Shown here: one piece after another, positions 1-64,000 of the stretch
Position numbering within the stretch: the first letter of the stretch is position 1
Layout: the number at the start of each line of letters is the position of its first letter
Origin: Streptomyces megasporus
GTDB lineage: Bacteria > Actinomycetota > Actinomycetes > Streptomycetales > Streptomycetaceae
Direction of reading: 5' to 3'
Length of the DNA: 64,000 nt
Assembly: GCF_000718985.1 (NCBI RefSeq)
Contig: NZ_JODL01000014.1
Span: forward strand, 1 to 64,000
The notes under the pieces: model-generated
Seen by the model: the letters and a program-made list of their open reading frames with translations, nothing else
Databases searched by the model: none
What the model was told of the DNA's origin: nothing
Translations under genes and position numbers: made by a program

Positions 1-1000
1 TGTTGGCCTCCTTGCCGCCGGTCAGTTCCTTGACCAGTTCGGAGACGGCCGGCATCCGGGTGGAGCCGCCGACCAGCACCACGTGATCGATCTCCGAGAC
101 CGAGACGCCCGCGTCCTTGATCACGTTGTTGAACGGGATCTTGCAGCGCTCCAGCAGGTCCTGGGTGAGCTGCTGGAACTGGGCGCGGGTGAGCTTCTCG
201 TCCAGGTGCAGCGGGCCCTCGGCCGAGGCGGTGATGTAGGGCAGGTTGATGGTCGTCTCGGTCGAGCTGGACAGCTCGATCTTCGCCTTCTCCGCGGCCT
301 CGCGCAGCCGCTGGAGGGCCATCTTGTCCTTGGCCAGGTCCACGCCGTGGGCGTTCTGGAACTGCTTGACCAGGTAGTCGACGACCCGCTGGTCCCAGTC
401 GTCACCGCCGAGGTTGTTGTCACCGTTGGTGGCCTTCACCTCGACGACGCCGTCGCCGATCTCCAGCAGGGACACGTCGAAGGTGCCACCGCCGAGGTCG
501 AAGACCAGGATCATCTGGTCTTCCTTCTCCAGCCCGTAGGCGAGGGCGGCGGCGGTCGGCTCGTTGACGATGCGCAGCACGTTCAGACCGGCGATCTCAC
601 CGGCCTCCTTCGTCGCCTGGCGCTCGTGGTCGTTGAAGTACGCCGGGACGGTGATCACCGCGTCGGTGACCTTCTCGCCCAGGTAGGCCTCGGCGTCCCG
701 CTTCAGCTTCTGCAGGACGAAGGCGCTGATCTGCTGGGGGTTGAAGTCCTTGCCGTCCAGGTTGATCTTCCAGTCGGTGCCCATGTGACGCTTGACCGAC
801 CGGATCGTCCTGTCGACGTTGGTGACGGCCTGGCGCTTGGCCACCTCACCGACCAGGACCTCACCGTTCTTCGCGAAGGCCACGACGGACGGCGTGGTCC
901 TGGCGCCCTCGGCGTTGGCGATGACAGTGGGCTCACCGCCCTCCAGAACACTGACGACGGAGTTCGTCGTACCCAGGTCGATGCCGACCGCACGTGCCAT
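1..1000 (-). CDS. dnaK: Chaperone DnaK (Hsp70), 5' part only
   Basis: Hsp70 ATPase that folds and protects cytosolic proteins with DnaJ and GrpE. The visible 333 residues are the nucleotide-binding domain and the gene runs off the left edge. The phosphate-1 motif GIDLGTTNS begins at residue 6, the phosphate-2 motif [10 protein letters not shown] at 166, and LVGGSTRMP lies close to the edge. The ATG at 1000 is preceded by GGAGGAACTCGAC, a strong ribosome site. Two HspR-type inverted repeats lie just upstream, so heat-shock repression by HspR is expected. In Streptomyces grpE, dnaJ and hspR normally follow in the same operon, which would be beyond the window. Identity is secure; nothing looks unusual in the part seen. 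Confidence 0.98.
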
Positions 1001-1022
1001 GTCGAGTTCCTCCAGCTCATGC

Positions 1023-1043
1023 CTTGAGTAGATCTGACTCAAG
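1023..1043. promoter_or_regulatory. HAIR element, HspR operator 1 of dnaK
   Basis: Perfect match to the HspR-associated inverted repeat, CTTGAGT-N7-ACTCAAG, 23 bp upstream of the dnaK start. In Streptomyces HspR binds such sites and represses the dnaK operon, with DnaK acting as co-repressor. Confidence 0.95.
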
Positions 1044-1064
1044 AGTGCAGCACCGGGAGGGCAT

Positions 1065-1095
1065 CGTCAAGAGAGCTGAGTCATGCCGACTCAAC
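1065..1095. promoter_or_regulatory. Second imperfect HAIR element and candidate -35 of dnaK promoter
   Basis: A second repeat at 1075-1095 reads GCTGAGT-N7-ACTCAAC, matching 5 and 6 of the 7 bases of the two HAIR half sites. A TTGACG hexamer on the minus strand (1065-1070) between the two repeats could be a -35 box. Having two HAIR copies fits the multi-site HspR control known for Streptomyces dnaK. The promoter hexamer is only a guess. Confidence 0.65.
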
Positions 1096-1494
1096 TCTTT
1101 TCCGGTTGTTCGGCTCACATTACTGCCCCGAGGCCTCACCACCTCGACCCGGGAGTGATACGCGCACCGGAGGGCCCGAGTTCCCCACCGGGTTCACCGC
1201 TCCGACCGCGGCCGGCCGCGAGTCTTCGACTCATCCCTTTCTACTGCATTTCCCCGTAATTCAGCGGAGGGGGCTCTATAGGATGGCCCCACCCGGACAC
1301 ACGACCGCCTCCGACGGCACCGCCGGTCGGCGTCCCCGGGCGTCGCACCCCAAGGTGCGCCTCAGCGACGCAGATCACCGTCCGGGCGTCTACAGACGCC
1401 TTGTGTTAGTGGGTACTCTCGAACAGATCGGATAAGTTACCGCTTAGTAAGCTTGCAGCAGCAGGCACCGCCCCCGCAGGTTCGAGGAGCCGTC
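1096..1494. other. Intergenic region between divergent dnaK and the iron-sulfur reductase gene
   Basis: About 400 bases without a credible gene; the one open frame on the plus strand has no coding bias or recognisable product. Small symmetric elements are present: GGCGTC-TACA-GACGCC at 1385-1400 and TTACCGCTTAGTAA at 1437-1450, which sits about 45 bp before the downstream start and could be a TetR-type operator. No clear -10/-35 pair was found. Confidence 0.5.
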
Positions 1495-3777
1495 ATGCAA
1501 CTCGCCGCGATCGTCGTCTCGCTGGTCATCACCGCGGTCGGCGTTGCGCTCTTTGCCCGCGCCATCGCGCAGATCTACCGGTTCGTCAAACTCGGCCAGT
1601 CGGTACCCGCGGGTTCGCGCACCGACCAGCCGAAGCAGCGAACGATCACCCTGGTCAAGGAGTTCCTCGGCCACACCCGGATGAACCGGTGGGGGGTCGT
1701 CGGCGTCGCCCACTGGTTCGTCGCGATCGGCTTCCTGACCCTCCCCCCGACCCTGGCCCAGGCGTACGGGCAGCTCTTCCAGGCCGACTTCACCCTCCCC
1801 GTCCTCGGCGGCTTCCTGCCGTTCGAGATGTACATCGAGTTCATCGGCCTGATGACGGTGGTCGGCATCCTGGTGCTGATCGCGATCCGGCTGCTCAACC
1901 TGCCCACCCGGCCCGGCCGCAAGTCCCGCTTCGCCGGTTCGACGGCCTGGCAGGCGTACTTCGTCGAGGCCGTCATCCTCACCATCGGCCTGGCGATCCT
2001 GGTGCTGCGCGGCCTGGAGGGCGCGATCCACCACGTCGACGGCTACCAGGCGGCGTACTTCGTCTCCTACCCGCTGGTGACGGCCTTCGACGGGCTGGAG
2101 ATCGGCACGCTGCAGAACCTGATCTACTTCACCGCGATGATCAAGATCAGCGTCTCGCTGATCTGGATGACCGTGGTCGGCCTCAACACCGACATGGGCG
2201 TGGCCTGGCACCGCTTCCTGGCCTTCCCCAACATCTGGTTCAAGCGCGACGCCGACGGCTCCACGGCGCTGGGCGCGCTGCAGCCCATGACGAGCGGCGG
2301 AAAGCCGATCGACTTCGAGAACGTCTTCGACGAGGAGGAGGGCGAGGAGACCACCTTCGGCGTCTCCCAGGTCGAGCACTTCTCCTGGAAGGGCCTGCTG
2401 GACTTCTCCACCTGCACCGAGTGCGGTCGCTGCCAGTCGCAGTGCCCCGCCTGGAACACCGGCAAGCCGCTCTCCCCGAAGCTGCTGATCATGTCGCTGC
2501 GCGACCACGCGCACGCCAAGGCCCCCTACCTGCTCGCGGGCGGCGGCAAGAACGCCGAGGGCGAGGAGAAGGCGAGCGAGGAGCAGTTGAAGGACGTGCC
2601 CGCCGCGGCGCTGGCCGAGGCCGAGCGTCCGCTGATCGGGACGCTGGAGGAGAACGGCGTCATCGACCCGGACGTGCTGTGGTCCTGCACCACCTGCGGC
2701 GCCTGCGTCGAGCAGTGCCCGGTGGACATCGAGCACGTCGACCACATCGTCGACATGCGCCGCTACCAGGTGATGATCGAGAGCGCCTTCCCGTCCGAGG
2801 CCGGGACGATGCTCAAGAACCTGGAGAAGAAGGGCAACCCCTGGGGTCTGGCCAAGAAGCAGCGGCTGGAGTGGACCAAGGAGGTCGACTTCCCCGTCCC
2901 GGTCGTCGGCAAGGACATCGAGGACCTGTCCGAGGTCGAGTACCTGTACTGGGTCGGCTGCGCGGGCGCCCTGGAGGACCGCGCCAAGAAGACCACCAAG
3001 GCCTTCGCCGAGCTGCTGCACATCGCGGGCGTCAAGTTCGCGATCATGGGCGGCGACGAGAAGTGCACCGGTGACTCCGCCCGCCGGCTGGGCAACGAGT
3101 TCCTCTTCCAGCAGCTCGGAGCCGAGAACGTCGCGGCCCTGAACATGGCGTTCGGCGAGGACGACGAGGACGAGTCGACGAAGCTGCCGACGTCCAAGAA
3201 GAAGATCGTCGCGACCTGCCCGCACTGCTTCAACACGATCGCCAACGAGTACCCGCAGCTCGGCGGGCACTACGAGGTCATCCACCACACCCAACTGCTC
3301 CAGCACCTGATCGACACCGGCAAGCTGATCCCCGTCACCCCGGTCGAGGGTCTGATCACCTACCACGACCCCTGCTACCTGGGCCGCCACAACCAGGTCT
3401 ACACGCCGCCGCGCGAGATCATCGCCAAGGTGCCGGGCCTGCGGAACGAGGAGATGCACCGCCACAAGGAGCGCGGCTTCTGCTGTGGCGCCGGCGGCGC
3501 GCGGATGTGGATGGAGGAGCGGATCGGCAAGCGCATCAACGTCGAGCGCGTGGACGAGGCGCTGTCGCTCAACCCCGACATCGTCTCCACCGCCTGCCCG
3601 TTCTGCCTGGTGATGCTGAGCGACTCGGTCAACGGCAAGAAGAACGAGGGCACGGCCAAGGAGGACCTGCAGGTCGTGGACGTGGCCCAGCTCCTGCTGG
3701 ACTCGGTCAAGACCCCCGCCGACCCGGGCGGCACGGAGGACACCGCGTCGGCCCCCGAGCCCGAGCCCGCCACGTAG
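1495..3777 (+). CDS. Membrane-bound iron-sulfur reductase, EtfD-like (HdrD/CCG-domain)
   Basis: Predicted membrane dehydrogenase passing electrons, probably from electron-transfer flavoprotein, to the quinone pool; the mycobacterial relative Rv0338c (EtfD) works in fatty-acid oxidation. The 760-residue protein has several N-terminal membrane helices (about 1-250). Two 4Fe-4S motifs follow: C307-x2-C310-x2-C313-x3-C317, then C398-x2-C401-x2-C404-x3-C408. After them come two CCG (DUF224) modules with HDPCYLGR and a CCGAGG motif, as in heterodisulfide-reductase subunits. The ATG at 1495 has GAGGAG 5 bases upstream, preferred over a TTG at 1453. The C-terminal 40 residues are acidic and Pro-rich. 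Physiological partner is inference. Confidence 0.9.
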   Translation: MQLAAIVVSLVITAVGVALFARAIAQIYRFVKLGQSVPAGSRTDQPKQRTITLVKEFLGHTRMNRWGVVGVAHWFVAIGFLTLPPTLAQAYGQLFQADFTLPVLGGFLPFEMYIEFIGLMTVVGILVLIAIRLLNLPTRPGRKSRFAGSTAWQAYFVEAVILTIGLAILVLRGLEGAIHHVDGYQAAYFVSYPLVTAFDGLEIGTLQNLIYFTAMIKISVSLIWMTVVGLNTDMGVAWHRFLAFPNIWFKRDADGSTALGALQPMTSGGKPIDFENVFDEEEGEETTFGVSQVEHFSWKGLLDFSTCTECGRCQSQCPAWNTGKPLSPKLLIMSLRDHAHAKAPYLLAGGGKNAEGEEKASEEQLKDVPAAALAEAERPLIGTLEENGVIDPDVLWSCTTCGACVEQCPVDIEHVDHIVDMRRYQVMIESAFPSEAGTMLKNLEKKGNPWGLAKKQRLEWTKEVDFPVPVVGKDIEDLSEVEYLYWVGCAGALEDRAKKTTKAFAELLHIAGVKFAIMGGDEKCTGDSARRLGNEFLFQQLGAENVAALNMAFGEDDEDESTKLPTSKKKIVATCPHCFNTIANEYPQLGGHYEVIHHTQLLQHLIDTGKLIPVTPVEGLITYHDPCYLGRHNQVYTPPREIIAKVPGLRNEEMHRHKERGFCCGAGGARMWMEERIGKRINVERVDEALSLNPDIVSTACPFCLVMLSDSVNGKKNEGTAKEDLQVVDVAQLLLDSVKTPADPGGTEDTASAPEPEPAT

Positions 3778-3814
3778 GCACGTAGGTCCCACCGGACGAC
3801 CACCCCGTCCCCGC

Positions 3815-3851
3815 CGACGGCCGGTTCCGCACCACGCGGAACCGGCCGTCG
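3815..3851. terminator. Hairpin terminator after the iron-sulfur reductase gene
   Basis: Perfect 16-bp stem (3815-3830 with 3836-3851) around the 5-base loop ACCAC, 37 bases after the stop codon. It lacks a T tract, as is usual for Streptomyces. The remaining bases to 4107 show no gene. Confidence 0.8.
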
Positions 3852-4107
3852 CCGTCTTCGCCGTCCTGTGCGGCGGGCGGGCTCGGGGGGCGGCGCGGGG
3901 GTGGCGCGGGGGCGGGACGTTCGCGCGCGGAGCGCTCGCACGGAGAAGTGCTCCGGTCCGTACAACCCCCGCGCCCTGTCGGAGGTCTGTACGAGCGCCG
4001 CCCCTGTGTGAACCGGGAGCCAACCCCCGGTGACATCCGTGCGTTCGGCGTCCGCCGGCCACGGCCGTCGGGCGGCCCCTCTTCCCCCCTCGGCAGGAGA
4101 GTCCCGA

Positions 4108-5514
4108 GTGCACAGACGTTTCCGCACGTCCCTGGCGACCGTCGTCGTGGCCGCCCTCACCGGCGGTCTCATGGTCGCCACCGCCGGTTCGGCCGCCGCC
4201 GCCGGCGTCCGGGGCGACGTCAACGGCGACGGTTACGCCGACGTCGTCATCGCCGCCCCCGACGCCACCGTCGACGGACACCGGGCCGCCGGCGCCGTGG
4301 TGGTGCACTACGGATCGGCGTCGGGCATCAAGGCCGGCAGCCGGACCGTGATCCACCAGAACTCGCCCGGCATCCCCGGCGCGGCCGAGGCCGGCGACCG
4401 GTTCGGCGCCGCGGTCGCCGTCGCCGACTACGACCGCGACGGCCTCGCGGACATCTTCGTCGGCGCCCCCGGCGAGGAGGTGTACGGGGACGTCGGAGGC
4501 GGGTCGCTCACCGTCGTCTGGGGATCGAGGAACGGCCTGACCGGCTCGCGGACCGTCCCCGACCCCGCGCCCCGCGACCACGACGCCTTCGGACGCTCCT
4601 TCGCCGTCGCCGACTTCACCGGCGACGGCGACCCGGACCTCGCCCTCGGCTCCGACGGCTGCATGATCCACATCATCCACGGCGACGGCGACCGCACCAT
4701 CCCGTCCTACGCCGGAGGCACCGGGGTGGACTGCAGCGAGCACCACGGCGTCACCTCGATGACCGTGGTGCCGGACGCCGTGCGCGCCGACCTGATCGTC
4801 ACCGGACGGGGCCGGGGCGGCACCGACGGGCGCGGCGACGCACCCGGCACCTGGCTGCTGCGCGGCACCCCCCACAACACCGGGCTGGACGTCGAGGGCG
4901 AACTCCCCGCCGGCACGTCGATCGCCGTCGGCGACCTGGACCGGGACGGACAGCAGGACGTGGTCATCGGGGACCCGGACACCGGAGGCGGCCGGGTGAT
5001 GGTGGTTCCCGGGGGCAGCCGGGCACCGCTCCTCACCCTCACCCAGGACAGCCCGAACGTGCCGGGCGGCTCCGAGGCCGGCGACCGGTTCGGCGGCGCC
5101 GTGACCCTCGGCGACGTCAACGGGGACCGTCACCTCGACCTCGTCGTCGGCGCTCCCGGCGAGGACCTGGGGGACGCCGTCGACACCGGGGCGGTGACCG
5201 TCCTGCCCGGCTCGGCGAGCGGCGTCACCACCACCGGATCGCGGATGCTCGACCAGGGCACCACCGGTGTGCCCGGCGCCGCGGAGAGCGGCGACCTCTT
5301 CGGCGGCTCCCTCCTGGCGACCGACACCACCAGGGACGGCCGCGCGGACCTGACCATCGGCTCCCCCGGCGAGAACGACGGCGTCGGCGCGGTGACCGTC
5401 CTGCCCGGCTCGGCGAGCGGCGTCACCACCACCGGGTCCGTGGGCTTCGCCGCGGGCTCCGCCGGACTGTCGTCCACGGCGAAGGGACGGTTCGGTGCCG
5501 TACTCGCGGGCTGA
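4108..5514 (+). CDS. Secreted FG-GAP repeat (integrin alpha-like beta-propeller) protein, copy 1
   Basis: Extracellular beta-propeller of 468 residues; FG-GAP repeats bind Ca2+ and usually mediate adhesion or ligand contact, and no catalytic domain is present. A Sec signal peptide covers about residues 1-32, ending in a run of alanines. At least six repeats follow, with Ca2+ loops such as DVNGDGYAD, DYDRDGLAD, DFTGDGDPD and DLDRDGQQD and the FG motif in DRFG. The GTG at 4108 is chosen because AGGAG lies 8 bases upstream and the signal peptide starts there; a GTG at 4030 would bury the signal. It lies 55 bases before a close paralog, so the two look like a tandem duplication in one operon. Ligand unknown. 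Confidence 0.9.
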   Translation: MHRRFRTSLATVVVAALTGGLMVATAGSAAAAGVRGDVNGDGYADVVIAAPDATVDGHRAAGAVVVHYGSASGIKAGSRTVIHQNSPGIPGAAEAGDRFGAAVAVADYDRDGLADIFVGAPGEEVYGDVGGGSLTVVWGSRNGLTGSRTVPDPAPRDHDAFGRSFAVADFTGDGDPDLALGSDGCMIHIIHGDGDRTIPSYAGGTGVDCSEHHGVTSMTVVPDAVRADLIVTGRGRGGTDGRGDAPGTWLLRGTPHNTGLDVEGELPAGTSIAVGDLDRDGQQDVVIGDPDTGGGRVMVVPGGSRAPLLTLTQDSPNVPGGSEAGDRFGGAVTLGDVNGDRHLDLVVGAPGEDLGDAVDTGAVTVLPGSASGVTTTGSRMLDQGTTGVPGAAESGDLFGGSLLATDTTRDGRADLTIGSPGENDGVGAVTVLPGSASGVTTTGSVGFAAGSAGLSSTAKGRFGAVLAG

Positions 5515-5569
5515 CCGGCCCTCCCCCGCCCCCGCCCCCGCCCCGACCATGGTCCGAGGAAGGAATCCC

Positions 5570-6997
5570 ATGCGTCCCCGCGCCCGCGTCCGGCTCACCG
5601 CCGCGCTGCTCGCCTCCACCGCCCTGCTCGTCGCTCCGCTGCCCGCCGCCTCCACCGCGTCCGCCACCCCCGCCGGTCTCCACGACGACCTGAACGGCGA
5701 CGGCCACCGGGACCTGGTGGTCGGCGCCCCCGACGCCACGGTGGGCGGCGTCCAGCAGGCGGGAGCCGTCGTCGTGCTGTACGGCTCCGCGAGCGGCCTC
5801 TCCGCCGCCCGCCGGACCGTCATCCACCAGAACTCGCCCGGCATCCCCGGCGTGGCCGAGGCCGGCGACCGGTTCGGCACTGCCATGGCCACCGGCGACC
5901 TGGACGGGGACGGCCACACCGACCTCGTCGTCGGATCGGACTCGGAGGCCATCGGCACCCGCGAGGGCGTCGGCTCGGTCACCGTCGTCTGGGGATCGGC
6001 GAACGGCCTCGGCGCGGGGACCGCCCTGCCGCAGCCCGCGTGGCGGGAGGGATCCGCCTTCGGGCAGAACCTGGCCGTCGGCGACTTCACCGAGGACGGC
6101 GCCCTGGACCTGACCGTCGCCGGCAACGACGGCCCCTACCACTACACGGGTCCCTTCGCGCGGAGCGGCGAGCCCGCCCGCCGGTACCTGGACAACCGTC
6201 TGGGCACCACCCGCAACGTGATCTCCGGCGACCTCGACGGGGACGGCCGCGCCGACCGCGTCATGCTGCCCGGCCCCCTGGACGGCGACCCCAACGGCAC
6301 CGTGTACGTGGACCGGTTCGTGGACGGCAGGCTCGTCCGCACCGAACTGCCCGGCGCCGACGGCGAGGTGGGCTCCATCGGCGACGTGGACGGCGACGGC
6401 TACGGCGACCTCGTCCTCGGCGCCTCCAACGACCCCCGCGACGGCGGGACCGGGCGGCTCGGCGGCCAGATCAGCGTCTGGTACGGCGGCCCCGACGGAC
6501 CCGACCCGACGCAGCGGCCCCTGATCGTCGATCAGGACACCCCGGGCGTGCCCGGCGTCTCCGAACCGGCCGACTCGTTCGGCTCCTCCGTCGCCGTGGG
6601 CGACGTCGACGGCGACGGCCGCGCCGACGTGGCGGTCGGCGCGATCCTGGAGGACCTCTCCGGGAAGTCCGGGGCGGGCATGGTGACGGTGCTGTACGGC
6701 TCCGCGGACGGGCTGTCGACCGACCGCGCCGTCTCGCTCCACCAGGACACCGCCGGGGTGCCGGGCGGTGCCGAGGCGTACGACTACTTCGGCCGGTCCG
6801 TCCGGCTCGCCGACCTCACCGGCGACGGCCGTGCGGAGTTGAGCGTCGGCATCCCCGGCGAGGACTCCAGCCAGGGCTACCTCCAGGTGTTCCGGGGCAC
6901 CTCCTCCGGGGTGTCCACCAGCGGCGTCTTCGCGCTGACCGCGGCGAACGCCGGGCTGTCCGGGCAGGCCTGGTTCGGTTCCGCCCTCCTCCCCTGA
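5570..6997 (+). CDS. Secreted FG-GAP repeat beta-propeller protein, copy 2
   Basis: Paralog of the preceding gene, 475 residues. The signal peptide (about residues 1-32, ending near ASTASA) is followed by FG-GAP repeats with loops DLNGDGHRD, DLDGDGHTD, DVDGDGYGD and DVDGDGRAD. The phrase IHQNSPGIPG-VAEAGDRFG is nearly identical to copy 1 (GAAEAGDRFG there), supporting recent duplication. The ATG at 5570 has GAGGAAGG 6 bases upstream. The spacer after copy 1 contains a C-rich stretch but no promoter that I recognise, so co-transcription is likely. The protein is expected outside the cell or bound to the wall. Function beyond Ca2+-dependent binding cannot be deduced. Confidence 0.9.
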   Translation: MRPRARVRLTAALLASTALLVAPLPAASTASATPAGLHDDLNGDGHRDLVVGAPDATVGGVQQAGAVVVLYGSASGLSAARRTVIHQNSPGIPGVAEAGDRFGTAMATGDLDGDGHTDLVVGSDSEAIGTREGVGSVTVVWGSANGLGAGTALPQPAWREGSAFGQNLAVGDFTEDGALDLTVAGNDGPYHYTGPFARSGEPARRYLDNRLGTTRNVISGDLDGDGRADRVMLPGPLDGDPNGTVYVDRFVDGRLVRTELPGADGEVGSIGDVDGDGYGDLVLGASNDPRDGGTGRLGGQISVWYGGPDGPDPTQRPLIVDQDTPGVPGVSEPADSFGSSVAVGDVDGDGRADVAVGAILEDLSGKSGAGMVTVLYGSADGLSTDRAVSLHQDTAGVPGGAEAYDYFGRSVRLADLTGDGRAELSVGIPGEDSSQGYLQVFRGTSSGVSTSGVFALTAANAGLSGQAWFGSALLP

Positions 6998-7010
6998 CGG
7001 TCGATCCCCG

Positions 7011-7050
7011 GCGGCTTCCGGAGGCTTTCGGAGGCTTTCGGAGGCTTCCG
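7011..7050. repeat. Four tandem 10-bp repeats
   Basis: Four consecutive units of the type GAGGCTTTCG (GCGGCTTCCG, GAGGCTTTCG twice, GAGGCTTCCG) directly after the second FG-GAP gene. They are too short and too few for CRISPR and may come from replication slippage. Confidence 0.8.
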
Positions 7051-7052
7051 GA

Positions 7053-7100
7053 CCCGGCGGGATGTCACAGCTCGGCGGCAATGCCGGACATCCCGCCGGG
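7053..7100. terminator. Long hairpin after the FG-GAP pair
   Basis: Perfect 14-bp arms (7053-7066 and 7087-7100, CCCGGCGGGATGTC and its complement) around a 20-base loop, before the next start at 7142. Position fits a terminator for the FG-GAP operon; a regulatory role for the downstream gene is also possible. Confidence 0.65.
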
Positions 7101-7141
7101 GCCCGGCGCCCCGGCCGTCGGGACACGGTACGTTCGATGGC

Positions 7142-8047
7142 GTGGCTGGATTCAGGATGGGACGGGGCCGGGACCCCCGGAACGCGCAGCAGCACGGTCA
7201 GCACCCCCCGCGGCAGGCCCCGGGGCCGTACGGGCAGCCGACTCACGGGCAGCCACCGTACGGCCGGGTTCAGCAGCCGCCGTACGGGCAGCCCGCCCAC
7301 GGGCAGCCCCAGTGGCCCCAGGGCGGCGGAGGGTACGGCGAGCCGGAGTACTTCGGCCCCGGGCACGACCCGTACTCCGACAACCCCGGACACACCCAGG
7401 TGTTCAGCGTCGGCGAGGCGCCCGACCACGGCCACGCCCCCCACCCGGGCGACGGCTACACCGACGGCGCGGGCCATGGGGCGGGCCACCCGGCGCCGCC
7501 GCCCGCTCCCCGGCTGCACTGGAAGCAGTTGCTGAGCGGGATCGTGCTGCGTCCCGGCGCCACCTTCTGGCAGATGCGCGACCACACGGTGTGGGGCCCG
7601 GCGCTGGTCGTCACCTTCCTCTACGGCCTGTTCGCCGTCTTCGGCTTCGAGCAGGCCCGCGAGGACGCGATCAACTCCACCCTCTCCACGGCGGTCCCGT
7701 TCGTGCTGATCACCGGCCTGGCCCTGGTGATCTCCAGTCTGCTGATGGGCGTGGTGACCCACACCCTGGCCCGTCAGCTCGGCGGCAACGGCCTGTGGGC
7801 GCCGACGGTCGGCCTGTCGATGCTGATCATGTCGATCACGGACACCCCGCGGCTGATCCTGGCGATGTTCCTCGGCGGCGCCGCCACGCTGGTCCAGGTC
7901 GTCGGCTGGATCACCTGGCTGGCGGCGGGCGCGCTGTTCACGCTGATGGTCGGCCGTTCGCACGAACTGCCCTGGCCCAAGGCGCTGGGCGCCTCCTCGA
8001 TCCAACTGATCGCGCTGCTGGCGCTGATCAAGCTCGGCACCCTGTAA
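7142..8047 (+). CDS. Yip1-family integral membrane protein
   Basis: Predicted membrane protein of 301 residues of unknown biochemical role. Residues 1 to about 120 form a Gly/Pro/Gln/His-rich cytoplasmic region with repeats of the type PYGQPxHGQP. The C-terminal 175 residues carry about five hydrophobic segments in the Yip1 arrangement, starting at the motif ILRPGATFWQMR-like (VLRPGATFWQMRD). The GTG at 7142 lacks a ribosome site, and an in-frame ATG at 7157 is an alternative; a leaderless transcript would explain this. The gene stands alone between two hairpins and ends with TAA. Homologs are common in Streptomyces, but no function is established. Confidence 0.8.
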   Translation: MAGFRMGRGRDPRNAQQHGQHPPRQAPGPYGQPTHGQPPYGRVQQPPYGQPAHGQPQWPQGGGGYGEPEYFGPGHDPYSDNPGHTQVFSVGEAPDHGHAPHPGDGYTDGAGHGAGHPAPPPAPRLHWKQLLSGIVLRPGATFWQMRDHTVWGPALVVTFLYGLFAVFGFEQAREDAINSTLSTAVPFVLITGLALVISSLLMGVVTHTLARQLGGNGLWAPTVGLSMLIMSITDTPRLILAMFLGGAATLVQVVGWITWLAAGALFTLMVGRSHELPWPKALGASSIQLIALLALIKLGTL

Positions 8048-8101
8048 TCGGGGTAACCGGGGCGACGACCGGGCGGCAGGCCCGGCACCCCGACGAGGCC
8101 C

Positions 8102-8143
8102 GTGCGGGGCCGCCCGGCGTCCGGGCGGCCCCGCACCGCTTTT
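8102..8143. terminator. Strong terminator between convergent Yip1 and PucR genes
   Basis: Perfect 16-bp stem (8102-8117 with 8121-8136), loop CGT, followed by CGCTTTT. Serves the plus-strand gene and probably also the convergent regulator. Confidence 0.88.
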
Positions 8144-8191
8144 CCGGCGCGGCCCATCGGCCTCCTCCGTCCTCCGTCCTCCGTCCGCGCG

Positions 8192-9454
8192 TCAGCCGGA
8201 GGCCCGGCAGCACAGGGCGAACAGGACGGTGGCCGCCTCCTCGGGCCGCGTCGGATCGAAGCCGGTGAGCTCGGTGAACCGGCGCAGCCGGTTGAGGACC
8301 GTGTTGCGGTGGCAGTAGAGGGCGCTCGCGGTCTCGGCGACCGACCCGGAGTCGCAGTACGCGGTCACCGTCTCCAGCAGCCGCTCCCGCTCGTGCGGCG
8401 GCAGACGGTCCAGCTCGGAGAGCACCGAGTCGGCCAGCATCCCCGCGATCGGGCCCAGCCCGGTCGCGGCCACCGGCATCCACGCGTCGGTCAGCGCCAC
8501 CGGCCCGTCGGCCTCCGGGCCCAGGCCGACGGCGATCGCCTCCGCGGCGCGGACGACGCCGGGCACGTGGGCCAGACCGTGCGCCACCGGACCCACCGCA
8601 CACGGCACGCCGGCCAACCAGGCCGCCGGCAGGGCGCGGTCGCCGCGCGGGAGCCGGACGACGAGCACCAGCATTCCCTGGTGCTGCTGGAGGTGGAAGA
8701 CCTGGCCGCCCAGCCGGGTCGCGGCGGCCCGCCGCATCGCGTCCTGGGAGGCGGGGGGCGCGATGGCCACCGCGAAGTCGTCCTGCGCGCTCACCCGCAG
8801 CAGCGTCGCCACCCGGGCGACGAGCTGCTGGTCACGGCCGTCGGACGACAGCAGCCGCCCCATCAGCGCGGCCCGTTCCCTCTCCCGCTCCCGGGCCAGC
8901 ACGGCCGCCTCGTCCAGATACCCGGCCTGGACCCGCACGGTGTGGGACTCCACGGCCTCCCACACCCGCACCGCCTCGCGCGTCAGCTCCGACCACTCCT
9001 CGGGCGGGAGCCTCTCCAGGAAGACCGTCCACAGCATCCGGAAGTCCATTCGCACGGCCTGCATCAGCCGCTCCAACGGCACGCCCTGGTGGACGCGGCG
9101 ACGCCCCAACCGGTCGGAGACCTCGCGGAGACCCTCGCGCAGCGGCAGCCCGCCGATCAGCCTGAGCAGGAGTTCGAAGCAGTCGCGGGCGGTGTCGCGC
9201 AGGTCCGCGGCGTCGACGGTGGAGCGGTAGCCGTCGAGGCCGGAGACCTCCGCCACATAGCGCTCGACCAGTTCCTCCACGTGGTCCAGGCAGTCGTGGG
9301 CGAGCCGGTGCAGCCGCTCGGGGACGGCGCTCGCGTCGGGCGCCGGAGAAGTCGCCGAGGCCGGGACGGCGGCCGAGACAGCGGTCGGGACCGGCACCGG
9401 AACGGCGGTGGCGAGAGGGTCCGCCGGGACAGCGGAGAACGGCGGATTGTGCAT
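8192..9454 (-). CDS. PucR/CdaR-type transcriptional regulator
   Basis: Transcription factor of 420 residues. The C-terminal 60 residues hold a PucR-type helix-turn-helix, recognisable by SVAETASALYCHRNTVLNRL, which in the family binds DNA and often senses purine, nitrogen or amino-acid status. The middle resembles the GGDEF-like domain that precedes this helix-turn-helix. The first 45 residues are Ala/Pro/Val-rich low complexity, so the true start may lie farther in. It is divergent from a urease-like operon with a 126-base gap, so control of that operon is the natural hypothesis. PucR proteins regulate purine catabolism in Bacillus; the effector here is unknown. Confidence 0.85.
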   Translation of the reverse strand: MHNPPFSAVPADPLATAVPVPVPTAVSAAVPASATSPAPDASAVPERLHRLAHDCLDHVEELVERYVAEVSGLDGYRSTVDAADLRDTARDCFELLLRLIGGLPLREGLREVSDRLGRRRVHQGVPLERLMQAVRMDFRMLWTVFLERLPPEEWSELTREAVRVWEAVESHTVRVQAGYLDEAAVLARERERERAALMGRLLSSDGRDQQLVARVATLLRVSAQDDFAVAIAPPASQDAMRRAAATRLGGQVFHLQQHQGMLVLVVRLPRGDRALPAAWLAGVPCAVGPVAHGLAHVPGVVRAAEAIAVGLGPEADGPVALTDAWMPVAATGLGPIAGMLADSVLSELDRLPPHERERLLETVTAYCDSGSVAETASALYCHRNTVLNRLRRFTELTGFDPTRPEEAATVLFALCCRASG

Positions 9455-9580
9455 ATGCCCATTATCCGGTACGCATCACGGAGCGTTCCGCCATTGTTCA
9501 ACCCCTTCTCACCAGGCAGCCTGTTGGACATACCCCCAGGCGCGGCGGTCGGCCGCGCATGTCCGAAGGGGAGATCGCCC

Positions 9581-10171
9581 ATGCACCTCACTCCACGCGA
9601 GCAGGAGAGACTCCTGCTGTTCTCGGCCGCCGAACTGGCCCGCAAACGACTTGCCCGCGGCGCGCGGCTCGGCGCGACCGAGGCCATCGCCCTGGTGTGT
9701 GACGAGATCCTGGAGCTGGCCTGGGACGGCACTCCCCTGGAGGAGGTCGTCGAGCGGGCCAAGCACGTCGTCCCCCGCGACCGGCTGCTCCCCGGCGTGC
9801 CCGAGACCGTCCCGAGCATCCAGGTCGAGGCCCTCTTCCCGCACGGCTCCACCCTGGTCCACGTCTCCGAGCCGTTCGGCCCGGCCGACCCCACCGGACC
9901 CGGCGGCTTCCTGGTCGCCGGCGGCGCCGAGGAGGAGACCGAGCTGGCCCCCGGCCGGCCGCGCCGCACCCTGACCGTCACCAACCGCGGCCCGCGGACG
10001 GTCTGGGTCTCCTCCCACTTCCCCCTGGAGGAGGTCAACACCGCCCTGGAGTTCGACCGCGAGGCCGCCCGCGGTCACCGGCTGGACGTCCCGGCCGGCA
10101 CCTCGGTCGAGTTCCCGCCCGGCCGCACCCGCTCCGTCACCCTGGTGGCACGAGGAGGCAGGCAGTCATGA
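9581..10171 (+). CDS. Urease-like gamma/beta fusion subunit
   Basis: Fused small subunits of a urease-type hydrolase, 196 residues. Residues 1-100 match UreA (MHLTPREQERLLLFSAAELA, then VPSIQVEALFPHGSTLV) and about 105-196 match UreB (VNTALEFDREAARGHRLDVPAGT). The canonical UreB segment SHYHFFEVN is replaced by SHFPLEEVN, so the beta part is divergent. The ATG at 9581 has AAGGGGAG 8 bases upstream. It overlaps the alpha-like gene by 4 bases, indicating translational coupling. No ureD, ureE, ureF or ureG gene is nearby, so nickel insertion would need distant genes or another metal. Fusion of gamma and beta is known in other actinomycetes. Confidence 0.88.
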   Translation: MHLTPREQERLLLFSAAELARKRLARGARLGATEAIALVCDEILELAWDGTPLEEVVERAKHVVPRDRLLPGVPETVPSIQVEALFPHGSTLVHVSEPFGPADPTGPGGFLVAGGAEEETELAPGRPRRTLTVTNRGPRTVWVSSHFPLEEVNTALEFDREAARGHRLDVPAGTSVEFPPGRTRSVTLVARGGRQS

Positions 10172-11856
10172 GCCGAATGTCCCGGAGCGCCTATGCCTCC
10201 GTCTACGGCCCCACCACCGGCGACCTGATCCGGCTCGCCGACACCGACCTGTGGGTGCGCGTCGAGGGCGACGACACCGAACCCGGCGAGGAACTGCTCG
10301 GCGGCTGCGGCAAGACCACCCGCGACGGACTGCTGGTCACCGGCCGCGCCCCGCGCGACAGCGCCCTGGACATGGTGATCCTCGGCGTCGTCGTCATGGA
10401 CCCGCTGCTGGGCGTCCGCAAGACCAACATCGGCGTCAAGGACGGCCGGATCGTCGGCGTCGGCCGGGCCGGCAACCCCGAGAACACCGACGGCGTCGAA
10501 CTGGTCGTCGACTCCCACACCGCGATGATCACCGGGGAGGGACTCATCGCCACCCCCGGCATCGTCGACTCCCACGTCCACCTCTCCAGCGCCGAGGTGG
10601 TGCCCGCCGCGCTGGCCGCCGGCGTCACCTCCCTGGTCGGCATGGGCATCGGCGGCGTGTGGGACGTGGGCGCCAACCCCGCGTACAACCTCCACAGCCT
10701 CATCGAGGGCTGGCGCGACGCCCCGATCAACGTGGCGTTCCTGGCCCGCGGCTCCTCCTCCTCTCGGGAGCTGCTGGAGCGCGCCGTCCTCGCCGGGGCC
10801 GGCGGCTTCAAGATCCACGAGGACTGGGGCGCCACCCCGAGGATCGTCGACACCTGCCTGGGCGTCGCCGAGCAGACCGACCTGCCGGTCGCGCTCCACA
10901 CCGACACCCTCAACGAGTCCGGCTACCTCTCCGACACCCTCGACGCCACCCGCGGCCGGACGGTGCACGCCTACCACGTCGAGGGCGGCGGCGGGCACCC
11001 GGACCTGCTGGAGATCGTCTCCCAGCCGCACGTCCTGACCTCCTCCACCACCCCGACCCTGCCGCTCACCCCGGCCACCGTCGCCGAGCTGCTGCCGATG
11101 ACGATGACCGTCCACCGCGGCCACCACGGCGTGCCCAGCGACGTGTCCATCGCCGCGAGCCGGGTGCGCGAGCACGCCATCGCCGCCGAGAACGCCCTCC
11201 ACGACCTGGGCGCGATCAGCATCGTCAACTCCGACTCCATGGGCATGGGACGGATCGCCGAGACCGCCCGCCGCACCTGGCAGCTCGCCCACGTCCAGGC
11301 CCACCTGGCGGGCGAGACGGGACCGGACTTCGTCAACAACGAGCGGGTGCTGCGCTACCTCGCCAAGGTCACGCTCAACCCCGCCATCGCCCACGGCATG
11401 GCCCACGAGGTGGGCTCCCTGCGCCCCGGCTCCATCGCCGATGTCGTCCTGTGGCGGCCGGCGACCTTCGGCGCCCAGCCCGAACTGGTGCTGAAGTCCG
11501 GATTCGTCGCCTGGGGCCTGACCGGCTCCGGCTCCGGCTCCACCCGGCTCACCCAACCGCGCGTGATGAAGCCCTACTTCGGCGGCCTGGGCGGGGCACC
11601 GCGCCGGCTGTCCACCGTCTTCGTCTCCTCCGCGTGCCTGGAGGACCGCGCCGCGGTCGACGCGCTGCCCCGCGGGGTGCGCTACACCGCCCTGCGCGAC
11701 AGCCGCGGCCTGACCAGGGCCGACATGGTCGCCAACACCGCCGTGCCGGACGTGCGGGTACCCACCACACCCGACGCGGTCCACATCGACGGCCGCCCCG
11801 TCGACATCCACCACGCCGCCGAACTGCCGCTGACCCGGCTCCAGAACCTCGCCTGA
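10168..11856 (+). CDS. Urease alpha-like amidohydrolase (non-canonical)
   Basis: Catalytic-subunit homolog of urease, 562 residues. All metal ligands are in place: H136 and H138 (DSHVH), carbamylated-lysine position K215 with H217 (FKIHEDWG), H244, H270 and D356 (NSDSMGMG). The mobile-flap sequence MVCHHLD of true ureases is MTVHRGHHG here, so the flap cysteine is missing; a histidine at 319 or 320 may replace the catalytic flap histidine. The start overlaps the gamma/beta gene by 4 bases. Substrate could be urea or another small amide or ureide; the adjacent amidohydrolase and transporter favour a catabolic module. Calling it plain urease would overstate the evidence. Confidence 0.85.
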   Translation: MSRMSRSAYASVYGPTTGDLIRLADTDLWVRVEGDDTEPGEELLGGCGKTTRDGLLVTGRAPRDSALDMVILGVVVMDPLLGVRKTNIGVKDGRIVGVGRAGNPENTDGVELVVDSHTAMITGEGLIATPGIVDSHVHLSSAEVVPAALAAGVTSLVGMGIGGVWDVGANPAYNLHSLIEGWRDAPINVAFLARGSSSSRELLERAVLAGAGGFKIHEDWGATPRIVDTCLGVAEQTDLPVALHTDTLNESGYLSDTLDATRGRTVHAYHVEGGGGHPDLLEIVSQPHVLTSSTTPTLPLTPATVAELLPMTMTVHRGHHGVPSDVSIAASRVREHAIAAENALHDLGAISIVNSDSMGMGRIAETARRTWQLAHVQAHLAGETGPDFVNNERVLRYLAKVTLNPAIAHGMAHEVGSLRPGSIADVVLWRPATFGAQPELVLKSGFVAWGLTGSGSGSTRLTQPRVMKPYFGGLGGAPRRLSTVFVSSACLEDRAAVDALPRGVRYTALRDSRGLTRADMVANTAVPDVRVPTTPDAVHIDGRPVDIHHAAELPLTRLQNLA

Positions 11857-11885
11857 CGCCCGCGGCCCGCCCGAAAAGACCCGAC

Positions 11886-13559
11886 ATGCTCGATCTGAAA
11901 CTCGTCAACGCCCGCATCCGCACGGTCGACGACGACCACCCCCGCGCCCACGCCCTCGGCGTCCTCCACGGCCGGATCGTCGGCCTCGACGCCACGGTCG
12001 CGGACCTGCCCGCCCGCACCACCGTGGACTGCCGCGGCGCGGTCGTCGTCCCCGGCTTCGGCGACGCCCACAACCACATGGCCTGGTTCGGCCAGTCCCT
12101 GGACGAACTCGACCTGTCCGACGCCGGCACCCTGGAGCAGGTGTACGACGCCGTCGCCCGCCGCGCCGCCGCCCTCCCCGCCGACGCCTGGGTCGTGGGC
12201 TCCGGCTACGACGACACCGTCATGGGCGGCCACCCGCACCGCGAGGCGCTCGACCGCGCCGGCGGCGGCAGGCCCGTGTGGCTCAAGCACCGCTCGGGCC
12301 ACATGTGCGCCGTCAGCGGCGAAGTGCTGCGGCTCGCGGGCGTCCTGGACGGCGCCACCGCCGACCCCGAGGGCGGAGTCGTCGTCCGCGACGCCTCCGG
12401 CGTCCCCACCGGACTCCTCCAGGAGCGCGCCCAGTCCCTGGTGACCGGGCTCGTCATGCCCTACCCGGTGGCCGAGCTCGCCGACGCCATCGGCCGGGCG
12501 AGCGCCGTCTACGCCTCCGAGGGCCTCACCCAGGTCACCGAGGCCGGCATCGGACGCGGCCTGATCGGCCGCAGTCCCGTGGAGGCCGCCGCGTACCAGC
12601 TCGCCCGCGAACGGGGCACCCTGCGCACCCGCGTCGAGCTGATGGTCGCCGCCGACAACCTCCACCCGCTCGACGCGCACCACGACGACGGCATCACCAC
12701 CGGCATCGACCTCGGCCTGCGCTCCGGCTTCGGCGACGACCGGCTGCGGATCGGCCCGATGAAGATCTGGCTGGACGGCTCGCTCATCGGCCGCACCGCC
12801 ACCGTCACCGAACCCTTCTGCGGGCACGACCACTCCACCGGCGTCTACCAGAACGACCCCGACGAGATGCGCCGGCTCGTGGTCGCCGCCCACCGCGCCG
12901 GCTGGCGGATCGCCGCCCACGCCATCGGCGACGCCGCCGTCGACCTCGCCCTCGACGCCTTCGACGAGGCCCGGCGCACCGCACCGCGCCCCGGAGTGCG
13001 CCACCGCATCGAGCACTCCGGCGTCGTCCGCCCCGACCAGTTGAAGCGCTACGCCGAACTGGAGGTGACGCCCGTGCCGCAGGCCCATTTCCTGTACGCG
13101 GTGGGCGACACCATGGCCGAGGCCCTCGGCCCCGAGCGGACCCCCTGGATGTACCGCCACAAGTCCTTCCTCGACCACGGCCTGCGCGTCCCCGGCAGCT
13201 CGGACCGCCCGGTCGCCCCGGGCGCCCCGCTGCTGGGCATGCAGTCCATGGTCGAACGGCTCAGCCGGGACGGCGCGGTACTCGGCCCGGACGAACGGGT
13301 CACCGCCGAACAGGCCCTGCGCGCCTACACCATCGACGCCGCATGGGCCGGCCACGACGAGGACCGGCGGGGCAGCCTCACCCCCGGCAAGCTGGCCGAC
13401 CTCGTCCTGCTGTCCGACGACCCCGTGGAGATCGACAGCGGCCGAATCGGCGCCATCGACGTACTCGCCACCTTCGTGGCGGGCGAGTGCGTGCACGGCG
13501 CCGACTCACTCGGGACCGTCGCGTCCGTGACCGGCCCCCTCCCCCAGGCCGGCGTCTGA
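11886..13559 (+). CDS. YtcJ-like metal-dependent amidohydrolase
   Basis: Amidohydrolase superfamily enzyme (Amidohydro_3/YtcJ), 557 residues, predicted to hydrolyse an amide or similar bond with one or two metal ions. The N-terminal strand region leads into GFGDAHNHMA, the paired histidines of the first metal site. Further family marks are IGPMKIWLDGSL (lysine), HAIGDAAVDLALDAF, RIEHSGVV and the C-terminal GSLTPGKLADLVLLS. It follows the urease alpha-like gene by 29 bases with only a weak AAAAGA ribosome site, so it belongs to the same operon. Substrate is not predictable from the sequence; a step adjacent to the urease-like reaction is inferred. Confidence 0.87.
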   Translation: MLDLKLVNARIRTVDDDHPRAHALGVLHGRIVGLDATVADLPARTTVDCRGAVVVPGFGDAHNHMAWFGQSLDELDLSDAGTLEQVYDAVARRAAALPADAWVVGSGYDDTVMGGHPHREALDRAGGGRPVWLKHRSGHMCAVSGEVLRLAGVLDGATADPEGGVVVRDASGVPTGLLQERAQSLVTGLVMPYPVAELADAIGRASAVYASEGLTQVTEAGIGRGLIGRSPVEAAAYQLARERGTLRTRVELMVAADNLHPLDAHHDDGITTGIDLGLRSGFGDDRLRIGPMKIWLDGSLIGRTATVTEPFCGHDHSTGVYQNDPDEMRRLVVAAHRAGWRIAAHAIGDAAVDLALDAFDEARRTAPRPGVRHRIEHSGVVRPDQLKRYAELEVTPVPQAHFLYAVGDTMAEALGPERTPWMYRHKSFLDHGLRVPGSSDRPVAPGAPLLGMQSMVERLSRDGAVLGPDERVTAEQALRAYTIDAAWAGHDEDRRGSLTPGKLADLVLLSDDPVEIDSGRIGAIDVLATFVAGECVHGADSLGTVASVTGPLPQAGV

Positions 13560-13587
13560 CGGCCGCACGCAAGGAGCACTACAGGAC

Positions 13588-14934
13588 ATGAGCAAGCTGG
13601 AACACGCCGCGGGCACCGCCTCGGGCGGCCCGAACGGCACCGAGAAGGTGGTGGTCACCGAGAAGGAAGCGGGCCGCGTCGCCTTCGCGTCCTTCGTCGG
13701 TACGGCCCTGGAGTGGTACGACTACTACCTCTTCGGCACCGCCGCCGCCATCGTCTTCAACCGGCTGTACTTCACCTCCCTGAATCCCACGGCCGCCACC
13801 CTCGCCGCCTTCGCCACCTTCGGCGTCGGCTTCGTGGCCCGTCCCGTCGGCGCCGTGATCTTCGGCTGGCTGGGAGACCGCATCGGCCGCCGGCCCGCCC
13901 TGCTCATCACCGTGGTGTTGATCGGCGTCGCCACCGGCCTCATCGGTCTGCTGCCCGGCTACGCCGCCATCGGCATCGCCGCGCCGCTGCTGCTGGTCCT
14001 GTTGCGCCTGCTGCAGGGCATCGCGGTCGGCGGCGAGTGGGGCGGCGCCGTCACCCTGGCCGTGGAGCACGCGCCACCGGCGAAGCGCGGACGGTACGCC
14101 GCCCTGCCCCAGGTCGGCTCCCCGGTCGGCACCCTGCTCTCCTCCGGCGCCTTCTCCCTGGTGCTGCTGCTGCCCAAGGACTCCTTCGACTCCTGGGGCT
14201 GGCGCCTGCCGTTCCTGGCCGCCTTCCCGCTGCTGCTCGTCGCCGTCTACATCCGCCGCAAGGTGGAGGAGTCGCCGCTCTTCGAGGAGCTGCTCAAGCA
14301 GGACGAGCGCGCCAAGATCCCGGCGGTGGACGTCTTCCGGACCGCCTGGCGCCGGCTGTTGGTCGCCATCACCTCGGCCCTGCTGGGCGTCGGCGGCTTC
14401 TACATCATGACCACCTTCGTGATCAGCTACGGCGCCGACACCCTGGGGCTGTCGCGGAGCCTGATGGTCAACGCCACCCTTGTCGCGGCCGTCTTCCAGA
14501 TCGCGGTGATCCTGTACATGGGCCGGGTGGCGGAGCGGATCGGCCCCGGCCGGGTCACCCTCTGGGGCGGTGCCGCCACCGCGCTGCTCGCCTTCCCGCT
14601 CTTCTGGCTGATCGACACCAAGAGTCCGCTGCTGGTCGTGTTCGCGGTGGCGCTCGGCATCGCCGTGCTCTCCGTGGCGTACGCCGTCTCCGGCGCCCTG
14701 CTCACCGAGCTGTTCCCGGCGCACCTCCGCTACAGCGGCGTGGCCCTGGCGTACAACCTGGCGGGCGCCCTCACCGGCTTCCTGCCCTTCGTCGCCACCG
14801 CGCTGCTGGACACCAGCGGCGGCGCGTCCTGGCCGGTCTCCCTGCTGTTGGCCGCCCTGGCCCTGCTCACCGCGCTCGGCGGCTTCCTCGGCGAGCGGAT
14901 GCGGGTGAAGGACAACGTGGCCACCGCGGCCTGA
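13588..14934 (+). CDS. MHS-family MFS transporter
   Basis: Twelve-helix proton symporter of the metabolite:H+ symporter type (ShiA/ProP-like), 448 residues. Family signs are GTALEWYDYYLFGTAAA near residue 38, the loop motif GWLGDRIGRRPAL, and LLRLLQGIAVGGEWGGA. The ATG at 13588 has AAGGAG 11 bases upstream. As the last gene of the urease-like operon, it probably imports the substrate of the hydrolases; this is inferred from position, because MHS carriers transport diverse organic acids and betaines. A strong hairpin follows. Confidence 0.9.
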   Translation: MSKLEHAAGTASGGPNGTEKVVVTEKEAGRVAFASFVGTALEWYDYYLFGTAAAIVFNRLYFTSLNPTAATLAAFATFGVGFVARPVGAVIFGWLGDRIGRRPALLITVVLIGVATGLIGLLPGYAAIGIAAPLLLVLLRLLQGIAVGGEWGGAVTLAVEHAPPAKRGRYAALPQVGSPVGTLLSSGAFSLVLLLPKDSFDSWGWRLPFLAAFPLLLVAVYIRRKVEESPLFEELLKQDERAKIPAVDVFRTAWRRLLVAITSALLGVGGFYIMTTFVISYGADTLGLSRSLMVNATLVAAVFQIAVILYMGRVAERIGPGRVTLWGGAATALLAFPLFWLIDTKSPLLVVFAVALGIAVLSVAYAVSGALLTELFPAHLRYSGVALAYNLAGALTGFLPFVATALLDTSGGASWPVSLLLAALALLTALGGFLGERMRVKDNVATAA

Positions 14935-14948
14935 CCCGCCCCTCCACC

Positions 14949-14984
14949 CTGTCGACGTCCCTGTCGACGCCCCTGTCGACGACG
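14949..14984. repeat. Three tandem 12-bp repeats
   Basis: Three units of CTGTCGACGNNN in direct tandem between the transporter stop and the terminator stem. They contain SalI-type GTCGAC palindromes; no function is apparent. Confidence 0.8.
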
Positions 14985-15019
14985 AGGGCCCCGGCCGTTT
15001 CCGGGCCGGGGCCCTCGTC
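14981..15019. terminator. Bidirectional terminator between convergent operons
   Basis: Perfect 16-bp stem (14981-14996 with 15004-15019), loop GTTTCCG, centred between the transporter and the convergent phosphoribosyltransferase gene. CGTTTCCTCT follows on the plus strand. Confidence 0.88.
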
Positions 15020-15034
15020 ACGTTTCCTCTCCGC

Positions 15035-15532
15035 TCAGGAGTCCAGGACCTGTCCGTCCCGCCGCACCACGGGCGGCTGGACGGACCACGGGAAGTTGAT
15101 CCAACGGTCGGTGCGCTTCCACACGTACTCGCACTTCACCAGCGACTGCGGCTTCTCGTAGACCACCGCGGACCGCACCTCGGCCACGTGCTCGGAGCAG
15201 AAGTCGTGCACCAGCTTGAGCGTCTTGCCGGTGTCGGCGACGTCGTCGGCGACGAGGATCCTCTTCTCGCGCAGGTCGACGAGGTTGGGAACCGGCGGGA
15301 GCATGACGGGCATCTCCAGCGTCTCGCCCACACCGGTGTAGAACTCCACGTTCATGACGTGCAGGTTCTTCACGTCGAGGGCGTATCCGAGCCCTCCGGC
15401 GACGAACAGCCCACCGCGCGCGATGGACAGGATCATGTCCGGCTCGTACCCGTCGTCCGCGATCTCCTGCGCCAGCTCCCGGATCGCCCGTCCGAAGAGC
15501 TCGTACGTCAGGTTCTCCCGCTCCTGGCTCAT
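15035..15532 (-). CDS. Purine-type phosphoribosyltransferase
   Basis: Type I phosphoribosyltransferase of 165 residues transferring a phosphoribosyl group from PRPP to a nucleobase. The PRPP-binding loop ILVADDVADTGKTL spans residues 92-105. MILSIARGGLFVAGGL near the N-terminus is the typical core strand. The length and C-terminal WINFPW segment resemble xanthine-guanine (Gpt-like) enzymes of actinomycetes. It starts 16 bases after the dCTP deaminase gene ends, so the two form a nucleotide-metabolism operon. The exact base is not determined by visible motifs. No clear ribosome site precedes the ATG beyond purine-rich GAGAGATCGAGG. Confidence 0.85.
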   Translation of the reverse strand: MSQERENLTYELFGRAIRELAQEIADDGYEPDMILSIARGGLFVAGGLGYALDVKNLHVMNVEFYTGVGETLEMPVMLPPVPNLVDLREKRILVADDVADTGKTLKLVHDFCSEHVAEVRSAVVYEKPQSLVKCEYVWKRTDRWINFPWSVQPPVVRRDGQVLDS

Positions 15533-15548
15533 GCGCCTCGATCTCTCC

Positions 15549-16124
15549 TCAGATCTGCGTGCGGTGGAAGTTCAGGTAGGACCGCGAGGGCGTCGGCCCG
15601 CGCTGTCCCTGGTAACGGGAGCCGTACCGGGCGGAACCGTACGGGTGCTCGGCGGGCGAGGTGAGCCGGAACATGCACAACTGCCCGATCTTCATTCCGG
15701 GCCAGAGCTTCATGGGCAGCGTCGCCACGTTCGACAGCTCCAGCGTCACGTGCCCGGAGAAGCCGGGGTCGATGAACCCGGCGGTGGAGTGCGTCAGCAG
15801 GCCCAGCCGTCCCAGCGAGCTCTTGCCCTCGAGCCGGGAGGCGATGTCGTCGGGGAGCGTGACGACCTCGTACGTGGAGGCGAGCACGAACTCGCCCGGA
15901 TGCAGGATGAACGGCTCGTCCCCCTCCGGCTCCACCACCCGCGTCAGGTCGGGCTGCTCGACGGCCGGGTCGATGTGGGGGTAGCGGTGGTTCTCGAACA
16001 CCCGGAAGAAGCGGTCCAGCCGTACGTCGATGCTGGAGGGCTGCACCATCGCCGGGTCGTACGGATCGATCCTCACCCGTCCGGCGTCGATCTCTGCCCG
16101 GATGTCCTTGTCTGAGAGAAGCAC
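15549..16124 (-). CDS. dcd: dCTP deaminase
   Basis: Deaminates dCTP to dUTP, feeding dTMP synthesis in the cytosol. The 191-residue length equals that of actinomycete Dcd. [19 protein letters not shown] opens the protein, the trimer active-site segment [22 protein letters not shown] spans 101-122 in two pieces of the family signature, and the catalytic glutamate is E129 in VTLEL. The GTG at 16124 is chosen because it gives the conserved N-terminus; upstream in-frame ATGs add an unrelated Arg/Gly-rich extension. Transcribed with the phosphoribosyltransferase gene downstream. Whether it is mono- or bifunctional (with dUTPase activity) cannot be told. Confidence 0.95.
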
Positions 16125-16257
16125 GTCCCGAGCGTACAGACCACGGACCCGACGCCTCCGCACCGGGCCCGTGGTCCCACCTCGGCTCATCCCGCCTCGG
16201 CTCATCCCGCCGCGCTACCGTCGCGTGCCGGCGCCTCGGCGTTCCCCGGCGGCCGGC

Positions 16258-16425
16258 TCAGCGCTTGACGGCGCGGGCCACCGGAACGGCCTGCCGCAGC
16301 CGCGCGCACCGCGGACACCGCAGCAACCGGCCGGGACCGATCCGGCTGGAGCCGAGATTCTGCATCGGGAACGTCGAGGTGCTGAACACGTGCCCTTCGG
16401 CACACCGAACGACGGTGGATTCCAT
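16258..16425 (-). CDS. Zinc-ribbon-like microprotein
   Basis: Small 55-residue cytosolic protein of unknown role. C8-x3-H12 (CAEGH) and C37-x2-C40 (CPRC) could form one zinc site. The ATG at 16425 is preceded by GGGAAGAGG, while an earlier in-frame ATG at 16464 would add 13 unlikely residues. Proteins of this appearance occur near dcd in streptomycetes as far as I recall, but that is memory, not a search. It is transcribed toward dcd with a 133-base gap. Confidence 0.6.
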   Translation of the reverse strand: MESTVVRCAEGHVFSTSTFPMQNLGSSRIGPGRLLRCPRCARLRQAVPVARAVKR

Positions 16426-16557
16426 CGCTTGCCTCTTCCCATGTACGTGGACGACGAAAGCCACATTAGGGGATCAAGCGGACTGCTCCATCACCCGGCA
16501 CTCCACCCACCGTACGCCTCAACTCCCTTCCCCCGCTTCCCCCGACCACACCGCCAA

Positions 16558-16603
16558 CCCCCGGCGCACACAGCAAAAAGACCCCACGGCTGTGCGCCGG
16601 GGG
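16558..16603. terminator. Hairpin upstream of tRNA-Gly
   Basis: 13-bp perfect stem (16558-16570 with 16591-16603, CCCCCGGCGCACA) and a 20-base loop containing AAAAAG. It lies between the divergent microprotein gene and the tRNA promoter and could insulate the two or fold in the tRNA leader. Confidence 0.5.
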
Positions 16604-16615
16604 TCCGAGATGCGG

Positions 16616-16621
16616 TACAGT
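16616..16621 (+). promoter_or_regulatory. Candidate -10 box of the tRNA-Gly gene
   Basis: TACAGT 36 bases before the tRNA 5' end resembles a vegetative -10 element; no convincing -35 partner. Confidence 0.4.
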
Positions 16622-16656
16622 GTGGCTCGATGAGCAACGATGATCGTTCGCTCCTC

Positions 16657-16730
16657 GCGGGTGTAGTTTAATGGTAGAACATGAGCTTCCCAAGCTCAGA
16701 GCGCGGGTTCGATTCCCGTCACCCGCTCCA
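16657..16730 (+). tRNA. tRNA-Gly (anticodon CCC)
   Basis: Cloverleaf folds cleanly: acceptor GCGGGTG (16657-16663) pairs with CACCCGC (16720-16726), the anticodon stem is TGAGC/GCTCA with loop TTCCCAA, so the anticodon is CCC reading GGG. The T arm contains GGTTCGATTCC and the D arm AGTTTAATGGTAGAAC. A discriminator T is followed by an encoded CCA (16728-16730). Confidence 0.97.
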
Positions 16731-16735
16731 CGACG

Positions 16736-16772
16736 AAGGCCCGGGTCGGCGACCTGGGCCTTGCTTTGTTGC
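16736..16772 (+). terminator. Terminator of tRNA-Gly
   Basis: 12-bp stem AAGGCCCGGGTC with GACCTGGGCCTT (one G-T wobble), loop GGC, then the T-rich TGCTTTGTTG. Directly follows the tRNA. Confidence 0.85.
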
Positions 16773-16809
16773 CCGCAGGAGACGTGGCGCTCCGGGGAGA
16801 GGTGGCGTG

Positions 16810-17270
16810 CTACGCGCTCGCCGTCTCCGGGCCTCCCGCCACGGAGTCGCCCCCGAAGCCGGCCTGCCACGCGAGCCGGGCGATACTCAGGCGGCTGTCT
16901 CCGCCCAGCTTGCCGCGAATATTCCGCAGGTGGTCCTTGACCGTGTACCGACTGAGCGAAAGCTCAGTCGCGATCTGCGCGTCGGACCGCCCCTCGGCCA
17001 CATGGAGAAGCACCTCCCGTTCACGCGGGGACAGTTCGGCGAGGAGCCTCCGGGCCGAGGTCCTCTGCTCCCGTCGGCGCGCGGGCTTGAGGTAGGCGTC
17101 CACCACGGGAACGGTCAAGTCCGGACAGAGGGCGAGCGCACCCCCGGCGGCGGCACGCACGGCCCAGGCCAAATGGGCGGACGCGGAGGCGTGACACAGG
17201 ACGCCGTCAGCGCCGTGCAACGGCAACCGCCGCACGGCGGTCCGCGCCCTGACAGATCGGGAAGAGACAG
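16810..17270 (-). pseudogene. Truncated LuxR-type response regulator (receiver domain missing)
   Basis: The reading frame ends in a good LuxR helix-turn-helix (ELSPREREVLLHVAEGRSD, then LSLSRYTVKDHLRNIRGKLG). Before it stands only the last beta-alpha unit of a receiver domain (LHGADGVLCHASASAHLAWAVRAAAGGALAL). The phospho-acceptor half is absent: upstream the same frame runs into antisense of a small secreted-peptide gene and loses resemblance near 17270. No start codon with a ribosome site lies at the junction; the nearest in-frame ATG is at 17475 inside that peptide gene. I read this as a remnant whose 5' half was lost, possibly when the neighbouring peptide locus moved in. A short translated DNA-binding protein cannot be excluded. 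Confidence 0.6.
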
Positions 17271-17634
17271 CTGAGCAGCACAAGGAAGCGCCGTATCGTC
17301 CCGAGTGTCCTCGGCGTGGCCATGCGTGGCCATGCTGGCCGGCAGTTCTCCGGCGTTCGCCCTCTCCGCGGAGACCGACGGAGCCAGGGCCAGCACCAAG
17401 AAGGCGGAGGGCTACAAGTACATCCGGGTCTACGACACCAAGGGCGACAGCGACTCGGTGTACGGCCTTTACCATCGTCAGGCCAGCCCCTCGACCGAGC
17501 GTGCGCTCCACAACAAGAGCGGTTCCGGAACACACGCCACGAGCGGCACCGGCAGCAAGATCCTCGACCAGAAGGCCTGCGTTTCGCTGGACTTCCAGCC
17601 CGACAGGTGTTCGGGGAAGGTCTCCAACCCGTAA
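17271..17634 (+). pseudogene. Small secreted peptide precursor, frameshifted by a 10-bp duplication
   Basis: Downstream of the duplication the frame encodes a secretable product: AMLAGSSPAFA is the end of a signal peptide, followed by about 80 polar residues with SVYGLYHRQASPSTERALHN and two cysteines. Upstream, a different frame encodes the matching start of the signal (SSTRKRRIVPSVLGVAM). The two frames are separated by a tandem copy of CGTGGCCATG (17315-17334); removing one copy joins them perfectly. The expected start is a CTG at 17271 after GGGAAGAGACAG, where homologs would probably use ATG. The pattern of Tyr, His and Asn residues resembles lactococcin-972-type bacteriocins, and an ABC exporter or immunity pair follows. 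The family assignment is tentative. Confidence 0.55.
17315..17334. repeat. 10-bp tandem duplication inside the signal-peptide coding region
   Basis: Two adjacent copies of CGTGGCCATG. The duplication shifts the frame between the n-region and the hydrophobic core of the secreted-peptide signal sequence. Confidence 0.9.
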
Positions 17635-17664
17635 GCACGGGGAGCCCTTCACGGGGGTTCCGCA

Positions 17665-17691
17665 GCGGGGCGGGCCGACGGCCCGCCCCGC
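17665..17691 (+). terminator. Hairpin after the small secreted-peptide gene
   Basis: 12-bp GC stem (17665-17676 with 17680-17691), loop GAC, 30 bases past the peptide stop codon; no T run. Confidence 0.6.
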
Positions 17692-17700
17692 CGACCGAGC

Positions 17701-17738
17701 CCGTACGAACGTCGCCCGGCCTGGTGACGTTCGTACGG
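17701..17738. promoter_or_regulatory. Perfect inverted repeat overlapping the ribosome site of the ABC genes
   Basis: CCGTACGAACGTC (17701-17713) and its exact complement (17726-17738) flank a 12-base spacer. The right arm runs into GGGGAG, the likely ribosome site of the ABC ATPase gene. It could be a repressor operator or an RNA hairpin limiting translation. Confidence 0.65.
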
Positions 17739-17754
17739 GGAGATGGGAAAGGCG

Positions 17755-18474
17755 ATGGAAACCGACCGGATCGTGCTGTCGGTATCGGACGTACGCTACG
17801 AGATCGCGGGACGCTTACTGCTCGACGGGCTGGACCTCTCCGTCGGGGCCGGTGAGTCCGTCGCGATCACCGGTCCGAGCGGCAGTGGGAAGAGCACTCT
17901 GCTGATGTGCCTGCTGGGCCTGGTGAGACCGCAGGGCGGGCGAATCGTGGTCGCCGGCGTCGACATCACGCGGTTACGCGAGCGCGCGCTGAACCGGCAC
18001 CGACGGGACCACATGGGCATGGTTTTCCAGTTCGGCGAACTCCTGCCTGAACTGACCCCGTTGGAGAACACCGCCCTCGCGGCGCTGCTGTCCGGGGTCC
18101 CTCGCCGCACGGCGTACGCGGACGCCGAGGAGTTGCTGACCACGCTGGGCGTCCCGCTGGGCGGCACCCCGACGGCGGAACTGTCCGGCGGCGAGCGGCA
18201 ACGCACCGCGGTGGCACGTGCACTGATCAATCGGCCTTCCCTGGTCCTGGCCGACGAACCGACCGGGGCGCTGGACGGCAGCACACGGGACGAGGTGGCG
18301 CGGATGCTCTTCTCGGTGCCGCGGCAGTGGGGCTGCGGCCTCGTGGTCGTCACCCACGATCCCGCCATCGCAGGGCGTTCCGACCGGCACCTGCACCTGA
18401 GTCGGGGACGCTTGAACGACGCGGGCACCGCGCTCCCCGGCACCGGAAGCACGGCTGGGGGAGCGATCCGATGA
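17755..18474 (+). CDS. ABC transporter ATP-binding subunit (MacB/LolD-like)
   Basis: ATPase subunit, 239 residues, driving the FtsX-type permease encoded next. Walker A GPSGSGKST is at 40-48, signature LSGGERQR at 143-150, Walker B LVLADE at 163-168 and the H-loop in VVVTHD. The length and sequence fit the MacB/LolD group, which moves peptides or lipoproteins or performs mechanotransmission rather than import. The ATG at 17755 lies 12 bases after GGGGAG; the ATG at 17743 touches that site directly and is less likely. The stop overlaps the permease start by 4 bases. Located downstream of a small secreted-peptide gene, it may be its exporter or immunity partner. Confidence 0.9.
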   Translation: METDRIVLSVSDVRYEIAGRLLLDGLDLSVGAGESVAITGPSGSGKSTLLMCLLGLVRPQGGRIVVAGVDITRLRERALNRHRRDHMGMVFQFGELLPELTPLENTALAALLSGVPRRTAYADAEELLTTLGVPLGGTPTAELSGGERQRTAVARALINRPSLVLADEPTGALDGSTRDEVARMLFSVPRQWGCGLVVVTHDPAIAGRSDRHLHLSRGRLNDAGTALPGTGSTAGGAIR

Positions 18475-20642
18475 ACATGCTCGCCACCTATGTGCGCCTG
18501 TTCGCGATAGGCCGTGCGGCGGGAAGGGGTTCGGAGGGGCACGGCCTGCGCTTCACGTCCCTGCTGTGCGCGACGTTCGCCCTGGCTCTCGCCGCCGCCG
18601 TGCTGGTCGCCGGTTTCGCCGTCTACGACGGTCGCGAACTGCGCGGCTCCGCCCGCGCGCCGCAGTACGTCGGCGTGGCGGACCCGGACCGGGCGCCACT
18701 GCTCGTACAGGTCGCCTACGACGACGTGGGCGGCGCCCAGCGGTCGATCGTCTTCGTCGACCCACGGGGTGGCGGTGTCGCCCCGCCACCGGGGGTGGAG
18801 CGGTGGCCCGCGCCCGGCGAGGCGGTGTTGTCCAAGGCGCTGCGCGCGGACCTCGTCCGGGAAGACTCCCTCGACAGGTACGGGAAGCCGGTCGGATCCA
18901 TCTCCGAAGCAGGGCTCGAGGTACCGGGGGAACGGTTGGCGTACGTACGTCCCGCGTCCGGTCTCCTCGACCCCGGCAACATGACCACGGCGGCGGGGTT
19001 CGGCGCGGACGAGCGGTCCGTCTTCGGCGACCGGGAGTCTCTCCCGCCGCTGTCCGCCTTCACCTTCCTGGTGGTGGGGATGCTGCTGTTCCCCGCGGCC
19101 GTCCTCGTGGTCGTCGCCGCCCGTTCGGGTGCGGCGGGACGGGACCGCCGGGTCGCGCTGCTGCGCGCCCTGGGCGCGGGAACACGCGCTCGGGTCGTGG
19201 TCAACGTCGGCGAGGCGGCCCTTCCGGTGGCACTCGGCGCGAGTGCGGCGGCTGTCGTCGTGAGCCTGGCTCTGCCGTCCAACCTCACCGTGCCCGTCGT
19301 GGACTTCGTCCTGCCCGCCACCGACCTGCGCCGTTGGGCTCCCGCCCTCTTCGCGGCGGTCCTCGCCGCGGCGCTCGCCGTGCCGGCCGCGGTGACGTTG
19401 CTGCACCGTACCGGTCGAGCGGGGCATGGCACCCGCCCCCGGGCCCGGAATCGCTTCACCTCCCGCCGAATGGCCTGGTCGTGCCCAGTGTTCCTGCTCG
19501 TCGCCACACGCGGTCCGGACCTGCTGACGGGCGGCGGCTCGCTGTGGTTCCTCGTCTACGTGTGCGGTGTGGTGGGTACCCTGGCCACCCTGCCCGCACT
19601 GATCGCCGCCGGTGTCTCGGCGCTTGGGCGCCTGCTGGTCCGGCTGGGCAACCGGCACGGCCGGCCGGGGGCACTGATCGCCGGCCGCCGGGCAGTCGCC
19701 CAGCCGGGGGTCACCGCCCGGCTGGTGGCCAGTGTGGTCGTCGCCATCGGTCTGGTCACTCAGATCCAGCTGAACACGAGTCTGCTCAACGACGCGATGA
19801 TCGCCGCCAAGGCCACGCACGAGCGGATCGGCGATTCCATGCTGACCGTGAGCTCGGCTGCCGACCAGCGGCAGAACAGGGCGTTTCTGCGGGATCTGCC
19901 CGAGGGCGCCCAGGGGCTCGCCTTGGAGGTCGAATCCTCCGACAACCGTTCGATCGCCCTCTACGGCGACTGCGCCGCCTTGCGGGCACTGAACGCCCCG
20001 TGCGGCACGAGTACCGCTGATCCGGCCGACCCGCGCCTCCAGGAACTGACCGCCTGGTTCGGTGGCGGTGCGGCGGACGTGACTCTGCACCGTGCCGACC
20101 CGCCGGAGCGCCTGGCCCGGGAGGCCGAACGGCTTCTGATCGTCCGTGACGGCGGCGGCGACCTGCCGGTCGGCGAGGTGAAGGAGGCCGCCTTCCGGAA
20201 CCTGCCGGCTCCCCAGGTCATGGTGGTCGCCGGGGAGTGGCTGTTCGGGGCGGCCGAGCTCCGCGATCCCGCCGCGTGGACACTGTTCCTCGGTGTCATC
20301 GGAGTGGGGCTGCTCGCTTTCGCCGCGGCAGCGAACAATCTGGGCGACTTCCTCCGCTTCGGCCGCGCCCTCGCGCCCCTCAGCGTGCTGGTCGGCCACC
20401 GCGGCGTCTTCTACGCCGGCGCGGTGTGGGCGATCCTGGTGCCGCTGGCCGCGGCCGGCGCCGTCGGCGTCCTGGTCTCCCTGTGGCTCGCCGCCCCGAT
20501 GACCGCGAAGGGCGCCGTCCTCACCTGGTCCTTCCTGGCCTCGCTTCTGGTCCTCGCCCAGATCCTCGCCGTCCTCTTCTGGTGGTGGGGTTCCCGTTCC
20601 ACCGCCGCCCAGGCCGCCGGCTGGCGCCCCACCGCCGACTGA
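18471..20642 (+). CDS. FtsX-like ABC transporter permease
   Basis: Membrane subunit of 723 residues paired with the preceding ATPase. One helix near residues 28-50 is followed by a roughly 150-residue extracellular domain, then a cluster of helices (about 195-450), a second extracellular domain and three C-terminal helices ending near 710. This two-block architecture is typical of large actinobacterial FtsX-domain permeases. The ATG overlaps the ATPase stop codon (ATGA), so translation is coupled. The transported molecule is not known; neighbouring small secreted-peptide gene suggests peptide export or self-protection. No regulator other than the truncated LuxR gene is adjacent. Confidence 0.85.
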   Translation: MNMLATYVRLFAIGRAAGRGSEGHGLRFTSLLCATFALALAAAVLVAGFAVYDGRELRGSARAPQYVGVADPDRAPLLVQVAYDDVGGAQRSIVFVDPRGGGVAPPPGVERWPAPGEAVLSKALRADLVREDSLDRYGKPVGSISEAGLEVPGERLAYVRPASGLLDPGNMTTAAGFGADERSVFGDRESLPPLSAFTFLVVGMLLFPAAVLVVVAARSGAAGRDRRVALLRALGAGTRARVVVNVGEAALPVALGASAAAVVVSLALPSNLTVPVVDFVLPATDLRRWAPALFAAVLAAALAVPAAVTLLHRTGRAGHGTRPRARNRFTSRRMAWSCPVFLLVATRGPDLLTGGGSLWFLVYVCGVVGTLATLPALIAAGVSALGRLLVRLGNRHGRPGALIAGRRAVAQPGVTARLVASVVVAIGLVTQIQLNTSLLNDAMIAAKATHERIGDSMLTVSSAADQRQNRAFLRDLPEGAQGLALEVESSDNRSIALYGDCAALRALNAPCGTSTADPADPRLQELTAWFGGGAADVTLHRADPPERLAREAERLLIVRDGGGDLPVGEVKEAAFRNLPAPQVMVVAGEWLFGAAELRDPAAWTLFLGVIGVGLLAFAAAANNLGDFLRFGRALAPLSVLVGHRGVFYAGAVWAILVPLAAAGAVGVLVSLWLAAPMTAKGAVLTWSFLASLLVLAQILAVLFWWWGSRSTAAQAAGWRPTAD

Positions 20643-21147
20643 CCGGTGACGCCGGCGCGCCGTGGCCGGAGCGTCCGCCGGTGCCGCGCGGGTCTGCCGG
20701 GCGCCGCCCGAAGCCGTTCCCAGCGTGAGCGCCGGTGCCGTGACGGTCGGAACACCCACCGGTGTCCGGCGCTTGCCCCGCACGCCCCTCCCCCCTCGAC
20801 TCGTCCGCACGATGACGGCCGACCCTTCAGCAGGGCGCCGGGGCGTGCACGGGCTCTCACGCCGCCGGATCTCGGCGGAGGCGACCGTGGTCCGTCTCCT
20901 GCCGGCGGGCGCCGGCGTCGGATTCGGCCTGGCGGTCGGTGCTCCGCGCTTCACGCGCCGGGTGACCGCCTTGTCGGGAGCCGTGGCGCTCACCGCTTTC
21001 GGACTCTTCCTCTCCCAACCACTGCCTGGGACTCGGCATGGGAGGCATGGAACGGGTCGCGGCGTTCCCGCTCCCGCTGTGGACGCTCTCCGTCGGCGTC
21101 CTCGGCCCGCTCCGCCCGCTCGGACCGGCCCGTCCGGAGCCCGCGGG
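20643..21147 (+). pseudogene. Decayed membrane-protein gene (possibly DUF998) in a 500-base gap
   Basis: No intact gene fills this gap. About 20870-21010 one plus-strand frame reads hydrophobic ([18 protein letters not shown], then [12 protein letters not shown]), and from about 21022 the next frame reads [20 protein letters not shown], which resembles the end of a DUF998 membrane protein. A frameshift near 21015 and lack of a start and ribosome site suggest decay. The first 200 bases show nothing recognisable. The remnant's last codons run into the 3' end of catR on the other strand. Confidence 0.35.
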
Positions 21148-21564
21148 TCAGTGGGGCGAGCAGCCGGGACAGGCGCCCCGGTAGGTGATCTCCGCGTCGC
21201 GGAGGGTGAAGCCGTAGCGCTCGGAGGCGGGGAGGTCGGAGATCGGGTCGCCCGTCGGGTGCACGTCCCGGATCGCGCCGCAGTGGTCGCAGACCAGGTG
21301 GTGGTGGGGCCGGTGCGCGTTCGGGTCGTACGTCTTGGCGCGCTTGACCGATGTGACCTCGGTCACTTCTCCGAGTGCGACCAGCTCGCCGAGCGTGTTG
21401 TAGACCGTGGCCCGAGAGATCTCCGGGAGCCTCGCGACGGCGCGCGCGTGGACTTCGTCGGCGGTCAGATGAACGTGCTCACCTGCGAGGACCTCGGCCA
21501 CGACACGTCGTTGCGCGGTCATTCGCCAGCCACGTTCACGCAGACGTTCCAGAAGGTCACTCAT
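21148..21564 (-). CDS. catR: Fur-family peroxide-responsive repressor (CatR-like)
   Basis: Fur/PerR-type metalloregulator of 138 residues, the size of Streptomyces CatR, which represses catalase until oxidised by peroxide. The N-terminal winged helix includes [12 protein letters not shown] and [11 protein letters not shown]. The metal-binding part has [13 protein letters not shown] and the C-terminal CPGC, giving two CxxC pairs for structural zinc. The ATG at 21564 is chosen over one 5 codons upstream because it gives the family N-terminus; neither has a good ribosome site, suggesting a leaderless message. Divergent from the catalase gene, which matches the catR-catA arrangement. Confidence 0.9.
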
Positions 21565-21599
21565 GGCAAGCCGACCCAACTCTCGATGAAACCCGCTCC

Positions 21600-21660
21600 G
21601 ATGGAGTATGACTTTGGAGCGGCAACTGACTTAGACAAAGTCTATTGTAGGATGAAGTTC
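21600..21660. promoter_or_regulatory. Shared catR/catA control region with a CatR/Fur-type box
   Basis: This AT-rich stretch between the divergent genes contains GACTT-AGACA-AAGTC (21628-21642), an inverted repeat suitable for a Fur-family dimer, flanked by TATTG and ATGACTTTGG. CatR is expected to bind here and repress both genes. Exact operator limits are uncertain. Confidence 0.6.
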
Positions 21661-21819
21661 ACGGATCACGGCACCGCACACCCATCGGACCTGGTCCGCC
21701 GTGACCGCGGGGACGCCGTCGACCCGCACTGCGCCACAGACGCCTCACCGCGTTCGTCTGTGTCCGCAGCCGTGAGACCCCAGGGCCTCGGCCCCGCTCG
21801 CTTTGAAGGAGAGACCGCC

Positions 21820-23280
21820 TTGACCGACTCGATCGACACCCCGGCGACGCTGGAGAACGGCGCGCCGGCCGTCAGCAACCGCAACTCGCTCAGCCTCGGC
21901 AGCAACGGCCCGCTGCTGCTGCACGACGTGCACCTGGTCGAGACCCTCGCGCACTTCAACCGCGAGCGCGTGCCGGAGCGCAACCCGCACGCCAAGGGCG
22001 GCGGCGCCTTCGGTGTCTTCGAGACCACCGAGGACGTCTCCCGCTACACCAAGGCGGCCGTCTTCCAGCAGGGCGCCACGACCGAGATGCTCGCCCGGTT
22101 CTCCACCGTGGCCGGCGAGCAGGGTTCGCCCGACACCTGGCGCGACGTCCGCGGTTTCGCCCTGAAGTTCTACACCTCCGAGGGCAACTACGACATCGTC
22201 GGCAACAACACGCCGGTCTTCTTCGTGCGCGACCCCATGAAGTTCCCGAACTTCATCCGGTCCCAGAAGCGCATGCCGCACACCGGTCTGCGCGACAACA
22301 CCATGCAGTGGGACTTCTGGACGTCGAACCCCGAGTCCGCCCACCAGGTGACCTACCTCATGGGTGAGCGCGGTCTTCCCGCGACCTGGCGCCACATGAA
22401 CGGCTACGGCTCCCACACCTACATGTGGATCAACGCCGAGGGCGAGAAGTTCTGGGTCAAGTACCACTTCATCTCCGACCAGGGCCTCGAGTTCCTGTCG
22501 AACGAGGAGGCCGAGCGCCTCGCGGGCACGGACGCGGAGTACCACCGCCGCGACCTGTTCGACGCGATCGAGCGCGACGAGTTCCCGAGCTGGACCCTCC
22601 ACGTCCAGGTCATGCCGTACGCGGACGCCAAGGACTACCGCTTCAACCCGTTCGACCTGACCAAGGTGTGGCCGCACGCGGACTACCCGCTGATCAAGGT
22701 CGGCAAGATGACGCTGAACCGGAACCCGGAGAACTTCTTCGCCGAGATCGAGCAGGCGGCCTTCGCGCCGTCGAACCTCGTCCCGGGCATCGGCGTCTCC
22801 CCCGACAAGATGCTGCTCGGCCGCGTCTTCGCCTACGCGGACGCCCAGCGCGCCCGGATCGGCACCAACTACTTCCAGTTGCCGGTCAACCGCCCGAAGG
22901 TGAAGGTCAACTCCTACACCTTCGACGGCAACATGACGTTCGAGCACACCGGCAAGACCCCGGTGTACGCCCCGAACTCCTTCGGTCGCCCGTACGCCGA
23001 CGAGACCGGCCCGGTCGAGGACGGCTGGGAGGCCGACGGCGAGATGGTGCGCAGCGCCTACGCGCTGCACGCCGAGGACGACGACTTCACGCAGCCCGGC
23101 ACGCTGGTCCGCGAGGTCTTCGACGACGCCCAGCGCGACCGCTTCGTCGAGACCGTCGCCGGTGCCCTCGCCCCGGTGCAGGAGCCGGTTCTCTCCCGTG
23201 CCTTTGAGTACTGGAAGAACGTCGACGCCACCATCGGCGAGCGCATCGAGCAGGCCACCAAGGAGGCCCAGGCGAAGTGA
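21820..23280 (+). CDS. katA: Monofunctional heme catalase
   Basis: Small-subunit (clade 3) catalase, 486 residues, splitting hydrogen peroxide in the cytosol. The catalytic histidine is H57 in [11 protein letters not shown], the distal asparagine N130 in GNNTPVFF, and the proximal heme tyrosine Y339 in RVFAY with R335. The start is a TTG at 21820 with GAAGGAG 7 bases upstream; the family N-terminus begins shortly after. Divergent catR and the intervening box imply peroxide induction. The Streptomyces coelicolor equivalent is called catA. A strong terminator follows. Nothing atypical. Confidence 0.96.
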
Positions 23281-23314
23281 CCTTCGCCCGCCACCGGTCG
23301 TGACGGCCGATCGT

Positions 23315-23353
23315 GACAGGAGCCCGGCCCCCTCGCGGGGCCGGGCTCCTGTC
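23315..23353 (+). terminator. Terminator of the catalase gene
   Basis: Perfect 17-bp stem (23315-23331 with 23337-23353), loop CTCGC. It lies between catalase and the convergent aminotransferase gene and may serve both. Confidence 0.88.
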
Positions 23354-23411
23354 GTCGGGCCCGCCGTCGCTCCTGCCGTCGGGTCGCGTCCTCCCGGCCC
23401 GCCGCCGGTCG

Positions 23412-24191
23412 TCAGATCGGGTCGCCGGGCAGGGCCGTGTACCGGTCGCGGAGTTCGTCGATCAGCGGATGGGAGTCCGGAAGGACGAGGTCGTCCAGGG
23501 CCGCGACGGGGCGGACGCCCACGACGGCGTTGGTGGCGAAGGCCGCGTCGAACCGGGCCGCGTCGGCGAGGGTCACCGGGGCCGTGGTCGAGTCGTCGTG
23601 GAGCCGCTGGAGCAGCCGCATGGTGACTCCCTCCAGGCAGTCCGCCTCGGGCCAGACCACCCGATCGCCCTCGATGAAGCCGATGTTCCAGGTGCCGCCC
23701 TCGCGGACACGTCCCCGCCCGTCGACGAAGAGCACGTCGTCGAAGCCGGCGCGGCGGGCCTCGCGGCGGTGGCGCAGGGAGCCGAACAGGCCGGTGTTCT
23801 TCACCTCGGGCATGTCCCGGGTGTGGGTGACGGTGCGGACCCGCAGCGGCGTCGACGGCCCGTCCACGGCGGGGGACGTCGTCACCAGGACGTGGGGGCG
23901 GGCGTCCGGTTCGATGCGGGCCGGGCTGAGCGCCGGGTCGAAGACGGTCACCCGCGCCACGCAGGAGCCCTCGCGGGGCACGGTGCGGCGGATGTGCTCC
24001 CGGACGCGTTCGGGGTCGAGGCGGGTGTCGAACACCGCCCGGCAGTCGCGCACCAGCCGGTCCAGGTGCAGGGACAGCCCCCGCACCCGGCCCCGTTCGA
24101 CACGCATCGACGTGAAGTGCCCGTAGTTGGTCAGGGCCAGCGCCTGGAGGGCGTCGCCCAGGCCGACCGGTTCACCGCCGTGTTCCGTCAT
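23412..24191 (-). CDS. Class IV PLP-dependent aminotransferase-like protein
   Basis: Fold-type IV PLP enzyme of 259 residues, related to branched-chain aminotransferase and aminodeoxychorismate lyase. The probable PLP lysine is K131 in MPEVKNTG, and E164-GGTWNI matches the conserved E-x-G/S-x-N region that contacts the cofactor phosphate. FDDVLFVDGRGRV is the usual strand before it. The ATG at 24191 gives a family-length protein; an upstream frame extension is Ala/Arg-rich and unlikely. It stands alone and convergent to catalase. Substrate cannot be assigned; these stand-alone genes are common in streptomycetes. Confidence 0.82.
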   Translation of the reverse strand: MTEHGGEPVGLGDALQALALTNYGHFTSMRVERGRVRGLSLHLDRLVRDCRAVFDTRLDPERVREHIRRTVPREGSCVARVTVFDPALSPARIEPDARPHVLVTTSPAVDGPSTPLRVRTVTHTRDMPEVKNTGLFGSLRHRREARRAGFDDVLFVDGRGRVREGGTWNIGFIEGDRVVWPEADCLEGVTMRLLQRLHDDSTTAPVTLADAARFDAAFATNAVVGVRPVAALDDLVLPDSHPLIDELRDRYTALPGDPI

Positions 24192-24365
24192 GCGCCCAAG
24201 CCTGGCACGTCCGCACCGGGCGGGTCCGGCGAACGCCGGTGGGCGGGCCGCCACCGTCTCTCACGGCGTCTCCCACGGCGGTTCTCCGGCCCTCCGACTC
24301 ACTCCCCAAATCCCGGCGGAGGACGCGGACGCCGTGCCCGGCTCGGTGGCGGAGGGTCGCCCGGC

Positions 24366-25709
24366 TCAGCCCTCGTCCGGCTCCTCCGTCCAGCCGTCCG
24401 CCCCCAGCGGGTACATGTACGTGGGGCGCCCCTCGGCGCCGCTGGTGCGGAACGGCCTGCCCCGGTCGTCGACGCGGAGCGTCCCGCGGCGGTCGCCGCT
24501 GGACCACTCCAACTCCAGGTACCAGTCGACGTCGTGGGCGTCGGTGCTCGCGGTGACGTAGAGGACCTCCGGGTCGCTCTCGCTCACCTTGTAGGGGAAG
24601 TCCCGTTGGTCGGCGCCGGGTTCGGCGTCCGGGCGGCCCTCGTCCAAGTCCACGGTGAAGTGCCGGGTGGAGACACCGCCGCCGCAGCCGACGCCCGTCG
24701 CGTAGTTGTTCCACGCGAGGGGGGCCCTCCGGTCGGCCACGCGGACGTGGAGGTCCTTGAGGACGACCGTGTCGTCACCCGTGCCCTGGACGGTCAACTC
24801 CACGTACTGGCTGCCGGAGGAGACCGCTTGGGTGGCCGCCACCCAGCCGGGGGCGTCCGGGGCGAAGGGCGGCGGGGGGACCCTGGAGGGCGGTGCGTCG
24901 ACGAGGTAGTACTGGCTGCACGGGCCCTCCCAGGCGTACGGGCGGACGGAGACGGTCAGCGGGACGCCGCCGCGCGCGGTGCCGTCGGACGGTTCCGTCT
25001 CCCGCCCGCTCCGCGCCGGACCGTCCTCGCCGCCGTCTCCGCCCGGGGAAGGGGCCGGGCTCGCGCCGCCGGTGCGGGAGGCCGACGGGGACGCCGGGCC
25101 GTCCGTCCGCTCCGGCGTGCCCCCGCCGTTCCGGCCGTCTCCGGTCGCGGTGGCGGCGGGTCGCTCCGCCGCCACCTCGTCCCCACCGGTCAGCGGCTGT
25201 ACGGCGAGGGCGGCGGCGCCGGCGACGAGCGCGATGGAGACACCGGCGAGCAGCGCGGTACGGCGCCGGCCACGGGGGAACCGGCGGCGGGAACGGTCGT
25301 CGGCGCTCGGGGCGGGAACGGCCGGCGGCTCGGGAGCGGGGGTGGGCTCCGGAGTGGGTTCCGGGATCGGTTCCGGAGTGGGTCCGGGCTCGGACGCCGG
25401 CTTTGCTGTCCGTCCCGGGGACTCCGGTGCCGTGCGGGCCGAGGGTTTGGCCCTCCGCCCCCGCCGCTCGTCCGCCAGCCGCCACCGTCGGTGGAGTTCC
25501 GCCAGCTCCTCCGGCGTCGCCTTGCAGGCCCGTGCGAACCGCTCCACGGGCGCGTACTCCATGGGCACCGCCTCGCCCTTGCAGTACCGGTGCAGCGTCG
25601 ACGTGCCGATGTGCAGGCGTCTGGAGAGCGTCCCGTAACTCAGCCCCGAACGGTCCTTCACCTCCCGCAGCAACGCCGCGAACTCGGCCGTCTCGTCAGC
25701 CTCCTCCAC
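24366..25709 (-). CDS. Single-pass membrane protein with cytoplasmic XRE domain
   Basis: 447-residue protein with three parts. An XRE-type helix-turn-helix covers about residues 8-65 (LSYGTLSRRLHIGTSTLHRYCKG). A Pro/Glu-rich linker of TPEP repeats runs to about 140, ending in an Arg cluster. One membrane helix lies at 151-172. The extracellular part has a Gly/Pro/Ser-rich stretch, then a globular C-terminal domain (about 250-447) with two cysteines (GPCSQYY and GVGCGGG). This layout suggests transcription control linked to an envelope signal, a type seen in several Streptomyces proteins with no established function. It is transcribed away from a DUF4232 lipoprotein gene. The signal and target genes are unknown. 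Confidence 0.8.
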   Translation of the reverse strand: MEEADETAEFAALLREVKDRSGLSYGTLSRRLHIGTSTLHRYCKGEAVPMEYAPVERFARACKATPEELAELHRRWRLADERRGRRAKPSARTAPESPGRTAKPASEPGPTPEPIPEPTPEPTPAPEPPAVPAPSADDRSRRRFPRGRRRTALLAGVSIALVAGAAALAVQPLTGGDEVAAERPAATATGDGRNGGGTPERTDGPASPSASRTGGASPAPSPGGDGGEDGPARSGRETEPSDGTARGGVPLTVSVRPYAWEGPCSQYYLVDAPPSRVPPPPFAPDAPGWVAATQAVSSGSQYVELTVQGTGDDTVVLKDLHVRVADRRAPLAWNNYATGVGCGGGVSTRHFTVDLDEGRPDAEPGADQRDFPYKVSESDPEVLYVTASTDAHDVDWYLELEWSSGDRRGTLRVDDRGRPFRTSGAEGRPTYMYPLGADGWTEEPDEG

Positions 25710-26067
25710 CGCTTCCCCTCCGTCCGACCCCGACGCGTGCCGTGTTCATCCAAGCACGCCCGTTCCGGCCGACGGTCATCGTCGGCCACCGCCCGTCCCG
25801 CTGTGTCCGCCCTCGGCGCGGCCGTGGGGCGTTCCGGGTGGGATGGCGTTTCCGCAGGTCGGAGAGGGGTGGGACATCCCGGCGTCCCGGATGCCCCGGT
25901 CGGCGTTGTCCCAGCCGGGGCGGGACGGCCACGGTGGTGGGCATGCCGCGGCGCTCGCCGTGGAACCGATGTCCGGCGCTCTCCCGCTCGTTCGAAGCGC
26001 CCACCCGGAACAACCGCTCGCACCACCCACTCGAAACCCGAAGCATTCACTCGAAACGAGGACGCCC
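25710..26067. other. Divergent promoter region, no gene seen
   Basis: 358 bases between the membrane XRE gene and the lipoprotein gene. Near the lipoprotein start the phrase CACTCGAAAC occurs twice, 19 bases apart. I found no convincing promoter hexamers, hairpin or small gene; a plus-strand open frame here lacks a ribosome site and merely runs into the lipoprotein. Confidence 0.5.
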
Positions 26068-26727
26068 ATGTTCCGCTCTCGACGCATGCCCCGATTCGCC
26101 GTCTCCGCCGCGCTCGTCGCCGCCTCCCTCTCCCTGGCCGCGTGCCAGTCCGGAACCGGCGTGGAGACGGAGGGCAGGGCTCCCGCCGTGAGCCCGTCCG
26201 CCTCCCCGGACCGGGCGGGCTCGGGCGGAGGCGGCGCCCACGACGAGCGGCCCGCCCGCCCGGTCGATCACAAGCCCTCGGACGACCGGAAGGGCGAGGA
26301 CGGTCCCGTGACCGAGAGGTGCGACGCGTCCAACACCGAACTCACCGTCAAGCGCGTCTCCCGGCCGATCAACCGCCTGCTCCTGACCGCCACCAACACC
26401 GGGGACACCGTCTGCAACGCTTACGGTCACCCGTACCTGCGTTTCGACGAGGCCCACGCCCCGGTACCGGCCCTGGAGGACAGCCGCCCGCAGGCGGTCG
26501 TCTCGATGGCGCCCGGCGAGTCCGTCCACGCGGGGATCATGACCATGGCCGCCGTGGACACGGATGTCGTCGGCGTCACCGAACTCGGCGTCCTCTTCTC
26601 CGACCGGGACGGCGGGTCGGTGGACACCCGGCCGGTGCGGCTCGCCCTGCCGGAGGACACCGTGATCAGCTCCAACGCGTGGGTCACGTACTGGCAGGAC
26701 GACCTGGACGCCGCCCTGATGTGGTGA
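26068..26727 (+). CDS. DUF4232-type lipoprotein
   Basis: Exported lipoprotein of 219 residues. The signal peptide ends in the lipobox LAAC with the lipidated cysteine at residue 26. A Gly/Ala/Asp-rich linker follows, then a DUF4232-like beta domain starting at CDASNTELTVKRVS with one more cysteine in DTVCNAYGHPYLRF. DUF4232 proteins of actinomycetes sit on the outer face of the membrane; their role is unknown. The ATG at 26068 has GAGGAC upstream. Its stop is only 12 bases from the stop of the convergent potassium-channel gene. Confidence 0.85.
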   Translation: MFRSRRMPRFAVSAALVAASLSLAACQSGTGVETEGRAPAVSPSASPDRAGSGGGGAHDERPARPVDHKPSDDRKGEDGPVTERCDASNTELTVKRVSRPINRLLLTATNTGDTVCNAYGHPYLRFDEAHAPVPALEDSRPQAVVSMAPGESVHAGIMTMAAVDTDVVGVTELGVLFSDRDGGSVDTRPVRLALPEDTVISSNAWVTYWQDDLDAALMW

Positions 26728-26739
26728 CGACCCCTCCCG

Positions 26740-27330
26740 TCAGGCGTCCCCGCCACGTCCGTCGCGGTCCGGGGGCGTCTGTCGGCGCAGCGCGGACCTG
26801 ACCGTGTCGACCACGAGCCGGGCCGCGACGCCCACGACGAGCAGTCCGCCCGCCATCTGGACCATCGTCATCACACGGGCCGGTTGGGAACGGGCCGTGA
26901 TGTCGCCGTACCCGACGGTGGTGAACGTGGTGAGCGTGAAGTACAGCGCGTCGGTACGGGTGAGGGGCTCGGTGAAGCTGCCCGGCTCGGCCCTCTCCAG
27001 CATCCGGTAGGCCGACGCGAAGACCAGCAGGAACAGCAGCAGGACGCTCACCAGCGTCTCGACGGCCCGCAGCAGGGGTCGGGGGGACCGTCCGATCGCC
27101 CGGATCTGCCAGACGAACAGCGCCAGGACGGCGACCAACCCCACGGTGAGGACGGCGACCGTGACATCGGTGAACTCCCTGTCCAGGGGCAGGAGGTAGT
27201 ACCCCAGGAGGAGCCCCGCCGTGATGGCAGTCGGACGCAGCAGCGCCAGCAGCGACGAGCGGCTCAGGACGTACCGGGACCACTCCCCGCCGTCTCCCGA
27301 GGTCTCCTGGGACGGGTCCGGTGGTCGCAC
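26740..27330 (-). CDS. Two-pore-helix potassium channel
   Basis: Ion channel of 196 residues. It has the selectivity filter TTVGYGD at 137-143, preceded by a pore helix and followed by one long membrane helix. Two helices precede residue 75 (about 33-48 and 55-75) and another covers 92-108, so the topology is four-helix with no cytoplasmic RCK domain. Probably allows K+ flux through the plasma membrane as a tetramer. The GTG start at 27330 has GGGGAG 6 bases upstream. The short C-terminus is basic and acidic. Gating and physiology are unknown. Confidence 0.9.
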   Translation of the reverse strand: MRPPDPSQETSGDGGEWSRYVLSRSSLLALLRPTAITAGLLLGYYLLPLDREFTDVTVAVLTVGLVAVLALFVWQIRAIGRSPRPLLRAVETLVSVLLLFLLVFASAYRMLERAEPGSFTEPLTRTDALYFTLTTFTTVGYGDITARSQPARVMTMVQMAGGLLVVGVAARLVVDTVRSALRRQTPPDRDGRGGDA

Positions 27331-27374
27331 GTGCTTCTCCCCGTCCTCGTCTGTCCTCGCCTGTCACCGTCTGT

Positions 27375-27407
27375 CGGCGGCTGCTCGGCGGTTGCTCGGC
27401 GGTTGCT
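27375..27407. repeat. Three tandem 11-bp repeats
   Basis: Three units of CGGCGGYTGCT plus a partial fourth in the leader of the potassium-channel gene. Likely slippage product. Confidence 0.8.
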
Positions 27408-27564
27408 CGGCGTCCGCCGTCGGTCGGCTTTCCCCGTCCGGTGGCGCACCGGCGGGCAGGCGGCAGCATAGATTCCGAAAAGGGATATTTCTCCGCGGGA
27501 CCCGGCCGGTCACCCGTTCGGAGGCCCCTCGCCGCCCGGTGCGGCGACCGCGCAGAGTGGAGGC

Positions 27565-28233
27565 ATGACCGTTCCCCGTCGACCGGAACCCCTCGGCGCG
27601 CGTCCGGCGGACGTCCACCGCGTCTGGTACGCGGCGTACGGCTCGAACATGCACCGCGAGCGGCTCACCTTCTACCTCGCCGGCGGCAGGCCGCCCGGCG
27701 GCGCGCGAACGTATCCGGGCTGCCGGGACCGCCGGCCGCCCGAGCGGTCGCTGCCCCTCGTGCTGCCCGGGCTGCTGTACTTCGCGACCGAGTCGCCGGT
27801 GTGGCGGGGCGGCCGGGCCTTCTACGACCCCGACGCCGGCGGCGAGACACCCGCGCACGCCCATCTGCTCACCGCCTCGCAGTTCTCCGACATCGCGGCC
27901 CAGGAGATGTACCGGGAGCCCGGCGTCGACCTGGATCTCGCCGAGGCGTTGACGCGCGGACGCGCGCGGCTGGGGCCGGGCCGGTACGAGACGCTGGTCT
28001 GCCCCGGTCTGCTCGACGGCCGGCCGGTGCTGACCTTCACGGCCCCGTGGCGGAGCGACGAGGTGGCCAAGCGCCCGCCGTCGGCCCCCTACCTGCGGCA
28101 CCTGGCGTCCGGGCTGGTGGCGTCCCACGGCTGGAACGCCGAACGGGCGGCCCGGTTCCTGGCCGGTCGGCCGGGCGCCGAGGGGCGCTGGACGCCCGAG
28201 GCCGTGGCGGAGTTGGTGGAGCGCTCCGGGTGA
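27565..28233 (+). CDS. Gamma-glutamylcyclotransferase-like protein
   Basis: 222-residue cytosolic protein with the cyclotransferase-fold opening motif YAAYGSNM (residues 22-29), whose YGSN loop binds the substrate in gamma-glutamylcyclotransferases and AIG2-like proteins. The remainder is longer than typical GGCT enzymes and I cannot locate the catalytic glutamate with certainty, so the reaction is not assigned. The ATG at 27565 is preceded by GTGGAGGC. The gene ends 10 bases from the convergent membrane-protein gene. Related Streptomyces proteins sometimes carry misleading annotations such as histone deacetylase; nothing here supports that. Confidence 0.65.
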   Translation: MTVPRRPEPLGARPADVHRVWYAAYGSNMHRERLTFYLAGGRPPGGARTYPGCRDRRPPERSLPLVLPGLLYFATESPVWRGGRAFYDPDAGGETPAHAHLLTASQFSDIAAQEMYREPGVDLDLAEALTRGRARLGPGRYETLVCPGLLDGRPVLTFTAPWRSDEVAKRPPSAPYLRHLASGLVASHGWNAERAARFLAGRPGAEGRWTPEAVAELVERSG

Positions 28234-28243
28234 CGCGGGGCCG

Positions 28244-29692
28244 TCAGGGGCGGACGGCGACGGACCAGGGGGGACGGTAGGTGTCCGGCACGGGGTACCG
28301 CGGCCAGTCGCGGGCCCAGCGCGGTGCCTCGCCGCCGCGCAGCACCAGGGCGTCGGCCCGCGTCCGGGCGTCGGCCTCCGCCGTGGTGCAGCCCGCCAGG
28401 TGGGCGACGGGGATCGCCGATCCGCTCCCGCCGAGCGCGCACGGCGGGCGCACGCCGTGCTCGCGCAGCACCGTGGTGACGCGCCGCCAGTCCTCGCGCG
28501 CCCGCTGTTGGATGTCGCCGTGCGTGTGCGCCAGACCGAGCTGGACGGCCAGGTGGAAGGCCAGGACCAAGGCGAGGGCGGCGGCCGTCGCGTGCGAGCG
28601 GCGGGCCCGGTCCGCGGCGGCGAGCAGACCGAGGGCGGCGGGCACGGCGAGCAGGGCGTAGCCGGGCAGCAGGAAGCGCGGGGCCGCGTAGGCGACGAGG
28701 AAGAAGTACTGCGCCGTGGCCGAGGCGGCCACGGCCACGGCGAGCCACAGGGGCGCCACAGGGCTCCCCGCGCGGCGCGTGGCCCACATTCCCAGCGCGG
28801 TGAACAGGACGAGCAGCGGCCACCACTCCACCGCGGCCCACCACACCCCGTCACCGGCGCAGGGGCGGCACAGCAGCGGACCGTCCAACGAGGTGAGGTT
28901 GGCGGCCAGGGAGAGGACGGGGCGCGTGCCGCCCTGGGCGTCGCTCGCCTCGGCGAGCCTCCGTCCCACCCCGCCGAACCGCAGGTGTGCCTCGACGACC
29001 CACGGCAGCGCGCCCACCGCGACGCCCCCCGCCACGGACAGCAGCCGGCCCGGGCCGCGCCAGGCCGGCACCAGGAGGGCGGCGAGGAAGAGCGGGGCGG
29101 CGACGAACGCGCCGTCGTTGGGCCGCATCAGCGTGACCACGGCCAGGCCCGCGACGATTCCCGCGTGGCACGGGCGCCGCCGGACGAAGCAGCCCACCGC
29201 CGCGACCGCGCCCATCGCCGTGTAGTGGTTGGGCATCGCGGAGTTGGCGTAGAACAGGGCGATCCATCCGCTGCCGTACAGCGCCGCCGCCACCCACCCG
29301 GCCGAGGGCCGGGGCAGGGCCCGCAGCCAGGGTCGGAAGCCCAGGTACAGGGCGACGCCCGCCAGGAGCAGCAGCCAGATCCTCAGCAGGAGCTCCGAGC
29401 CGTTCCAGGAGGCGATCGGGAGTTCCAGCAGGGGCACGCCCCGGGTGCGCGGGGCGCTGAAGGGGGTGGCGGGGCCGTGCGGGCCGAAGCGGCTGGTGTA
29501 GACGCGCTCGTCCCAGCCGAGGGGCAGGGTGAGCGGCACCAGGAGGGCGGCCGTCAGGACGAAGGCCGCGCACACGGCCCACAGCCGGCGGTCCGCCCCC
29601 CTCGGTGGGGCGGACCCCACGGCCGTCCGTCCGGCGTCGAAACCGGACGTCGTGCGGCCGGGGGTCGCCGACCAGCCCGTCACGGCCTTCAC
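28244..29692 (-). CDS. Polytopic membrane protein, GT-C glycosyltransferase-like
   Basis: 482-residue protein with about ten membrane helices and no clear soluble domain. The first extracellular loop contains GWDERVYTSRFG, resembling the acidic DE motif after the first helix in GT-C glycosyltransferases (ArnT/PMT type) that use lipid-linked sugars. The C-terminal 90 residues are probably extracytoplasmic and contain two cysteines. The GTG at 29692 has GGAGG 4 bases upstream, better than the in-frame GTG 5 codons earlier. It stands alone; donor and acceptor are unknown. It may instead be a non-catalytic member of this fold. Confidence 0.65.
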   Translation of the reverse strand: MKAVTGWSATPGRTTSGFDAGRTAVGSAPPRGADRRLWAVCAAFVLTAALLVPLTLPLGWDERVYTSRFGPHGPATPFSAPRTRGVPLLELPIASWNGSELLLRIWLLLLAGVALYLGFRPWLRALPRPSAGWVAAALYGSGWIALFYANSAMPNHYTAMGAVAAVGCFVRRRPCHAGIVAGLAVVTLMRPNDGAFVAAPLFLAALLVPAWRGPGRLLSVAGGVAVGALPWVVEAHLRFGGVGRRLAEASDAQGGTRPVLSLAANLTSLDGPLLCRPCAGDGVWWAAVEWWPLLVLFTALGMWATRRAGSPVAPLWLAVAVAASATAQYFFLVAYAAPRFLLPGYALLAVPAALGLLAAADRARRSHATAAALALVLAFHLAVQLGLAHTHGDIQQRAREDWRRVTTVLREHGVRPPCALGGSGSAIPVAHLAGCTTAEADARTRADALVLRGGEAPRWARDWPRYPVPDTYRPPWSVAVRP

Positions 29693-29874
29693 CTGGCCTC
29701 CAGCCACCCGTGGTTCGCTACGTTATGTGCCGTTCTATCAGCGAATGTCACGGTTTCCTGGTGACACACCCGGCAGGCCGGACCGATCGTATGACCGCAT
29801 GTGCGGCAGATGGGGCACACGCGGTCCGCCGGGACGAGACGCGATGGGATGGCCGGGCCGGGCCCGGTCCGGTG

Positions 29875-31155
29875 TCAGGGGCGGGTGCGGACGCCCGTGC
29901 CGTTGAGGCAGAGGGCGATGTTGCGGACCGCGGCGGTGAGTTCCTCGATCACCCGGGCGGCCTGCTCCGCGTCGTGGAAGGCGGGACGGTCGGCGGCCAG
30001 GGAGGTGTTGAGGTCCTCGGTGAGGCGACGTACGGCGTCGATGTCCTCGGCGGGCGGAGCCGTGGGGGCGGGCCGGGGCGGCTTGGGGGGCACCGGGGCG
30101 GAGAGCACGGGTCCCGTGGCGGGCGCGGGGGGTGTGGCGGGCGCCGGGGGCGCGGGGGATGCGGGTTCCGTCGGGACGGCCGGGGCCACGGGCGCGGCCT
30201 GCGACTCGCCCCCGTTCCCGCTCGCGCCTCCGTTCCCGCTCACGTTCGCGTTTCCGGGCGCGTTCGCGTTTCCGGGCGCGGGTGTCGAGGGGACGGGGAC
30301 GGTGTCGGGCGCCCTTGTGCCTCCCGCGTCCGCGCTCCCCCAGCCCTTGACGGGCTTCGCCACGTCCGGCGAGAGCCTTGTCTGCGGCAGCAGCACGTTG
30401 TCCGTGGCGCCGGCGAGCCCGGCGGGTCCGGCGGTGCCCGGTGACCAGAGCGGGGCGGTGGACTGTGGCGAGGCGACGTGCTCGGCCTTCCACTGGAGGC
30501 GGTAGCACTCGACCTGGTCGGCGCAGGCGGCCCGGGCATGGAAGATCGCGCTGCCCTCACCGAGATCGGGGTACCAGAGGTTGGGCCCGGGGAAGCGCAC
30601 CGTCCGCATGCGCGGCTTGATGGGCTCCGCGCAGCCGATGCAGCAGCCGGCCGGGACGCACAGGGCGCTGCCCTCGCTCTGCGCCGCGCGGGGGCCGATC
30701 TCCCCGCGGTACTCCCCGTTGCTGCACGGCGGCAGTTCGCCACAGGTGCGGCAGACCGCGTAGTGCTCGGGGAGGACCCGCCAGCCGTGGCCGATGGGCG
30801 CACACCAGTACTTGGGCGCGGACCGGGGGAAGTTCTCGTTGCGGAGCACCAGGACCACGGGCCGCTTGTAGAACTCGGCCCGGTCGGGGGGCTGCACGTT
30901 CACCTGGCCGTTCGCCCGACGCAGGTGCTCCGAGTGCCGCCACAGCTCGACGTGTTCGCGCCAGGCCTGTTCGTAGGAGAGGGGCCAGGGGTGGTCGCGG
31001 TACTCGTTGATCTCCAGGATTCGCCAGGGCTGCCGGTCGAAGACGACGACGTGTCCGCTCATCAGGCGGAGGTGCGTACCGTTGTCGCCTTCCTTCGGCC
31101 AGTCGATGCGACCGACGCGGGTGGGCTGGTCGGGGAGCCCTTCGCGGACATGCAT
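29875..31155 (-). CDS. Cys-rich protein of unknown function
   Basis: 426 residues, not recognised. After an N-terminal domain rich in Trp/Tyr/Arg there is a cysteine cluster: C135-x2-C138 (CRTCGELPPC with C144), C166, then C171-C172-x2-C175 (GCCIGC), suggesting one or two metal sites. A linker of about 110 residues rich in Pro, Ala, Gly and Asn follows, containing PGNAN repeats, and the end is a helical segment (DIDAVRRLTEDLNTSL). The ATG at 31155 has GAGGAG 6 bases upstream; an ATG at 31221 is possible but lacks this. No signal peptide or membrane helix is seen, so it is probably cytosolic. Neighbour is a TerD-nuclease fusion transcribed in the same direction with a 290-base gap. Confidence 0.7.
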   Translation of the reverse strand: MHVREGLPDQPTRVGRIDWPKEGDNGTHLRLMSGHVVVFDRQPWRILEINEYRDHPWPLSYEQAWREHVELWRHSEHLRRANGQVNVQPPDRAEFYKRPVVLVLRNENFPRSAPKYWCAPIGHGWRVLPEHYAVCRTCGELPPCSNGEYRGEIGPRAAQSEGSALCVPAGCCIGCAEPIKPRMRTVRFPGPNLWYPDLGEGSAIFHARAACADQVECYRLQWKAEHVASPQSTAPLWSPGTAGPAGLAGATDNVLLPQTRLSPDVAKPVKGWGSADAGGTRAPDTVPVPSTPAPGNANAPGNANVSGNGGASGNGGESQAAPVAPAVPTEPASPAPPAPATPPAPATGPVLSAPVPPKPPRPAPTAPPAEDIDAVRRLTEDLNTSLAADRPAFHDAEQAARVIEELTAAVRNIALCLNGTGVRTRP

Positions 31156-31447
31156 GACACGCTCCTCGGCAACGGGACAACCATGGTCATCATGGAGCAC
31201 TTTCCGCACATTCTGTGTCATTTCCGACCTTCAATCGTTCAGACACGCGCGCCTGACCGTCACTCGCCCCCTCAGCCGGTATGACGTTCCGTCAATTCGC
31301 CTGCTCTTCCTTCCGCTTCGCGGAGGGCCGGCCCTCCGGGTCCGCTCGGGCGGTCGTGACGGCGTGCCGGCCCGCGGACGGACCGGCGTCCCCGACGCCC
31401 CCGACGACCCCGGCGACGACGTCCGGGACCGCCCGCGCGGCCCCGGG

Positions 31448-33517
31448 TCACCCGGTGGGCAGTTCACTCCCCGACGGCCGCCGGGACGGGCGCCGCTCCA
31501 GGTGCGTGACGACACCGGCGTGGAACCGGTGCACGGCGTCGTCGACGCTGCGGATGAACCCCGTCTCGGCGTTGCCGCGGGTGCTGCCCATGCCCTTGAA
31601 GAGGGAGAGTCGGAAACCGGTGATCCGGGCGCCGTCCTTCGGGAGGAGGTCGCCCGGTTCGGGACGCAGCCGCTCCAGGGTGCCGCGCGGTCCGCCGCCC
31701 TCGCCCTCGACGAGGGTCTCGACGTGCAGGTCGGCCGGGGCCTCGGCCAACTGCCGGACCAGACGCTTGACCCAGGTGAGGGGGTAGCCCTGCTCGGGCG
31801 CGGTGATCTCCACGGACGTGCGCAGCTTGCCGGTGCGCAGGTCCGCGGTGACGGCGAGGATGCCGGGCGTCCCCTCGATGCGCAGTTCCGCGCCGAGACG
31901 ACCGTCCCGGCAGAGCCCGTCGGCGAGGGCCACGCGGCGGGACTGCGGGTCGGCGCCGCGCCGGACGCGCTGGACGGGCAGGACTTTCCGGCCGAGTTCG
32001 CCGCCGAGCCGCAAGCAGACCTGGCGGATGAGCCGTTCCCAGTTCTCGACGACCTCCAGGGCCCGCTGGTCGCCCTGGCAGAGGGTCTCCTCGTCGATGG
32101 CGTTGCGCACGGGCACCCAGGCCGGTCCCATGTTCTGGAAGCCGTGGCAGCCGGAGTTCTCGTGCTGGAGGTAGTGCAGGAGTTCCTGGAGGAGCCACGC
32201 CTGGGCGGCGTTGCCGACGCCCTCGTGGCGGATCAGCATCTGGGCCTGGTGCGCCACCTCGGCCCAGGACAGGTGCCGCAGGGCCACCTTGTGCTTGCGA
32301 CGCCGGTCGATCCTGACGTCGACGAGGGGGCTGCCCTCCAGGGCCACGTCGTTGGAGAGGGTGATCACGGCCTCGTAGCCGCGCCGGGCGGCGATGTCCA
32401 TGTACGCCTGGACCTGTTCGGCCTTGAGCGGGTTGCCGTTGGTCTTCGTCTCCACCAGGGCCGTCCAGAGCCTGCCCGCGCGCTCGACGCGGATCACGCC
32501 GTCCGGACGCCTCGGGGAGTCCCCGTGCGGCAGGGAGACCTCCGTGAACGTCTCCATCCGCCCCGCCGGAGCGCCGAAGGCGGCGGTGAGACGGCGGCCG
32601 AACTCCGGCACCTGGGCCATCACCGACAACAGGATGGAGGTCGCCCGCGTCTCCCGCTCCCGGTCGCTTCTCAGGGAGGAGACGGGGAAGAGACGGGCCT
32701 GCCGCCAGGAGTCGTTCTCGGCCAGGGACTTCTTGGCGACCTTGGGCAGCGTGACCTTCTTGCGGGCGGTGCGGGGACGCCGGGCCGGGGCCTTCTCCGC
32801 CGCCGCGAGGGCCGGCTCCGCCGTGGGGGCCGGCTCCGCCGCCGATGCCCTGCGGTCCGGCTGGCGGGGGACGGCGGGCAGCGGCTCGACGGTCCTCTCG
32901 GGTTCCGGCGTCGCGTCGGGACGCGGTTCCGGCGTCTGGTCCAGGACCGGCGTCGCGGACTCCTCCTCGGCGTCGTCCTCGACGTCGATGCCGAAGTCGG
33001 TCGCCAGGCCCGCCAGTCCGGTCTCGTAGCCCTGTCCGACGGCCCGGAACCGCCAGCTCCCGCCCCGCCGGTAGATCTCGCCGAAGATGAACGCGCTCTC
33101 CACGCCGGCGTCGTCGATGGAGAAGCCGAGCAGGACCTCGCCGGCGCGGTCGGCGAGCGTCACCCGGAGGCCGTCCAGTTCGCCGAATCGAGCGCCGCCG
33201 TAGCGGCTGGCCCCGACGACGACGCACTCGACGTCGGGCGGCATCGCGGCCAGGTCGAGGCTGATCCGGTCCTCGCTGCCGTCGGCGGTCGGCGTCTTGC
33301 CCAGGAGCTGCACGCTGCCGTCCGCGGCGACCGGGTTGTTGTAGAAGAAGAAGTCCGCGTCGCCGCGCACCTTGCCGTCGACGTCCAGCAGCAGGACGGA
33401 GACGTCCGCGTCCCCGTCCCCCGTGGCGCTGGTCCAGCTCAGCCCCAGGACCACGGAGTCGATGTCCTCGCTCAGGCTCGCCAGGTCGACGTTGGCGCCC
33501 TTGACCATCTCGTGCAT
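31448..33517 (-). CDS. TerD domain fused to a PD-(D/E)XK nuclease-like domain
   Basis: 689-residue fusion. Residues 1 to about 175 form a TerD domain (LDVDGKVRGDADFFFYNN, then GFSIDDAGVESAFIFGEIY), which binds Ca2+ in tellurite and stress-resistance proteins. A Pro/Glu/Ala linker with a basic stretch spans about 185-265. About 270-480 resembles a restriction-endonuclease fold: D339 in RPDGVIRV, E356-x-K358 in LVETKTN, and Q368/Q370 in AEQVQAYMD. The final 200 residues are unassigned. The ATG at 33517 is preceded by AGGGGGGCAC. TerD-nuclease fusions have been predicted computationally as stress or phage-defence effectors; this function is inferred, not shown. Confidence 0.8.
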   Translation of the reverse strand: MHEMVKGANVDLASLSEDIDSVVLGLSWTSATGDGDADVSVLLLDVDGKVRGDADFFFYNNPVAADGSVQLLGKTPTADGSEDRISLDLAAMPPDVECVVVGASRYGGARFGELDGLRVTLADRAGEVLLGFSIDDAGVESAFIFGEIYRRGGSWRFRAVGQGYETGLAGLATDFGIDVEDDAEEESATPVLDQTPEPRPDATPEPERTVEPLPAVPRQPDRRASAAEPAPTAEPALAAAEKAPARRPRTARKKVTLPKVAKKSLAENDSWRQARLFPVSSLRSDRERETRATSILLSVMAQVPEFGRRLTAAFGAPAGRMETFTEVSLPHGDSPRRPDGVIRVERAGRLWTALVETKTNGNPLKAEQVQAYMDIAARRGYEAVITLSNDVALEGSPLVDVRIDRRRKHKVALRHLSWAEVAHQAQMLIRHEGVGNAAQAWLLQELLHYLQHENSGCHGFQNMGPAWVPVRNAIDEETLCQGDQRALEVVENWERLIRQVCLRLGGELGRKVLPVQRVRRGADPQSRRVALADGLCRDGRLGAELRIEGTPGILAVTADLRTGKLRTSVEITAPEQGYPLTWVKRLVRQLAEAPADLHVETLVEGEGGGPRGTLERLRPEPGDLLPKDGARITGFRLSLFKGMGSTRGNAETGFIRSVDDAVHRFHAGVVTHLERRPSRRPSGSELPTG

Positions 33518-33662
33518 GTGCCCCCCTGGTACGCGATCACGTCGGGCACCGACGAACAACCGCTTTTCGCTGTTTGACTCAGTGCACACTCGATGTGTGC
33601 GGAACCAAGCTTAACCCCGTTGGGCGCTTGCCGGGGGCGAATCGGGCGAGAGCGACACGGAC

Positions 33663-33703
33663 GACGGCCCGCCCCGGGGCGCGGAATCCCGGGGCGGGCC
33701 GTC
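33663..33703 (-). terminator. Terminator of the glutamate dehydrogenase gene
   Basis: Perfect 16-bp stem (33663-33678 with 33688-33703), loop of 9 bases, 66 bases past the gdhA stop. Confidence 0.88.
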
Positions 33704-33768
33704 GGCTGGGCGGGACGTTCCCCGCCGGGGGGCGGGCCGGAGATCGGGCCGAAGGTCGAGCCGGGCCG

Positions 33769-35554
<1,786 letters not shown>

Positions 35555-35630
35555 GATGGACGGACGAGTAGGATGCCTGCGCGATGAGAGCGCTCCCGCG
35601 CGGAGCCGGCAGGCCGACTGGAGGGGGACC

Positions 35631-36059
35631 ATGTCGTTCGACGAGGAGTGGCGGCAGATCCAGACCGATGTCGCCGCGCGTCAGACGAGGATGCGGCTGA
35701 ACCGGCTCGACGGGGGCGGAGGCGGCACATCGGGCCTGAGCGTACGGGCCGATGATCTCGGGCTCGTCGGGAACAACGCCTTCGAGTTACGCGACCGGCT
35801 CGGCAAGGACGGCAAACACGCCCTGAAGAGCACCGAAGCGGCCGCGACAGCACTGAAGAGCGACAACTTCCGGACCGGACCGGCGCTGAAGACCCTGCAC
35901 GACACCTGGGAGAGTCAGGTGAAGACGCTGTTGGACGCCTGCGCGCACATCTCCGACCACTTGGACTACAGCATCGCGCAGCACGGCAAGGACGAGGCCG
36001 ACATCTCTCAGTCCTTCACGGGCCTTTCGGTCTCCAGGATCAGCGAGTTCTTCGAGTAG
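35631..36059 (+). CDS. WXG100-like small helical protein
   Basis: 142-residue, mostly helical protein without signal peptide. W93-E94-S95 in HDTWESQVKTLL resembles the WxG turn between two helices of type VII secretion substrates, and the C-terminus forms a second helix with DYSIAQHG. The ATG at 35631 has GGAGGGGG upstream. It is followed 11 bases later by a 780-residue WXG-bearing protein, so the two probably form a secreted or partner pair. No ESX secretion genes (EccC and others) lie in the window, so export would depend on machinery elsewhere. The family assignment is based on helix pattern and context. Confidence 0.6.
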   Translation: MSFDEEWRQIQTDVAARQTRMRLNRLDGGGGGTSGLSVRADDLGLVGNNAFELRDRLGKDGKHALKSTEAAATALKSDNFRTGPALKTLHDTWESQVKTLLDACAHISDHLDYSIAQHGKDEADISQSFTGLSVSRISEFFE

Positions 36060-36070
36060 GGCGGCCCGGC

Positions 36071-38413
36071 ATGCTGAAGTTCTCCGACGTCTACCACGCG
36101 AACCTGGGCAGGCTGAAGGCAGCGGTCGACGACTGGACGGCAACGGTCACCAAACTGGAGACTCTCGCCGAGGACGCCCGCACGACAATGCTCGCGAACA
36201 GCAAGAAAGCGGACTGGGAAGGTGTCAACGCCTCCGTCACCAAATCGTTTGTCGAGCAGACCGCGAAAGAGTTCGAAGACGCCGCCAAGGCGGCCCAGGG
36301 CATCAAGAAGATCCTGCGGGAGGGCTACGAAGCCTTCGAGGACGCCCAGGACAAGCTGAAGAAGATCGTCGACAGGGACGCCCCGGACCAGGGCCTGACG
36401 GTCGGCACCGACGGCAAGGTGTCGGTGAAGCGCTCGATCGCCGACGACACCACCGTCTCTCGGCAGGACCAGCACTACTGGGACACCCTGAACAAGGAGC
36501 AGAACGCCGTCGCCGCGATGGAGAAACGCATCGAGGCGGTACTCGACGCATGCGACGACGCCGACCAGGCGACCGCGAACGCCTTACGAGCCAACATCAC
36601 CGGCGACAAACACAACCTCAGCGCGCCGAAGTACACGAGCCTGGACGCCGAGGAAGCCCGGCGGGCCGCCGACCTCGCGGCGAAGGGTGCCGACCTCACT
36701 CACACCCAACTTCAACAGCTCAACGAACTGATGGCGGACAACCGCACGTCGGCGGTGTTCGCCAAGACCTTCTACGAGAAGCTGGGTCCCGAGAAATCAC
36801 TCGCCTTCTTCGGGCAGATGTCCCTGGACGTATACGACGGAACGAGGCTCGACAAACAGCGTTTGAAGGACGTCCAGGCACTACAGAGGAATCTCGGCCT
36901 GACTCTCGCCACGGCCACCGACCCGGACAAAAATCCGCACCTGTCCGAGAAATGGGGCGAGGCCTTCCGTAAATTGGGCACCGAACGCGTCCCGCTGCAC
37001 AAGTACGACTCGTCCGGGCCGTACGGGTACCAACTGCTCGGTGGAATCATGCGGCACGGGAACTACGATCCCAGGTTTCTCGTGCCGATCGCCGAACACG
37101 TGGTCCAACTCCAGAAGAAGGACCCGTTCATGTTCGCCGACTCCAAGGGGGCCATTTCCCCGAATGAGAACACCTACAACCCTTCCGGCGGAAACGGTGC
37201 CGGTTACGACCCGGTCATCAGCATGCTGGAAGCCCTGGGCCACAGCCCCGAGGCGGCGAAGGAGTTCTTCTCCGCCGACCCGAAGACCTACGACGAGGAC
37301 GGCACGGAGAAGGTCGGCCCTCCGGACCTTGGCAAGGGAAAGGACGGGAACCCCATCACCAACTATCTCGACTACTTCATCAGCGAGGGTTACGAATCCT
37401 TCCCCGACGCCACTCACCACGGCTCCGACAACGCGAAGAAGCACAAGGAGTTCATGCCGGACGCCCTCGGCCATGCCCTTGAAGCCGCGACACTCGGCCA
37501 CGCTCACGATGATCCGAACCCGAGACTCCACCGGGACGCCACCTCGGTGGCCATCATGGAGCAGGTCGTCCGGAAAATCGGCGCCAACGCCGAGCTGGTC
37601 AAGGAGATGGAACCGCTGGCCGACAGCCTCGGCGCCATGGGCGCCGGGTACATCGACGACATCAACTGGGCCATGCGCGACAACGTGTCCGGGAATGTCT
37701 ACGCTCCGGAAGAAAATCCGGAACTGCATGCCGTCTTCGGGTACGACAACGTGACGAAGTTCCTGAGCACCCTGGGGCAGCATCCCGAAGCATACGCCTC
37801 CGTGTACCTGGCGGAGAACGCCCACATGACAAGCATGCTCGAATCCCAGGTAAACCCGAACGGAAAAGTGGAGACCGGACCCGCTCGCTCGGTTCTGCAA
37901 ATCGGAAACGAAGTGAACGGCTTTCTCGATGAATCCCGGGCAGCCCAGACGGAAGCCGAGACCGGAAAGAGGAACGAAGAGTACAACGAAGCAATGGAAG
38001 AACGTGCACAGTGGATTGAATTCGGCACGTCGACGGTCGTGGGCGCGGGCGTGGGATTCCTGGTGGCAGGGCCCGCCGGAGCCGCCGCCGGAGCAACAGC
38101 CTCGTCGGTACTGATCCCCTTGGCCACTGACACCGCCACTGGCGCCGTGAACGAAGGAATCGGCAAGATGATCGAGAACTGGTCGAAGTCGGAAATCAAG
38201 GAGGGCGAAGAGAGCACAACGGATCAGAGAGAGGAAATCAAGAAGGCAGGGAAACTCAACATGATCCACATGGTGGAGAACTTCACCCAAAGGAACGGAA
38301 TAGACCCGAACAGTGATGTCGCACAGGATTTGAGAGAGTCCGCGGGTCTCGGGAGAACCTCAGGGGGCAACGACAAAGCCGGGTACGGGGACACGTCACA
38401 GACCGGAGAGTAG
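36071..38413 (+). CDS. Large WXG-domain protein, possible type VII effector
   Basis: 780 residues. The N-terminal 100 residues form helices around W49-E50-G51 (KADWEGVNASV), a WXG motif, followed by a coiled-coil-like stretch to about 160. The middle (about 200-600) is alpha-helical and unassigned, with repeated mentions of HGNYDPRFL and LGHSPEAAKEFF, resembling the DUF6571-type proteins of streptomycetes as I remember them. A Gly/Ala-rich hydrophobic hairpin lies near 655-695 (VVGAGVGFLVAGPAGAA), as in pore-forming or polymorphic-toxin proteins. No nuclease or protease end is recognised. Base composition is well below the genome norm toward the 3' end. A lipoprotein gene 10 bases downstream could be a cognate factor. 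Confidence 0.65.
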   Translation: MLKFSDVYHANLGRLKAAVDDWTATVTKLETLAEDARTTMLANSKKADWEGVNASVTKSFVEQTAKEFEDAAKAAQGIKKILREGYEAFEDAQDKLKKIVDRDAPDQGLTVGTDGKVSVKRSIADDTTVSRQDQHYWDTLNKEQNAVAAMEKRIEAVLDACDDADQATANALRANITGDKHNLSAPKYTSLDAEEARRAADLAAKGADLTHTQLQQLNELMADNRTSAVFAKTFYEKLGPEKSLAFFGQMSLDVYDGTRLDKQRLKDVQALQRNLGLTLATATDPDKNPHLSEKWGEAFRKLGTERVPLHKYDSSGPYGYQLLGGIMRHGNYDPRFLVPIAEHVVQLQKKDPFMFADSKGAISPNENTYNPSGGNGAGYDPVISMLEALGHSPEAAKEFFSADPKTYDEDGTEKVGPPDLGKGKDGNPITNYLDYFISEGYESFPDATHHGSDNAKKHKEFMPDALGHALEAATLGHAHDDPNPRLHRDATSVAIMEQVVRKIGANAELVKEMEPLADSLGAMGAGYIDDINWAMRDNVSGNVYAPEENPELHAVFGYDNVTKFLSTLGQHPEAYASVYLAENAHMTSMLESQVNPNGKVETGPARSVLQIGNEVNGFLDESRAAQTEAETGKRNEEYNEAMEERAQWIEFGTSTVVGAGVGFLVAGPAGAAAGATASSVLIPLATDTATGAVNEGIGKMIENWSKSEIKEGEESTTDQREEIKKAGKLNMIHMVENFTQRNGIDPNSDVAQDLRESAGLGRTSGGNDKAGYGDTSQTGE

Positions 38414-38423
38414 GAAAGTTCGC

Positions 38424-39089
38424 ATGTTCCGGAGAAAGCTTCCCATGGCACTCCTTTGCGCATCGGCCATACTCACGACACTAACGTCATGCTCAGGGAA
38501 GGAGGAGGAGCATGGATTACTTGGCGCCTCGGAGGTGTGCGACGGAACGCTCTCCCGAGACGCCGCGCGATCCCTGGAACTCCTGACCGGGGAAAACAAA
38601 TTCAAAGAGCTTCGGGAGCCGGGAATCAAAGAGGTCTCGGACGACATTTCAAAGGAATTCGTCTCGCGTCACGGAACAGACGGATCCGTCTGGGACAGAC
38701 ACACCTTCTGCTCGATCCACGAGGGGAAGAATCGGTCTGACCTGGACGCATCGATAACCTTCAACATCGAGAACAGGAGAGACCTCGAAAGCGAGGAACA
38801 CGATCCGGACTTCGGTATCTACGACATGGGAAGGATTTCACTGTCGTCCGCAGACGAGGCCGTAATATACTTCAACTGCTCAAGCCCGAGGATGAAAAAC
38901 TCGACTTTGGCCCCAAGCCTGATCAGAGCGGAGTTCGTCAACTCACAGGCCCCGGTGATCGAGAAAGAGGAAGAGAAGAAGGCGAACCTGAAGATCCTGC
39001 ATTCGGCTGCCCTTGCTCTCGCCAAAGAACTGAGGTGCGAGGAGAACGGCGGGTTGCCGGACACGCCCGTGCTCACACCCGTGTTGTGA
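38424..39089 (+). CDS. Lipoprotein of the WXG100-like cassette
   Basis: 221-residue predicted lipoprotein with lipobox TSC (cysteine at residue 23, LTTLTSCSGK) after a short hydrophobic stretch. The mature part has cysteines in SEVCDGTL, HTFCSIHE, YFNCSSP and LRCEEN, likely two disulfides outside the membrane. No family recognised. The ATG at 38424 follows AGGAAAG; the gap to the preceding gene is 10 bases, so it belongs to the same operon. One hand-counted 60-base line here (38581-38640) is 53% G+C, compared with 77% for a line in the siderophore operon (44041-44100), suggesting recent acquisition. A surface partner or immunity role is only inferred. Confidence 0.7.
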   Translation: MFRRKLPMALLCASAILTTLTSCSGKEEEHGLLGASEVCDGTLSRDAARSLELLTGENKFKELREPGIKEVSDDISKEFVSRHGTDGSVWDRHTFCSIHEGKNRSDLDASITFNIENRRDLESEEHDPDFGIYDMGRISLSSADEAVIYFNCSSPRMKNSTLAPSLIRAEFVNSQAPVIEKEEEKKANLKILHSAALALAKELRCEENGGLPDTPVLTPVL

Positions 39090-39443
39090 CGTGACACGCC
39101 GACGGGCCGAATCAGGACAACATCGACACCTTGGTGCCCGTCACGCGCAGGAGAGAGGCGGGTCCGCCATGGGCGGCCCCCGGAAACGAAGACACCTCGG
39201 ACCTCCCCCTGTCCCGAGGTGGTGACCGTAGTGCCCTCGGGAGCGCTGAACCCCCACCGCGACCGTTCCGACCACCTCACCGGATGACGACACCGGCAGC
39301 CCGGGCAGAAACACCCATGTCACCCTGGCGCTCATATGGCGGTGCCTCTCTGTGGTGGTGTCCGCGAGACCTCCGACGGCAGGAGGCCCACCGCGCCGCC
39401 GGCCGGGGAGGCGGTCTTGGAAAGGTTCCGGGAAAACTCTAGG
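39090..39443. other. Intergenic region upstream of the siderophore operon
   Basis: About 350 bases without a recognised gene. Several short open frames lack ribosome sites and coding bias. The far end contains the iron box described separately. Confidence 0.5.
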
Positions 39444-39462
39444 TTAGGTTCCCCTAACCAGA
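39444..39462 (+). promoter_or_regulatory. Iron box (DmdR/IdeR operator) of the siderophore operon
   Basis: TTAGGTTCCCCTAACC plus AGA matches 14 of 19 positions of the actinobacterial iron box TTAGGTTAGGCTAACCTAA, with both half sites TTAGGTT and CTAACC intact. It lies 70 bases before the first gene, so DmdR1-type repression under iron sufficiency is expected. Confidence 0.85.
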
Positions 39463-39531
39463 CGGCGGCCCGGTGGGCGGCCGGCTGTGACGTGTGCCTG
39501 GACAATCGACCCCCGCCCGAGGTGGAAGCCC

Positions 39532-40809
39532 GTGTCCATCGTTCTCCCGCCGTCCGCCGCCCCGCGCTCCGCCTACCCCGCCCGGGTCCTTCCCGGGCCG
39601 CTCCGTCGCAGGCTCGGGGAGCTGGCGGAGGGGGAGGAGCCCGTGTCCGCCTACCTGTACGACGGCGAGGTGGCCGCGGGACGCGCACGCGCGCTGCGCG
39701 AGGCGTTACCGGAGTGGGCGGCCGTCCACTACGCGGTGAAGGCCAACTCCTTCCCCGGCGTGATCAAGGCGTTGACGCCGCACGTGGACGGCTTCGAGGT
39801 CGCGTCGCGGGCCGAGCTGGAGCTGGCCCTGGCGGCCCTCCGGGAGAAGGGAGACGCCGGCCTCCCGAGCTCCCCGGCCTCCCCCGTCCCCGTCGTCGCG
39901 GCCGGGCCCGCGAAGTCCGTGCCCGTGCTGACCGCCCTGGTACGGGCCGGAGTCGAGGCGATCAACGCCGAGAGCCTGCTGGAGCTCCACCGCATCAGTC
40001 GGATCGCCGTCACCGAGGGCGTCACCGCCCGGGTGGCGCTGCGCGTCAACCCCGCCGACATCCCCGTCACCGGTTCGCTGCGCATGGGCGGGGTGCCCTC
40101 GCAGTTCGGCATCCCCGAGCCCGACGTCCCCGAGGTGCTGCGCGAGGCGCTGCGGCTTCCGGGGCTGGACGTGACCGGTTTCCACATCCACGCCGCGTCC
40201 AACAACCTCGACGCCGACTCCCAGGCCGCCTACCTGCGCTGGTGCGTGGAGTGGAGCGTGCGGGCCGCCCGTGAGCACGGTGTCGAACTGCGTCACGTCG
40301 ACATCGGCGGCGGCATAGGCGTGGCGTTCGAGGAACTCGCCGGCGAGAAGCCGTTCGACGTCGCCCGCTTCGGCGAGTCGGTGAGGCGGGTGGAGCCGCC
40401 GTCCGGGGTGCGGGTGATCCTGGAACCGGGACGTTTCCTGGTCGCCGACTGCGGTTGGTACGCGGCCGAGGTGACCGACGTCAAACACGGCTACGGCACC
40501 GTCTTCGTGGTGCTGCGCGGCGGCATCAACCACTTCCAACTCCCCACCTCCTGGGACTTGGTGCACAACATCGCCGTCCTGCCCGTCGAGGGATGGCCCG
40601 AGGGTCTGCCGCGCCCCGAGGCGACCGACACGCGCGTGACGGTCGTCGGTGAATTGTGCACGCCCGAGGACACTCTGTTGCGCGATGTCCGGGTGGACCG
40701 CGTCCGTGCGGGCGATCTGGTCGTTTTCCCCTATGCGGGTTCCTACGGATGGGAGTTCGCGATGCACAGCTTCCTCGGCCACCCCGTCGCGGAACGCCAC
40801 CTGCTCTGA
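39532..40809 (+). CDS. Fold-III PLP decarboxylase (LysA/SbnH-like) of the siderophore operon
   Basis: Alanine-racemase-fold decarboxylase, 425 residues, related to diaminopimelate decarboxylase and to siderophore decarboxylases SbnH (staphyloferrin B) and PvsE (vibrioferrin). The PLP lysine is K70 in HYAVKANSFPGV. HIHAASNN, GGGIG and EPGRFLVADCGWY build the cofactor site, and C376 in GELCTPED is the partner-chain active-site cysteine. The GTG at 39532 follows GAGGTGGAAG. First gene after the iron box; the next gene starts 57 bases later. Substrate may be an amino acid building block or a citryl intermediate as for SbnH; the context argues against lysine biosynthesis. Confidence 0.85.
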   Translation: MSIVLPPSAAPRSAYPARVLPGPLRRRLGELAEGEEPVSAYLYDGEVAAGRARALREALPEWAAVHYAVKANSFPGVIKALTPHVDGFEVASRAELELALAALREKGDAGLPSSPASPVPVVAAGPAKSVPVLTALVRAGVEAINAESLLELHRISRIAVTEGVTARVALRVNPADIPVTGSLRMGGVPSQFGIPEPDVPEVLREALRLPGLDVTGFHIHAASNNLDADSQAAYLRWCVEWSVRAAREHGVELRHVDIGGGIGVAFEELAGEKPFDVARFGESVRRVEPPSGVRVILEPGRFLVADCGWYAAEVTDVKHGYGTVFVVLRGGINHFQLPTSWDLVHNIAVLPVEGWPEGLPRPEATDTRVTVVGELCTPEDTLLRDVRVDRVRAGDLVVFPYAGSYGWEFAMHSFLGHPVAERHLL

Positions 40810-40866
40810 CCACCCCGGCGCGGCCACCGGGCCGTACCGCCGCCACTCCTGACGGAGCGCCACCAC

Positions 40867-42297
40867 ATGACCGTGTCCACCACGTCACCCACACCGCCCG
40901 CCGCCACGGCCGGCACCACGGCCGACGCCATCCTGCGGCGCCAGCGGGCGCGGGAGTCCTCGGCCCGTACCTACGCCCGCTCCTTCCCCATCGTCCCGGT
41001 CCGCGCGTACGGCATGACGGTGGAGGGCACCGACGGGCGCCGCTACCTCGACTGCCTCGCCGGGGCCGGCACCCTCGCCCTGGGCCACAACCATCCCGTG
41101 GTGACCGAGGCCGTGCGGCGCACGGTGGACAGCGGCGCGCCCCTGCACGTCCTGGACCTGGCGACGCCACAGAAGGACGAGTTCACCGAAGCGCTGTTCG
41201 CCACGCTGCCGCCCGCGTTCGCCGACCGCGCCCGGATCCACTTCTGCGGGCCCGCCGGCACCGACGCGGTGGAGGCGGCGCTGAAGCTGATGCAGACCGC
41301 CACCGGACGGCAGGGCCTGCTGGCCTTCACCGGCGCCTACCACGGGATGACGGCGGGCGCGTTGGCCGTCTCCGGCGGGGTCGCCGTCAAACGGCCGGTG
41401 CCGGGGCTCGCCGCCGATGTGACGCGGCTGCCGTACCCGTACTCCTACCGCTGCCCGTTCGGGGTGGGCGGGGAGCGCGGGGCGGAGCTGTCGGCGGCCT
41501 ACGCGGAGCGGTTGTTGGACGATCCGAACGGGGGTGTGGTGTCGCCCGCCGCGATGGTCCTGGAGGCGGTGCAGGGCGAGGGCGGTGTGGTGCCCGCCCC
41601 GGACGGGTGGCTGCGCGCGATGCGGCGGATCACCGCCGAGCGGGGGATTCCGCTGATCGTGGACGAGGTGCAGACCGGTGTGGGACGCACGGGCGCGTTC
41701 TGGGCGGTCGAGCACAGCGGGATCGTGCCGGACGCGATGGTGCTGTCGAAGGCGATCGGCGGCAGCCTGCCGCTGGCGGTGGTCGTCTACCGGGAGGACT
41801 ACGACGACTGGTCGCCCGGCGCGCACGCCGGGACGTTCCGCGGCAACACCCTGGCCATGGCGGCGGGCGCGGCCACCCTGCGGTACGTGGCGCGCGAGGG
41901 TCTGGCGGGGCGGGCGGCCGAGGTCGGCGCGCGGATGACGGCCCGGTTGGACGCGCTCCGCGCCGAGTCGTCCGCGATCGGCGACGTACGGGGGCGGGGC
42001 CTGATGATCGGCGTGGAGTTGGTCGACCCGGAGGGCGTGCCCGACGCCTGCGGCGCCCGTCCCCCCGCGCCCGACACGGCGGACCGGGTACGGGCGGCGT
42101 GCCTGGAGAGGGGCCTGATCGTGGAGTTGGGCGGACGGCACGACGCGACGGTGCGGCTGCTGCCGCCGTTGGTGATCACCGACGCGGAAGCCGAGGCCGT
42201 GCTGGACCGGCTGGCCGACGCGATCTCCGTGGTGACGGCCCGCCGAGGCGCGTCCCGACCGGGCGCCGGCCGACGGAACACCGGGCGGCCGGCATGA
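40867..42297 (+). CDS. 2,4-diaminobutyrate aminotransferase (RhbA/EctB-like)
   Basis: Class III PLP aminotransferase of 476 residues, predicted to convert aspartate semialdehyde and glutamate to 2,4-diaminobutyrate. PLP lysine K295 lies in LSKAIGGSLPLAVV and the phosphate-binding region in GPAGTDAVEAALK; DEVQTGVGRTG is the family signature. Followed, with a 4-base overlap, by a group II decarboxylase, exactly the RhbA-RhbB order that makes 1,3-diaminopropane for rhizobactin 1021 and schizokinen. RBS-like GACGGAGCGCCACC precedes the ATG. The short Arg/Gly-rich C-terminus beyond residue 455 is dispensable-looking. Confidence 0.9.
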   Translation: MTVSTTSPTPPAATAGTTADAILRRQRARESSARTYARSFPIVPVRAYGMTVEGTDGRRYLDCLAGAGTLALGHNHPVVTEAVRRTVDSGAPLHVLDLATPQKDEFTEALFATLPPAFADRARIHFCGPAGTDAVEAALKLMQTATGRQGLLAFTGAYHGMTAGALAVSGGVAVKRPVPGLAADVTRLPYPYSYRCPFGVGGERGAELSAAYAERLLDDPNGGVVSPAAMVLEAVQGEGGVVPAPDGWLRAMRRITAERGIPLIVDEVQTGVGRTGAFWAVEHSGIVPDAMVLSKAIGGSLPLAVVVYREDYDDWSPGAHAGTFRGNTLAMAAGAATLRYVAREGLAGRAAEVGARMTARLDALRAESSAIGDVRGRGLMIGVELVDPEGVPDACGARPPAPDTADRVRAACLERGLIVELGGRHDATVRLLPPLVITDAEAEAVLDRLADAISVVTARRGASRPGAGRRNTGRPA

Positions 42298-43868
42298 CGA
42301 GCCACGTCCACGCATCGGAGCTCCGTCGGGCCGCCCGCCTCCCTGCGGCACGCGGCGACGCCGAAGCGCCCCCCGACACAACCGCCGCACCCGACGCACC
42401 CGCCCTGTCCGGCGGCACAGCCGGGCCCGCCGCCCTGGAACCGCTGCTGCGCACCGTGCTGACCGCCCTCGCCGAGGGCGCCGGGCGGCGCGCCGGTCCC
42501 GTCCCCGCCGGCGCGCCCGACGCGCTGGCCGCGCACGTCGCCGAGGAGTTCGCGGCGGCCCGCGGCGAGGAGGCGCTGTCCCGGCTGACCGCGCTGCTGG
42601 CCTACGGCAGCGCGGACCCGGCCGACCCGTCCTGCGCCGCGCACCTCCACTGCCCGCCGCTGGCCGTCGCCGCCGCGGCCGACCTGGCGGTCTCCGCGCT
42701 CAACCCCTCCCAGGACTCCTGGGACCAGGCCCCGGCCGCCACCACTCTGGAAACGCTGCTCCTGGCCGAACTGGCCGAGCTGGTGGGCTATGACGAGGAG
42801 GCCACCGGGGTGCTGACCTCCGGCGGCACCGAATCCAACCTGATGGGCCTGATGCTCGCCCGCGACCAGGTGCTGGGGCGCGCGTCCGGACGGCGGGTGG
42901 AGGTGGACGGCGTGCCGCGGGGCGGGCCGCGTCCGCGCGTGTTCACCTCCGCCGCCGCGCACTTCTCCGTCCAGCGGTCCGCCGCCCTGCTGGGCCTGGG
43001 CGAGGACGCGGTGGTGCCCGTCGCCGTCGATCACGCGCTGCGGATGGACCCGAGCGCCCTGGCCGAGGCCCTCAAGCGGTGTTCGGACGACGGCGAGTCG
43101 CCGGTCGCCGTCGTCGCCACCGCCGGCACCACCGACACCGGGGCGATCGATCCGCTGCGCGCCTGCGCGGAGGCCGCCGCCGAGGCGGGTGCCTGGCTGC
43201 ACGTGGACGCGGCCTACGGCGGCGGCGCGCTGCTGTCGGACCGGCTCGCCCCGCTGCTGGACGGCATCGCGCTGGCCGACTCCGTCTCCCTGGACTGGCA
43301 CAAGCTGGGCTGGCAGCCCATCGCGGCGGGCGTGTTCCTGGTGCGACGCGCGGAGACGTACGCCTCCCTGGCCCGGCGCGCGGTGTACCTCAACCCGCGC
43401 GACGACGAGGAGGCCGGCTATCCCAGTCTGCTGGGCCTGTCACCGCGCACCACCCGGCGCGCGGACGCGTTCTCCATGGCCGTCACCCTGCGCGCGCTGG
43501 GCCGCGAGGGTCTGGGGCGCCTGGTGGACGCCTGCCACGGGCTGGCGCTGGCCGGGGCCGCGGCGGTGCGGGCCCATCCCCGGCTGGAGCTGCACTGCGA
43601 CCCCGTCCTGTCGGCCCTCCTCTTCCGCTACCTGCCGACGACGGGCTCCGAGGACGCCGAGCGGACGGACCGGATCAACGCCTCCCTGCGGCGCAGGCTG
43701 CTGCGCGAGGGGCGCGCGGTCGTCGGCCGCACCGAGGTGCCGGGCGAGGGGCCGGGCCGGGTCCGTCTCAAGCTCACCCTGCTCAACCCGTACGCGACCC
43801 CGGCCGACGTGACGCGGCTGCTGGACGCGGTCGCCGCGGCGGGCCGGGCGGAGGAGGCGGCCCCGTGA
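42294..43868 (+). CDS. Group II PLP decarboxylase, 2,4-diaminobutyrate decarboxylase-like (RhbB)
   Basis: PLP decarboxylase of 524 residues expected to turn 2,4-diaminobutyrate into 1,3-diaminopropane. The PLP lysine is K337 in SLDWHKLGWQP; TSGGTESNLMGLMLAR binds the phosphate and HVDAAYGGGALLS is the usual aspartate strand. The N-terminal 45 residues are Ala/Pro-rich and probably disordered. Starts at an ATG overlapping the aminotransferase stop by 4 bases and ends with a 4-base overlap into the ligase gene. Together with the preceding gene it supplies the diamine backbone of a hydroxamate siderophore. Confidence 0.9.
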   Translation: MTSHVHASELRRAARLPAARGDAEAPPDTTAAPDAPALSGGTAGPAALEPLLRTVLTALAEGAGRRAGPVPAGAPDALAAHVAEEFAAARGEEALSRLTALLAYGSADPADPSCAAHLHCPPLAVAAAADLAVSALNPSQDSWDQAPAATTLETLLLAELAELVGYDEEATGVLTSGGTESNLMGLMLARDQVLGRASGRRVEVDGVPRGGPRPRVFTSAAAHFSVQRSAALLGLGEDAVVPVAVDHALRMDPSALAEALKRCSDDGESPVAVVATAGTTDTGAIDPLRACAEAAAEAGAWLHVDAAYGGGALLSDRLAPLLDGIALADSVSLDWHKLGWQPIAAGVFLVRRAETYASLARRAVYLNPRDDEEAGYPSLLGLSPRTTRRADAFSMAVTLRALGREGLGRLVDACHGLALAGAAAVRAHPRLELHCDPVLSALLFRYLPTTGSEDAERTDRINASLRRRLLREGRAVVGRTEVPGEGPGRVRLKLTLLNPYATPADVTRLLDAVAAAGRAEEAAP

Positions 43869-45709
43869 CGCCGGGCGCCGGCGGCCCGGACCCGCTGGAC
43901 CACCCCGACGTCCTGCGCGCCGCCGACGCCGCCGCGACGGAGCGGCTGCTGCGCGCGTACGTCCGCGAGACCGGCACGGAGGTCCCGGAGGCGGGCCGGT
44001 CGCTGCACGTCGTCCTGCCCCTCGGCGGGCCGACGCTGCGGGTGCCGGTGCGGTACCGATCGGCGACGGGGTGGCACCGGTTCGGGCCGGCGCTCGTCGT
44101 CGCCTCCGAGCGGGGCGGCGGCCTCCCGGCCGATGTGGCGCTGGTGGCGGCGGCGCTGGTGCGGGAGGGCACGCTCGGCCGCGGCAGACCGCCCCACCTG
44201 GGCACGGACGCGGTGGGCCGGGTGCTGGACTCCGCTCGCCGCACCGCCGTCCACCTGGCCCGACGCCGTGCGGAGCCGCCCGGTACCAGGGGTCCGACGC
44301 CGTTCCTGGACGCCGAGCAGGCGCTGCTGCTGGGCCATCCCTTCCACCCCGCGCCCAAGAGCCGCGAGGGGGCGTCCGAGACCGAACTGGCGGCGTACTC
44401 GCCGGAGACGCGCGGCTCCTTCCCGCTGTACTGGTTCGCCGCGCACCCGGACGTGGTCGTCGGCGAGAGCGCGGACGGTCGTCCGGTGGCCGACCTGCTG
44501 CGCGCCCAGGCCGTGGGCGTGGAGGTGCCCGACGGGACGGTCCCGGTGCCCGCCCACCCCTGGCAGGCGCGCGAGGCGACCGCCCGCCCGGAGGTCGCCG
44601 CCCTGGTGGACGCGGGGCTGCTGCGTCCGGTGGGGCAGGCCGGTCCCGTCTGGCATCCGACGTCCTCGGTGCGGACCGTGCACCGCCCGGACGCGGAGGT
44701 CATGTTCAAGTTGTCGCTCGGCATGCGGATCACCAACTCCCGCCGCGACAACCGCCGCGGCGAGCTGCGGCTGGGGGTGCGGGCCGCCCGGCTGTTGGCG
44801 GCCTCCGCGCCCGGGCGTCCCGGTCCGGCCGCCTGGCTGCGCGCCGAGCACCCGGGGTTCGGCGTCCTGCGGGACTTCGCCTGGGTGTCGGTGGGCGCGG
44901 ACGGGCCGGGCGCGGGGACGGGTGCGGAGACCGGCACGGGTGCGGACACGGCGACGGGCGCGGAGACGGGCCTGGAGACGGCGATCCGCGACAACCCCTT
45001 CCGGGGCGGGGCGGGCGACGCGCTGTGCGTGGCCGGGCTGGTGGCCGAGCGCACCGGGCCGGGCGACGGCTCCCCGCCGCCTTACCGGGCCCCGCTGTGC
45101 GAGGCCGTGGAGCGCGCCGCCCGCGTTCTGGGCGTCTCCCCCGCCGAGGCGTCCGCGCGCTGGCTGGCCCGCTACCTCGACGTGCTGGTCGTCCCGCTGA
45201 TCCGCCTCCGGGCCCGGTACGGCATCGCCCTGGAGCCGCACCACCAGAACACCCTGGTGGCCCTCGATCGCGCCGGGCTGCCCGTCGCCGGCTGGTGCCG
45301 CGACAGTCAGGGCTACTACGTGGCCGCCTCCCACGCCGCCGGGCTGGACCGGCTGTTGCCGGGGGTGGCCGAGGGAGTGGAGCTGGTCTTCGACGACGCG
45401 TTCGTCGACGAGCGCGTCGCCTACTACCTGGGCGTCAACAACCTCCTGGGTCTGATCGGCGCCCTCGGTTCGCTGGGCTTGGCCGACGAGGAGGAGCTGC
45501 TGCGCGTGGCGCGCGACGCGCTGGAGCGGATGCGGGCGACCGAGCCCGGCGCCAAGGGCCTGCTCGACCTGCTGCTGGACGCGCCGGTCCTGCGCTGCAA
45601 GGGCAACTTCCTCACCTGCGTGGACGGGCTCGACGAGCTGGTCGGCGACGTCCACACCCAGTCCGTCTACATCGACCTTCCCAACCCCCTCGCGGAGGCG
45701 CAGCGGTGA
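43865..45709 (+). CDS. NIS siderophore synthetase, IucA/IucC family (RhbC-like)
   Basis: ATP-dependent ligase condensing citrate with an amine, the committing step of NRPS-independent siderophores. 614 residues. Family motifs are GHPFHPAPKSREG, PAHPWQ, KLSLGMRITNSRR, EPHHQNTLVAL and RCKGNFLTC. Between about 350 and 375 is an acidic low-complexity insert made of GAETGTGADTATG units, absent from the family core, probably a surface loop grown by slippage. Starts at GTG 43865 inside the preceding stop. Placement before the hydroxylase mirrors rhbC. Which carboxyl of citrate it uses cannot be read from sequence. Confidence 0.9.
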   Translation: MTPGAGGPDPLDHPDVLRAADAAATERLLRAYVRETGTEVPEAGRSLHVVLPLGGPTLRVPVRYRSATGWHRFGPALVVASERGGGLPADVALVAAALVREGTLGRGRPPHLGTDAVGRVLDSARRTAVHLARRRAEPPGTRGPTPFLDAEQALLLGHPFHPAPKSREGASETELAAYSPETRGSFPLYWFAAHPDVVVGESADGRPVADLLRAQAVGVEVPDGTVPVPAHPWQAREATARPEVAALVDAGLLRPVGQAGPVWHPTSSVRTVHRPDAEVMFKLSLGMRITNSRRDNRRGELRLGVRAARLLAASAPGRPGPAAWLRAEHPGFGVLRDFAWVSVGADGPGAGTGAETGTGADTATGAETGLETAIRDNPFRGGAGDALCVAGLVAERTGPGDGSPPPYRAPLCEAVERAARVLGVSPAEASARWLARYLDVLVVPLIRLRARYGIALEPHHQNTLVALDRAGLPVAGWCRDSQGYYVAASHAAGLDRLLPGVAEGVELVFDDAFVDERVAYYLGVNNLLGLIGALGSLGLADEEELLRVARDALERMRATEPGAKGLLDLLLDAPVLRCKGNFLTCVDGLDELVGDVHTQSVYIDLPNPLAEAQR

Positions 45710-47112
45710 CCGACCACCCCACCCCGGTGCACGACGGTGTGCACGACGGCGAGCACGACAGCGAGCACGACGGCGTGTACGACCTCGTCGGCGTCGGCAT
45801 CGGCCCGTTCAACCTCTCCCTGGCCGCGCTCTGCGACGGCGTGCCGGAGCTGAACGCCCTCTTCCTGGACCGCCGGCCCGCCTTCTCCTGGCACCCGGGC
45901 CTGCTGCTGGAGGGCACCGTCCTCCAAGTGCCGTTCCTGGCCGACCTGGTGACGATGGTCGACCCCACCAGCCGCTGGTCGTACCTGAACTACCTGCGCG
46001 AGCACGAGCGGCTGTTCCCGTTCTTCTTCTCCGAGCGGTTCCACATCCCGCGCCGCGAGTACGACCACTACTGCCGCTGGGTCGCCGAGCGCCTGCCGTC
46101 CTGCCGTTTCGACGCCGAGGTCACCGCCGTGGAGTGGGACGCGGCGGCCGGGGCGTTCGCGCTCGCGCACCGCTCGGCGGACGGACGCCGGGCGCGCGTC
46201 CTGGCCCGTCGGGTCGTCCTGGGCGTCGGCACGTCCCCGAGCGTGCCCGAGCCGCTGCGCCCCCTGCTCACGCCCGCGCACGCCGGGCGCGTCCTGCACA
46301 GCGCCGACTACCGCGCCCACCGCGCCGCCCTGGCCGAGCGGGACGACGTCACGGTGATCGGCGCGGGCCAGTCCGGCGCCGAGGTGGTGCTCGACCTGCT
46401 GCGGCACCAGGACGGCCAAGGGCGCGGCGGCCCGTACGTGCGCTGGCTGGCGCGCACCCCGGCGTTCGCGCCCATGGAGTACTCCAAGATCGGGCTGGAG
46501 CACTTCACGCCCGACTACGTCCGCTACTTCCGCGGTCTGCCCGAGGCCACCCGCGAGCGACTGGTGCGCGCCCAGTGGCAGCTCTACAAGGGGGTCAGCG
46601 AGGAGACGCTCGCCGACATCCACGACGAGCTGTACGAGCGGACCATCGGCGGCGGACGGCCCCGCGCCGACCTCCACCCCGGCGTGGAGGTCACCGCCGC
46701 GCGGGAGGACGGCGACGGCTACGTCCTCACCTGCCGCCACGCCGAGCAGGGCACGGAGTTCGAGGTGCGCACCTCGGCGGTGGTGGCCGCCACCGGCTAC
46801 GCGGCCGTGCGCCCGGCCTTCCTGGAGTCCCTGGAGAAGCTCGTCGACCGGGACGACAAGGGCCGCTACCGCGTCGACGGCTCCTACCGCGTCGCCCTCG
46901 ACGCGACCGTCACCGGCACGCTGTACGTCCAGAACGCCGAGCTGCACACCCACGGCGTGGGGACGCCCGACCTGACCCTGGGCGCGTGGCGGGCGGCGAC
47001 GATCCTCAACTCCGCCGCCGGACGGACGGTGGTGAAGGTCCCCGACCGCGTGGCCTGGACGACCTTCGGGGCGCCCGAGCCCGGGCCGCGGACCGGGGAG
47101 GCCGCGCGATGA
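45706..47112 (+). CDS. Flavin-dependent amine N-hydroxylase (IucD/RhbE-like)
   Basis: NADPH- and FAD-dependent monooxygenase of 468 residues that hydroxylates a primary amine on the way to a hydroxamate. FAD motif GIGPFN at 31-36, NADPH motif GAGQSG at 219-224 and the C-terminal ATGY at 362-365 are all present. The substrate here is probably 1,3-diaminopropane or its conjugate, not lysine, as in RhbE. The N-terminus (residues 9-23) is an unusual His-Asp tract, HDGVHDGEHDSEHDG, generated by a tandem DNA repeat at about 45730-45773. GTG start overlaps the ligase stop by 4 bases. Confidence 0.9.
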   Translation: MTDHPTPVHDGVHDGEHDSEHDGVYDLVGVGIGPFNLSLAALCDGVPELNALFLDRRPAFSWHPGLLLEGTVLQVPFLADLVTMVDPTSRWSYLNYLREHERLFPFFFSERFHIPRREYDHYCRWVAERLPSCRFDAEVTAVEWDAAAGAFALAHRSADGRRARVLARRVVLGVGTSPSVPEPLRPLLTPAHAGRVLHSADYRAHRAALAERDDVTVIGAGQSGAEVVLDLLRHQDGQGRGGPYVRWLARTPAFAPMEYSKIGLEHFTPDYVRYFRGLPEATRERLVRAQWQLYKGVSEETLADIHDELYERTIGGGRPRADLHPGVEVTAAREDGDGYVLTCRHAEQGTEFEVRTSAVVAATGYAAVRPAFLESLEKLVDRDDKGRYRVDGSYRVALDATVTGTLYVQNAELHTHGVGTPDLTLGAWRAATILNSAAGRTVVKVPDRVAWTTFGAPEPGPRTGEAAR

Positions 47113-48944
47113 CCCCCTCCCTCCCCGGAATACCCCGTGCCGCCTGGGCGGAGGCGGGCCGGAGACTGCTGGTCAAGGCCGTCGAGGAGTTCGCGTACGA
47201 GGAGCTGCTCACCCCCGTGCCCGGTCCCGAACCCGGCACCTGGCGGTTGGAGCCGGGGGACGGCGTCCGGTGGACGTTCCGCGCCGACCGCGGCGCCTTC
47301 GGCTCCTGGCGCCTCGTCCCCGGCACCCTCCGCCGCCACCCGGAGCCCGGCGACGGCGAGGAGGCCGGTCCCGAGCGGCTGCTGCTCGACGTCCGCCCGG
47401 CGCTCGGCTGGGACGGTCCCACCACCGCCGAGGTGCTGCGCGAGCTGACCGCCACCCGCCGCGCCCAGGCCGAGACCATCGCCCGCGACCTGCCCGCCGC
47501 CGACCTCGCCGACCTGGACCACGTGGCCCTGGAGGCCCACCAGGACGGCCATCCCTGCATGCTGCTCAACAAGGGCCGGCTGGGCTTCTCCGCCTCCGAC
47601 GCCGCCGCCTACGCTCCCGAGGCCGCCGGCGAGGTGCGGCTGCGCTGGGCTGCGGTGCACACCTCCCTGGCCTCCTACGCGGGCGTTCCCGGTCTGGACG
47701 AGGAGACCCTGCTCGCCGAGGAGTTGGACGCCGCCACCCGTGGGCGCTTCACCGCCGCCCTGGCCGACGCCTGCGCCGAAGGCCCTTACGAAGCAGGGGA
47801 GTTCGTCTGGCTGCCGGTGCACCCCTTCCACTGGGACGAGGCCGTCGAACCCCTCTTCGCGCCCTACCTCGCCGACGGCCGGATCGTCCCGCTCGGCGAG
47901 GGCCCGGACCGCTACCGGCCCCTCCAGTCGATCCGCACCCTCGCCAACCTCGACCACCCCGGGCGCCGCGACGTCAAGGTCCCCCTCCTGATCCGCAACA
48001 CCCTGGTGTGGCGCGGGCTGTCCACCGAGCCGACCGGGGCCGCGCCCGACGTCAGCGCCTGGCTCCACGCGCTCCGCGACGCCGACCCGTACCTGAGGGA
48101 CGAGCTGCGCTTCCACCCGCTGGGCGAGGTGGCGTCCGTGGCCGTGCGCCACCCGCTGTACGCGTCGGTGACGGACGCCCCGTACCGCTACCACGAGCTG
48201 CTGGGCGCGGTGTGGCGCGAACCGGTGAGCGCGCTGCTGCGCGACGGCGAGAAGGCCCGCACCATGGCCGCCCTGCTGAAGGTCGGCTCGGACGGGAGGG
48301 CGCTCGTCGCCGAGCTGGTGGAACGTTCCGCCCTGGCCCCGCGCGACTGGCTGGCCCGCTTCCTCGCGGCCCTGCTGCCCGGCCTGCTGCACTGCCTCCA
48401 CCGCCACGGCGTCGCGTTCTGCCCGCACGGCGAGAACACCGTCGTCCTCCACGACGCCGCCGAGGTTCCGATCGGGATCGCCCTCAAGGACTTCGCCGAG
48501 GACGTCAACCTGCTTCCCGGCGACCGTCCCGAGTACGCCGGGCTGTCGGAGCGCGCCGACGCCGTCCTGCTCCGCTGGCCGGCGCGCGAGCTGGCGCACT
48601 CGCTGCTGAGCGCCGTCTTCGCGGGCCACTTCCGCTTCTTCGCGCCCCTCGTCGAGGAGCATCTGGGCGTCCCCGAGGGGGAGTTCTGGGCGCTGGTGCG
48701 CGCCGAGGTGGACCGCCACCGCGCCCGCTTCCCCGAACTCAAGGACCGCTTCGAGGAATTCGGCCTGCTCGCCCCCGTCTTCGACCGGGTGGCGCTCAAC
48801 CGCGAGCAGCTCCTGGGCGGCGCCTTCCACGACCGCGCCGAACGCGACGAGGGCTTCGACGTCGTCCACGGCACCGTCCCCAACCCCCTGGCCGATCCCC
48901 CTCCCGGCGCACCCCCCACCGATGAACGCGAGGAGCCGACGTGA
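47109..48944 (+). CDS. NIS siderophore synthetase, IucA/IucC family (RhbF-like)
   Basis: Second ATP-dependent NIS ligase, 611 residues, expected to attach the second amine arm to the citryl intermediate. Motifs: GHPCMLLNKGRLGFS, LPVHPFHWDEAV, KVPLLIRNTLVWRGLS, FCPHGENTVV and ALKDFAEDVNLL. It is clearly different from the first ligase in this operon, which fits a two-step assembly like RhbC/RhbF or IucA/IucC. ATG overlaps the hydroxylase stop by 4 bases; its own stop overlaps the GS-like gene. The last 30 residues are Pro-rich. Confidence 0.9.
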   Translation: MTPSLPGIPRAAWAEAGRRLLVKAVEEFAYEELLTPVPGPEPGTWRLEPGDGVRWTFRADRGAFGSWRLVPGTLRRHPEPGDGEEAGPERLLLDVRPALGWDGPTTAEVLRELTATRRAQAETIARDLPAADLADLDHVALEAHQDGHPCMLLNKGRLGFSASDAAAYAPEAAGEVRLRWAAVHTSLASYAGVPGLDEETLLAEELDAATRGRFTAALADACAEGPYEAGEFVWLPVHPFHWDEAVEPLFAPYLADGRIVPLGEGPDRYRPLQSIRTLANLDHPGRRDVKVPLLIRNTLVWRGLSTEPTGAAPDVSAWLHALRDADPYLRDELRFHPLGEVASVAVRHPLYASVTDAPYRYHELLGAVWREPVSALLRDGEKARTMAALLKVGSDGRALVAELVERSALAPRDWLARFLAALLPGLLHCLHRHGVAFCPHGENTVVLHDAAEVPIGIALKDFAEDVNLLPGDRPEYAGLSERADAVLLRWPARELAHSLLSAVFAGHFRFFAPLVEEHLGVPEGEFWALVRAEVDRHRARFPELKDRFEEFGLLAPVFDRVALNREQLLGGAFHDRAERDEGFDVVHGTVPNPLADPPPGAPPTDEREEPT

Positions 48945-50299
48945 TCGACGACTACCAGCAATTGCGTGCCGAGGCCGAGGCGGGCCGTGTCGAGGAGGTC
49001 CTCGTCGCCGTCCCCGACCTCCAGGGCCGGCTGATGGGCAGCCGGCTGTCCGTCCCCCACTTCCTGGAGCGGGCGGTCCACGACGGTTTCGGCGCCTGCC
49101 TCTACCTGCTGTCCACCGACGTGGAGATGGACACCGGCCCCGGCTACGCCATCGACGCCTGGAACAGCGGTTTCGGCGATTTCGTCCTGCGCCCCGACCC
49201 GTCCACCCTCCGCACCCGGCTGCCCTGGGACGACGGCACCGCGCTCGTCCTCGCCGACGCCGTCTGGCCCGGTGGGGCGCCGGTGGAGGTCGCCCCCCGC
49301 CACATACTCCGCACCCAGCTCGACCGCCTCGCCGAACGCGGCCTCGTCGCGTACGCCGGGACCGAGCTGGAGTTCCTCGTCTTCACCGCCTCCTACCGCG
49401 AGGCGTGGGAGCGCCGCTACGCCGACCTGCGGCCCGCCACCCGCTACAACGTCGACTACTCCCTCCAGGGGCTGGAGGACATCGAGCCGGTCGTCCGCCG
49501 CATCCGCCGCGAGATGGTCCGCGCCGGGCTGGAGTTGGAGACGGCCCGCGCGGAGTGCCACCCGGGCCAGTACGAGATCGTCTTCCGCTACACGGAGGCG
49601 ATGGCCACCTGCGACCACCACGTCTTCTTCAAGGACGGCGCCAAGCGGATCGCCGCCGCCGAGGGCACGGCGCTCACCTTCATGCCGAAGTTCGACGGGG
49701 GCGAGGGCAACTCCTGCCACGTCCACCTCTCGCTGCGCGACGAGGACGGCGCCCCCGTCCTCGCCGACGAGGGCGCGGACGGGGGCATGTCGGAGACGAT
49801 GCGCCACTTCGTCGCCGGGCAGCTCGCCTGCCTGCCCGACCTGCTCCTGCTGATGGCGCCCAACGTCAACTCCTACAAGCGCCTCCAGCCCGGCGCGTTC
49901 GCCCCGACGGGCATCGCCTGGGGGCCCGACAACCGCACCTGCCCGATACGGGTGGTCGGCTCGGGGCCGTCGCTGCGCATCGAACACCGGGTGCCGGGCG
50001 GGGACGCCAACCCGTACCTGGCCGTCGCCGCCATGGTGGCCGCGGGCCTGTACGGCATCGACAACCGTCTCCCCCTCCCGCCGCCCCACACCGGCAACGC
50101 CCTCGCCGACCCCGCCGTCCCCCGCCTGCCCGCCACCCTCGGCGAGGCCCTGCGCCGCTGGGAGAACAGCGACGTCGCGGCCAAACTCCTCGGTGAGGAG
50201 GTCGTCGCCCACTACGCCCGCGCGGCCCGCACGGAGCTGGCGGCCTTCGAACGCGCGGTCACGGACTGGGAGCGGATGCGGGGGTTCGAGCGGCTGTGA
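48941..50299 (+). CDS. Glutamine-synthetase-like ligase in the siderophore operon
   Basis: Member of the GlnA/PuuA superfamily, 452 residues, forming a gamma-glutamyl or similar amide with ATP. Metal and substrate residues are recognisable: TELEFLVF, ECHPGQYEI, GNSCHVHLSL, NSYKRLQPGAFAPTG with RTCPIRV, and RIEHRVPGGDANPY. It lacks the adenylylation-tyrosine context of housekeeping GlnA and looks closer to gamma-glutamyl-polyamine ligases. GTG overlaps the NIS ligase stop by 4 bases, so it is a genuine operon member. It may glutamylate a diamine intermediate or the siderophore itself, or protect against free diamine; these are inferences. Confidence 0.87.
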   Translation: MIDDYQQLRAEAEAGRVEEVLVAVPDLQGRLMGSRLSVPHFLERAVHDGFGACLYLLSTDVEMDTGPGYAIDAWNSGFGDFVLRPDPSTLRTRLPWDDGTALVLADAVWPGGAPVEVAPRHILRTQLDRLAERGLVAYAGTELEFLVFTASYREAWERRYADLRPATRYNVDYSLQGLEDIEPVVRRIRREMVRAGLELETARAECHPGQYEIVFRYTEAMATCDHHVFFKDGAKRIAAAEGTALTFMPKFDGGEGNSCHVHLSLRDEDGAPVLADEGADGGMSETMRHFVAGQLACLPDLLLLMAPNVNSYKRLQPGAFAPTGIAWGPDNRTCPIRVVGSGPSLRIEHRVPGGDANPYLAVAAMVAAGLYGIDNRLPLPPPHTGNALADPAVPRLPATLGEALRRWENSDVAAKLLGEEVVAHYARAARTELAAFERAVTDWERMRGFERL

Positions 50300-50306
50300 G
50301 GACGTT

Positions 50307-50345
50307 GTTCAGGACGCGGAAGTCTCAGGCGTCCGCGTCCTGAAC
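50307..50345 (+). terminator. Terminator of the siderophore operon
   Basis: Perfect 14-bp stem GTTCAGGACGCGGA (50307-50320) with its complement (50332-50345) and an 11-base loop, 8 bases after the last stop codon. Confidence 0.85.
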
Positions 50346-50766
50346 GCATACCCGCCACATACTCCATCGCCGAAGCGCGAGGCGCGCCATGCCCTCCTCA
50401 CCGAGCACGTCGGCCACACCGGCGCCTGACGATCGGCCACTCCACCCACCTCCGGAAGCAGCACGCCAAGCCGCCCATCGGAGGTGGAGCGGTTTCCGAT
50501 CCGGTCGGGCACGACTCGCCGATGCTCCACCCACGGCGCTCACGGGACGACGGCCTGTTCGACCGTTTCGCCCGCCACGTCGAAACGCAGTGGGAGCAGT
50601 GGCCTCCGGTCGGCGGTTGACCACGTGGACCACCCCGTCCGCCGGACTGGTGGCCGCCTCCGGGAAATTCCTCGGCGTCCGTGTCGATGAGGCCGCCTCC
50701 CGTTCGTCGTCATGGTGTACGGCGACCCGCCGTACGGGACGCGACAGCCCATCAAGGAGACGGACC
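50346..50766. other. Intergenic region with a possible gene fragment
   Basis: About 420 bases. A 32-residue plus-strand frame at 50522-50620 (DGLFDRFARHVETQWEQW) looks protein-like but has no ribosome site and may be the tail of a lost gene. GTACGGCG-ACCC-GCCGTAC at 50714-50732 is a small stem before the YCII gene. No transporter or acetyltransferase for the siderophore is found here. Confidence 0.4.
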
Positions 50767-51117
50767 GTGAAGTACATGCTGCTGATCCACGCCGGTGCGA
50801 CCGACGCCGACGGCGGTGCCGAAGGATGCGACGTCCAGGACTGGATGGCGTACGACAAGGCGGTGCGGGACGCGGGAATCCACGTCTCCGGCGAGTCGCT
50901 GGCGGATCTGGTCACCGCCACCACCGTCCGGGTCGGCCCGGCGGGCGACCGGATCGTCACGGACGGGCCGTTCGCCGAGACCCGCGAGGTGCTCGGCGGC
51001 TTCCTGGTCATCGACGTGCCGGACCTGGACGCCGCGCTCGACTGGGCCGCGCGCTGTCCCGGTGCGCGCGGCGGCGGGGCGGTCGTGGTGCGTCCGGTCG
51101 CCGAGTTCGGGGCCTGA
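50767..51117 (+). CDS. YCII (DGPF) domain protein
   Basis: 116-residue protein of the YCII/DGPF family with VKYMLLIHAG at the start and the signature TDGPFAETREVLGGF. These proteins form dimeric ferredoxin-like folds; their biochemical role is not settled. They are regularly encoded beside ECF42 sigma factors, and that holds here: the sigma gene begins 29 bases downstream. GTG start at 50767 with AAGGAGACGG upstream. The pair is probably one operon, with the YCII protein proposed in the literature as an effector or partner of the sigma factor. Confidence 0.9.
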   Translation: MKYMLLIHAGATDADGGAEGCDVQDWMAYDKAVRDAGIHVSGESLADLVTATTVRVGPAGDRIVTDGPFAETREVLGGFLVIDVPDLDAALDWAARCPGARGGGAVVVRPVAEFGA

Positions 51118-51146
51118 CGGGCGTGGGGCCGGGCAGAGGGCCGGGC

Positions 51147-52424
51147 GTGGAGCCGGGCGAGGTGCCGTCCGTGGCGGCGTCCGTCGGGGCGGTGTTCCGC
51201 GAGGAGCGCGGGCGGCTGCTCGCCGCCCTCGTCCGCCGCTTCGGCGATCTCGACCTGGCCGAGGAGGTGGCGTCCGAGGCGGTCGAGGCGGCGCTGACGC
51301 ACTGGCCGGTCGAGGGCGTCCCGAACCGGCCCGGTGCGTGGCTGCTGACGGTGGCCCGGCGCCGGGCCGTCGACCGGCTGCGGCGGGACCGGGCGTACGC
51401 CGCCCGGCTCGCCGTCCTCCAGGTGGAGGCGGACCGGGCCGCGCCCGCCCCGCCCGCGGACGCGGTCGGCGATCTGCCGGACGAGCGGCTGCAGTTGTTC
51501 TTCACCTGCTCCCACCCGGCCCTCGCGGCCGAGGACCGCACGGCGCTGATCCTGCGCTGCCTGGCCGGTCTGACGACGCCGGAAGTGGCGCGGGCCTTCC
51601 TCGTCCCGACCGCGACGGTGGCCCAGCGGATCGTGCGGGCGAAACGGAAGATCCGCGAGGCCCGCATCCCGTTCCGGGTGCCCGGCACCGACGAGTTGCC
51701 CGAGCGTCTGCCGGGGGTGCTCCAGGTCCTGTACTCGATCTTCACCGAGGGGTACGCGGCCGGTTCGGGGCCGACGTTGCAGCGGCTCGACCTGGCCGAG
51801 GAGGCCGTCCGGCTGACGCGGGTCCTGCGCCGGCTGCTGCCCGCCGAGCGGGAGGTCGCCGGTCTGCTCGCGCTGATGCTGCTGGTCCACGCGCGGCGCG
51901 ACGCCCGGACCGGCCCGGACGGCGGGATCGTCCTGCTCGCGGACCAGGACCGGAACCGCTGGGACCGCGCGATGATCGAGGAGGGACGCGGCCTGGTGCT
52001 CGCCGCGCTGACCGGCGGCCCGCCCGGCCCGTACGGGGTGCAGGCCGCGATCGCCGCCCTCCACGACGAGGCCGCGGGCCCGGCGGACACCGACTGGCCG
52101 CAGGTGGTGGCGCTCTACGACGTGCTGCTCGCCCTCGTCCCGTCCCCGGTCGTCGCGGTGAACCGGGCCGTGGCGGTGGCGATGCGCGACGGCCCCAAGG
52201 CGGGTCTGGCACTGCTCGACGGGCTGGCCGACGAGCCCCGGCTGCGCGGCCACCACCCCTACCAGGCCGCCCGGGGCGACCTGCTGCACCGGCTCGGCCG
52301 CCCCTTCGAGGCCGCCGCGGCCTGGCGGCGGGCGCTCGACCTGGCCGGCAACGAGCCCGAACGGGCTTCGCTGAGGCGCAGGTTGGGCGAGGTCGACCCG
52401 CCGGGCGGCACGGGCGGCGCGTGA
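51147..52424 (+). CDS. ECF42-type RNA polymerase sigma factor with C-terminal TPR-like extension
   Basis: 425-residue sigma factor. Region 2 (VFREERGRLLAALVRRFGDLDLAEE) and region 4 (LAGLTTPEVARAFLVPTATVAQRI) cover the first 190 residues. The remaining 230 residues are helical with TPR-like repeats (AVNRAVAVAMRDGPKAGLALLDGL), the mark of group ECF42. No anti-sigma gene is adjacent, as usual for this group, where the C-terminal extension is needed for activity. The GTG at 51147 has AGAGGG 6 bases upstream; another in-frame GTG at 51123 is possible. Targets usually include its own YCII-containing operon. Confidence 0.9.
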   Translation: MEPGEVPSVAASVGAVFREERGRLLAALVRRFGDLDLAEEVASEAVEAALTHWPVEGVPNRPGAWLLTVARRRAVDRLRRDRAYAARLAVLQVEADRAAPAPPADAVGDLPDERLQLFFTCSHPALAAEDRTALILRCLAGLTTPEVARAFLVPTATVAQRIVRAKRKIREARIPFRVPGTDELPERLPGVLQVLYSIFTEGYAAGSGPTLQRLDLAEEAVRLTRVLRRLLPAEREVAGLLALMLLVHARRDARTGPDGGIVLLADQDRNRWDRAMIEEGRGLVLAALTGGPPGPYGVQAAIAALHDEAAGPADTDWPQVVALYDVLLALVPSPVVAVNRAVAVAMRDGPKAGLALLDGLADEPRLRGHHPYQAARGDLLHRLGRPFEAAAAWRRALDLAGNEPERASLRRRLGEVDPPGGTGGA

Positions 52425-52940
52425 CGGCCCTCCCACCGCCGACCGCCGCCCATCGACCGCCGCCCGCCGCTCGTCGGGGCCCGTCCCTCACTCCGCTCCG
52501 CGGGCGTGCCGGCCCGACGAGGGCTCCGATGGGGGGCCGGGCCGCAGATCGGTTCGTAACTTTTCCGCTCACCGACAGATATGCACGGTGAACGGCGTTC
52601 GGCCGTGGTCGGATCGCGGGAGAGGCGACTCGGTGAAGGGTGCCGGAGCACGCGGCGTCCTTCCGACGCGACCACCACACGAGCCGAGGCGCCCTCGGCG
52701 CCGGCTCCACCGCGAGGGAGCCGGTCCGGCCCGGTGGGATCGGACGGACCCGGGTCGGACCGTCGCGGTCGGAGCCGGAGGAGACCGGGAAGCACCGCCC
52801 CCGGTCTCCCCGGCCGCTTTCGGGACGGACTCACCCGTTCCGGAAACGGCCGAAGGCCCGGCGGGGCGGCGGTCGACGCCGCCCCGCCGGGCCGGTGACT
52901 CCCTCTCCGGAAGCCAAGGTCGTACGGAGCCGGTGAGCCG
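52425..52940. other. Gene-free stretch of 515 bases
   Basis: No credible coding sequence on either strand. TCGTAACTTTTCCGC near 52553 is a local AT-rich spot. The right end holds the terminator of the minus-strand YeaQ-type gene. Several arginine-rich open frames are composition artefacts. Confidence 0.5.
52855..52893 (-). terminator. Terminator downstream of the GlsB/YeaQ gene
   Basis: Perfect 17-bp stem (52855-52871 with 52877-52893), 5-base loop, 48 bases past the stop of the minus-strand gene; TTCGG follows on that strand. Confidence 0.85.
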
Positions 52941-53204
52941 TCAGGCGCGCACCTTGGTGCGGTCCAGCGCGGCGATACCGAGCGCGGCCAGGGCGACTTG
53001 GATCAGCACCTGGATCCAGTCGACACCGTTGGTGTTCGCCACCCCGAGCCCCTCGGCGATGAACGTACCGATCAGGGCCGCGACGATACCGACCGCGATC
53101 GTCCACAGGACGCCGACGCGCTGCCGCCCCGGCAGGACCAGCCGTCCCAGCACGCCGATCACGATGCCGACGACGATCGCCGTGATGATGCCGGTTATCT
53201 CCAT
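52941..53204 (-). CDS. GlsB/YeaQ/YmgE-type small membrane protein
   Basis: 87-residue transglycosylase-associated family protein with three helices and Gly-rich turns: GIITAIVVGIVIGVLGRLVLPG, IAVGIVAALIGTFIAEGLG in two parts and a C-terminal helix. Such proteins anchor Asp23/Gls24 proteins or respond to envelope stress in other bacteria. Here it ends in basic KVRA. The ATG at 53204 follows AAGGTGA. Monocistronic with its own terminator. Role in this organism not known. Confidence 0.88.
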   Translation of the reverse strand: MEITGIITAIVVGIVIGVLGRLVLPGRQRVGVLWTIAVGIVAALIGTFIAEGLGVANTNGVDWIQVLIQVALAALGIAALDRTKVRA

Positions 53205-53436
53205 GACTTCACCTTTTCGTGTCGGTTCCTGTGGTTCCTTCTTCCCCGTTCGAACGCATGCACGCGAGGGTCCTGTCGAGGAGGCCGCCACCGGCCTTCC
53301 CTCACGGGCGAGTTGACGGATCGGGGCAACCGGCCGAGAAACCGCACGGCCGTCCCCTTCCCCGCCGCACACATGTCGCCGCCCGCCCCCGGTCGGGGGC
53401 GGGCGGCGACGCGTATGCGGTGAGGAAGGGTCCGGG

Positions 53437-55518
53437 TCAGACGCCGATGTCGCGGCCGTCCGCACGCCAGACGGCGACGACCGACGGGCGGACGACCTTG
53501 CCCGGCCCGTCGGGCCAGGTGGAGGCCGGCTTCTCGTAGCTGGCGCCGTCCACCTCGCCCGGGTGCTGGACGGCGACGAGGACGCGCCGGTCCTGGACGA
53601 TCGGGCCGCAGGTCTCGGCGCCCCTGGGCACCGTCAGGAACTGCCGCACCTCACCGCGGCGTTCACCCGCGGTGGCGACGCCGAAGAGGCCGTCGTGCGA
53701 GCCCAGCGCGTTGCCGTCGGTGGAGATCCACAGGTTGCCGAAGGAGTCGAAGGTGAGGTTGTCGGGGCAGGATATGGGACTGACCTGCTCCTTGGGGAAG
53801 CCGCCGAAGTAGGTGGCCGGGTCCTCCGGGTCGCCGCAGACCAGGAACACGCGCCAGGCGAAGCCGTCGGCGGCCGGGTCGTCCCAGTGCTCCGCCAACT
53901 CCAGCACGTGGCCGTGCTTGTTGTTGTCGCGCGGGTTGGCCTCGTCCGCGCCGGGCTTGCCGGCCGCGCCGCGCTGGGTGTTGTTGGTCAGTGCGACATA
54001 GACGCGGCCGGTGCGCGGGCTGGGCTCGACGTCCTCGGGACGGTCCATCTTGGTGGCGCCCACCTTGTCGGCGGCGATCCGGGTGAAGACGTACACCTCC
54101 TCGGCCGTCATGCCGGGGACGTGCGAGGTGTCGCCGGTGGCCAGCGGAATCCACACGCCGGAGCCGTCGAACTCCCCGTCGTTCGGGAGCTTGCCGCTGC
54201 CGTCGATCAGCTCGGCGGGGCTGTCGCCGGTCAGCTTGGCGACGTAGAGGGTGCCCTCGTCCAGCAGCGTGAGGTTGTGCTCGCGGGCGGCGCGGCTGTT
54301 GCCCTTCATCATCCGCTTGGCGGAGACGAACTTGTACAGGTAGTCGAAGCGCTCGTCGTCGCCCATGTAGACCACCGGACGGCCGTCGGCGGTCAGTCGG
54401 GGCTGGGCGGCCTCGTGCTTGAAGCGGCCGAGCGCGGTGCGCTTGCGCGGGACGGAGTCGGGATCGTACGGGTCGACCTCGACGATCCAGCCGAAGCGGT
54501 TGGCCTCGTTGGGCTCCTTGGCGAGGTCGAAGCGGTCGTCGAACCGCTCCCACTTGCGCTCCGAGGCGCCGCCGGTCATGCCGTAGCGGGCCAGCCTCGT
54601 CTTGGTGTCGGCGTCCGCGACGGAGGCGGCGTTGGCGAAGTACTGGTTGAAGTTCTCCTCGGCGGACAGGGCCGTGCTCCAGGGGGTGGAGCCGCCCGCG
54701 CAGTTGTTGAGGGTGCCGAGCACCGTGGTGCCGGTGGGGTCGGCGGAGGTCTTGAGCAGGTCGCCGCCGGCGGCCGGGCCGGTGAGGCGGAACTCGGTGG
54801 TGGCGGTGAAGCGGCGGTTGAGGCGGTGACGGGGGACGGCCGTCAGCCTGCCGGTGCGGCGGTCCTCCTCGACCACGACGACGGAGAGCCCGTGCGCGGC
54901 CCAGGCGATCTCGACCTGCTCACGGGTGGGGTTCTCCGGGTCGTACCCGGGGAACATCAGGATCTCGTCGGTGTACTCGTGGTTGGCGAAGAGCACCTGC
55001 CGACCGCGCTCGCCCTTCAGCGGCATCAGGACGAGGAAGTCGTTGTTGTAGCCGAACTGCCCGGCCTGCGCCGTGGCGCTCTGCTTCTTCGGGTCGAAGG
55101 CGGAGGCGCCGCGCAGGATGGGGTCGCCCCAGCGGATGACGACGTTCTGGGAGTAGCCGGCGGGGACGGTGACCTTGTCGGCCGTGTTGGGCGCGACGGG
55201 CGCGAAGCGCAGACCGCGGGCGGCCTTGCCGTGCTTGCCCTTCTCCCAGCCCTTCTCCGCCGGCACGGCGGCGGGCGCCGCCGTGGCGTTCGGCGTCTGG
55301 CCGAGTCCGGCCACCCCGGCCGTCGCGGCCACGCCGACCACGGCACCGGCGCGCAGCACCGACCGCCGGGAGAGGGCACCGGCGATCACGTCGCCGACGT
55401 ACTCGTTGCCGCTGGTGTTGGGCACCTCGTGGAAGCAGGCGTCACCGCAGCGGTAGCGGCAGGTCAGGGCGGATCTCCCGCCGGGGTGCGAACCGATCAG
55501 CGGCAGCAGCTTGCGCAT
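53437..55518 (-). CDS. phoX: Tat-exported PhoX-type alkaline phosphatase
   Basis: Extracellular Ca2+/Fe-dependent phosphatase releasing phosphate from organic esters, 693 residues. A twin-arginine signal RRSVLRAGAVVGVAA starts at residue 51, after a 50-residue Cys-containing leader; such a long n-region is unusual for Tat signals but found in actinomycete PhoX. Family marks in the mature part include FANHEYTDE, LNNCAGGSTPWSTALSAEENF, MGDDERFDYLYKFVS and RPEDVEPSPRTGRVYVALTNN. The ATG at 55518 has GGAGGGG 4 bases upstream. A PHO box lies about 70 bases upstream, so induction under phosphate starvation is predicted. Confidence 0.92.
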   Translation of the reverse strand: MRKLLPLIGSHPGGRSALTCRYRCGDACFHEVPNTSGNEYVGDVIAGALSRRSVLRAGAVVGVAATAGVAGLGQTPNATAAPAAVPAEKGWEKGKHGKAARGLRFAPVAPNTADKVTVPAGYSQNVVIRWGDPILRGASAFDPKKQSATAQAGQFGYNNDFLVLMPLKGERGRQVLFANHEYTDEILMFPGYDPENPTREQVEIAWAAHGLSVVVVEEDRRTGRLTAVPRHRLNRRFTATTEFRLTGPAAGGDLLKTSADPTGTTVLGTLNNCAGGSTPWSTALSAEENFNQYFANAASVADADTKTRLARYGMTGGASERKWERFDDRFDLAKEPNEANRFGWIVEVDPYDPDSVPRKRTALGRFKHEAAQPRLTADGRPVVYMGDDERFDYLYKFVSAKRMMKGNSRAAREHNLTLLDEGTLYVAKLTGDSPAELIDGSGKLPNDGEFDGSGVWIPLATGDTSHVPGMTAEEVYVFTRIAADKVGATKMDRPEDVEPSPRTGRVYVALTNNTQRGAAGKPGADEANPRDNNKHGHVLELAEHWDDPAADGFAWRVFLVCGDPEDPATYFGGFPKEQVSPISCPDNLTFDSFGNLWISTDGNALGSHDGLFGVATAGERRGEVRQFLTVPRGAETCGPIVQDRRVLVAVQHPGEVDGASYEKPASTWPDGPGKVVRPSVVAVWRADGRDIGV

Positions 55519-55588
55519 GGGTCCCCTCCGGAATTTCGTGTCCGTGCAGGTCAGGACGGTATGGGCGGCAATGCGACGAGGAGCGACC

Positions 55589-55610
55589 GCATGGTGAACG
55601 GGCAGTGAAC
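55589..55610 (-). promoter_or_regulatory. PHO box upstream of phoX
   Basis: On the minus strand two 11-nt direct repeats, GTTCACTGCCC and GTTCACCATGC, match the Streptomyces PhoP repeat unit G(T/G)TCAYYYR(G/C)G. A weaker third unit GGTCGCTCCTC follows. PhoP binding would activate phoX. Confidence 0.85.
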
Positions 55611-55748
55611 CGCGATCGTGAGGACGGTTCCGGGCATCGAAAGCATCGCGCTCCGACACCGGAGGAACACCTTCCGTCGCGACCGCTCGTGCCGTCGGCA
55701 CCCGGCGTGGGAGGGAGAACACGGAGCGGGGCGGGGGCGGCGGAACGT

Positions 55749-55760
55749 TAGGATTTCCCC
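55749..55760 (+). promoter_or_regulatory. Candidate leaderless promoter of metG
   Basis: TAGGAT (55749-55754) lies 6 bases before the metG ATG. This spacing puts transcription start at or next to the A of ATG, and no ribosome site is present, both typical of leaderless Streptomyces genes. Confidence 0.6.
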
Positions 55761-57377
55761 ATGGCGGCCACTGGAACAGAGCAGCAGGGGGCGAAGGCGT
55801 TCTACGTCACGACCCCCATCTACTACGTCAACGACGCTCCGCACCTGGGCCACGCCTACACGACCGTCGCAGGCGACGTGCTCACGCGCTGGCACCGCCA
55901 GCGCGGCGAGAAGGTGTGGTTCCTCACCGGCACGGACGAGCACGGTCAGAAGATCATGCGCACCGCCGAAGCGAACGGGGTCTCCCCGCAGGAGTGGTGC
56001 GACAAGCTCGTGGAGGAGGCGTGGAAGCCCCTCTGGGAGCACCTGGAGATCGCCAACGACGACTTCATCCGCACCACGCAGGAGCGGCACACCGTCCGCG
56101 TCCAGGAGTTCGTCCAGGACCTCTACGACAAGGGCGAGATCTACAAGGGCGAGTACGAGGGCCCGTACTGCGTGGGCTGCGAGGAGTACAAGAGCCCCGG
56201 TGACCTGCTGGACGGCGAGGGCGAGTACGCGGGCGAGAAGCTCTGCCCGGTGCACAAGAAGCCGGTGGAGAGCCTGAAGGAGGAGAACTACTTCTTCAAG
56301 CTCTCCGAGTACGGGCCGAAGCTCCTGGAGCACTACGAGAAGCACCCGGAGTTCATCCAGCCCGAGTCGGCGCGGAACGAGGTCGTGAACATCGTCCGCC
56401 AGGGCCTGGAGGACCTCTCGATCTCCCGCTCCACCTTCGACTGGGGCGTGAAGATCCCCTGGGACGACAAGCACGTCATCTACGTGTGGGTCGACGCCCT
56501 GCTGAACTACGCCACCGCCGTCGGCTACGGCTCCGACCAGAAGAAGTTCGAGGAGACCTTCCCCGCCGACGTCCACCTGGTGGGCAAGGACATCCTCCGC
56601 TTCCACGCGGTGATCTGGCCCGCGATGCTGATGGCGCAGGGCCTGCCGGTGCCGGGCAGGGTGGCCGCCCACGGCTGGCTGATGGTCGGCGGCGAGAAGA
56701 TGAGCAAGTCCAACCTGACCGGCATCAAGCCGCAGGACCTCACCTCGCACTTCGGTGTCGACGCCTACCGCTGGTACTTCCTGCGCGCCATCCAGTTCGG
56801 CCAGGACGGCTCGTTCTCCTGGGAGGACTTCTCCCACCGCTACACCAGCGAGCTGGCCAACGACTACGGCAACCTCGCCTCGCGCGTGGCGGCCATGGTC
56901 GGCAAGTACTTCGGCGGTTCGCTGCCCGAGGCCACGGCGGACGGCGAGGCCGAGCAGGCGATCAAGGACGGCCTGGCCAAGGCCGTCGCCGAGGCCGACC
57001 GGCGCATCGGCGACGAGCTGGACTTCGCCGGCGGCATCGCGGCGATCTTCGACTTCGTCAAGCAGGTCAACGGCTACCTCACCGAGCAGGAGCCGTGGAA
57101 GGTCGCCAAGGACTCCTCCGACGAGGCCCGCGCCCGGCTGGCGACGATCCTCTACACCGCCGCCGAGTCGCTGCGCGCCTGCGCGGTGCTGCTCAACGCG
57201 GTGATGCCGCGCACCTCCGGGCTGCTGTGGGACTCCCTCGGCGCGGAGGCCTCGCTGGGCGCCCTCGCCGACCAGCACGTGCAGGACGCCGGCCGCTGGG
57301 GTCAGCTCCCGGCGGGCTCCACGGTGACGAAGGGCGCGGTGCTCTTCCCCCGCCTGGAGGAACCCAAGAGCGAGTGA
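55761..57377 (+). CDS. metG: Methionyl-tRNA synthetase
   Basis: Class I aminoacyl-tRNA synthetase charging tRNA-Met, 538 residues. HLGH at 28-31 is the HIGH motif and KMSKS lies at 313-317. A Cys knuckle (YCVGCEEY, later LCPVHKK) lies in the connective domain. There is no C-terminal tRNA-binding appendix, giving the short actinobacterial form. The ATG at 55761 has no ribosome site and a TAGGAT box 6 bases before, suggesting a leaderless message. Divergent from phoX. Secure identification. Confidence 0.97.
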   Translation: MAATGTEQQGAKAFYVTTPIYYVNDAPHLGHAYTTVAGDVLTRWHRQRGEKVWFLTGTDEHGQKIMRTAEANGVSPQEWCDKLVEEAWKPLWEHLEIANDDFIRTTQERHTVRVQEFVQDLYDKGEIYKGEYEGPYCVGCEEYKSPGDLLDGEGEYAGEKLCPVHKKPVESLKEENYFFKLSEYGPKLLEHYEKHPEFIQPESARNEVVNIVRQGLEDLSISRSTFDWGVKIPWDDKHVIYVWVDALLNYATAVGYGSDQKKFEETFPADVHLVGKDILRFHAVIWPAMLMAQGLPVPGRVAAHGWLMVGGEKMSKSNLTGIKPQDLTSHFGVDAYRWYFLRAIQFGQDGSFSWEDFSHRYTSELANDYGNLASRVAAMVGKYFGGSLPEATADGEAEQAIKDGLAKAVAEADRRIGDELDFAGGIAAIFDFVKQVNGYLTEQEPWKVAKDSSDEARARLATILYTAAESLRACAVLLNAVMPRTSGLLWDSLGAEASLGALADQHVQDAGRWGQLPAGSTVTKGAVLFPRLEEPKSE

Positions 57378-57410
57378 CGCGCACCCTGCGCGCTCCACGC
57401 CGAACCAACA

Positions 57411-57451
57411 CGGCCCCCGCCCGCCCCACCCGAGGGGACGGCCGGGGGCCG
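57411..57451 (+). terminator. Weak hairpin after metG
   Basis: 9-bp stem CGGCCCCCG (57411-57419) with CGGGGGCCG (57443-57451) and a long loop; position fits a terminator but the fold is modest. Confidence 0.4.
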
Positions 57452-57478
57452 CGCTCTGTCTCACGCGCCCCCGTCCCC

Positions 57479-57512
57479 GCACGCCGCCTTGCGTGTGCAC
57501 AAGGCGGCGTGC
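57479..57512. promoter_or_regulatory. Perfect inverted repeat upstream of the ImmA/IrrE-PIN pair
   Basis: GCACGCCGCCTTG and its complement (57500-57512) flank an 8-base spacer. It may terminate metG readthrough or act as a further regulatory site for the gene pair. Confidence 0.55.
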
Positions 57513-57522
57513 ACGCCATGTG

Positions 57523-57541
57523 GTGTGCGAAAATCGCACAC
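57523..57541. promoter_or_regulatory. 19-bp palindromic operator abutting the ImmA/IrrE start
   Basis: GTGTGCGAAAATCGCACAC is a perfect 8-bp inverted repeat around AAA, ending at the base before the ATG. An XRE protein encoded directly downstream makes autoregulation by occlusion of a leaderless promoter likely. Confidence 0.75.
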
Positions 57542-58648
57542 ATGGAGACCGCGCAGAGCTGGAACGAGGTGGGCGAGCGAGTCGCCGAGGCTCGTGAGGC
57601 CGCAGGGCTGAGCCAGGGCGAGCTGGCCGAACACCTGGGTGTGGACCGCACCGCGGTGGTGCGCATGGAGGCCGGGGACCGCCGCATCACGGCTCTGGAA
57701 CTGTTCCGGCTCGCGAAGGCACTGGACGTGCCGCCCGCCCATCTGGTGTCCCGGCCACCGGCCGCCCTGGTGTCCCGACGTACCGCGCTGGAACCCAACG
57801 CCGACACCTCGTCGCGTGAGCGCTACCGGCTGGACGCCCGCCTGGAGGAACACGCGCGCAACGCCGAGTGGCTGGTCGATCACGGTTTCCTCGTTCCGCC
57901 GGAGCCGGACCCACGCGTCGCGCGGGGGGCCGGAAGAGTGGACCCCCTCCGTCTGGCACGCGCCGCTCGATCGGTCGCCGAAGTCCCCTCCGGGCCGCTC
58001 GGCCCTCTCGCCGACGTGCTGGAGCGGTTGGGGCTGTACCTGACCGTGGTGGACGAGGCCGCCGAGGGCGCCTCCCTGCTGCTGCGCGGATACGGCGTGG
58101 CCGTCATCAGCGGCCGCTTTCCTCCGGGACGGCTCCGCTGGACGGCCGCCCACGAGCTGGGGCACCACCTCTTGCAGGACGAGTACCACAGTGACGCGGG
58201 GGTCGCGGCGAGTCGGGACGAACGCGAGCAGTGCATCAACCTGTTCGCCGGGGAATTCCTGTTGCCGGAGGCGGATCTCCGCCGTGCCTGGGACGAGGGG
58301 TCGAGCGTCGGCGAGGCACCCCGGGCGACGCTGATCAGGGTCGCGGCCTCGTACCGCGTCTCGTGGTCCGCTGTCGTGGCCCGCGCACGCCGGCTGGACC
58401 TCGTCGACAGCACGGCCGCCCGTCGTCTCAAGGCGGACACCCCGACCAAGGGCGACTTCCTGGTGCTGTGCGGCAACGAGCCGGAGCCCGACCTGGCGAT
58501 GGGGACAACGGGAACGCAGTGGCGCCGCGCGGCCCTGTCCGCGTGGAGCGATGGCGCGATCACGGCATCACGTGCCGTCGAACTGCTCTACGGCGCGATC
58601 ACCGAAGACGAGTTTCCCAGCCGGGAGCAGGAGGATGGCCTGCCGTGA
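57542..58648 (+). CDS. XRE/ImmA-IrrE fusion protein (putative antitoxin-protease)
   Basis: 368 residues. An XRE helix-turn-helix covers about 12-68 (AAGLSQGELAEHLGVDRTAVVRM). A metalloprotease-like ImmA/IrrE domain follows, with H204-E205-x2-H208 (AAHELGHH) and the downstream acidic helix NLFAGEFLLPE giving the third zinc ligand. The C-terminal 100 residues contain a helical accessory part. The ATG at 57542 directly follows a palindromic operator. The stop overlaps the PIN-domain gene by 4 bases. Such COG2856 proteins accompany mobile elements and predicted toxin-antitoxin pairs; they cleave or bind a partner. Regulatory protease or antitoxin roles are both possible. Confidence 0.85.
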   Translation: METAQSWNEVGERVAEAREAAGLSQGELAEHLGVDRTAVVRMEAGDRRITALELFRLAKALDVPPAHLVSRPPAALVSRRTALEPNADTSSRERYRLDARLEEHARNAEWLVDHGFLVPPEPDPRVARGAGRVDPLRLARAARSVAEVPSGPLGPLADVLERLGLYLTVVDEAAEGASLLLRGYGVAVISGRFPPGRLRWTAAHELGHHLLQDEYHSDAGVAASRDEREQCINLFAGEFLLPEADLRRAWDEGSSVGEAPRATLIRVAASYRVSWSAVVARARRLDLVDSTAARRLKADTPTKGDFLVLCGNEPEPDLAMGTTGTQWRRAALSAWSDGAITASRAVELLYGAITEDEFPSREQEDGLP

Positions 58649-59202
58649 CAGGGAGTTCCGGGGCGGACGCACCGCACGGACAGGTACTCGTCTGGGACAC
58701 CTCGCCGCTCCTCCACGCCATCAAGGCCGACAAGATCGATCTCTTGGCGGACATCGCGGCCCAGTGGCGTGGAGTACCGCGGCGACACGTCACCACGGCT
58801 GCCGTCATCGACGAGATCAGCCACCACCGCCTGCCCGTGGCCGGACTGGGTTGGCTGGAGACGGTGCACGTCGACGGCCTGAAAGAGATCACCGCTCTCG
58901 TCACGTGGATGGAGCGGGTCTCCGGGCAGGAGTCGAACCAGGGAGAAGCGACCGTCCTGGCCTGGGCCGAGGTCCACGGTGCGCTGCCCGTGATCGATGA
59001 CCGGGATGCCCGGCGCGCAGCGCGTGACGCCGGACTCGAGGTGTGGGGCTCGCTGCGGGTCATCGCCGAGTCGGTCAAGGAAGGCCGGGTCACCGAGTAC
59101 GCCGCGACCGTCTTCGTCGATGCTCTGCTGGACACGGGCATCCGTTATCCGTGTCCTCGCGGAGGCTTCGTCGCCTGGGCCAAGCAGAACGGCCTCTTCT
59201 GA
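58645..59202 (+). CDS. PIN-domain ribonuclease, putative toxin
   Basis: 185 residues with the acidic residues of a PIN nuclease: D18 in VWDTSPLL, E57 in VIDEIS, E101 in NQGEATVLAWAE and D118/D119/D121 in VIDDRDARRAA. The fold is closest in look to DUF3368/COG2405-type PIN proteins. GTG at 58645 overlaps the stop of the XRE/ImmA-IrrE gene, so both are made together, as in type II toxin-antitoxin operons but with the regulator first. Predicted to cut RNA in the cytosol. Toxicity is unproven; the C-terminal segment YPCPRGGFVAWAKQNGLF is distinctive. Confidence 0.82.
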   Translation: MTGSSGADAPHGQVLVWDTSPLLHAIKADKIDLLADIAAQWRGVPRRHVTTAAVIDEISHHRLPVAGLGWLETVHVDGLKEITALVTWMERVSGQESNQGEATVLAWAEVHGALPVIDDRDARRAARDAGLEVWGSLRVIAESVKEGRVTEYAATVFVDALLDTGIRYPCPRGGFVAWAKQNGLF

Positions 59203-59264
59203 CACTCGTCCAGGCTTTCGGAAAAGGCGGCGGGAAGCGGTTGGCGGCCGGTAGCGTTCGGCGC

Positions 59265-59666
59265 ATGACGGAGCGACGCGCGATCCTCAGCGGCTCGACG
59301 TTCGAGGAGCGGATCGGCTATGCCCGCGCCGTGGTCGACGGCGACTGGGTGCACGTGTCCGGGACGACCGGGTTCGACTACGCCACCATGACGATCTCCG
59401 ACGACGTGGTGGAGCAGGCCGAGCAGTGCCTGCGCAACATCGAGGACGCCCTGGCCGAGGCGGGATGCGCCTTCGCCGATGTGGTGCGGGTGCGGTACCT
59501 GCTGCCGGACCGGGCGGACTTCGAGCCCTGCTGGCCCGTCCTGCGCCGCGCCTTCGGCGAGATCCGGCCGGCCGCCACGATGCTCGTGTGCGGCCTCGCC
59601 GACCCCCGTATGAAGATCGAGATCGAGGTGTACGCGCGGCGCAGGGCCGGCCGCTTCGAGGGGTAG
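59265..59666 (+). CDS. RidA/YjgF-family protein
   Basis: 133-residue member of the RidA superfamily, in which typical members deaminate reactive enamines and imines. VSGTTGFDY and the closing KIEIEVYARR match, as does VVRVRYLLPDRADF. The conserved arginine expected near RPAATML is present (EIRPAATML). A TAGCGT hexamer 7 bases before the ATG and no ribosome site suggest a leaderless gene. Located 62 bases after the PIN gene but probably independent. Confidence 0.88.
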   Translation: MTERRAILSGSTFEERIGYARAVVDGDWVHVSGTTGFDYATMTISDDVVEQAEQCLRNIEDALAEAGCAFADVVRVRYLLPDRADFEPCWPVLRRAFGEIRPAATMLVCGLADPRMKIEIEVYARRRAGRFEG

Positions 59667-59695
59667 CCGGCCCGGCCGCTCCCGCCCCGGTGCGG

Positions 59696-60022
59696 TCAGC
59701 GGAGAGGACGGACGGATATCCGGTAGCGGAGGCCGTCGCCGTCGGGGACGGTGAGGACGTGGAGACCGCCGTCGGCCAGGGTCCGCAGGGCGGCGTGGTG
59801 GGCGGCGGTGTCGAGGTGCCGGTGGCGCAGGGCGCCGGCGGCGTCCGGTGGGCCGCCGGTACACGGGTGGACCGTGCCGGGGGCCGCCCACCCCGCGTAC
59901 GGGGGCGGGTCGATGCGGTCGGCCAGGCGTCGTGCCCGGGCGCTCGTCCAGCGCAGGGCGCGCCGGGGGTTACGGGCCCGGTGGCCGGCCGGTAGCCACT
60001 CGCGGCAGGTGCGCTCCTCCAC
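59696..60022 (-). CDS. Small hypothetical protein
   Basis: 108 residues, not recognised. The sequence is Arg/Ala-rich at first, then shows HHAALRTLADGGLHVLTVPDGDGLRYRISV, which looks like a small alpha-beta unit. GTG at 60022 with GAGG 8 bases upstream. It overlaps the 3' end of a small membrane-protein gene by 53 bases in another frame. Third in a row of minus-strand genes behind an HATPase. Its reality is supported by the structured C-terminus and third-position GC bias, but a shorter product is possible. Confidence 0.5.
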   Translation of the reverse strand: MEERTCREWLPAGHRARNPRRALRWTSARARRLADRIDPPPYAGWAAPGTVHPCTGGPPDAAGALRHRHLDTAAHHAALRTLADGGLHVLTVPDGDGLRYRISVRPLR

Positions 60023-60152
60023 GACGGTGGCCTCGCAACCACACGCCGGCGCGGGGAGAGCGGGCGGAGGCGATCGCGAATCCGGTCAGGGCCGCGCTGA
60101 CGGTCAGGATCAGCGTGCCCAGGCACACGGCGGTGAAGTCCACGTGGCTCAC
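59970..60152 (-). CDS. Small single-helix membrane protein coupled to the HATPase gene
   Basis: 60 residues. One hydrophobic segment covers about residues 7-27 (VCLGTLILTVSAALTGFAIA), followed by a basic tail rich in Arg/Gly/His. The GTG at 60152 overlaps the stop of the HATPase gene in GTGA, so translational coupling is likely. No family recognised. The coupling suggests function with the ATPase, but nothing more can be said. Confidence 0.55.
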   Translation of the reverse strand: MSHVDFTAVCLGTLILTVSAALTGFAIASARSPRAGVWLRGHRRGGAHLPRVATGRPPGP

Positions 60153-60577
60153 GTCCCTTCCGAGGGCGCGCGCAGCTCGAACCAGACGCGCTTGCCGGCG
60201 GGTTCCACGCCCCCGGTCCACGTCACGCCCCACGCGTGGCCGAGCGCTTCCACCAGGTGGAGCCCGCGTCCACAGGTGTCCAGGGCGTCCGCGCGGCGCG
60301 GGCAGGGGACGCCCCGTTGGTCCCCGTCCCAGACGGAGACGATCGTGCCCAGGCGCGTGACGGTGGCCTCCACCGACAGGCGGGGCACGTCGGTGTGGAC
60401 GACCACGTTCGTCACCACGTCGCTGACCAGCGTCCGGGCGGCGTCCAGCAGACCGTGGTGCCCGGCGGCCCACAGCCACGCCGCGACCGCCTCACGGGCC
60501 ACTCTGGGGGTGGTCGGTATGGCGGGGGCGATCAGCCGGTAGACGGTCGTGGGCCTGGCCGACGTGGTCACGGTCAT
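60149..60577 (-). CDS. HATPase-domain regulator (SpoIIAB/RsbW-like)
   Basis: 142-residue GHKL ATPase of the type used as anti-sigma or serine kinase in actinomycetes. The N-box is SDVVTNVVVHTD, G1 is VWDGDQRG, and GRGLHLVEALGHAWGV is the G2 region. ATG at 60577 with GGGAGA upstream. It is divergent from an XRE/DUF5753 gene that is followed by DUF397 genes; in Streptomyces this trio commonly occurs together. The target is unknown and kinase activity is not proven. Confidence 0.85.
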   Translation of the reverse strand: MTVTTSARPTTVYRLIAPAIPTTPRVAREAVAAWLWAAGHHGLLDAARTLVSDVVTNVVVHTDVPRLSVEATVTRLGTIVSVWDGDQRGVPCPRRADALDTCGRGLHLVEALGHAWGVTWTGGVEPAGKRVWFELRAPSEGT

Positions 60578-60812
60578 CTGCGTCTCCCAACGCGTTCTGC
60601 TTGCCGAGCACGCGCGCACACCACCGTGGCTCGGTCGCCCACCCCCGCACCGACACACGGGCAGGGGAGGTCAACTGCACTGCGGGTTCACTGGCGTTCA
60701 CGCTGCGCTACCGAGGACGATAGGGCACTCGGGATAAACATGACTACCGATTCACTGGGATCCATGTGGATCCTTGTGGACCGTGTCACCCGCAAGGGGC
60801 AGACTGTGGGCC
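60578..60812. promoter_or_regulatory. Divergent promoter region between HATPase and XRE genes
   Basis: 235 bases. GGATCC-ATGT-GGATCC at about 60757-60772, followed by TTGTGGACC, forms a symmetric element 40 bases before the XRE start and may be its operator. No ribosome site precedes the XRE ATG. Confidence 0.4.
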
Positions 60813-61667
60813 ATGCCACCGAGGACAGTGACGACCGCTCGGCAGCGGCGACTTGGCGCGGAGTTGCGAAAGATGAGGGAGGCGGCCGGGTACAACGCGC
60901 GTGAGGCCGCCGCACTCCTCGGCCTCGACCACACGAAGATCAGCCAGGTCGAGACGGCCCGCTTCGGCGTCAGCGCGGAGCGGGTGCGCTTCCTCGCCAG
61001 CGCATACGGGTGTGAAGACCAGGCGTACGTCGAAGCGCTCGTCGCCATGGCGACGGAACGAACCAGGGGTTGGTGGGAGAAGTATCGAGGCGTCCTGTCC
61101 CCGGGGTTCCTGGACGTCGCGGAACTGGAGCACCAGTCCTCCTACCTACACACGTACCAGATCGCACACATCCCAGGCATCGCTCAGACAGAAGAATATG
61201 CGGACGCGGTTTTCGAGTTCGGCTCTCCTCATCGGCTATCCAAGGAGCAGAAGGAGGCCAGAGTCGAGCACCGAATTCAGCGAGCAAAAATTCTGGACCG
61301 GGAAGAACCCTTCGAGTACACGGCCCTCGTACACGAGGCGGCGCTACGCATGCGGTTCGGCGGCAGGGAGGTGCTTCGTTCGCAACTCGACCACCTTCTC
61401 ACGCTTTCTGATCATCCACGATTCACCGTACGTGTGATCCCGTTCGACACCGATGGCTTCGCTGGTTCGGGTCAAGCCGTGCTGTATGCCGGTGGTCCTG
61501 TACCTCAACTCGACACCGTGCACTTGGACTCGACGCTGGGGCCCGTGTTCCTGGACGCGGAGACCCAACTCCGGTCCTACCGCAGCATGCTTTCCAGGAT
61601 GGAGAAACGCGCCTTGGGCATCAGGAAGTCACGGGACTTCATCAAGGAAATAATCCAGTGGCTCTGA
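60813..61667 (+). CDS. XRE regulator with DUF5753 ligand domain
   Basis: 284-residue transcription factor of the family abundant in streptomycetes. The helix-turn-helix lies at about 12-65 (NAREAAALLGLDHTKISQVE), and the rest is the DUF5753 domain (YQIAHIPGIAQTEEYADAVF, RFTVRVIPFDTDGF). ATG at 60813 has no ribosome site; message may be leaderless. It is followed by a DUF397 gene whose start overlaps this stop, the standard pairing. The DUF397 partner probably modulates it. Regulon unknown; paralogs control development in some species. Confidence 0.92.
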   Translation: MPPRTVTTARQRRLGAELRKMREAAGYNAREAAALLGLDHTKISQVETARFGVSAERVRFLASAYGCEDQAYVEALVAMATERTRGWWEKYRGVLSPGFLDVAELEHQSSYLHTYQIAHIPGIAQTEEYADAVFEFGSPHRLSKEQKEARVEHRIQRAKILDREEPFEYTALVHEAALRMRFGGREVLRSQLDHLLTLSDHPRFTVRVIPFDTDGFAGSGQAVLYAGGPVPQLDTVHLDSTLGPVFLDAETQLRSYRSMLSRMEKRALGIRKSRDFIKEIIQWL

Positions 61668-61879
61668 AAAGCGGAGGCATGGTGAACGACGTATGGCAGA
61701 AGTCGTCATTTTGCGGCGGGGAGGGTGGAAACAACTGCATAGAGGTCCGCTCCCACCCCGGAGAGATCCGGCTCCGGGAGAGCGAGCGGCCCGAACGGAA
61801 CCTCACCGTCACCCCCGCCGCGCTTCGGGCGTTGATCCTCGGCGTCAAGGCGGGCGAGTTCGACCACCTCACACGCTGA
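61658..61879 (+). CDS. DUF397 protein 1
   Basis: 73-residue DUF397 protein, opening WQKSSFCGGEGGNNCIEV and closing ALILGVKAGEFDHL. GTG at 61658 lies inside the end of the XRE gene with AAGGAA 8 bases upstream, giving coupling; an ATG at 61679 is the alternative. DUF397 proteins act as small partners of XRE/DUF5753 regulators, likely binding them. It has two cysteines. Confident family call; molecular action not known. Confidence 0.88.
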   Translation: MALKSGGMVNDVWQKSSFCGGEGGNNCIEVRSHPGEIRLRESERPERNLTVTPAALRALILGVKAGEFDHLTR

Positions 61880-61902
61880 CCAGAGGAGAGCGAGGCTCCC
61901 AC

Positions 61903-62097
61903 ATGTCCGCACCCATCGAGTGGCACAAAGCGTCCTGCGGCGAAGGCGCCAACTGCATCGAGATCGCCCGCGACGGCGACCGCGTCCTCATGCGTGAGAG
62001 CGGCAAGCCCGACGAGATCGTCGTCACCACGCCCGCCAAGCTGGAGGCGTTCCTCCTGGGCATCAAGGCGGGGGAGTTCGACCACTTCGCCGAATGA
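61903..62097 (+). CDS. DUF397 protein 2
   Basis: 64-residue paralog of the preceding DUF397 gene (WHKASCGEGANCIEIARDGDR, ending LLGIKAGEFDHFAE in two parts). ATG at 61903, with GAGGAGAG about 14 bases upstream. The two DUF397 genes share the terminal KAGEFDH, so local duplication is likely. Probably co-transcribed with the XRE gene. Confidence 0.88.
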   Translation: MSAPIEWHKASCGEGANCIEIARDGDRVLMRESGKPDEIVVTTPAKLEAFLLGIKAGEFDHFAE

Positions 62098-62160
62098 CCG
62101 TCCGTACGGCGGAGGCGGAAACGGTGGCTCGGCTCGCTGGACGCGTGTTCCCGTGAGCCC

Positions 62161-62304
62161 ATGAGTGGCATGAGCACGTCTTTGGGGCCCCTGGAGCTGG
62201 TCGACGGCCGCTGGGTGGTGGGGGACGCCCGGCGGCCGGACGGCTCCTGGGTGGAGTTCCGCCCGGAGGGCCGTCCGGGTCGGCCTCCGGGGCGATCTCC
62301 GTGA
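62161..62304 (+). CDS. Possible short protein after the DUF397 genes
   Basis: 47-residue frame (VVGDARRPDGSWVEFRPEG) that faintly resembles the DUF397 core V-x-D-S-K-x-PDG-x-x-L-x-F. No clear ribosome site. Could be a decayed third DUF397 copy or chance. Confidence 0.3.
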   Translation: MSGMSTSLGPLELVDGRWVVGDARRPDGSWVEFRPEGRPGRPPGRSP

Positions 62305-62347
62305 CATGCCGGATGCCGGTGCGTCCCCGTCCGGTCACTCTGGGGAC

Positions 62348-63427
62348 ATGACCGTACGCACACGCACCCGTCGCGGCCTCACCGTCCTGGTGACGGTCGC
62401 TCTCGTACCGGCGCTCGGACTGCTTCCCGCGGCCGTGCTCCCCGACAGGACCGCCCCGACGACCACCTCGACATCCACCTCGGCGTCCGGGGAACCCCTG
62501 GCGGCGCGCTCCGACCGTCCGGCCCGCGTGGTCGGCGAGGAGCGGATCGGGCCCCGGCTGCTCGATCTGACCATCCGGTCCCCGGCCCTCGCGGGCACCG
62601 GAAAGGTACGGCTGCTCACCCCGGACGGCTGGGACGCGCGGCGCCCCGGCGACCGCTGGCCGACGCTCTACCTGTTGCCCGACGGCAGCGGGGACCACCG
62701 CGTCTACAACGACGACCACCGTATCGAGGAGTGGCCCGAGCTGCGCGAGACGCTCGTCGTCGTCCCCCAGATGCCGTTCTACGGCTTCTACAGCGACTGG
62801 TGGAACGACGGCGAGGGCGGCGCCCCGGCCGTGGAGACCTTCCACCTCGACGAGGTGGTCCCCATCCTGGAGCGCGACTACGGGGCCGGACGGCAGCGGT
62901 CGATCGCCGGACAGTCGCAGGGCGGGTACGGGGCCGTCAAGTACGCGGCGCGCCGTCCCGGGATGTTCGAGGTCGCCGCCAGTTTCGGTGGCTTCCTCCA
63001 CCCCCTCCGGTACCCCGAGGCCGTCAGCGGCGGCGCGGAGTACCTCGGGGTGCCGTGGCGGAAGATCTGGGGCGACCCGGTCCGGCAGCGCCACATCTGG
63101 GAGCGGAACGATCCGTACCACCTGGCCGAACGGCTCCGCGGCACGCGGGTCCACATCGCCGCCGGGGACGGCACCCCGGGCGCCCTCGACCCGCCGGGCA
63201 CCGAGCCGGACCCCGACATCCCCGGCCTGGCGGACCTGGCCCCGCTCTACCCGGACGAGGTGATCTCGCTGACCGAGGCCGTCATGGGCGACGAGTCCCG
63301 CATGGTGGCCCGCCGTCTCCAGGAGGTCGGGGTGCACATCACCACGCACTTCTACCGGGGCACCCACAGCCCGCCGTACTGGGGACGCGAACTCCGCAGC
63401 GTCCTGCCGATGTTGCTGGACCCGTGA
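62348..63427 (+). CDS. Secreted alpha/beta-hydrolase, antigen 85/esterase D type
   Basis: 359-residue exported hydrolase. The signal peptide covers about 1-30, followed by a Thr/Ser linker. The nucleophile is S190 in GQSQGGYG and the catalytic histidine H340 in GTHSPPYW; the acid is likely D/E before ITTHFY. The arrangement matches the esterase (antigen 85, S-formylglutathione hydrolase-like) family, acting outside the cell on esters or acyl sugars. ATG at 62348 follows GGGGAC; an upstream in-frame ATG at 62306 would spoil the signal. Substrate unknown. Confidence 0.88.
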   Translation: MTVRTRTRRGLTVLVTVALVPALGLLPAAVLPDRTAPTTTSTSTSASGEPLAARSDRPARVVGEERIGPRLLDLTIRSPALAGTGKVRLLTPDGWDARRPGDRWPTLYLLPDGSGDHRVYNDDHRIEEWPELRETLVVVPQMPFYGFYSDWWNDGEGGAPAVETFHLDEVVPILERDYGAGRQRSIAGQSQGGYGAVKYAARRPGMFEVAASFGGFLHPLRYPEAVSGGAEYLGVPWRKIWGDPVRQRHIWERNDPYHLAERLRGTRVHIAAGDGTPGALDPPGTEPDPDIPGLADLAPLYPDEVISLTEAVMGDESRMVARRLQEVGVHITTHFYRGTHSPPYWGRELRSVLPMLLDP

Positions 63428-63492
63428 GCGCCGCGCCGGACGGCACTCCCCGTCCGGCGGGTCCGGACGGCGCACCGTGCGAGAATCCCCGG

Positions 63493-64000
63493 ATGGGCCC
63501 GCCCATGGACTCCACGCCGATCACCCTCCGCCCCGCGACCGCCGAACTGCGGCCCGTTGTCGAGCAGTTGGCACAGCTTTACCGTCACGACCTGTCGGAG
63601 TTCCTCGGCCACCTCCCGGCGGCGGACGGGAGGTTCGCGTTCCGCCACCTGCCCCTGTTCTTCGACGAGCCGGAGCGGGAGGCCCTGCTGATCCGGTACG
63701 GCGCGGCGCCCGCCGGTTTCGTCCTGACCCGTCCGATGCCCGAGGGCGCGACGTCGATCTCCGCGTTCTTCGTCGTCCGGGCGCTGCGCCGGCGCGGCGT
63801 CGGCCGGCGGGCCGCCCTCCACCTGCTGCACTCCCGGCCCGGCGCCTGGGCCATCGCCTTCCAGGAGGTCAACGCGGGCGCCGCTCGGTTCTGGCGCGGC
63901 ATCGCCACGGCGGCCGTGGGCTCCGACTGGCGCGAGGAAACCCGCCCGGCTCCCTCCCCCTCCCCCGCCGGCCCGACCGCCGACACCTGGATCTTCCTGA
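63493..64000 (+). CDS. GNAT-family acetyltransferase, 3' end cut by window
   Basis: N-terminal 169 residues of a GNAT-like protein: ITLRPATAELRPVVEQLAQLYRHDLSEF, in two parts, then AFFVVRALRRRGVGRRAALHLL, which contains the acetyl-CoA loop RRRGVG, and NAGAARFW. The reading frame stays open to the last base, so the stop lies outside. ATG at 63493 or 63505. Acceptor unknown. Confidence 0.8.
   Translation, partial: MGPPMDSTPITLRPATAELRPVVEQLAQLYRHDLSEFLGHLPAADGRFAFRHLPLFFDEPEREALLIRYGAAPAGFVLTRPMPEGATSISAFFVVRALRRRGVGRRAALHLLHSRPGAWAIAFQEVNAGAARFWRGIATAAVGSDWREETRPAPSPSPAGPTADTWIFL

Follow-up and report, generated by a model that had tools for sequence, protein, structure and literature searches.

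The 64,000-nucleotide stretch of Streptomyces megasporus DNA analysed here (hereafter, the window) contains a seven-gene operon that almost certainly belongs to a conserved, iron-regulated family of NIS siderophore operons. Our preferred interpretation, with a probability of about 0.5, is that the operon is repressed by iron and encodes a dihydroxamate siderophore built on citrate, akin to schizokinen and rhizobactin, in which the hydroxamates would be formed by a different route. Hydroxamate siderophores of the schizokinen type are generally considered to require a CoA-dependent N-acyltransferase; in this operon family, represented by 62 loci, an amidoligase probably replaces it, and the resulting siderophore may be of a novel type.

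Organisation of the operon and its predicted regulatory site

The operon comprises seven forward-strand open reading frames with the expected Pfam domains, flanked by a putative operator and a hairpin:

39439..39457, +, iron box, putative DmdR/IdeR-type operator by consensus match
39532..40809, +, g1, PLP fold-III decarboxylase related to SbnH and BtrK, proposed gamma-glutamyl(-hydroxamate) decarboxylase (Pfam Orn/DAP decarboxylase)
40867..42297, +, g2, RhbA-like L-2,4-diaminobutyrate:2-oxoglutarate aminotransferase (Pfam class III aminotransferase; NCBIfam NF005393)
42294..43868, +, g3, RhbB-like L-2,4-diaminobutyrate (DABA) decarboxylase (Pfam PLP decarboxylase)
43865..45709, +, g4, IucA-like NIS synthetase, type A (Pfam IucA_IucC and FhuF)
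45706..47112, +, g5, RhbE/DesB-like flavin N-monooxygenase (Pfam Lys/Orn N-monooxygenase)
47109..48944, +, g6, IucC/AlcC/DesD-like NIS synthetase, type C (Pfam IucA_IucC)
48941..50299, +, g7, glutamine synthetase (GS)-like gamma-glutamyl:amine ligase, proposed hydroxamate-forming enzyme (Pfam Gln-synt_C)
50306..50346, +, hairpin 3' of g7, possible terminator without a T-run

Genes g2 to g7 are linked by five 4-nt overlaps (42294–42297, 43865–43868, 45706–45709, 47109–47112, and 48941–48944), while 57 nt separate g1 from g2; an alternative in-frame GTG start for g1 lies at 39487. An earlier note on this DNA had described an iron box, seven genes, six of them joined by 4-nt overlaps, and a terminal hairpin, and all of these elements were recovered. 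The iron box has three mismatches to TTAGGTTAGGCTCACCTAA, which we take to be the iron-box consensus of DmdR/IdeR-type operators; it is the sole site with at most three mismatches in the 64 kb, and no such site appeared in 100 shuffles of the sequence. Of 59 related loci whose upstream DNA could be scanned, 51 have a match of this quality, versus 9 of 295 random stretches, which marks the box as a predicted iron-responsive operator of an NIS siderophore pathway. The hairpin consists of 15 unbroken pairs (folding energy −30.5 kcal/mol, z −5.3) and was not called by the terminator scan.

The five genes previously matched to Rhb steps A, B, C, E, and F are indeed homologues by family. The product of g2 scored 681 bits against NF005393, above the 671-bit cut-off, whereas for g3 the best NCBIfam model, DABADecarRhbB, gave 367 bits, under its 900-bit cut-off. 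Both g4 and g6 exceed the Pfam IucA_IucC cut-off, and in a tree of 28 hand-picked rows the type A and type C sides split 100/100, with g4, whose nearest solved structure is IucA (180 bits), in the IucA-side clade. For g5, the nearest solved chains are 6xbb (named only as a monooxygenase), 5o8p from the desferrioxamine pathway, and the putrescine N-hydroxylase 7us3; the best NCBIfam match was a putative histamine N-monooxygenase (453 bits, below the 700-bit cut-off), and the enzyme is probably a flavin N-monooxygenase of the diamine-hydroxylase kind. This combination of IucA_IucC synthetases and building-block enzymes is that of a predicted NIS siderophore pathway.

The rhizobactin 1021/schizokinen pathway comprises the RhbABCDEF steps. 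The S. megasporus operon shares RhbA, B, C, E, and F homologues with it at the level of protein families, but lacks the RhbD acyltransferase and has in addition the GS-like ligase and the SbnH/BtrK-like decarboxylase. No acetyltransferase gene occurs between the seven genes.

Related loci in actinobacteria

A pattern-limited genome scan with g1 as the query, which places g1 in every locus by construction, revealed 62 related loci across ten actinobacterial genera, as judged from record titles; S. fradiae was absent from the loci retrieved in this way. The operon, earlier regarded as a hybrid containing two genes foreign to the pathway, is therefore not peculiar to the S. megasporus strain, and the LysA-like and GS-like genes, both conserved in the related loci, belong to the set. 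Of the loci whose sequence extends 200 nt or more past g6, 44 in number and representing nine genera, all have g7 3' of g6 on the same strand, at a distance of at most 300 nt in 43 and with a 4-nt overlap in 25; the counted gap of 1791 nt in locus L106 follows a g6 that matches in three pieces. A search of 295 genomes (S. megasporus included) with g5 found 11 others with at least 70% identity, some of them overlapping the genomes of the 62 loci. Genes g1, g3, g4, g6, and g7 were present in eight of the nine loci found with g5 that are uncut by a contig end, the ninth being a lone monooxygenase gene with an in-frame stop.

All seven genes are present in only 34 of the 62 loci. Since g2 was not found in 13 loci with g3 (11 of them with DNA examined on both sides), and g4 was not found in L106, the seven-gene set is not rigid. 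In rearranged loci g2 and g3 are displaced and have median identities to the window of 62% and 49%, respectively, compared with 75% for g1 and 69–78% for g4–g7. A major facilitator superfamily (MFS) gene lies between g5 and g6 in 30 of 62 loci; it was dropped as a candidate for the missing enzyme, being a transporter. Locus L054 contains a GS with 41% identity to g7 versus 35–38% to catabolic relatives, which led us to abandon an independent recruitment of this GS and suggests that the locus may be a reduced relative of the operon. The next best match of its synthetase among 295 congeners is 49%.

The glutamine synthetase-like ligase

Residues of g7 were compared in 25 rows, one from the window and the rest from 24 of the 46 loci that carry g7; some rows were too short to be counted, and duplicate genomes and L054 were excluded. 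The metal ligands (129, 131, 212, 220, 269, and 357) and residues 271, 339, 355 and 265, 321, 359 are kept in all 25 rows, whereas the ammonium site formed by Asp50, Ser53, and Tyr179 is changed to P/S/A, A, and V/T/I/A, respectively, and flap Glu327 is Phe throughout. Partial rows from the Frankia side, with G/P, P/A, or P/E at positions 50/53 (R/E in L118), lack the ammonium residues as well. Asn264, a glutamate-site residue listed from GlnA, is also changed, appearing as a gap in one alignment and as Glu in another; PuuA carries Ala at this position.

With its ammonium site and flap altered, g7 is, as judged from these residues, not an ordinary ammonia-ligating glutamine synthetase. Retention of the metal, phosphate, and, with the exception of Asn264, glutamate residues fits a GS-fold gamma-glutamyl-amine ligase, in keeping with the earlier designation of a GS-like ligase. 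PuuA and GlnA4, two such ligases, likewise keep metal, phosphate, and most glutamate residues and have lost the ammonium site, and the flap residue is aromatic in both PuuA (Tyr) and g7 (Phe). PuuA functions in amine catabolism, as GlnA4 is reported to do, while g7 is instead tied to a siderophore operon. The S. megasporus genome has four other GS genes, two of which keep the Asp50, Tyr179, and Glu327 of ordinary enzymes, and the notion that g7 is the only GS of this genome was discarded.

The SbnH-related decarboxylase

Among solved chains, g1 is nearest to SbnH (6knh, 242 bits), compared with 158 bits for BtrK and 128 bits for LysA, and ornithine decarboxylases scored low; its earlier description as a fold-III decarboxylase of the sbn type is borne out. 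It falls in the same subfamily as SbnH of staphyloferrin B and BtrK of butirosin biosynthesis, with the LCTPxD motif kept. SbnH residues R304, K347, and H379, which contact or adjoin the citryl carboxylates (PMC7857480), are replaced by Q/A, E, and M/L in all 63 rows compared (duplicate genomes removed), the Glu at the Lys347 position being that of BtrK. With a further Glu at position 376, g1 thus differs from SbnH in the loss of citrate contacts and in two invariant acids. S308 and W309 are kept in 59 of 63 rows; in the other four, Glu replaces the Trp. On this pattern g1 is not expected to be a citryl-amino acid decarboxylase like SbnH, FslC, or AcsE. The genome contains two other Orn_Arg_deC_N genes, and g1 was not considered further as the housekeeping LysA.

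Proposed pathway and predicted products

In the proposed pathway, g2 and g3 would supply 1,3-diaminopropane, which g5 would N-hydroxylate. Taking the place of the CoA-dependent RhbD/IucB acetyltransferase, g7 would then use ATP to attach L-glutamate to the hydroxylamine nitrogen as a gamma-glutamyl hydroxamate; ligation of glutamate to hydroxylamine is the reaction of the classic GS hydroxamate assay. Next, g1 would probably strip the alpha-carboxylate of the glutamyl unit to leave a 4-aminobutyryl hydroxamate, as BtrK does on gamma-glutamyl-BtrI, and g4 and g6 would couple two such units to citrate. We infer every enzymatic step from gene families and residues, above all the acceptor of g7, which could be a primary amine instead of hydroxylamine, and the substrate of g1. 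That g7 stands in for RhbD appears somewhat probable, and for the action of g1 on a glutamyl unit the odds seem a little short of even. Slightly more tentative is the complete proposal of a CoA-independent route in which a GS-fold enzyme would make the hydroxamate of a natural siderophore from glutamate and hydroxylamine, with a PLP decarboxylase converting it to the 4-aminobutyryl form.

The operon is thus predicted to yield citrate hydroxamates that are cationic and rich in nitrogen, and their exact masses could be calculated: C20H38N6O9 for the bis(4-aminobutyryl) form ([M+H]+ 507.277) and C22H38N6O13 for the bis(gamma-glutamyl) form (595.257), compared with 421.193 calculated for schizokinen. 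The calculation also included a species at m/z 551.267, and it placed the Fe(III) forms of the 507.277, 551.267, and 595.257 species at 560.189, 604.179, and 648.168, respectively. Of the asymmetric or gamma-glutamylated citrate hydroxamate suggested earlier, gamma-glutamylation seems probable.

Source of the acyl group and alternative readings

Searches with DesC, csbC-like, and haloarchaeal IucB queries found no RhbD/IucB-type acyltransferase in the window or in the DNA examined for the 62 loci; a hidden enzyme of this type in the operon was accordingly rejected, and the previously noted absence of RhbD is upheld. Another GNAT ('X') adjoins g1, but it is full-length in just 10 of 62 loci and has no match in the window, and was dropped as a general RhbD substitute. 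Conservation of the GS and decarboxylase genes across many genera led us to reject a plain schizokinen cluster that has lost RhbD. In the S. megasporus genome, three strong Acetyltransf_8 genes lie outside the window (two on contig C27, one on C12), so that an acyltransferase could act in trans in this strain, leaving a plain schizokinen backbone with g7 and g1 as a side modification or dispensable. On contig C12 an IucA-like gene is paired with an IucB-type GNAT; the 18 kb examined there contain no homologue of g2, g3, g5, or g6, so the pair might use the g3 and g5 of the window. A related GNAT, CsbC of the csb cluster, is reported to succinylate antibiotics that carry amino groups, as shown in vitro (PMC9600172). 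A PF13523 match above the cut-off is present in 31 of 38 carrier genomes searched whole. However, the other seven have none, although PF13523 does not cover all GNATs, and in all 11 Frankia and Geodermatophilaceae genomes checked, these seven included, the two synthetases of the cluster are the only IucA_IucC genes. Moreover, PF13523 passes in 6 of 14 control genomes and an IucA_IucC gene is found in only 2 of 14, so passing this cut-off does not establish that a gene encodes a siderophore acyltransferase. Together with the presence of g7 at all 44 assessable loci, these results make acylation in trans unlikely. In one of the genomes, G326, one of the two IucA_IucC genes is in pieces.

That the operon encodes a pair of PLP decarboxylases unrelated to each other had been taken to indicate two diamines and hence an asymmetric citrate hydroxamate, in which case g7 would glutamylate a primary amine of the product. 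A free basic amino acid could also fit the acidic pocket of g1 through its amine, but the nearest relatives, SbnH and BtrK, act on conjugated amino acids. This is the weaker interpretation, slightly less likely than acylation in trans, because in rearranged loci g1 keeps pace with the synthetase, monooxygenase, and GS genes rather than with the diamine genes, and its pocket residues do not suit a citryl-amino acid. The same replaced citrate contacts make it improbable that g1 acts as SbnH does, on a citryl-amino acid such as citryl-DABA, with g7 capping a free amine, despite the closeness of SbnH and the retained S308 and W309; g3, judging by its family, already decarboxylates DABA. Finally, g7 might be a polyamine-detoxifying or ammonia-assimilating GS merely riding in the operon. 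Relatives at 53–60% identity occur apart from g1–g6 homologues, one of them (53–54%) in a puu-like catabolic operon, and the Frankia gene FRAAL6426 (glnA3), reported as 1.8-fold up in alder nodules, is placed there under ammonia assimilation (PMC8951365). Given the lost ammonium site, the strict coupling of g7 to g6 across nine genera, and the iron box upstream of the gene set, we regard a passenger role as very improbable.

Relation to described gene clusters

The earlier note recognised no described cluster with this gene set; the set is, however, already in print for Frankia alni. FRAAL6420–6426, assigned to a 'rhizobactin-related metabolite' (PMC10252897), has the same gene names and order, lysA, rhbA, rhbB, (rhbC in the text), rhbE, rhbF, and glnA3, the comparison being one of gene names. 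In that work, symbiotic Frankia strains are listed as sharing the cluster and cluster 4 as lacking it; in the portion consulted, no product, mechanism, or role of lysA or glnA3 is given. Two strains compared in that work, QA3 (L120) and EUN1f (L108), are among the 62 loci. Our literature search, covering sources in part, found no published product for the seven-gene set. Provided that the Frankia cluster is equivalent to the one described here, 'glnA3' would be reinterpreted as a siderophore enzyme, and the Frankia hydroxamate siderophore reported in 1992 (cited in PMC4531530) would become directly testable. The proposed CoA-independent hydroxamate route, if correct, would operate in both free-living and plant-symbiotic actinobacteria.

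The csb cluster of Streptomyces sp. YIM 121038 (PMC9600172) shares a DABA transaminase and an IucA/IucC pair with the operon but has the IucB-like CsbC, and its table includes no monooxygenase, GS, or decarboxylase. In the synthetase tree, the rows that we labelled csbB-like (from C12 of S. megasporus and from BHT-5-2) are on the g4 side, and the row labelled csbD-like (BHT-5-2) is on the g6 side.

Organisation of the operon and identity of its genes

The earlier note had described seven genes on the + strand between an iron box and a hairpin, and this arrangement was borne out by ORF calls, Pfam, an operator search and folding. The features, in a window with a G+C content of 72% over 64 kb, are as follows.

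39439–39457, iron box
39532–40809, + strand, g1, PLP fold-III (SbnH/BtrK-related) decarboxylase
40867–42297, + strand, g2, RhbA-like aminotransferase
42294–43868, + strand, g3, RhbB-like decarboxylase
43865–45709, + strand, g4, IucA-like NIS synthetase
45706–47112, + strand, g5, N-monooxygenase
47109–48944, + strand, g6, IucC-like NIS synthetase
48941–50299, + strand, g7, glutamine synthetase (GS)-like ligase
50306–50346, hairpin

Genes 2–7 are linked by five 4-nt overlaps. The g2 product exceeds the NCBIfam cut-off for DABA aminotransferase, while the best NCBIfam models for g3 (RhbB) and g5 (histamine N-monooxygenase) scored under their cut-offs; the solved structures nearest to g5 are 6xbb (named only a monooxygenase), a desferrioxamine-pathway hydroxylase and putrescine N-hydroxylase. 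Comparison with solved structures identified g4 as IucA-like and g6 as NcdF/AlcC/DesD/IucC-like, and the two fell on opposite sides of a 100/100 split in a tree of 28 hand-picked synthetase rows, which carried a long-branch warning for two Pantoea rows. The gene set is that of the schizokinen/rhizobactin layout without RhbD. In that pathway, citrate carries N-hydroxy-1,3-diaminopropane twice, and RhbD is the enzyme acylating the hydroxylamine.

Conservation of the gene set

With g1 as bait, a pattern-limited search through 84,980 species genomes revealed 62 loci, assigned by their record titles to Streptomyces, Wenjunlia, Nonomuraea, Streptosporangium, Actinomadura, Micromonospora, Frankia, Parafrankia, Blastococcus and Geodermatophilus, which rules out the operon being an oddity of one strain. 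The nearest loci by g1 identity (84%) belong to Streptomyces, S. carminius and S. radiopugnans among them. The Frankia and Parafrankia loci do have g1, but it is divergent from the other genes. The full seven-gene set was found in 34 of the 62 loci, many others ending at contig or flank limits; g4 was not found in L106. Wherever at least 200 nt past g6 were available (44 loci), g7 lay downstream of g6 on the same strand, at a distance of at most 300 nt in 43 loci and with a 4-nt overlap in 25, given the start codons that we chose; in L106, where the g6 match is split in three, the gap was counted as 1791 nt for that reason. Thirteen loci with g3 had no g2 beside it (L062–L064, L068, L071, L115 and others), 11 of them with DNA examined on both sides, so 2,4-diaminobutyrate must have another source there, perhaps ectoine biosynthesis.

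Since g1 had been the bait, a second search was made with g5 in 295 genomes of the genus, counting the own one; it found orthologues with at least 70% identity in 11 other genomes, which overlap in part with the 62 loci. Contig ends truncate two of these loci, and eight of the nine others have g1, g3, g4, g6 and g7, with g2 present as well in seven. The ninth, L051 (G287:C71), contains a lone monooxygenase gene with an in-frame stop, the other six genes being absent in 19 kb, and may be what is left of a decayed cluster.

Of the 59 loci whose upstream DNA could be tested, 51 have an iron box match within 3 mismatches. By comparison, 9 of 295 random stretches of 440 nt drawn from these loci have one, and some of those stretches may contain the true site. 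At the level of sequence matches, the iron box is thus conserved in the operon family, and the family is a real, conserved, iron-box-bearing NIS type with an unusual predicted hydroxamate logic.

Eight ORFs flanking the cluster in the window were compared with Pfam, and none is an uptake gene: the three upstream ones had no match, and the remainder matched glutamate dehydrogenase, TerD, YCII, sigma-70 regions and PhoX. Elsewhere, periplasmic binding protein and FecCD permease genes occur near the cluster, as at L094:2146-4301, with binding-protein relatives in 13 loci and permease relatives in nine; these are likely uptake genes, none of which was seen adjoining the window's cluster. An MFS transporter gene lies between g5 and g6 in 30 of 62 loci; it is absent from the window (45706–47112 / 47109–48944) and from several relatives, e.g., L062–L065, L068 and L071.

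The missing acyltransferase

The absence of RhbD, proposed in the earlier note, held up: DesC, a haloarchaeal IucB and the own genome's csbC-like GNAT had no match at E 1e-4 in the DNA examined for the 62 loci, while the same queries do recognise one another as well as siderophore loci of other kinds. The whole-genome search for PF13523 (Acetyltransf_8, the IucB/DesC/RhbD-type family, which does not cover other GNAT families) included 38 of the 62 carrier genomes, chosen by us, and drafts among them can miss genes. Matches above the cut-off were present in 31 of the 38, and the own genome has three such genes of 159–167 bits, all outside the operon; both results count against the absence of an acyltransferase. 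The other seven of the 38 had none above the cut-off: there was no match even at E 0.001 in five (carrying L105, L108, L109, L112 and L118), and matches under the cut-off only in those with L119 and L120. In control genomes PF13523 passed the cut-off in 6 of 14 and an IucA_IucC gene was present in only 2 of 14, so weak PF13523 matches mean little; with an 80-bit bar, set after the list was seen, 14 of 38 carrier genomes have no match. In 11 Frankia/Geodermatophilaceae genomes, those seven included, the only IucA_IucC genes are the two of this cluster (one in pieces in G326), and the cluster is therefore their whole NIS pathway.

In 10 of 62 loci (L084, L086, L090, L091, L094, L097, L100, L101, L103 and L121), a GNAT gene of another family (Acetyltransf_1; ~195 aa) immediately precedes g1, and decayed remnants of it are present in L080 and L081; it possibly encodes a tailoring acyltransferase.

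Predicted roles of the ligase and the fold-III decarboxylase

Twenty-five full-length g7 rows (the window and 24 of 46 loci with g7) were compared with E. coli GlnA, with residue roles which we take from the GS literature. The g7 rows keep the six metal ligands, residues 271, 339 and 355, and the glutamate residues 265, 321 and 359. The ammonium-site residues Asp50, Ser53, Tyr179 and Glu327 are not kept, the Asp50 region aligning less surely. Asn264, also taken as a glutamate contact, is replaced by a gap or Glu, depending on the alignment, and by Ala in PuuA; flap position 327 is Tyr in PuuA and Phe in g7. Relatives of g7 at 53–60% occur away from g1–g6 homologues, one of them in an operon that also encodes a gamma-Glu-GABA hydrolase and an aldehyde dehydrogenase. 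Taken together, the retained glutamate and metal residues, the lost ammonium site and the relative in a catabolic operon predict a gamma-glutamyl:amine ligase, which should couple the gamma-carboxylate of glutamate to some amine larger than ammonia. Hydroxylamine is readily taken by GS enzymes, and the acceptor could be the hydroxylamine nitrogen of the N-hydroxyamine made by the operon, with g7 standing in for RhbD.

Among solved structures, g1 matched SbnH (6knh/6knk) with 242 bits, ahead of BtrK (158) and LysA (128), ornithine decarboxylases reaching at most 54. The available text of PMC7857480 describes the substrate contacts of SbnH (6knk) and the conversion of BtrI-S-glutamate to BtrI-S-GABA by BtrK. 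In 63 of 63 g1 rows, Arg304 of SbnH is replaced by Q/A, Lys347 by E, His379 by M/L and Ser376 by E; the pocket holding the citryl group in SbnH is neutral to acidic in g1. Judged from these residues, the pocket would suit a substrate with a distal amine: gamma-glutamyl-N-hydroxydiaminopropane would fit, as would a free basic amino acid.

In the earlier note, the two decarboxylases were taken to suggest two amine building blocks. In 14 rearranged loci, grouped by hand, g3 is upstream of g1 (L088 begins at g1); here g2 and g3 are displaced, with median identities to the window of 62% (n 6) and 49% (n 13), while g1 (75%), g4 (69%), g5 (78%), g6 (78%) and g7 (76%) are not. The medians in 32 same-order loci are 79, 83, 77, 74, 81, 80 and 80% for g1–g7. 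The 16 Frankia-side loci, where all genes drop together (54, 66, 54, 46, 57, 53 and 62%), are uninformative either way. Hence g1 appears to travel with assembly rather than diamine supply, which weakens the reading of two building blocks; g1 may instead decarboxylate the glutamyl unit added by g7.

Published relatives and related loci

The literature searched, with most subscription journals, preprints and MIBiG outside it, contained no product or mechanism for this gene set. Frankia genes FRAAL6420–6426, which we equate with the operon on the strength of gene names, gene order and two strains in common (QA3 and EUN1f) rather than of the ACN14a sequence, are given in the available part of PMC10252897 as lysA, rhbA, rhbB, rhbE, rhbF and glnA3 (rhbC in the text) for a 'rhizobactin-related metabolite', and are among 108 genes that are conserved in Frankia strains of clusters 1–3 but missing from both cluster 4 strains in the comparison. 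FRAAL6426 was counted among the GS enzymes of ammonia assimilation and was 1.8-fold over-abundant in nodules (PMC8951365, available part). The nearest published Streptomyces relative found, the csb cluster, has an acyltransferase, unlike the window operon, and its table, in the available part of PMC9600172, contains no monooxygenase, GS or decarboxylase.

Pairs of an RhbB-like decarboxylase (~50% to g3) and an N-monooxygenase (~57% to g5) were found in congeners, namely in five of eight longer loci (L053, L055, L057, L059 and L060) and in 14 of 18 short loci (L022–L039). Of the remaining longer loci, L056 and L058 have the monooxygenase alone and L054 has a different set. Near the pairs, DesC/csbC-type acyltransferase and IucA/IucC had no match in 19 kb. 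The L053 pair sits between an M1 aminopeptidase gene and, farther along, a pyruvate kinase gene. As these pairs have neither synthetases nor acyltransferase, and csb has both but no monooxygenase, many Streptomyces may hold one hydroxamate pathway divided between two loci.

L054 (G148:C1:3025500-3044500) consists of FhuF-like, monooxygenase, single type C NIS synthetase and GS-like ligase (41% to g7) genes, resembling DesB–DesD with GS instead of DesC; g1–g3 are absent and no DesC/csbC-type GNAT is nearby, while one strong Acetyltransf_8 gene lies at another site in that genome. In the own genome (5.85 Mb in 195 contigs), an IucA-like synthetase gene (48% to g4) lies together with an IucB-type GNAT gene on G000:C12 (L040); the 18 kb there contain no homologue of g2, g3, g5 or g6, and the locus may be a csb cluster in reduced form. 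Contig G000:C27 (L041) carries a desferrioxamine-like set, in which homologues of g3, g5 and g6 are combined with an Acetyltransf_8 gene. After this set come a gene of the penicillin-amidase family and another GNAT gene of the Acetyltransf_8 family.
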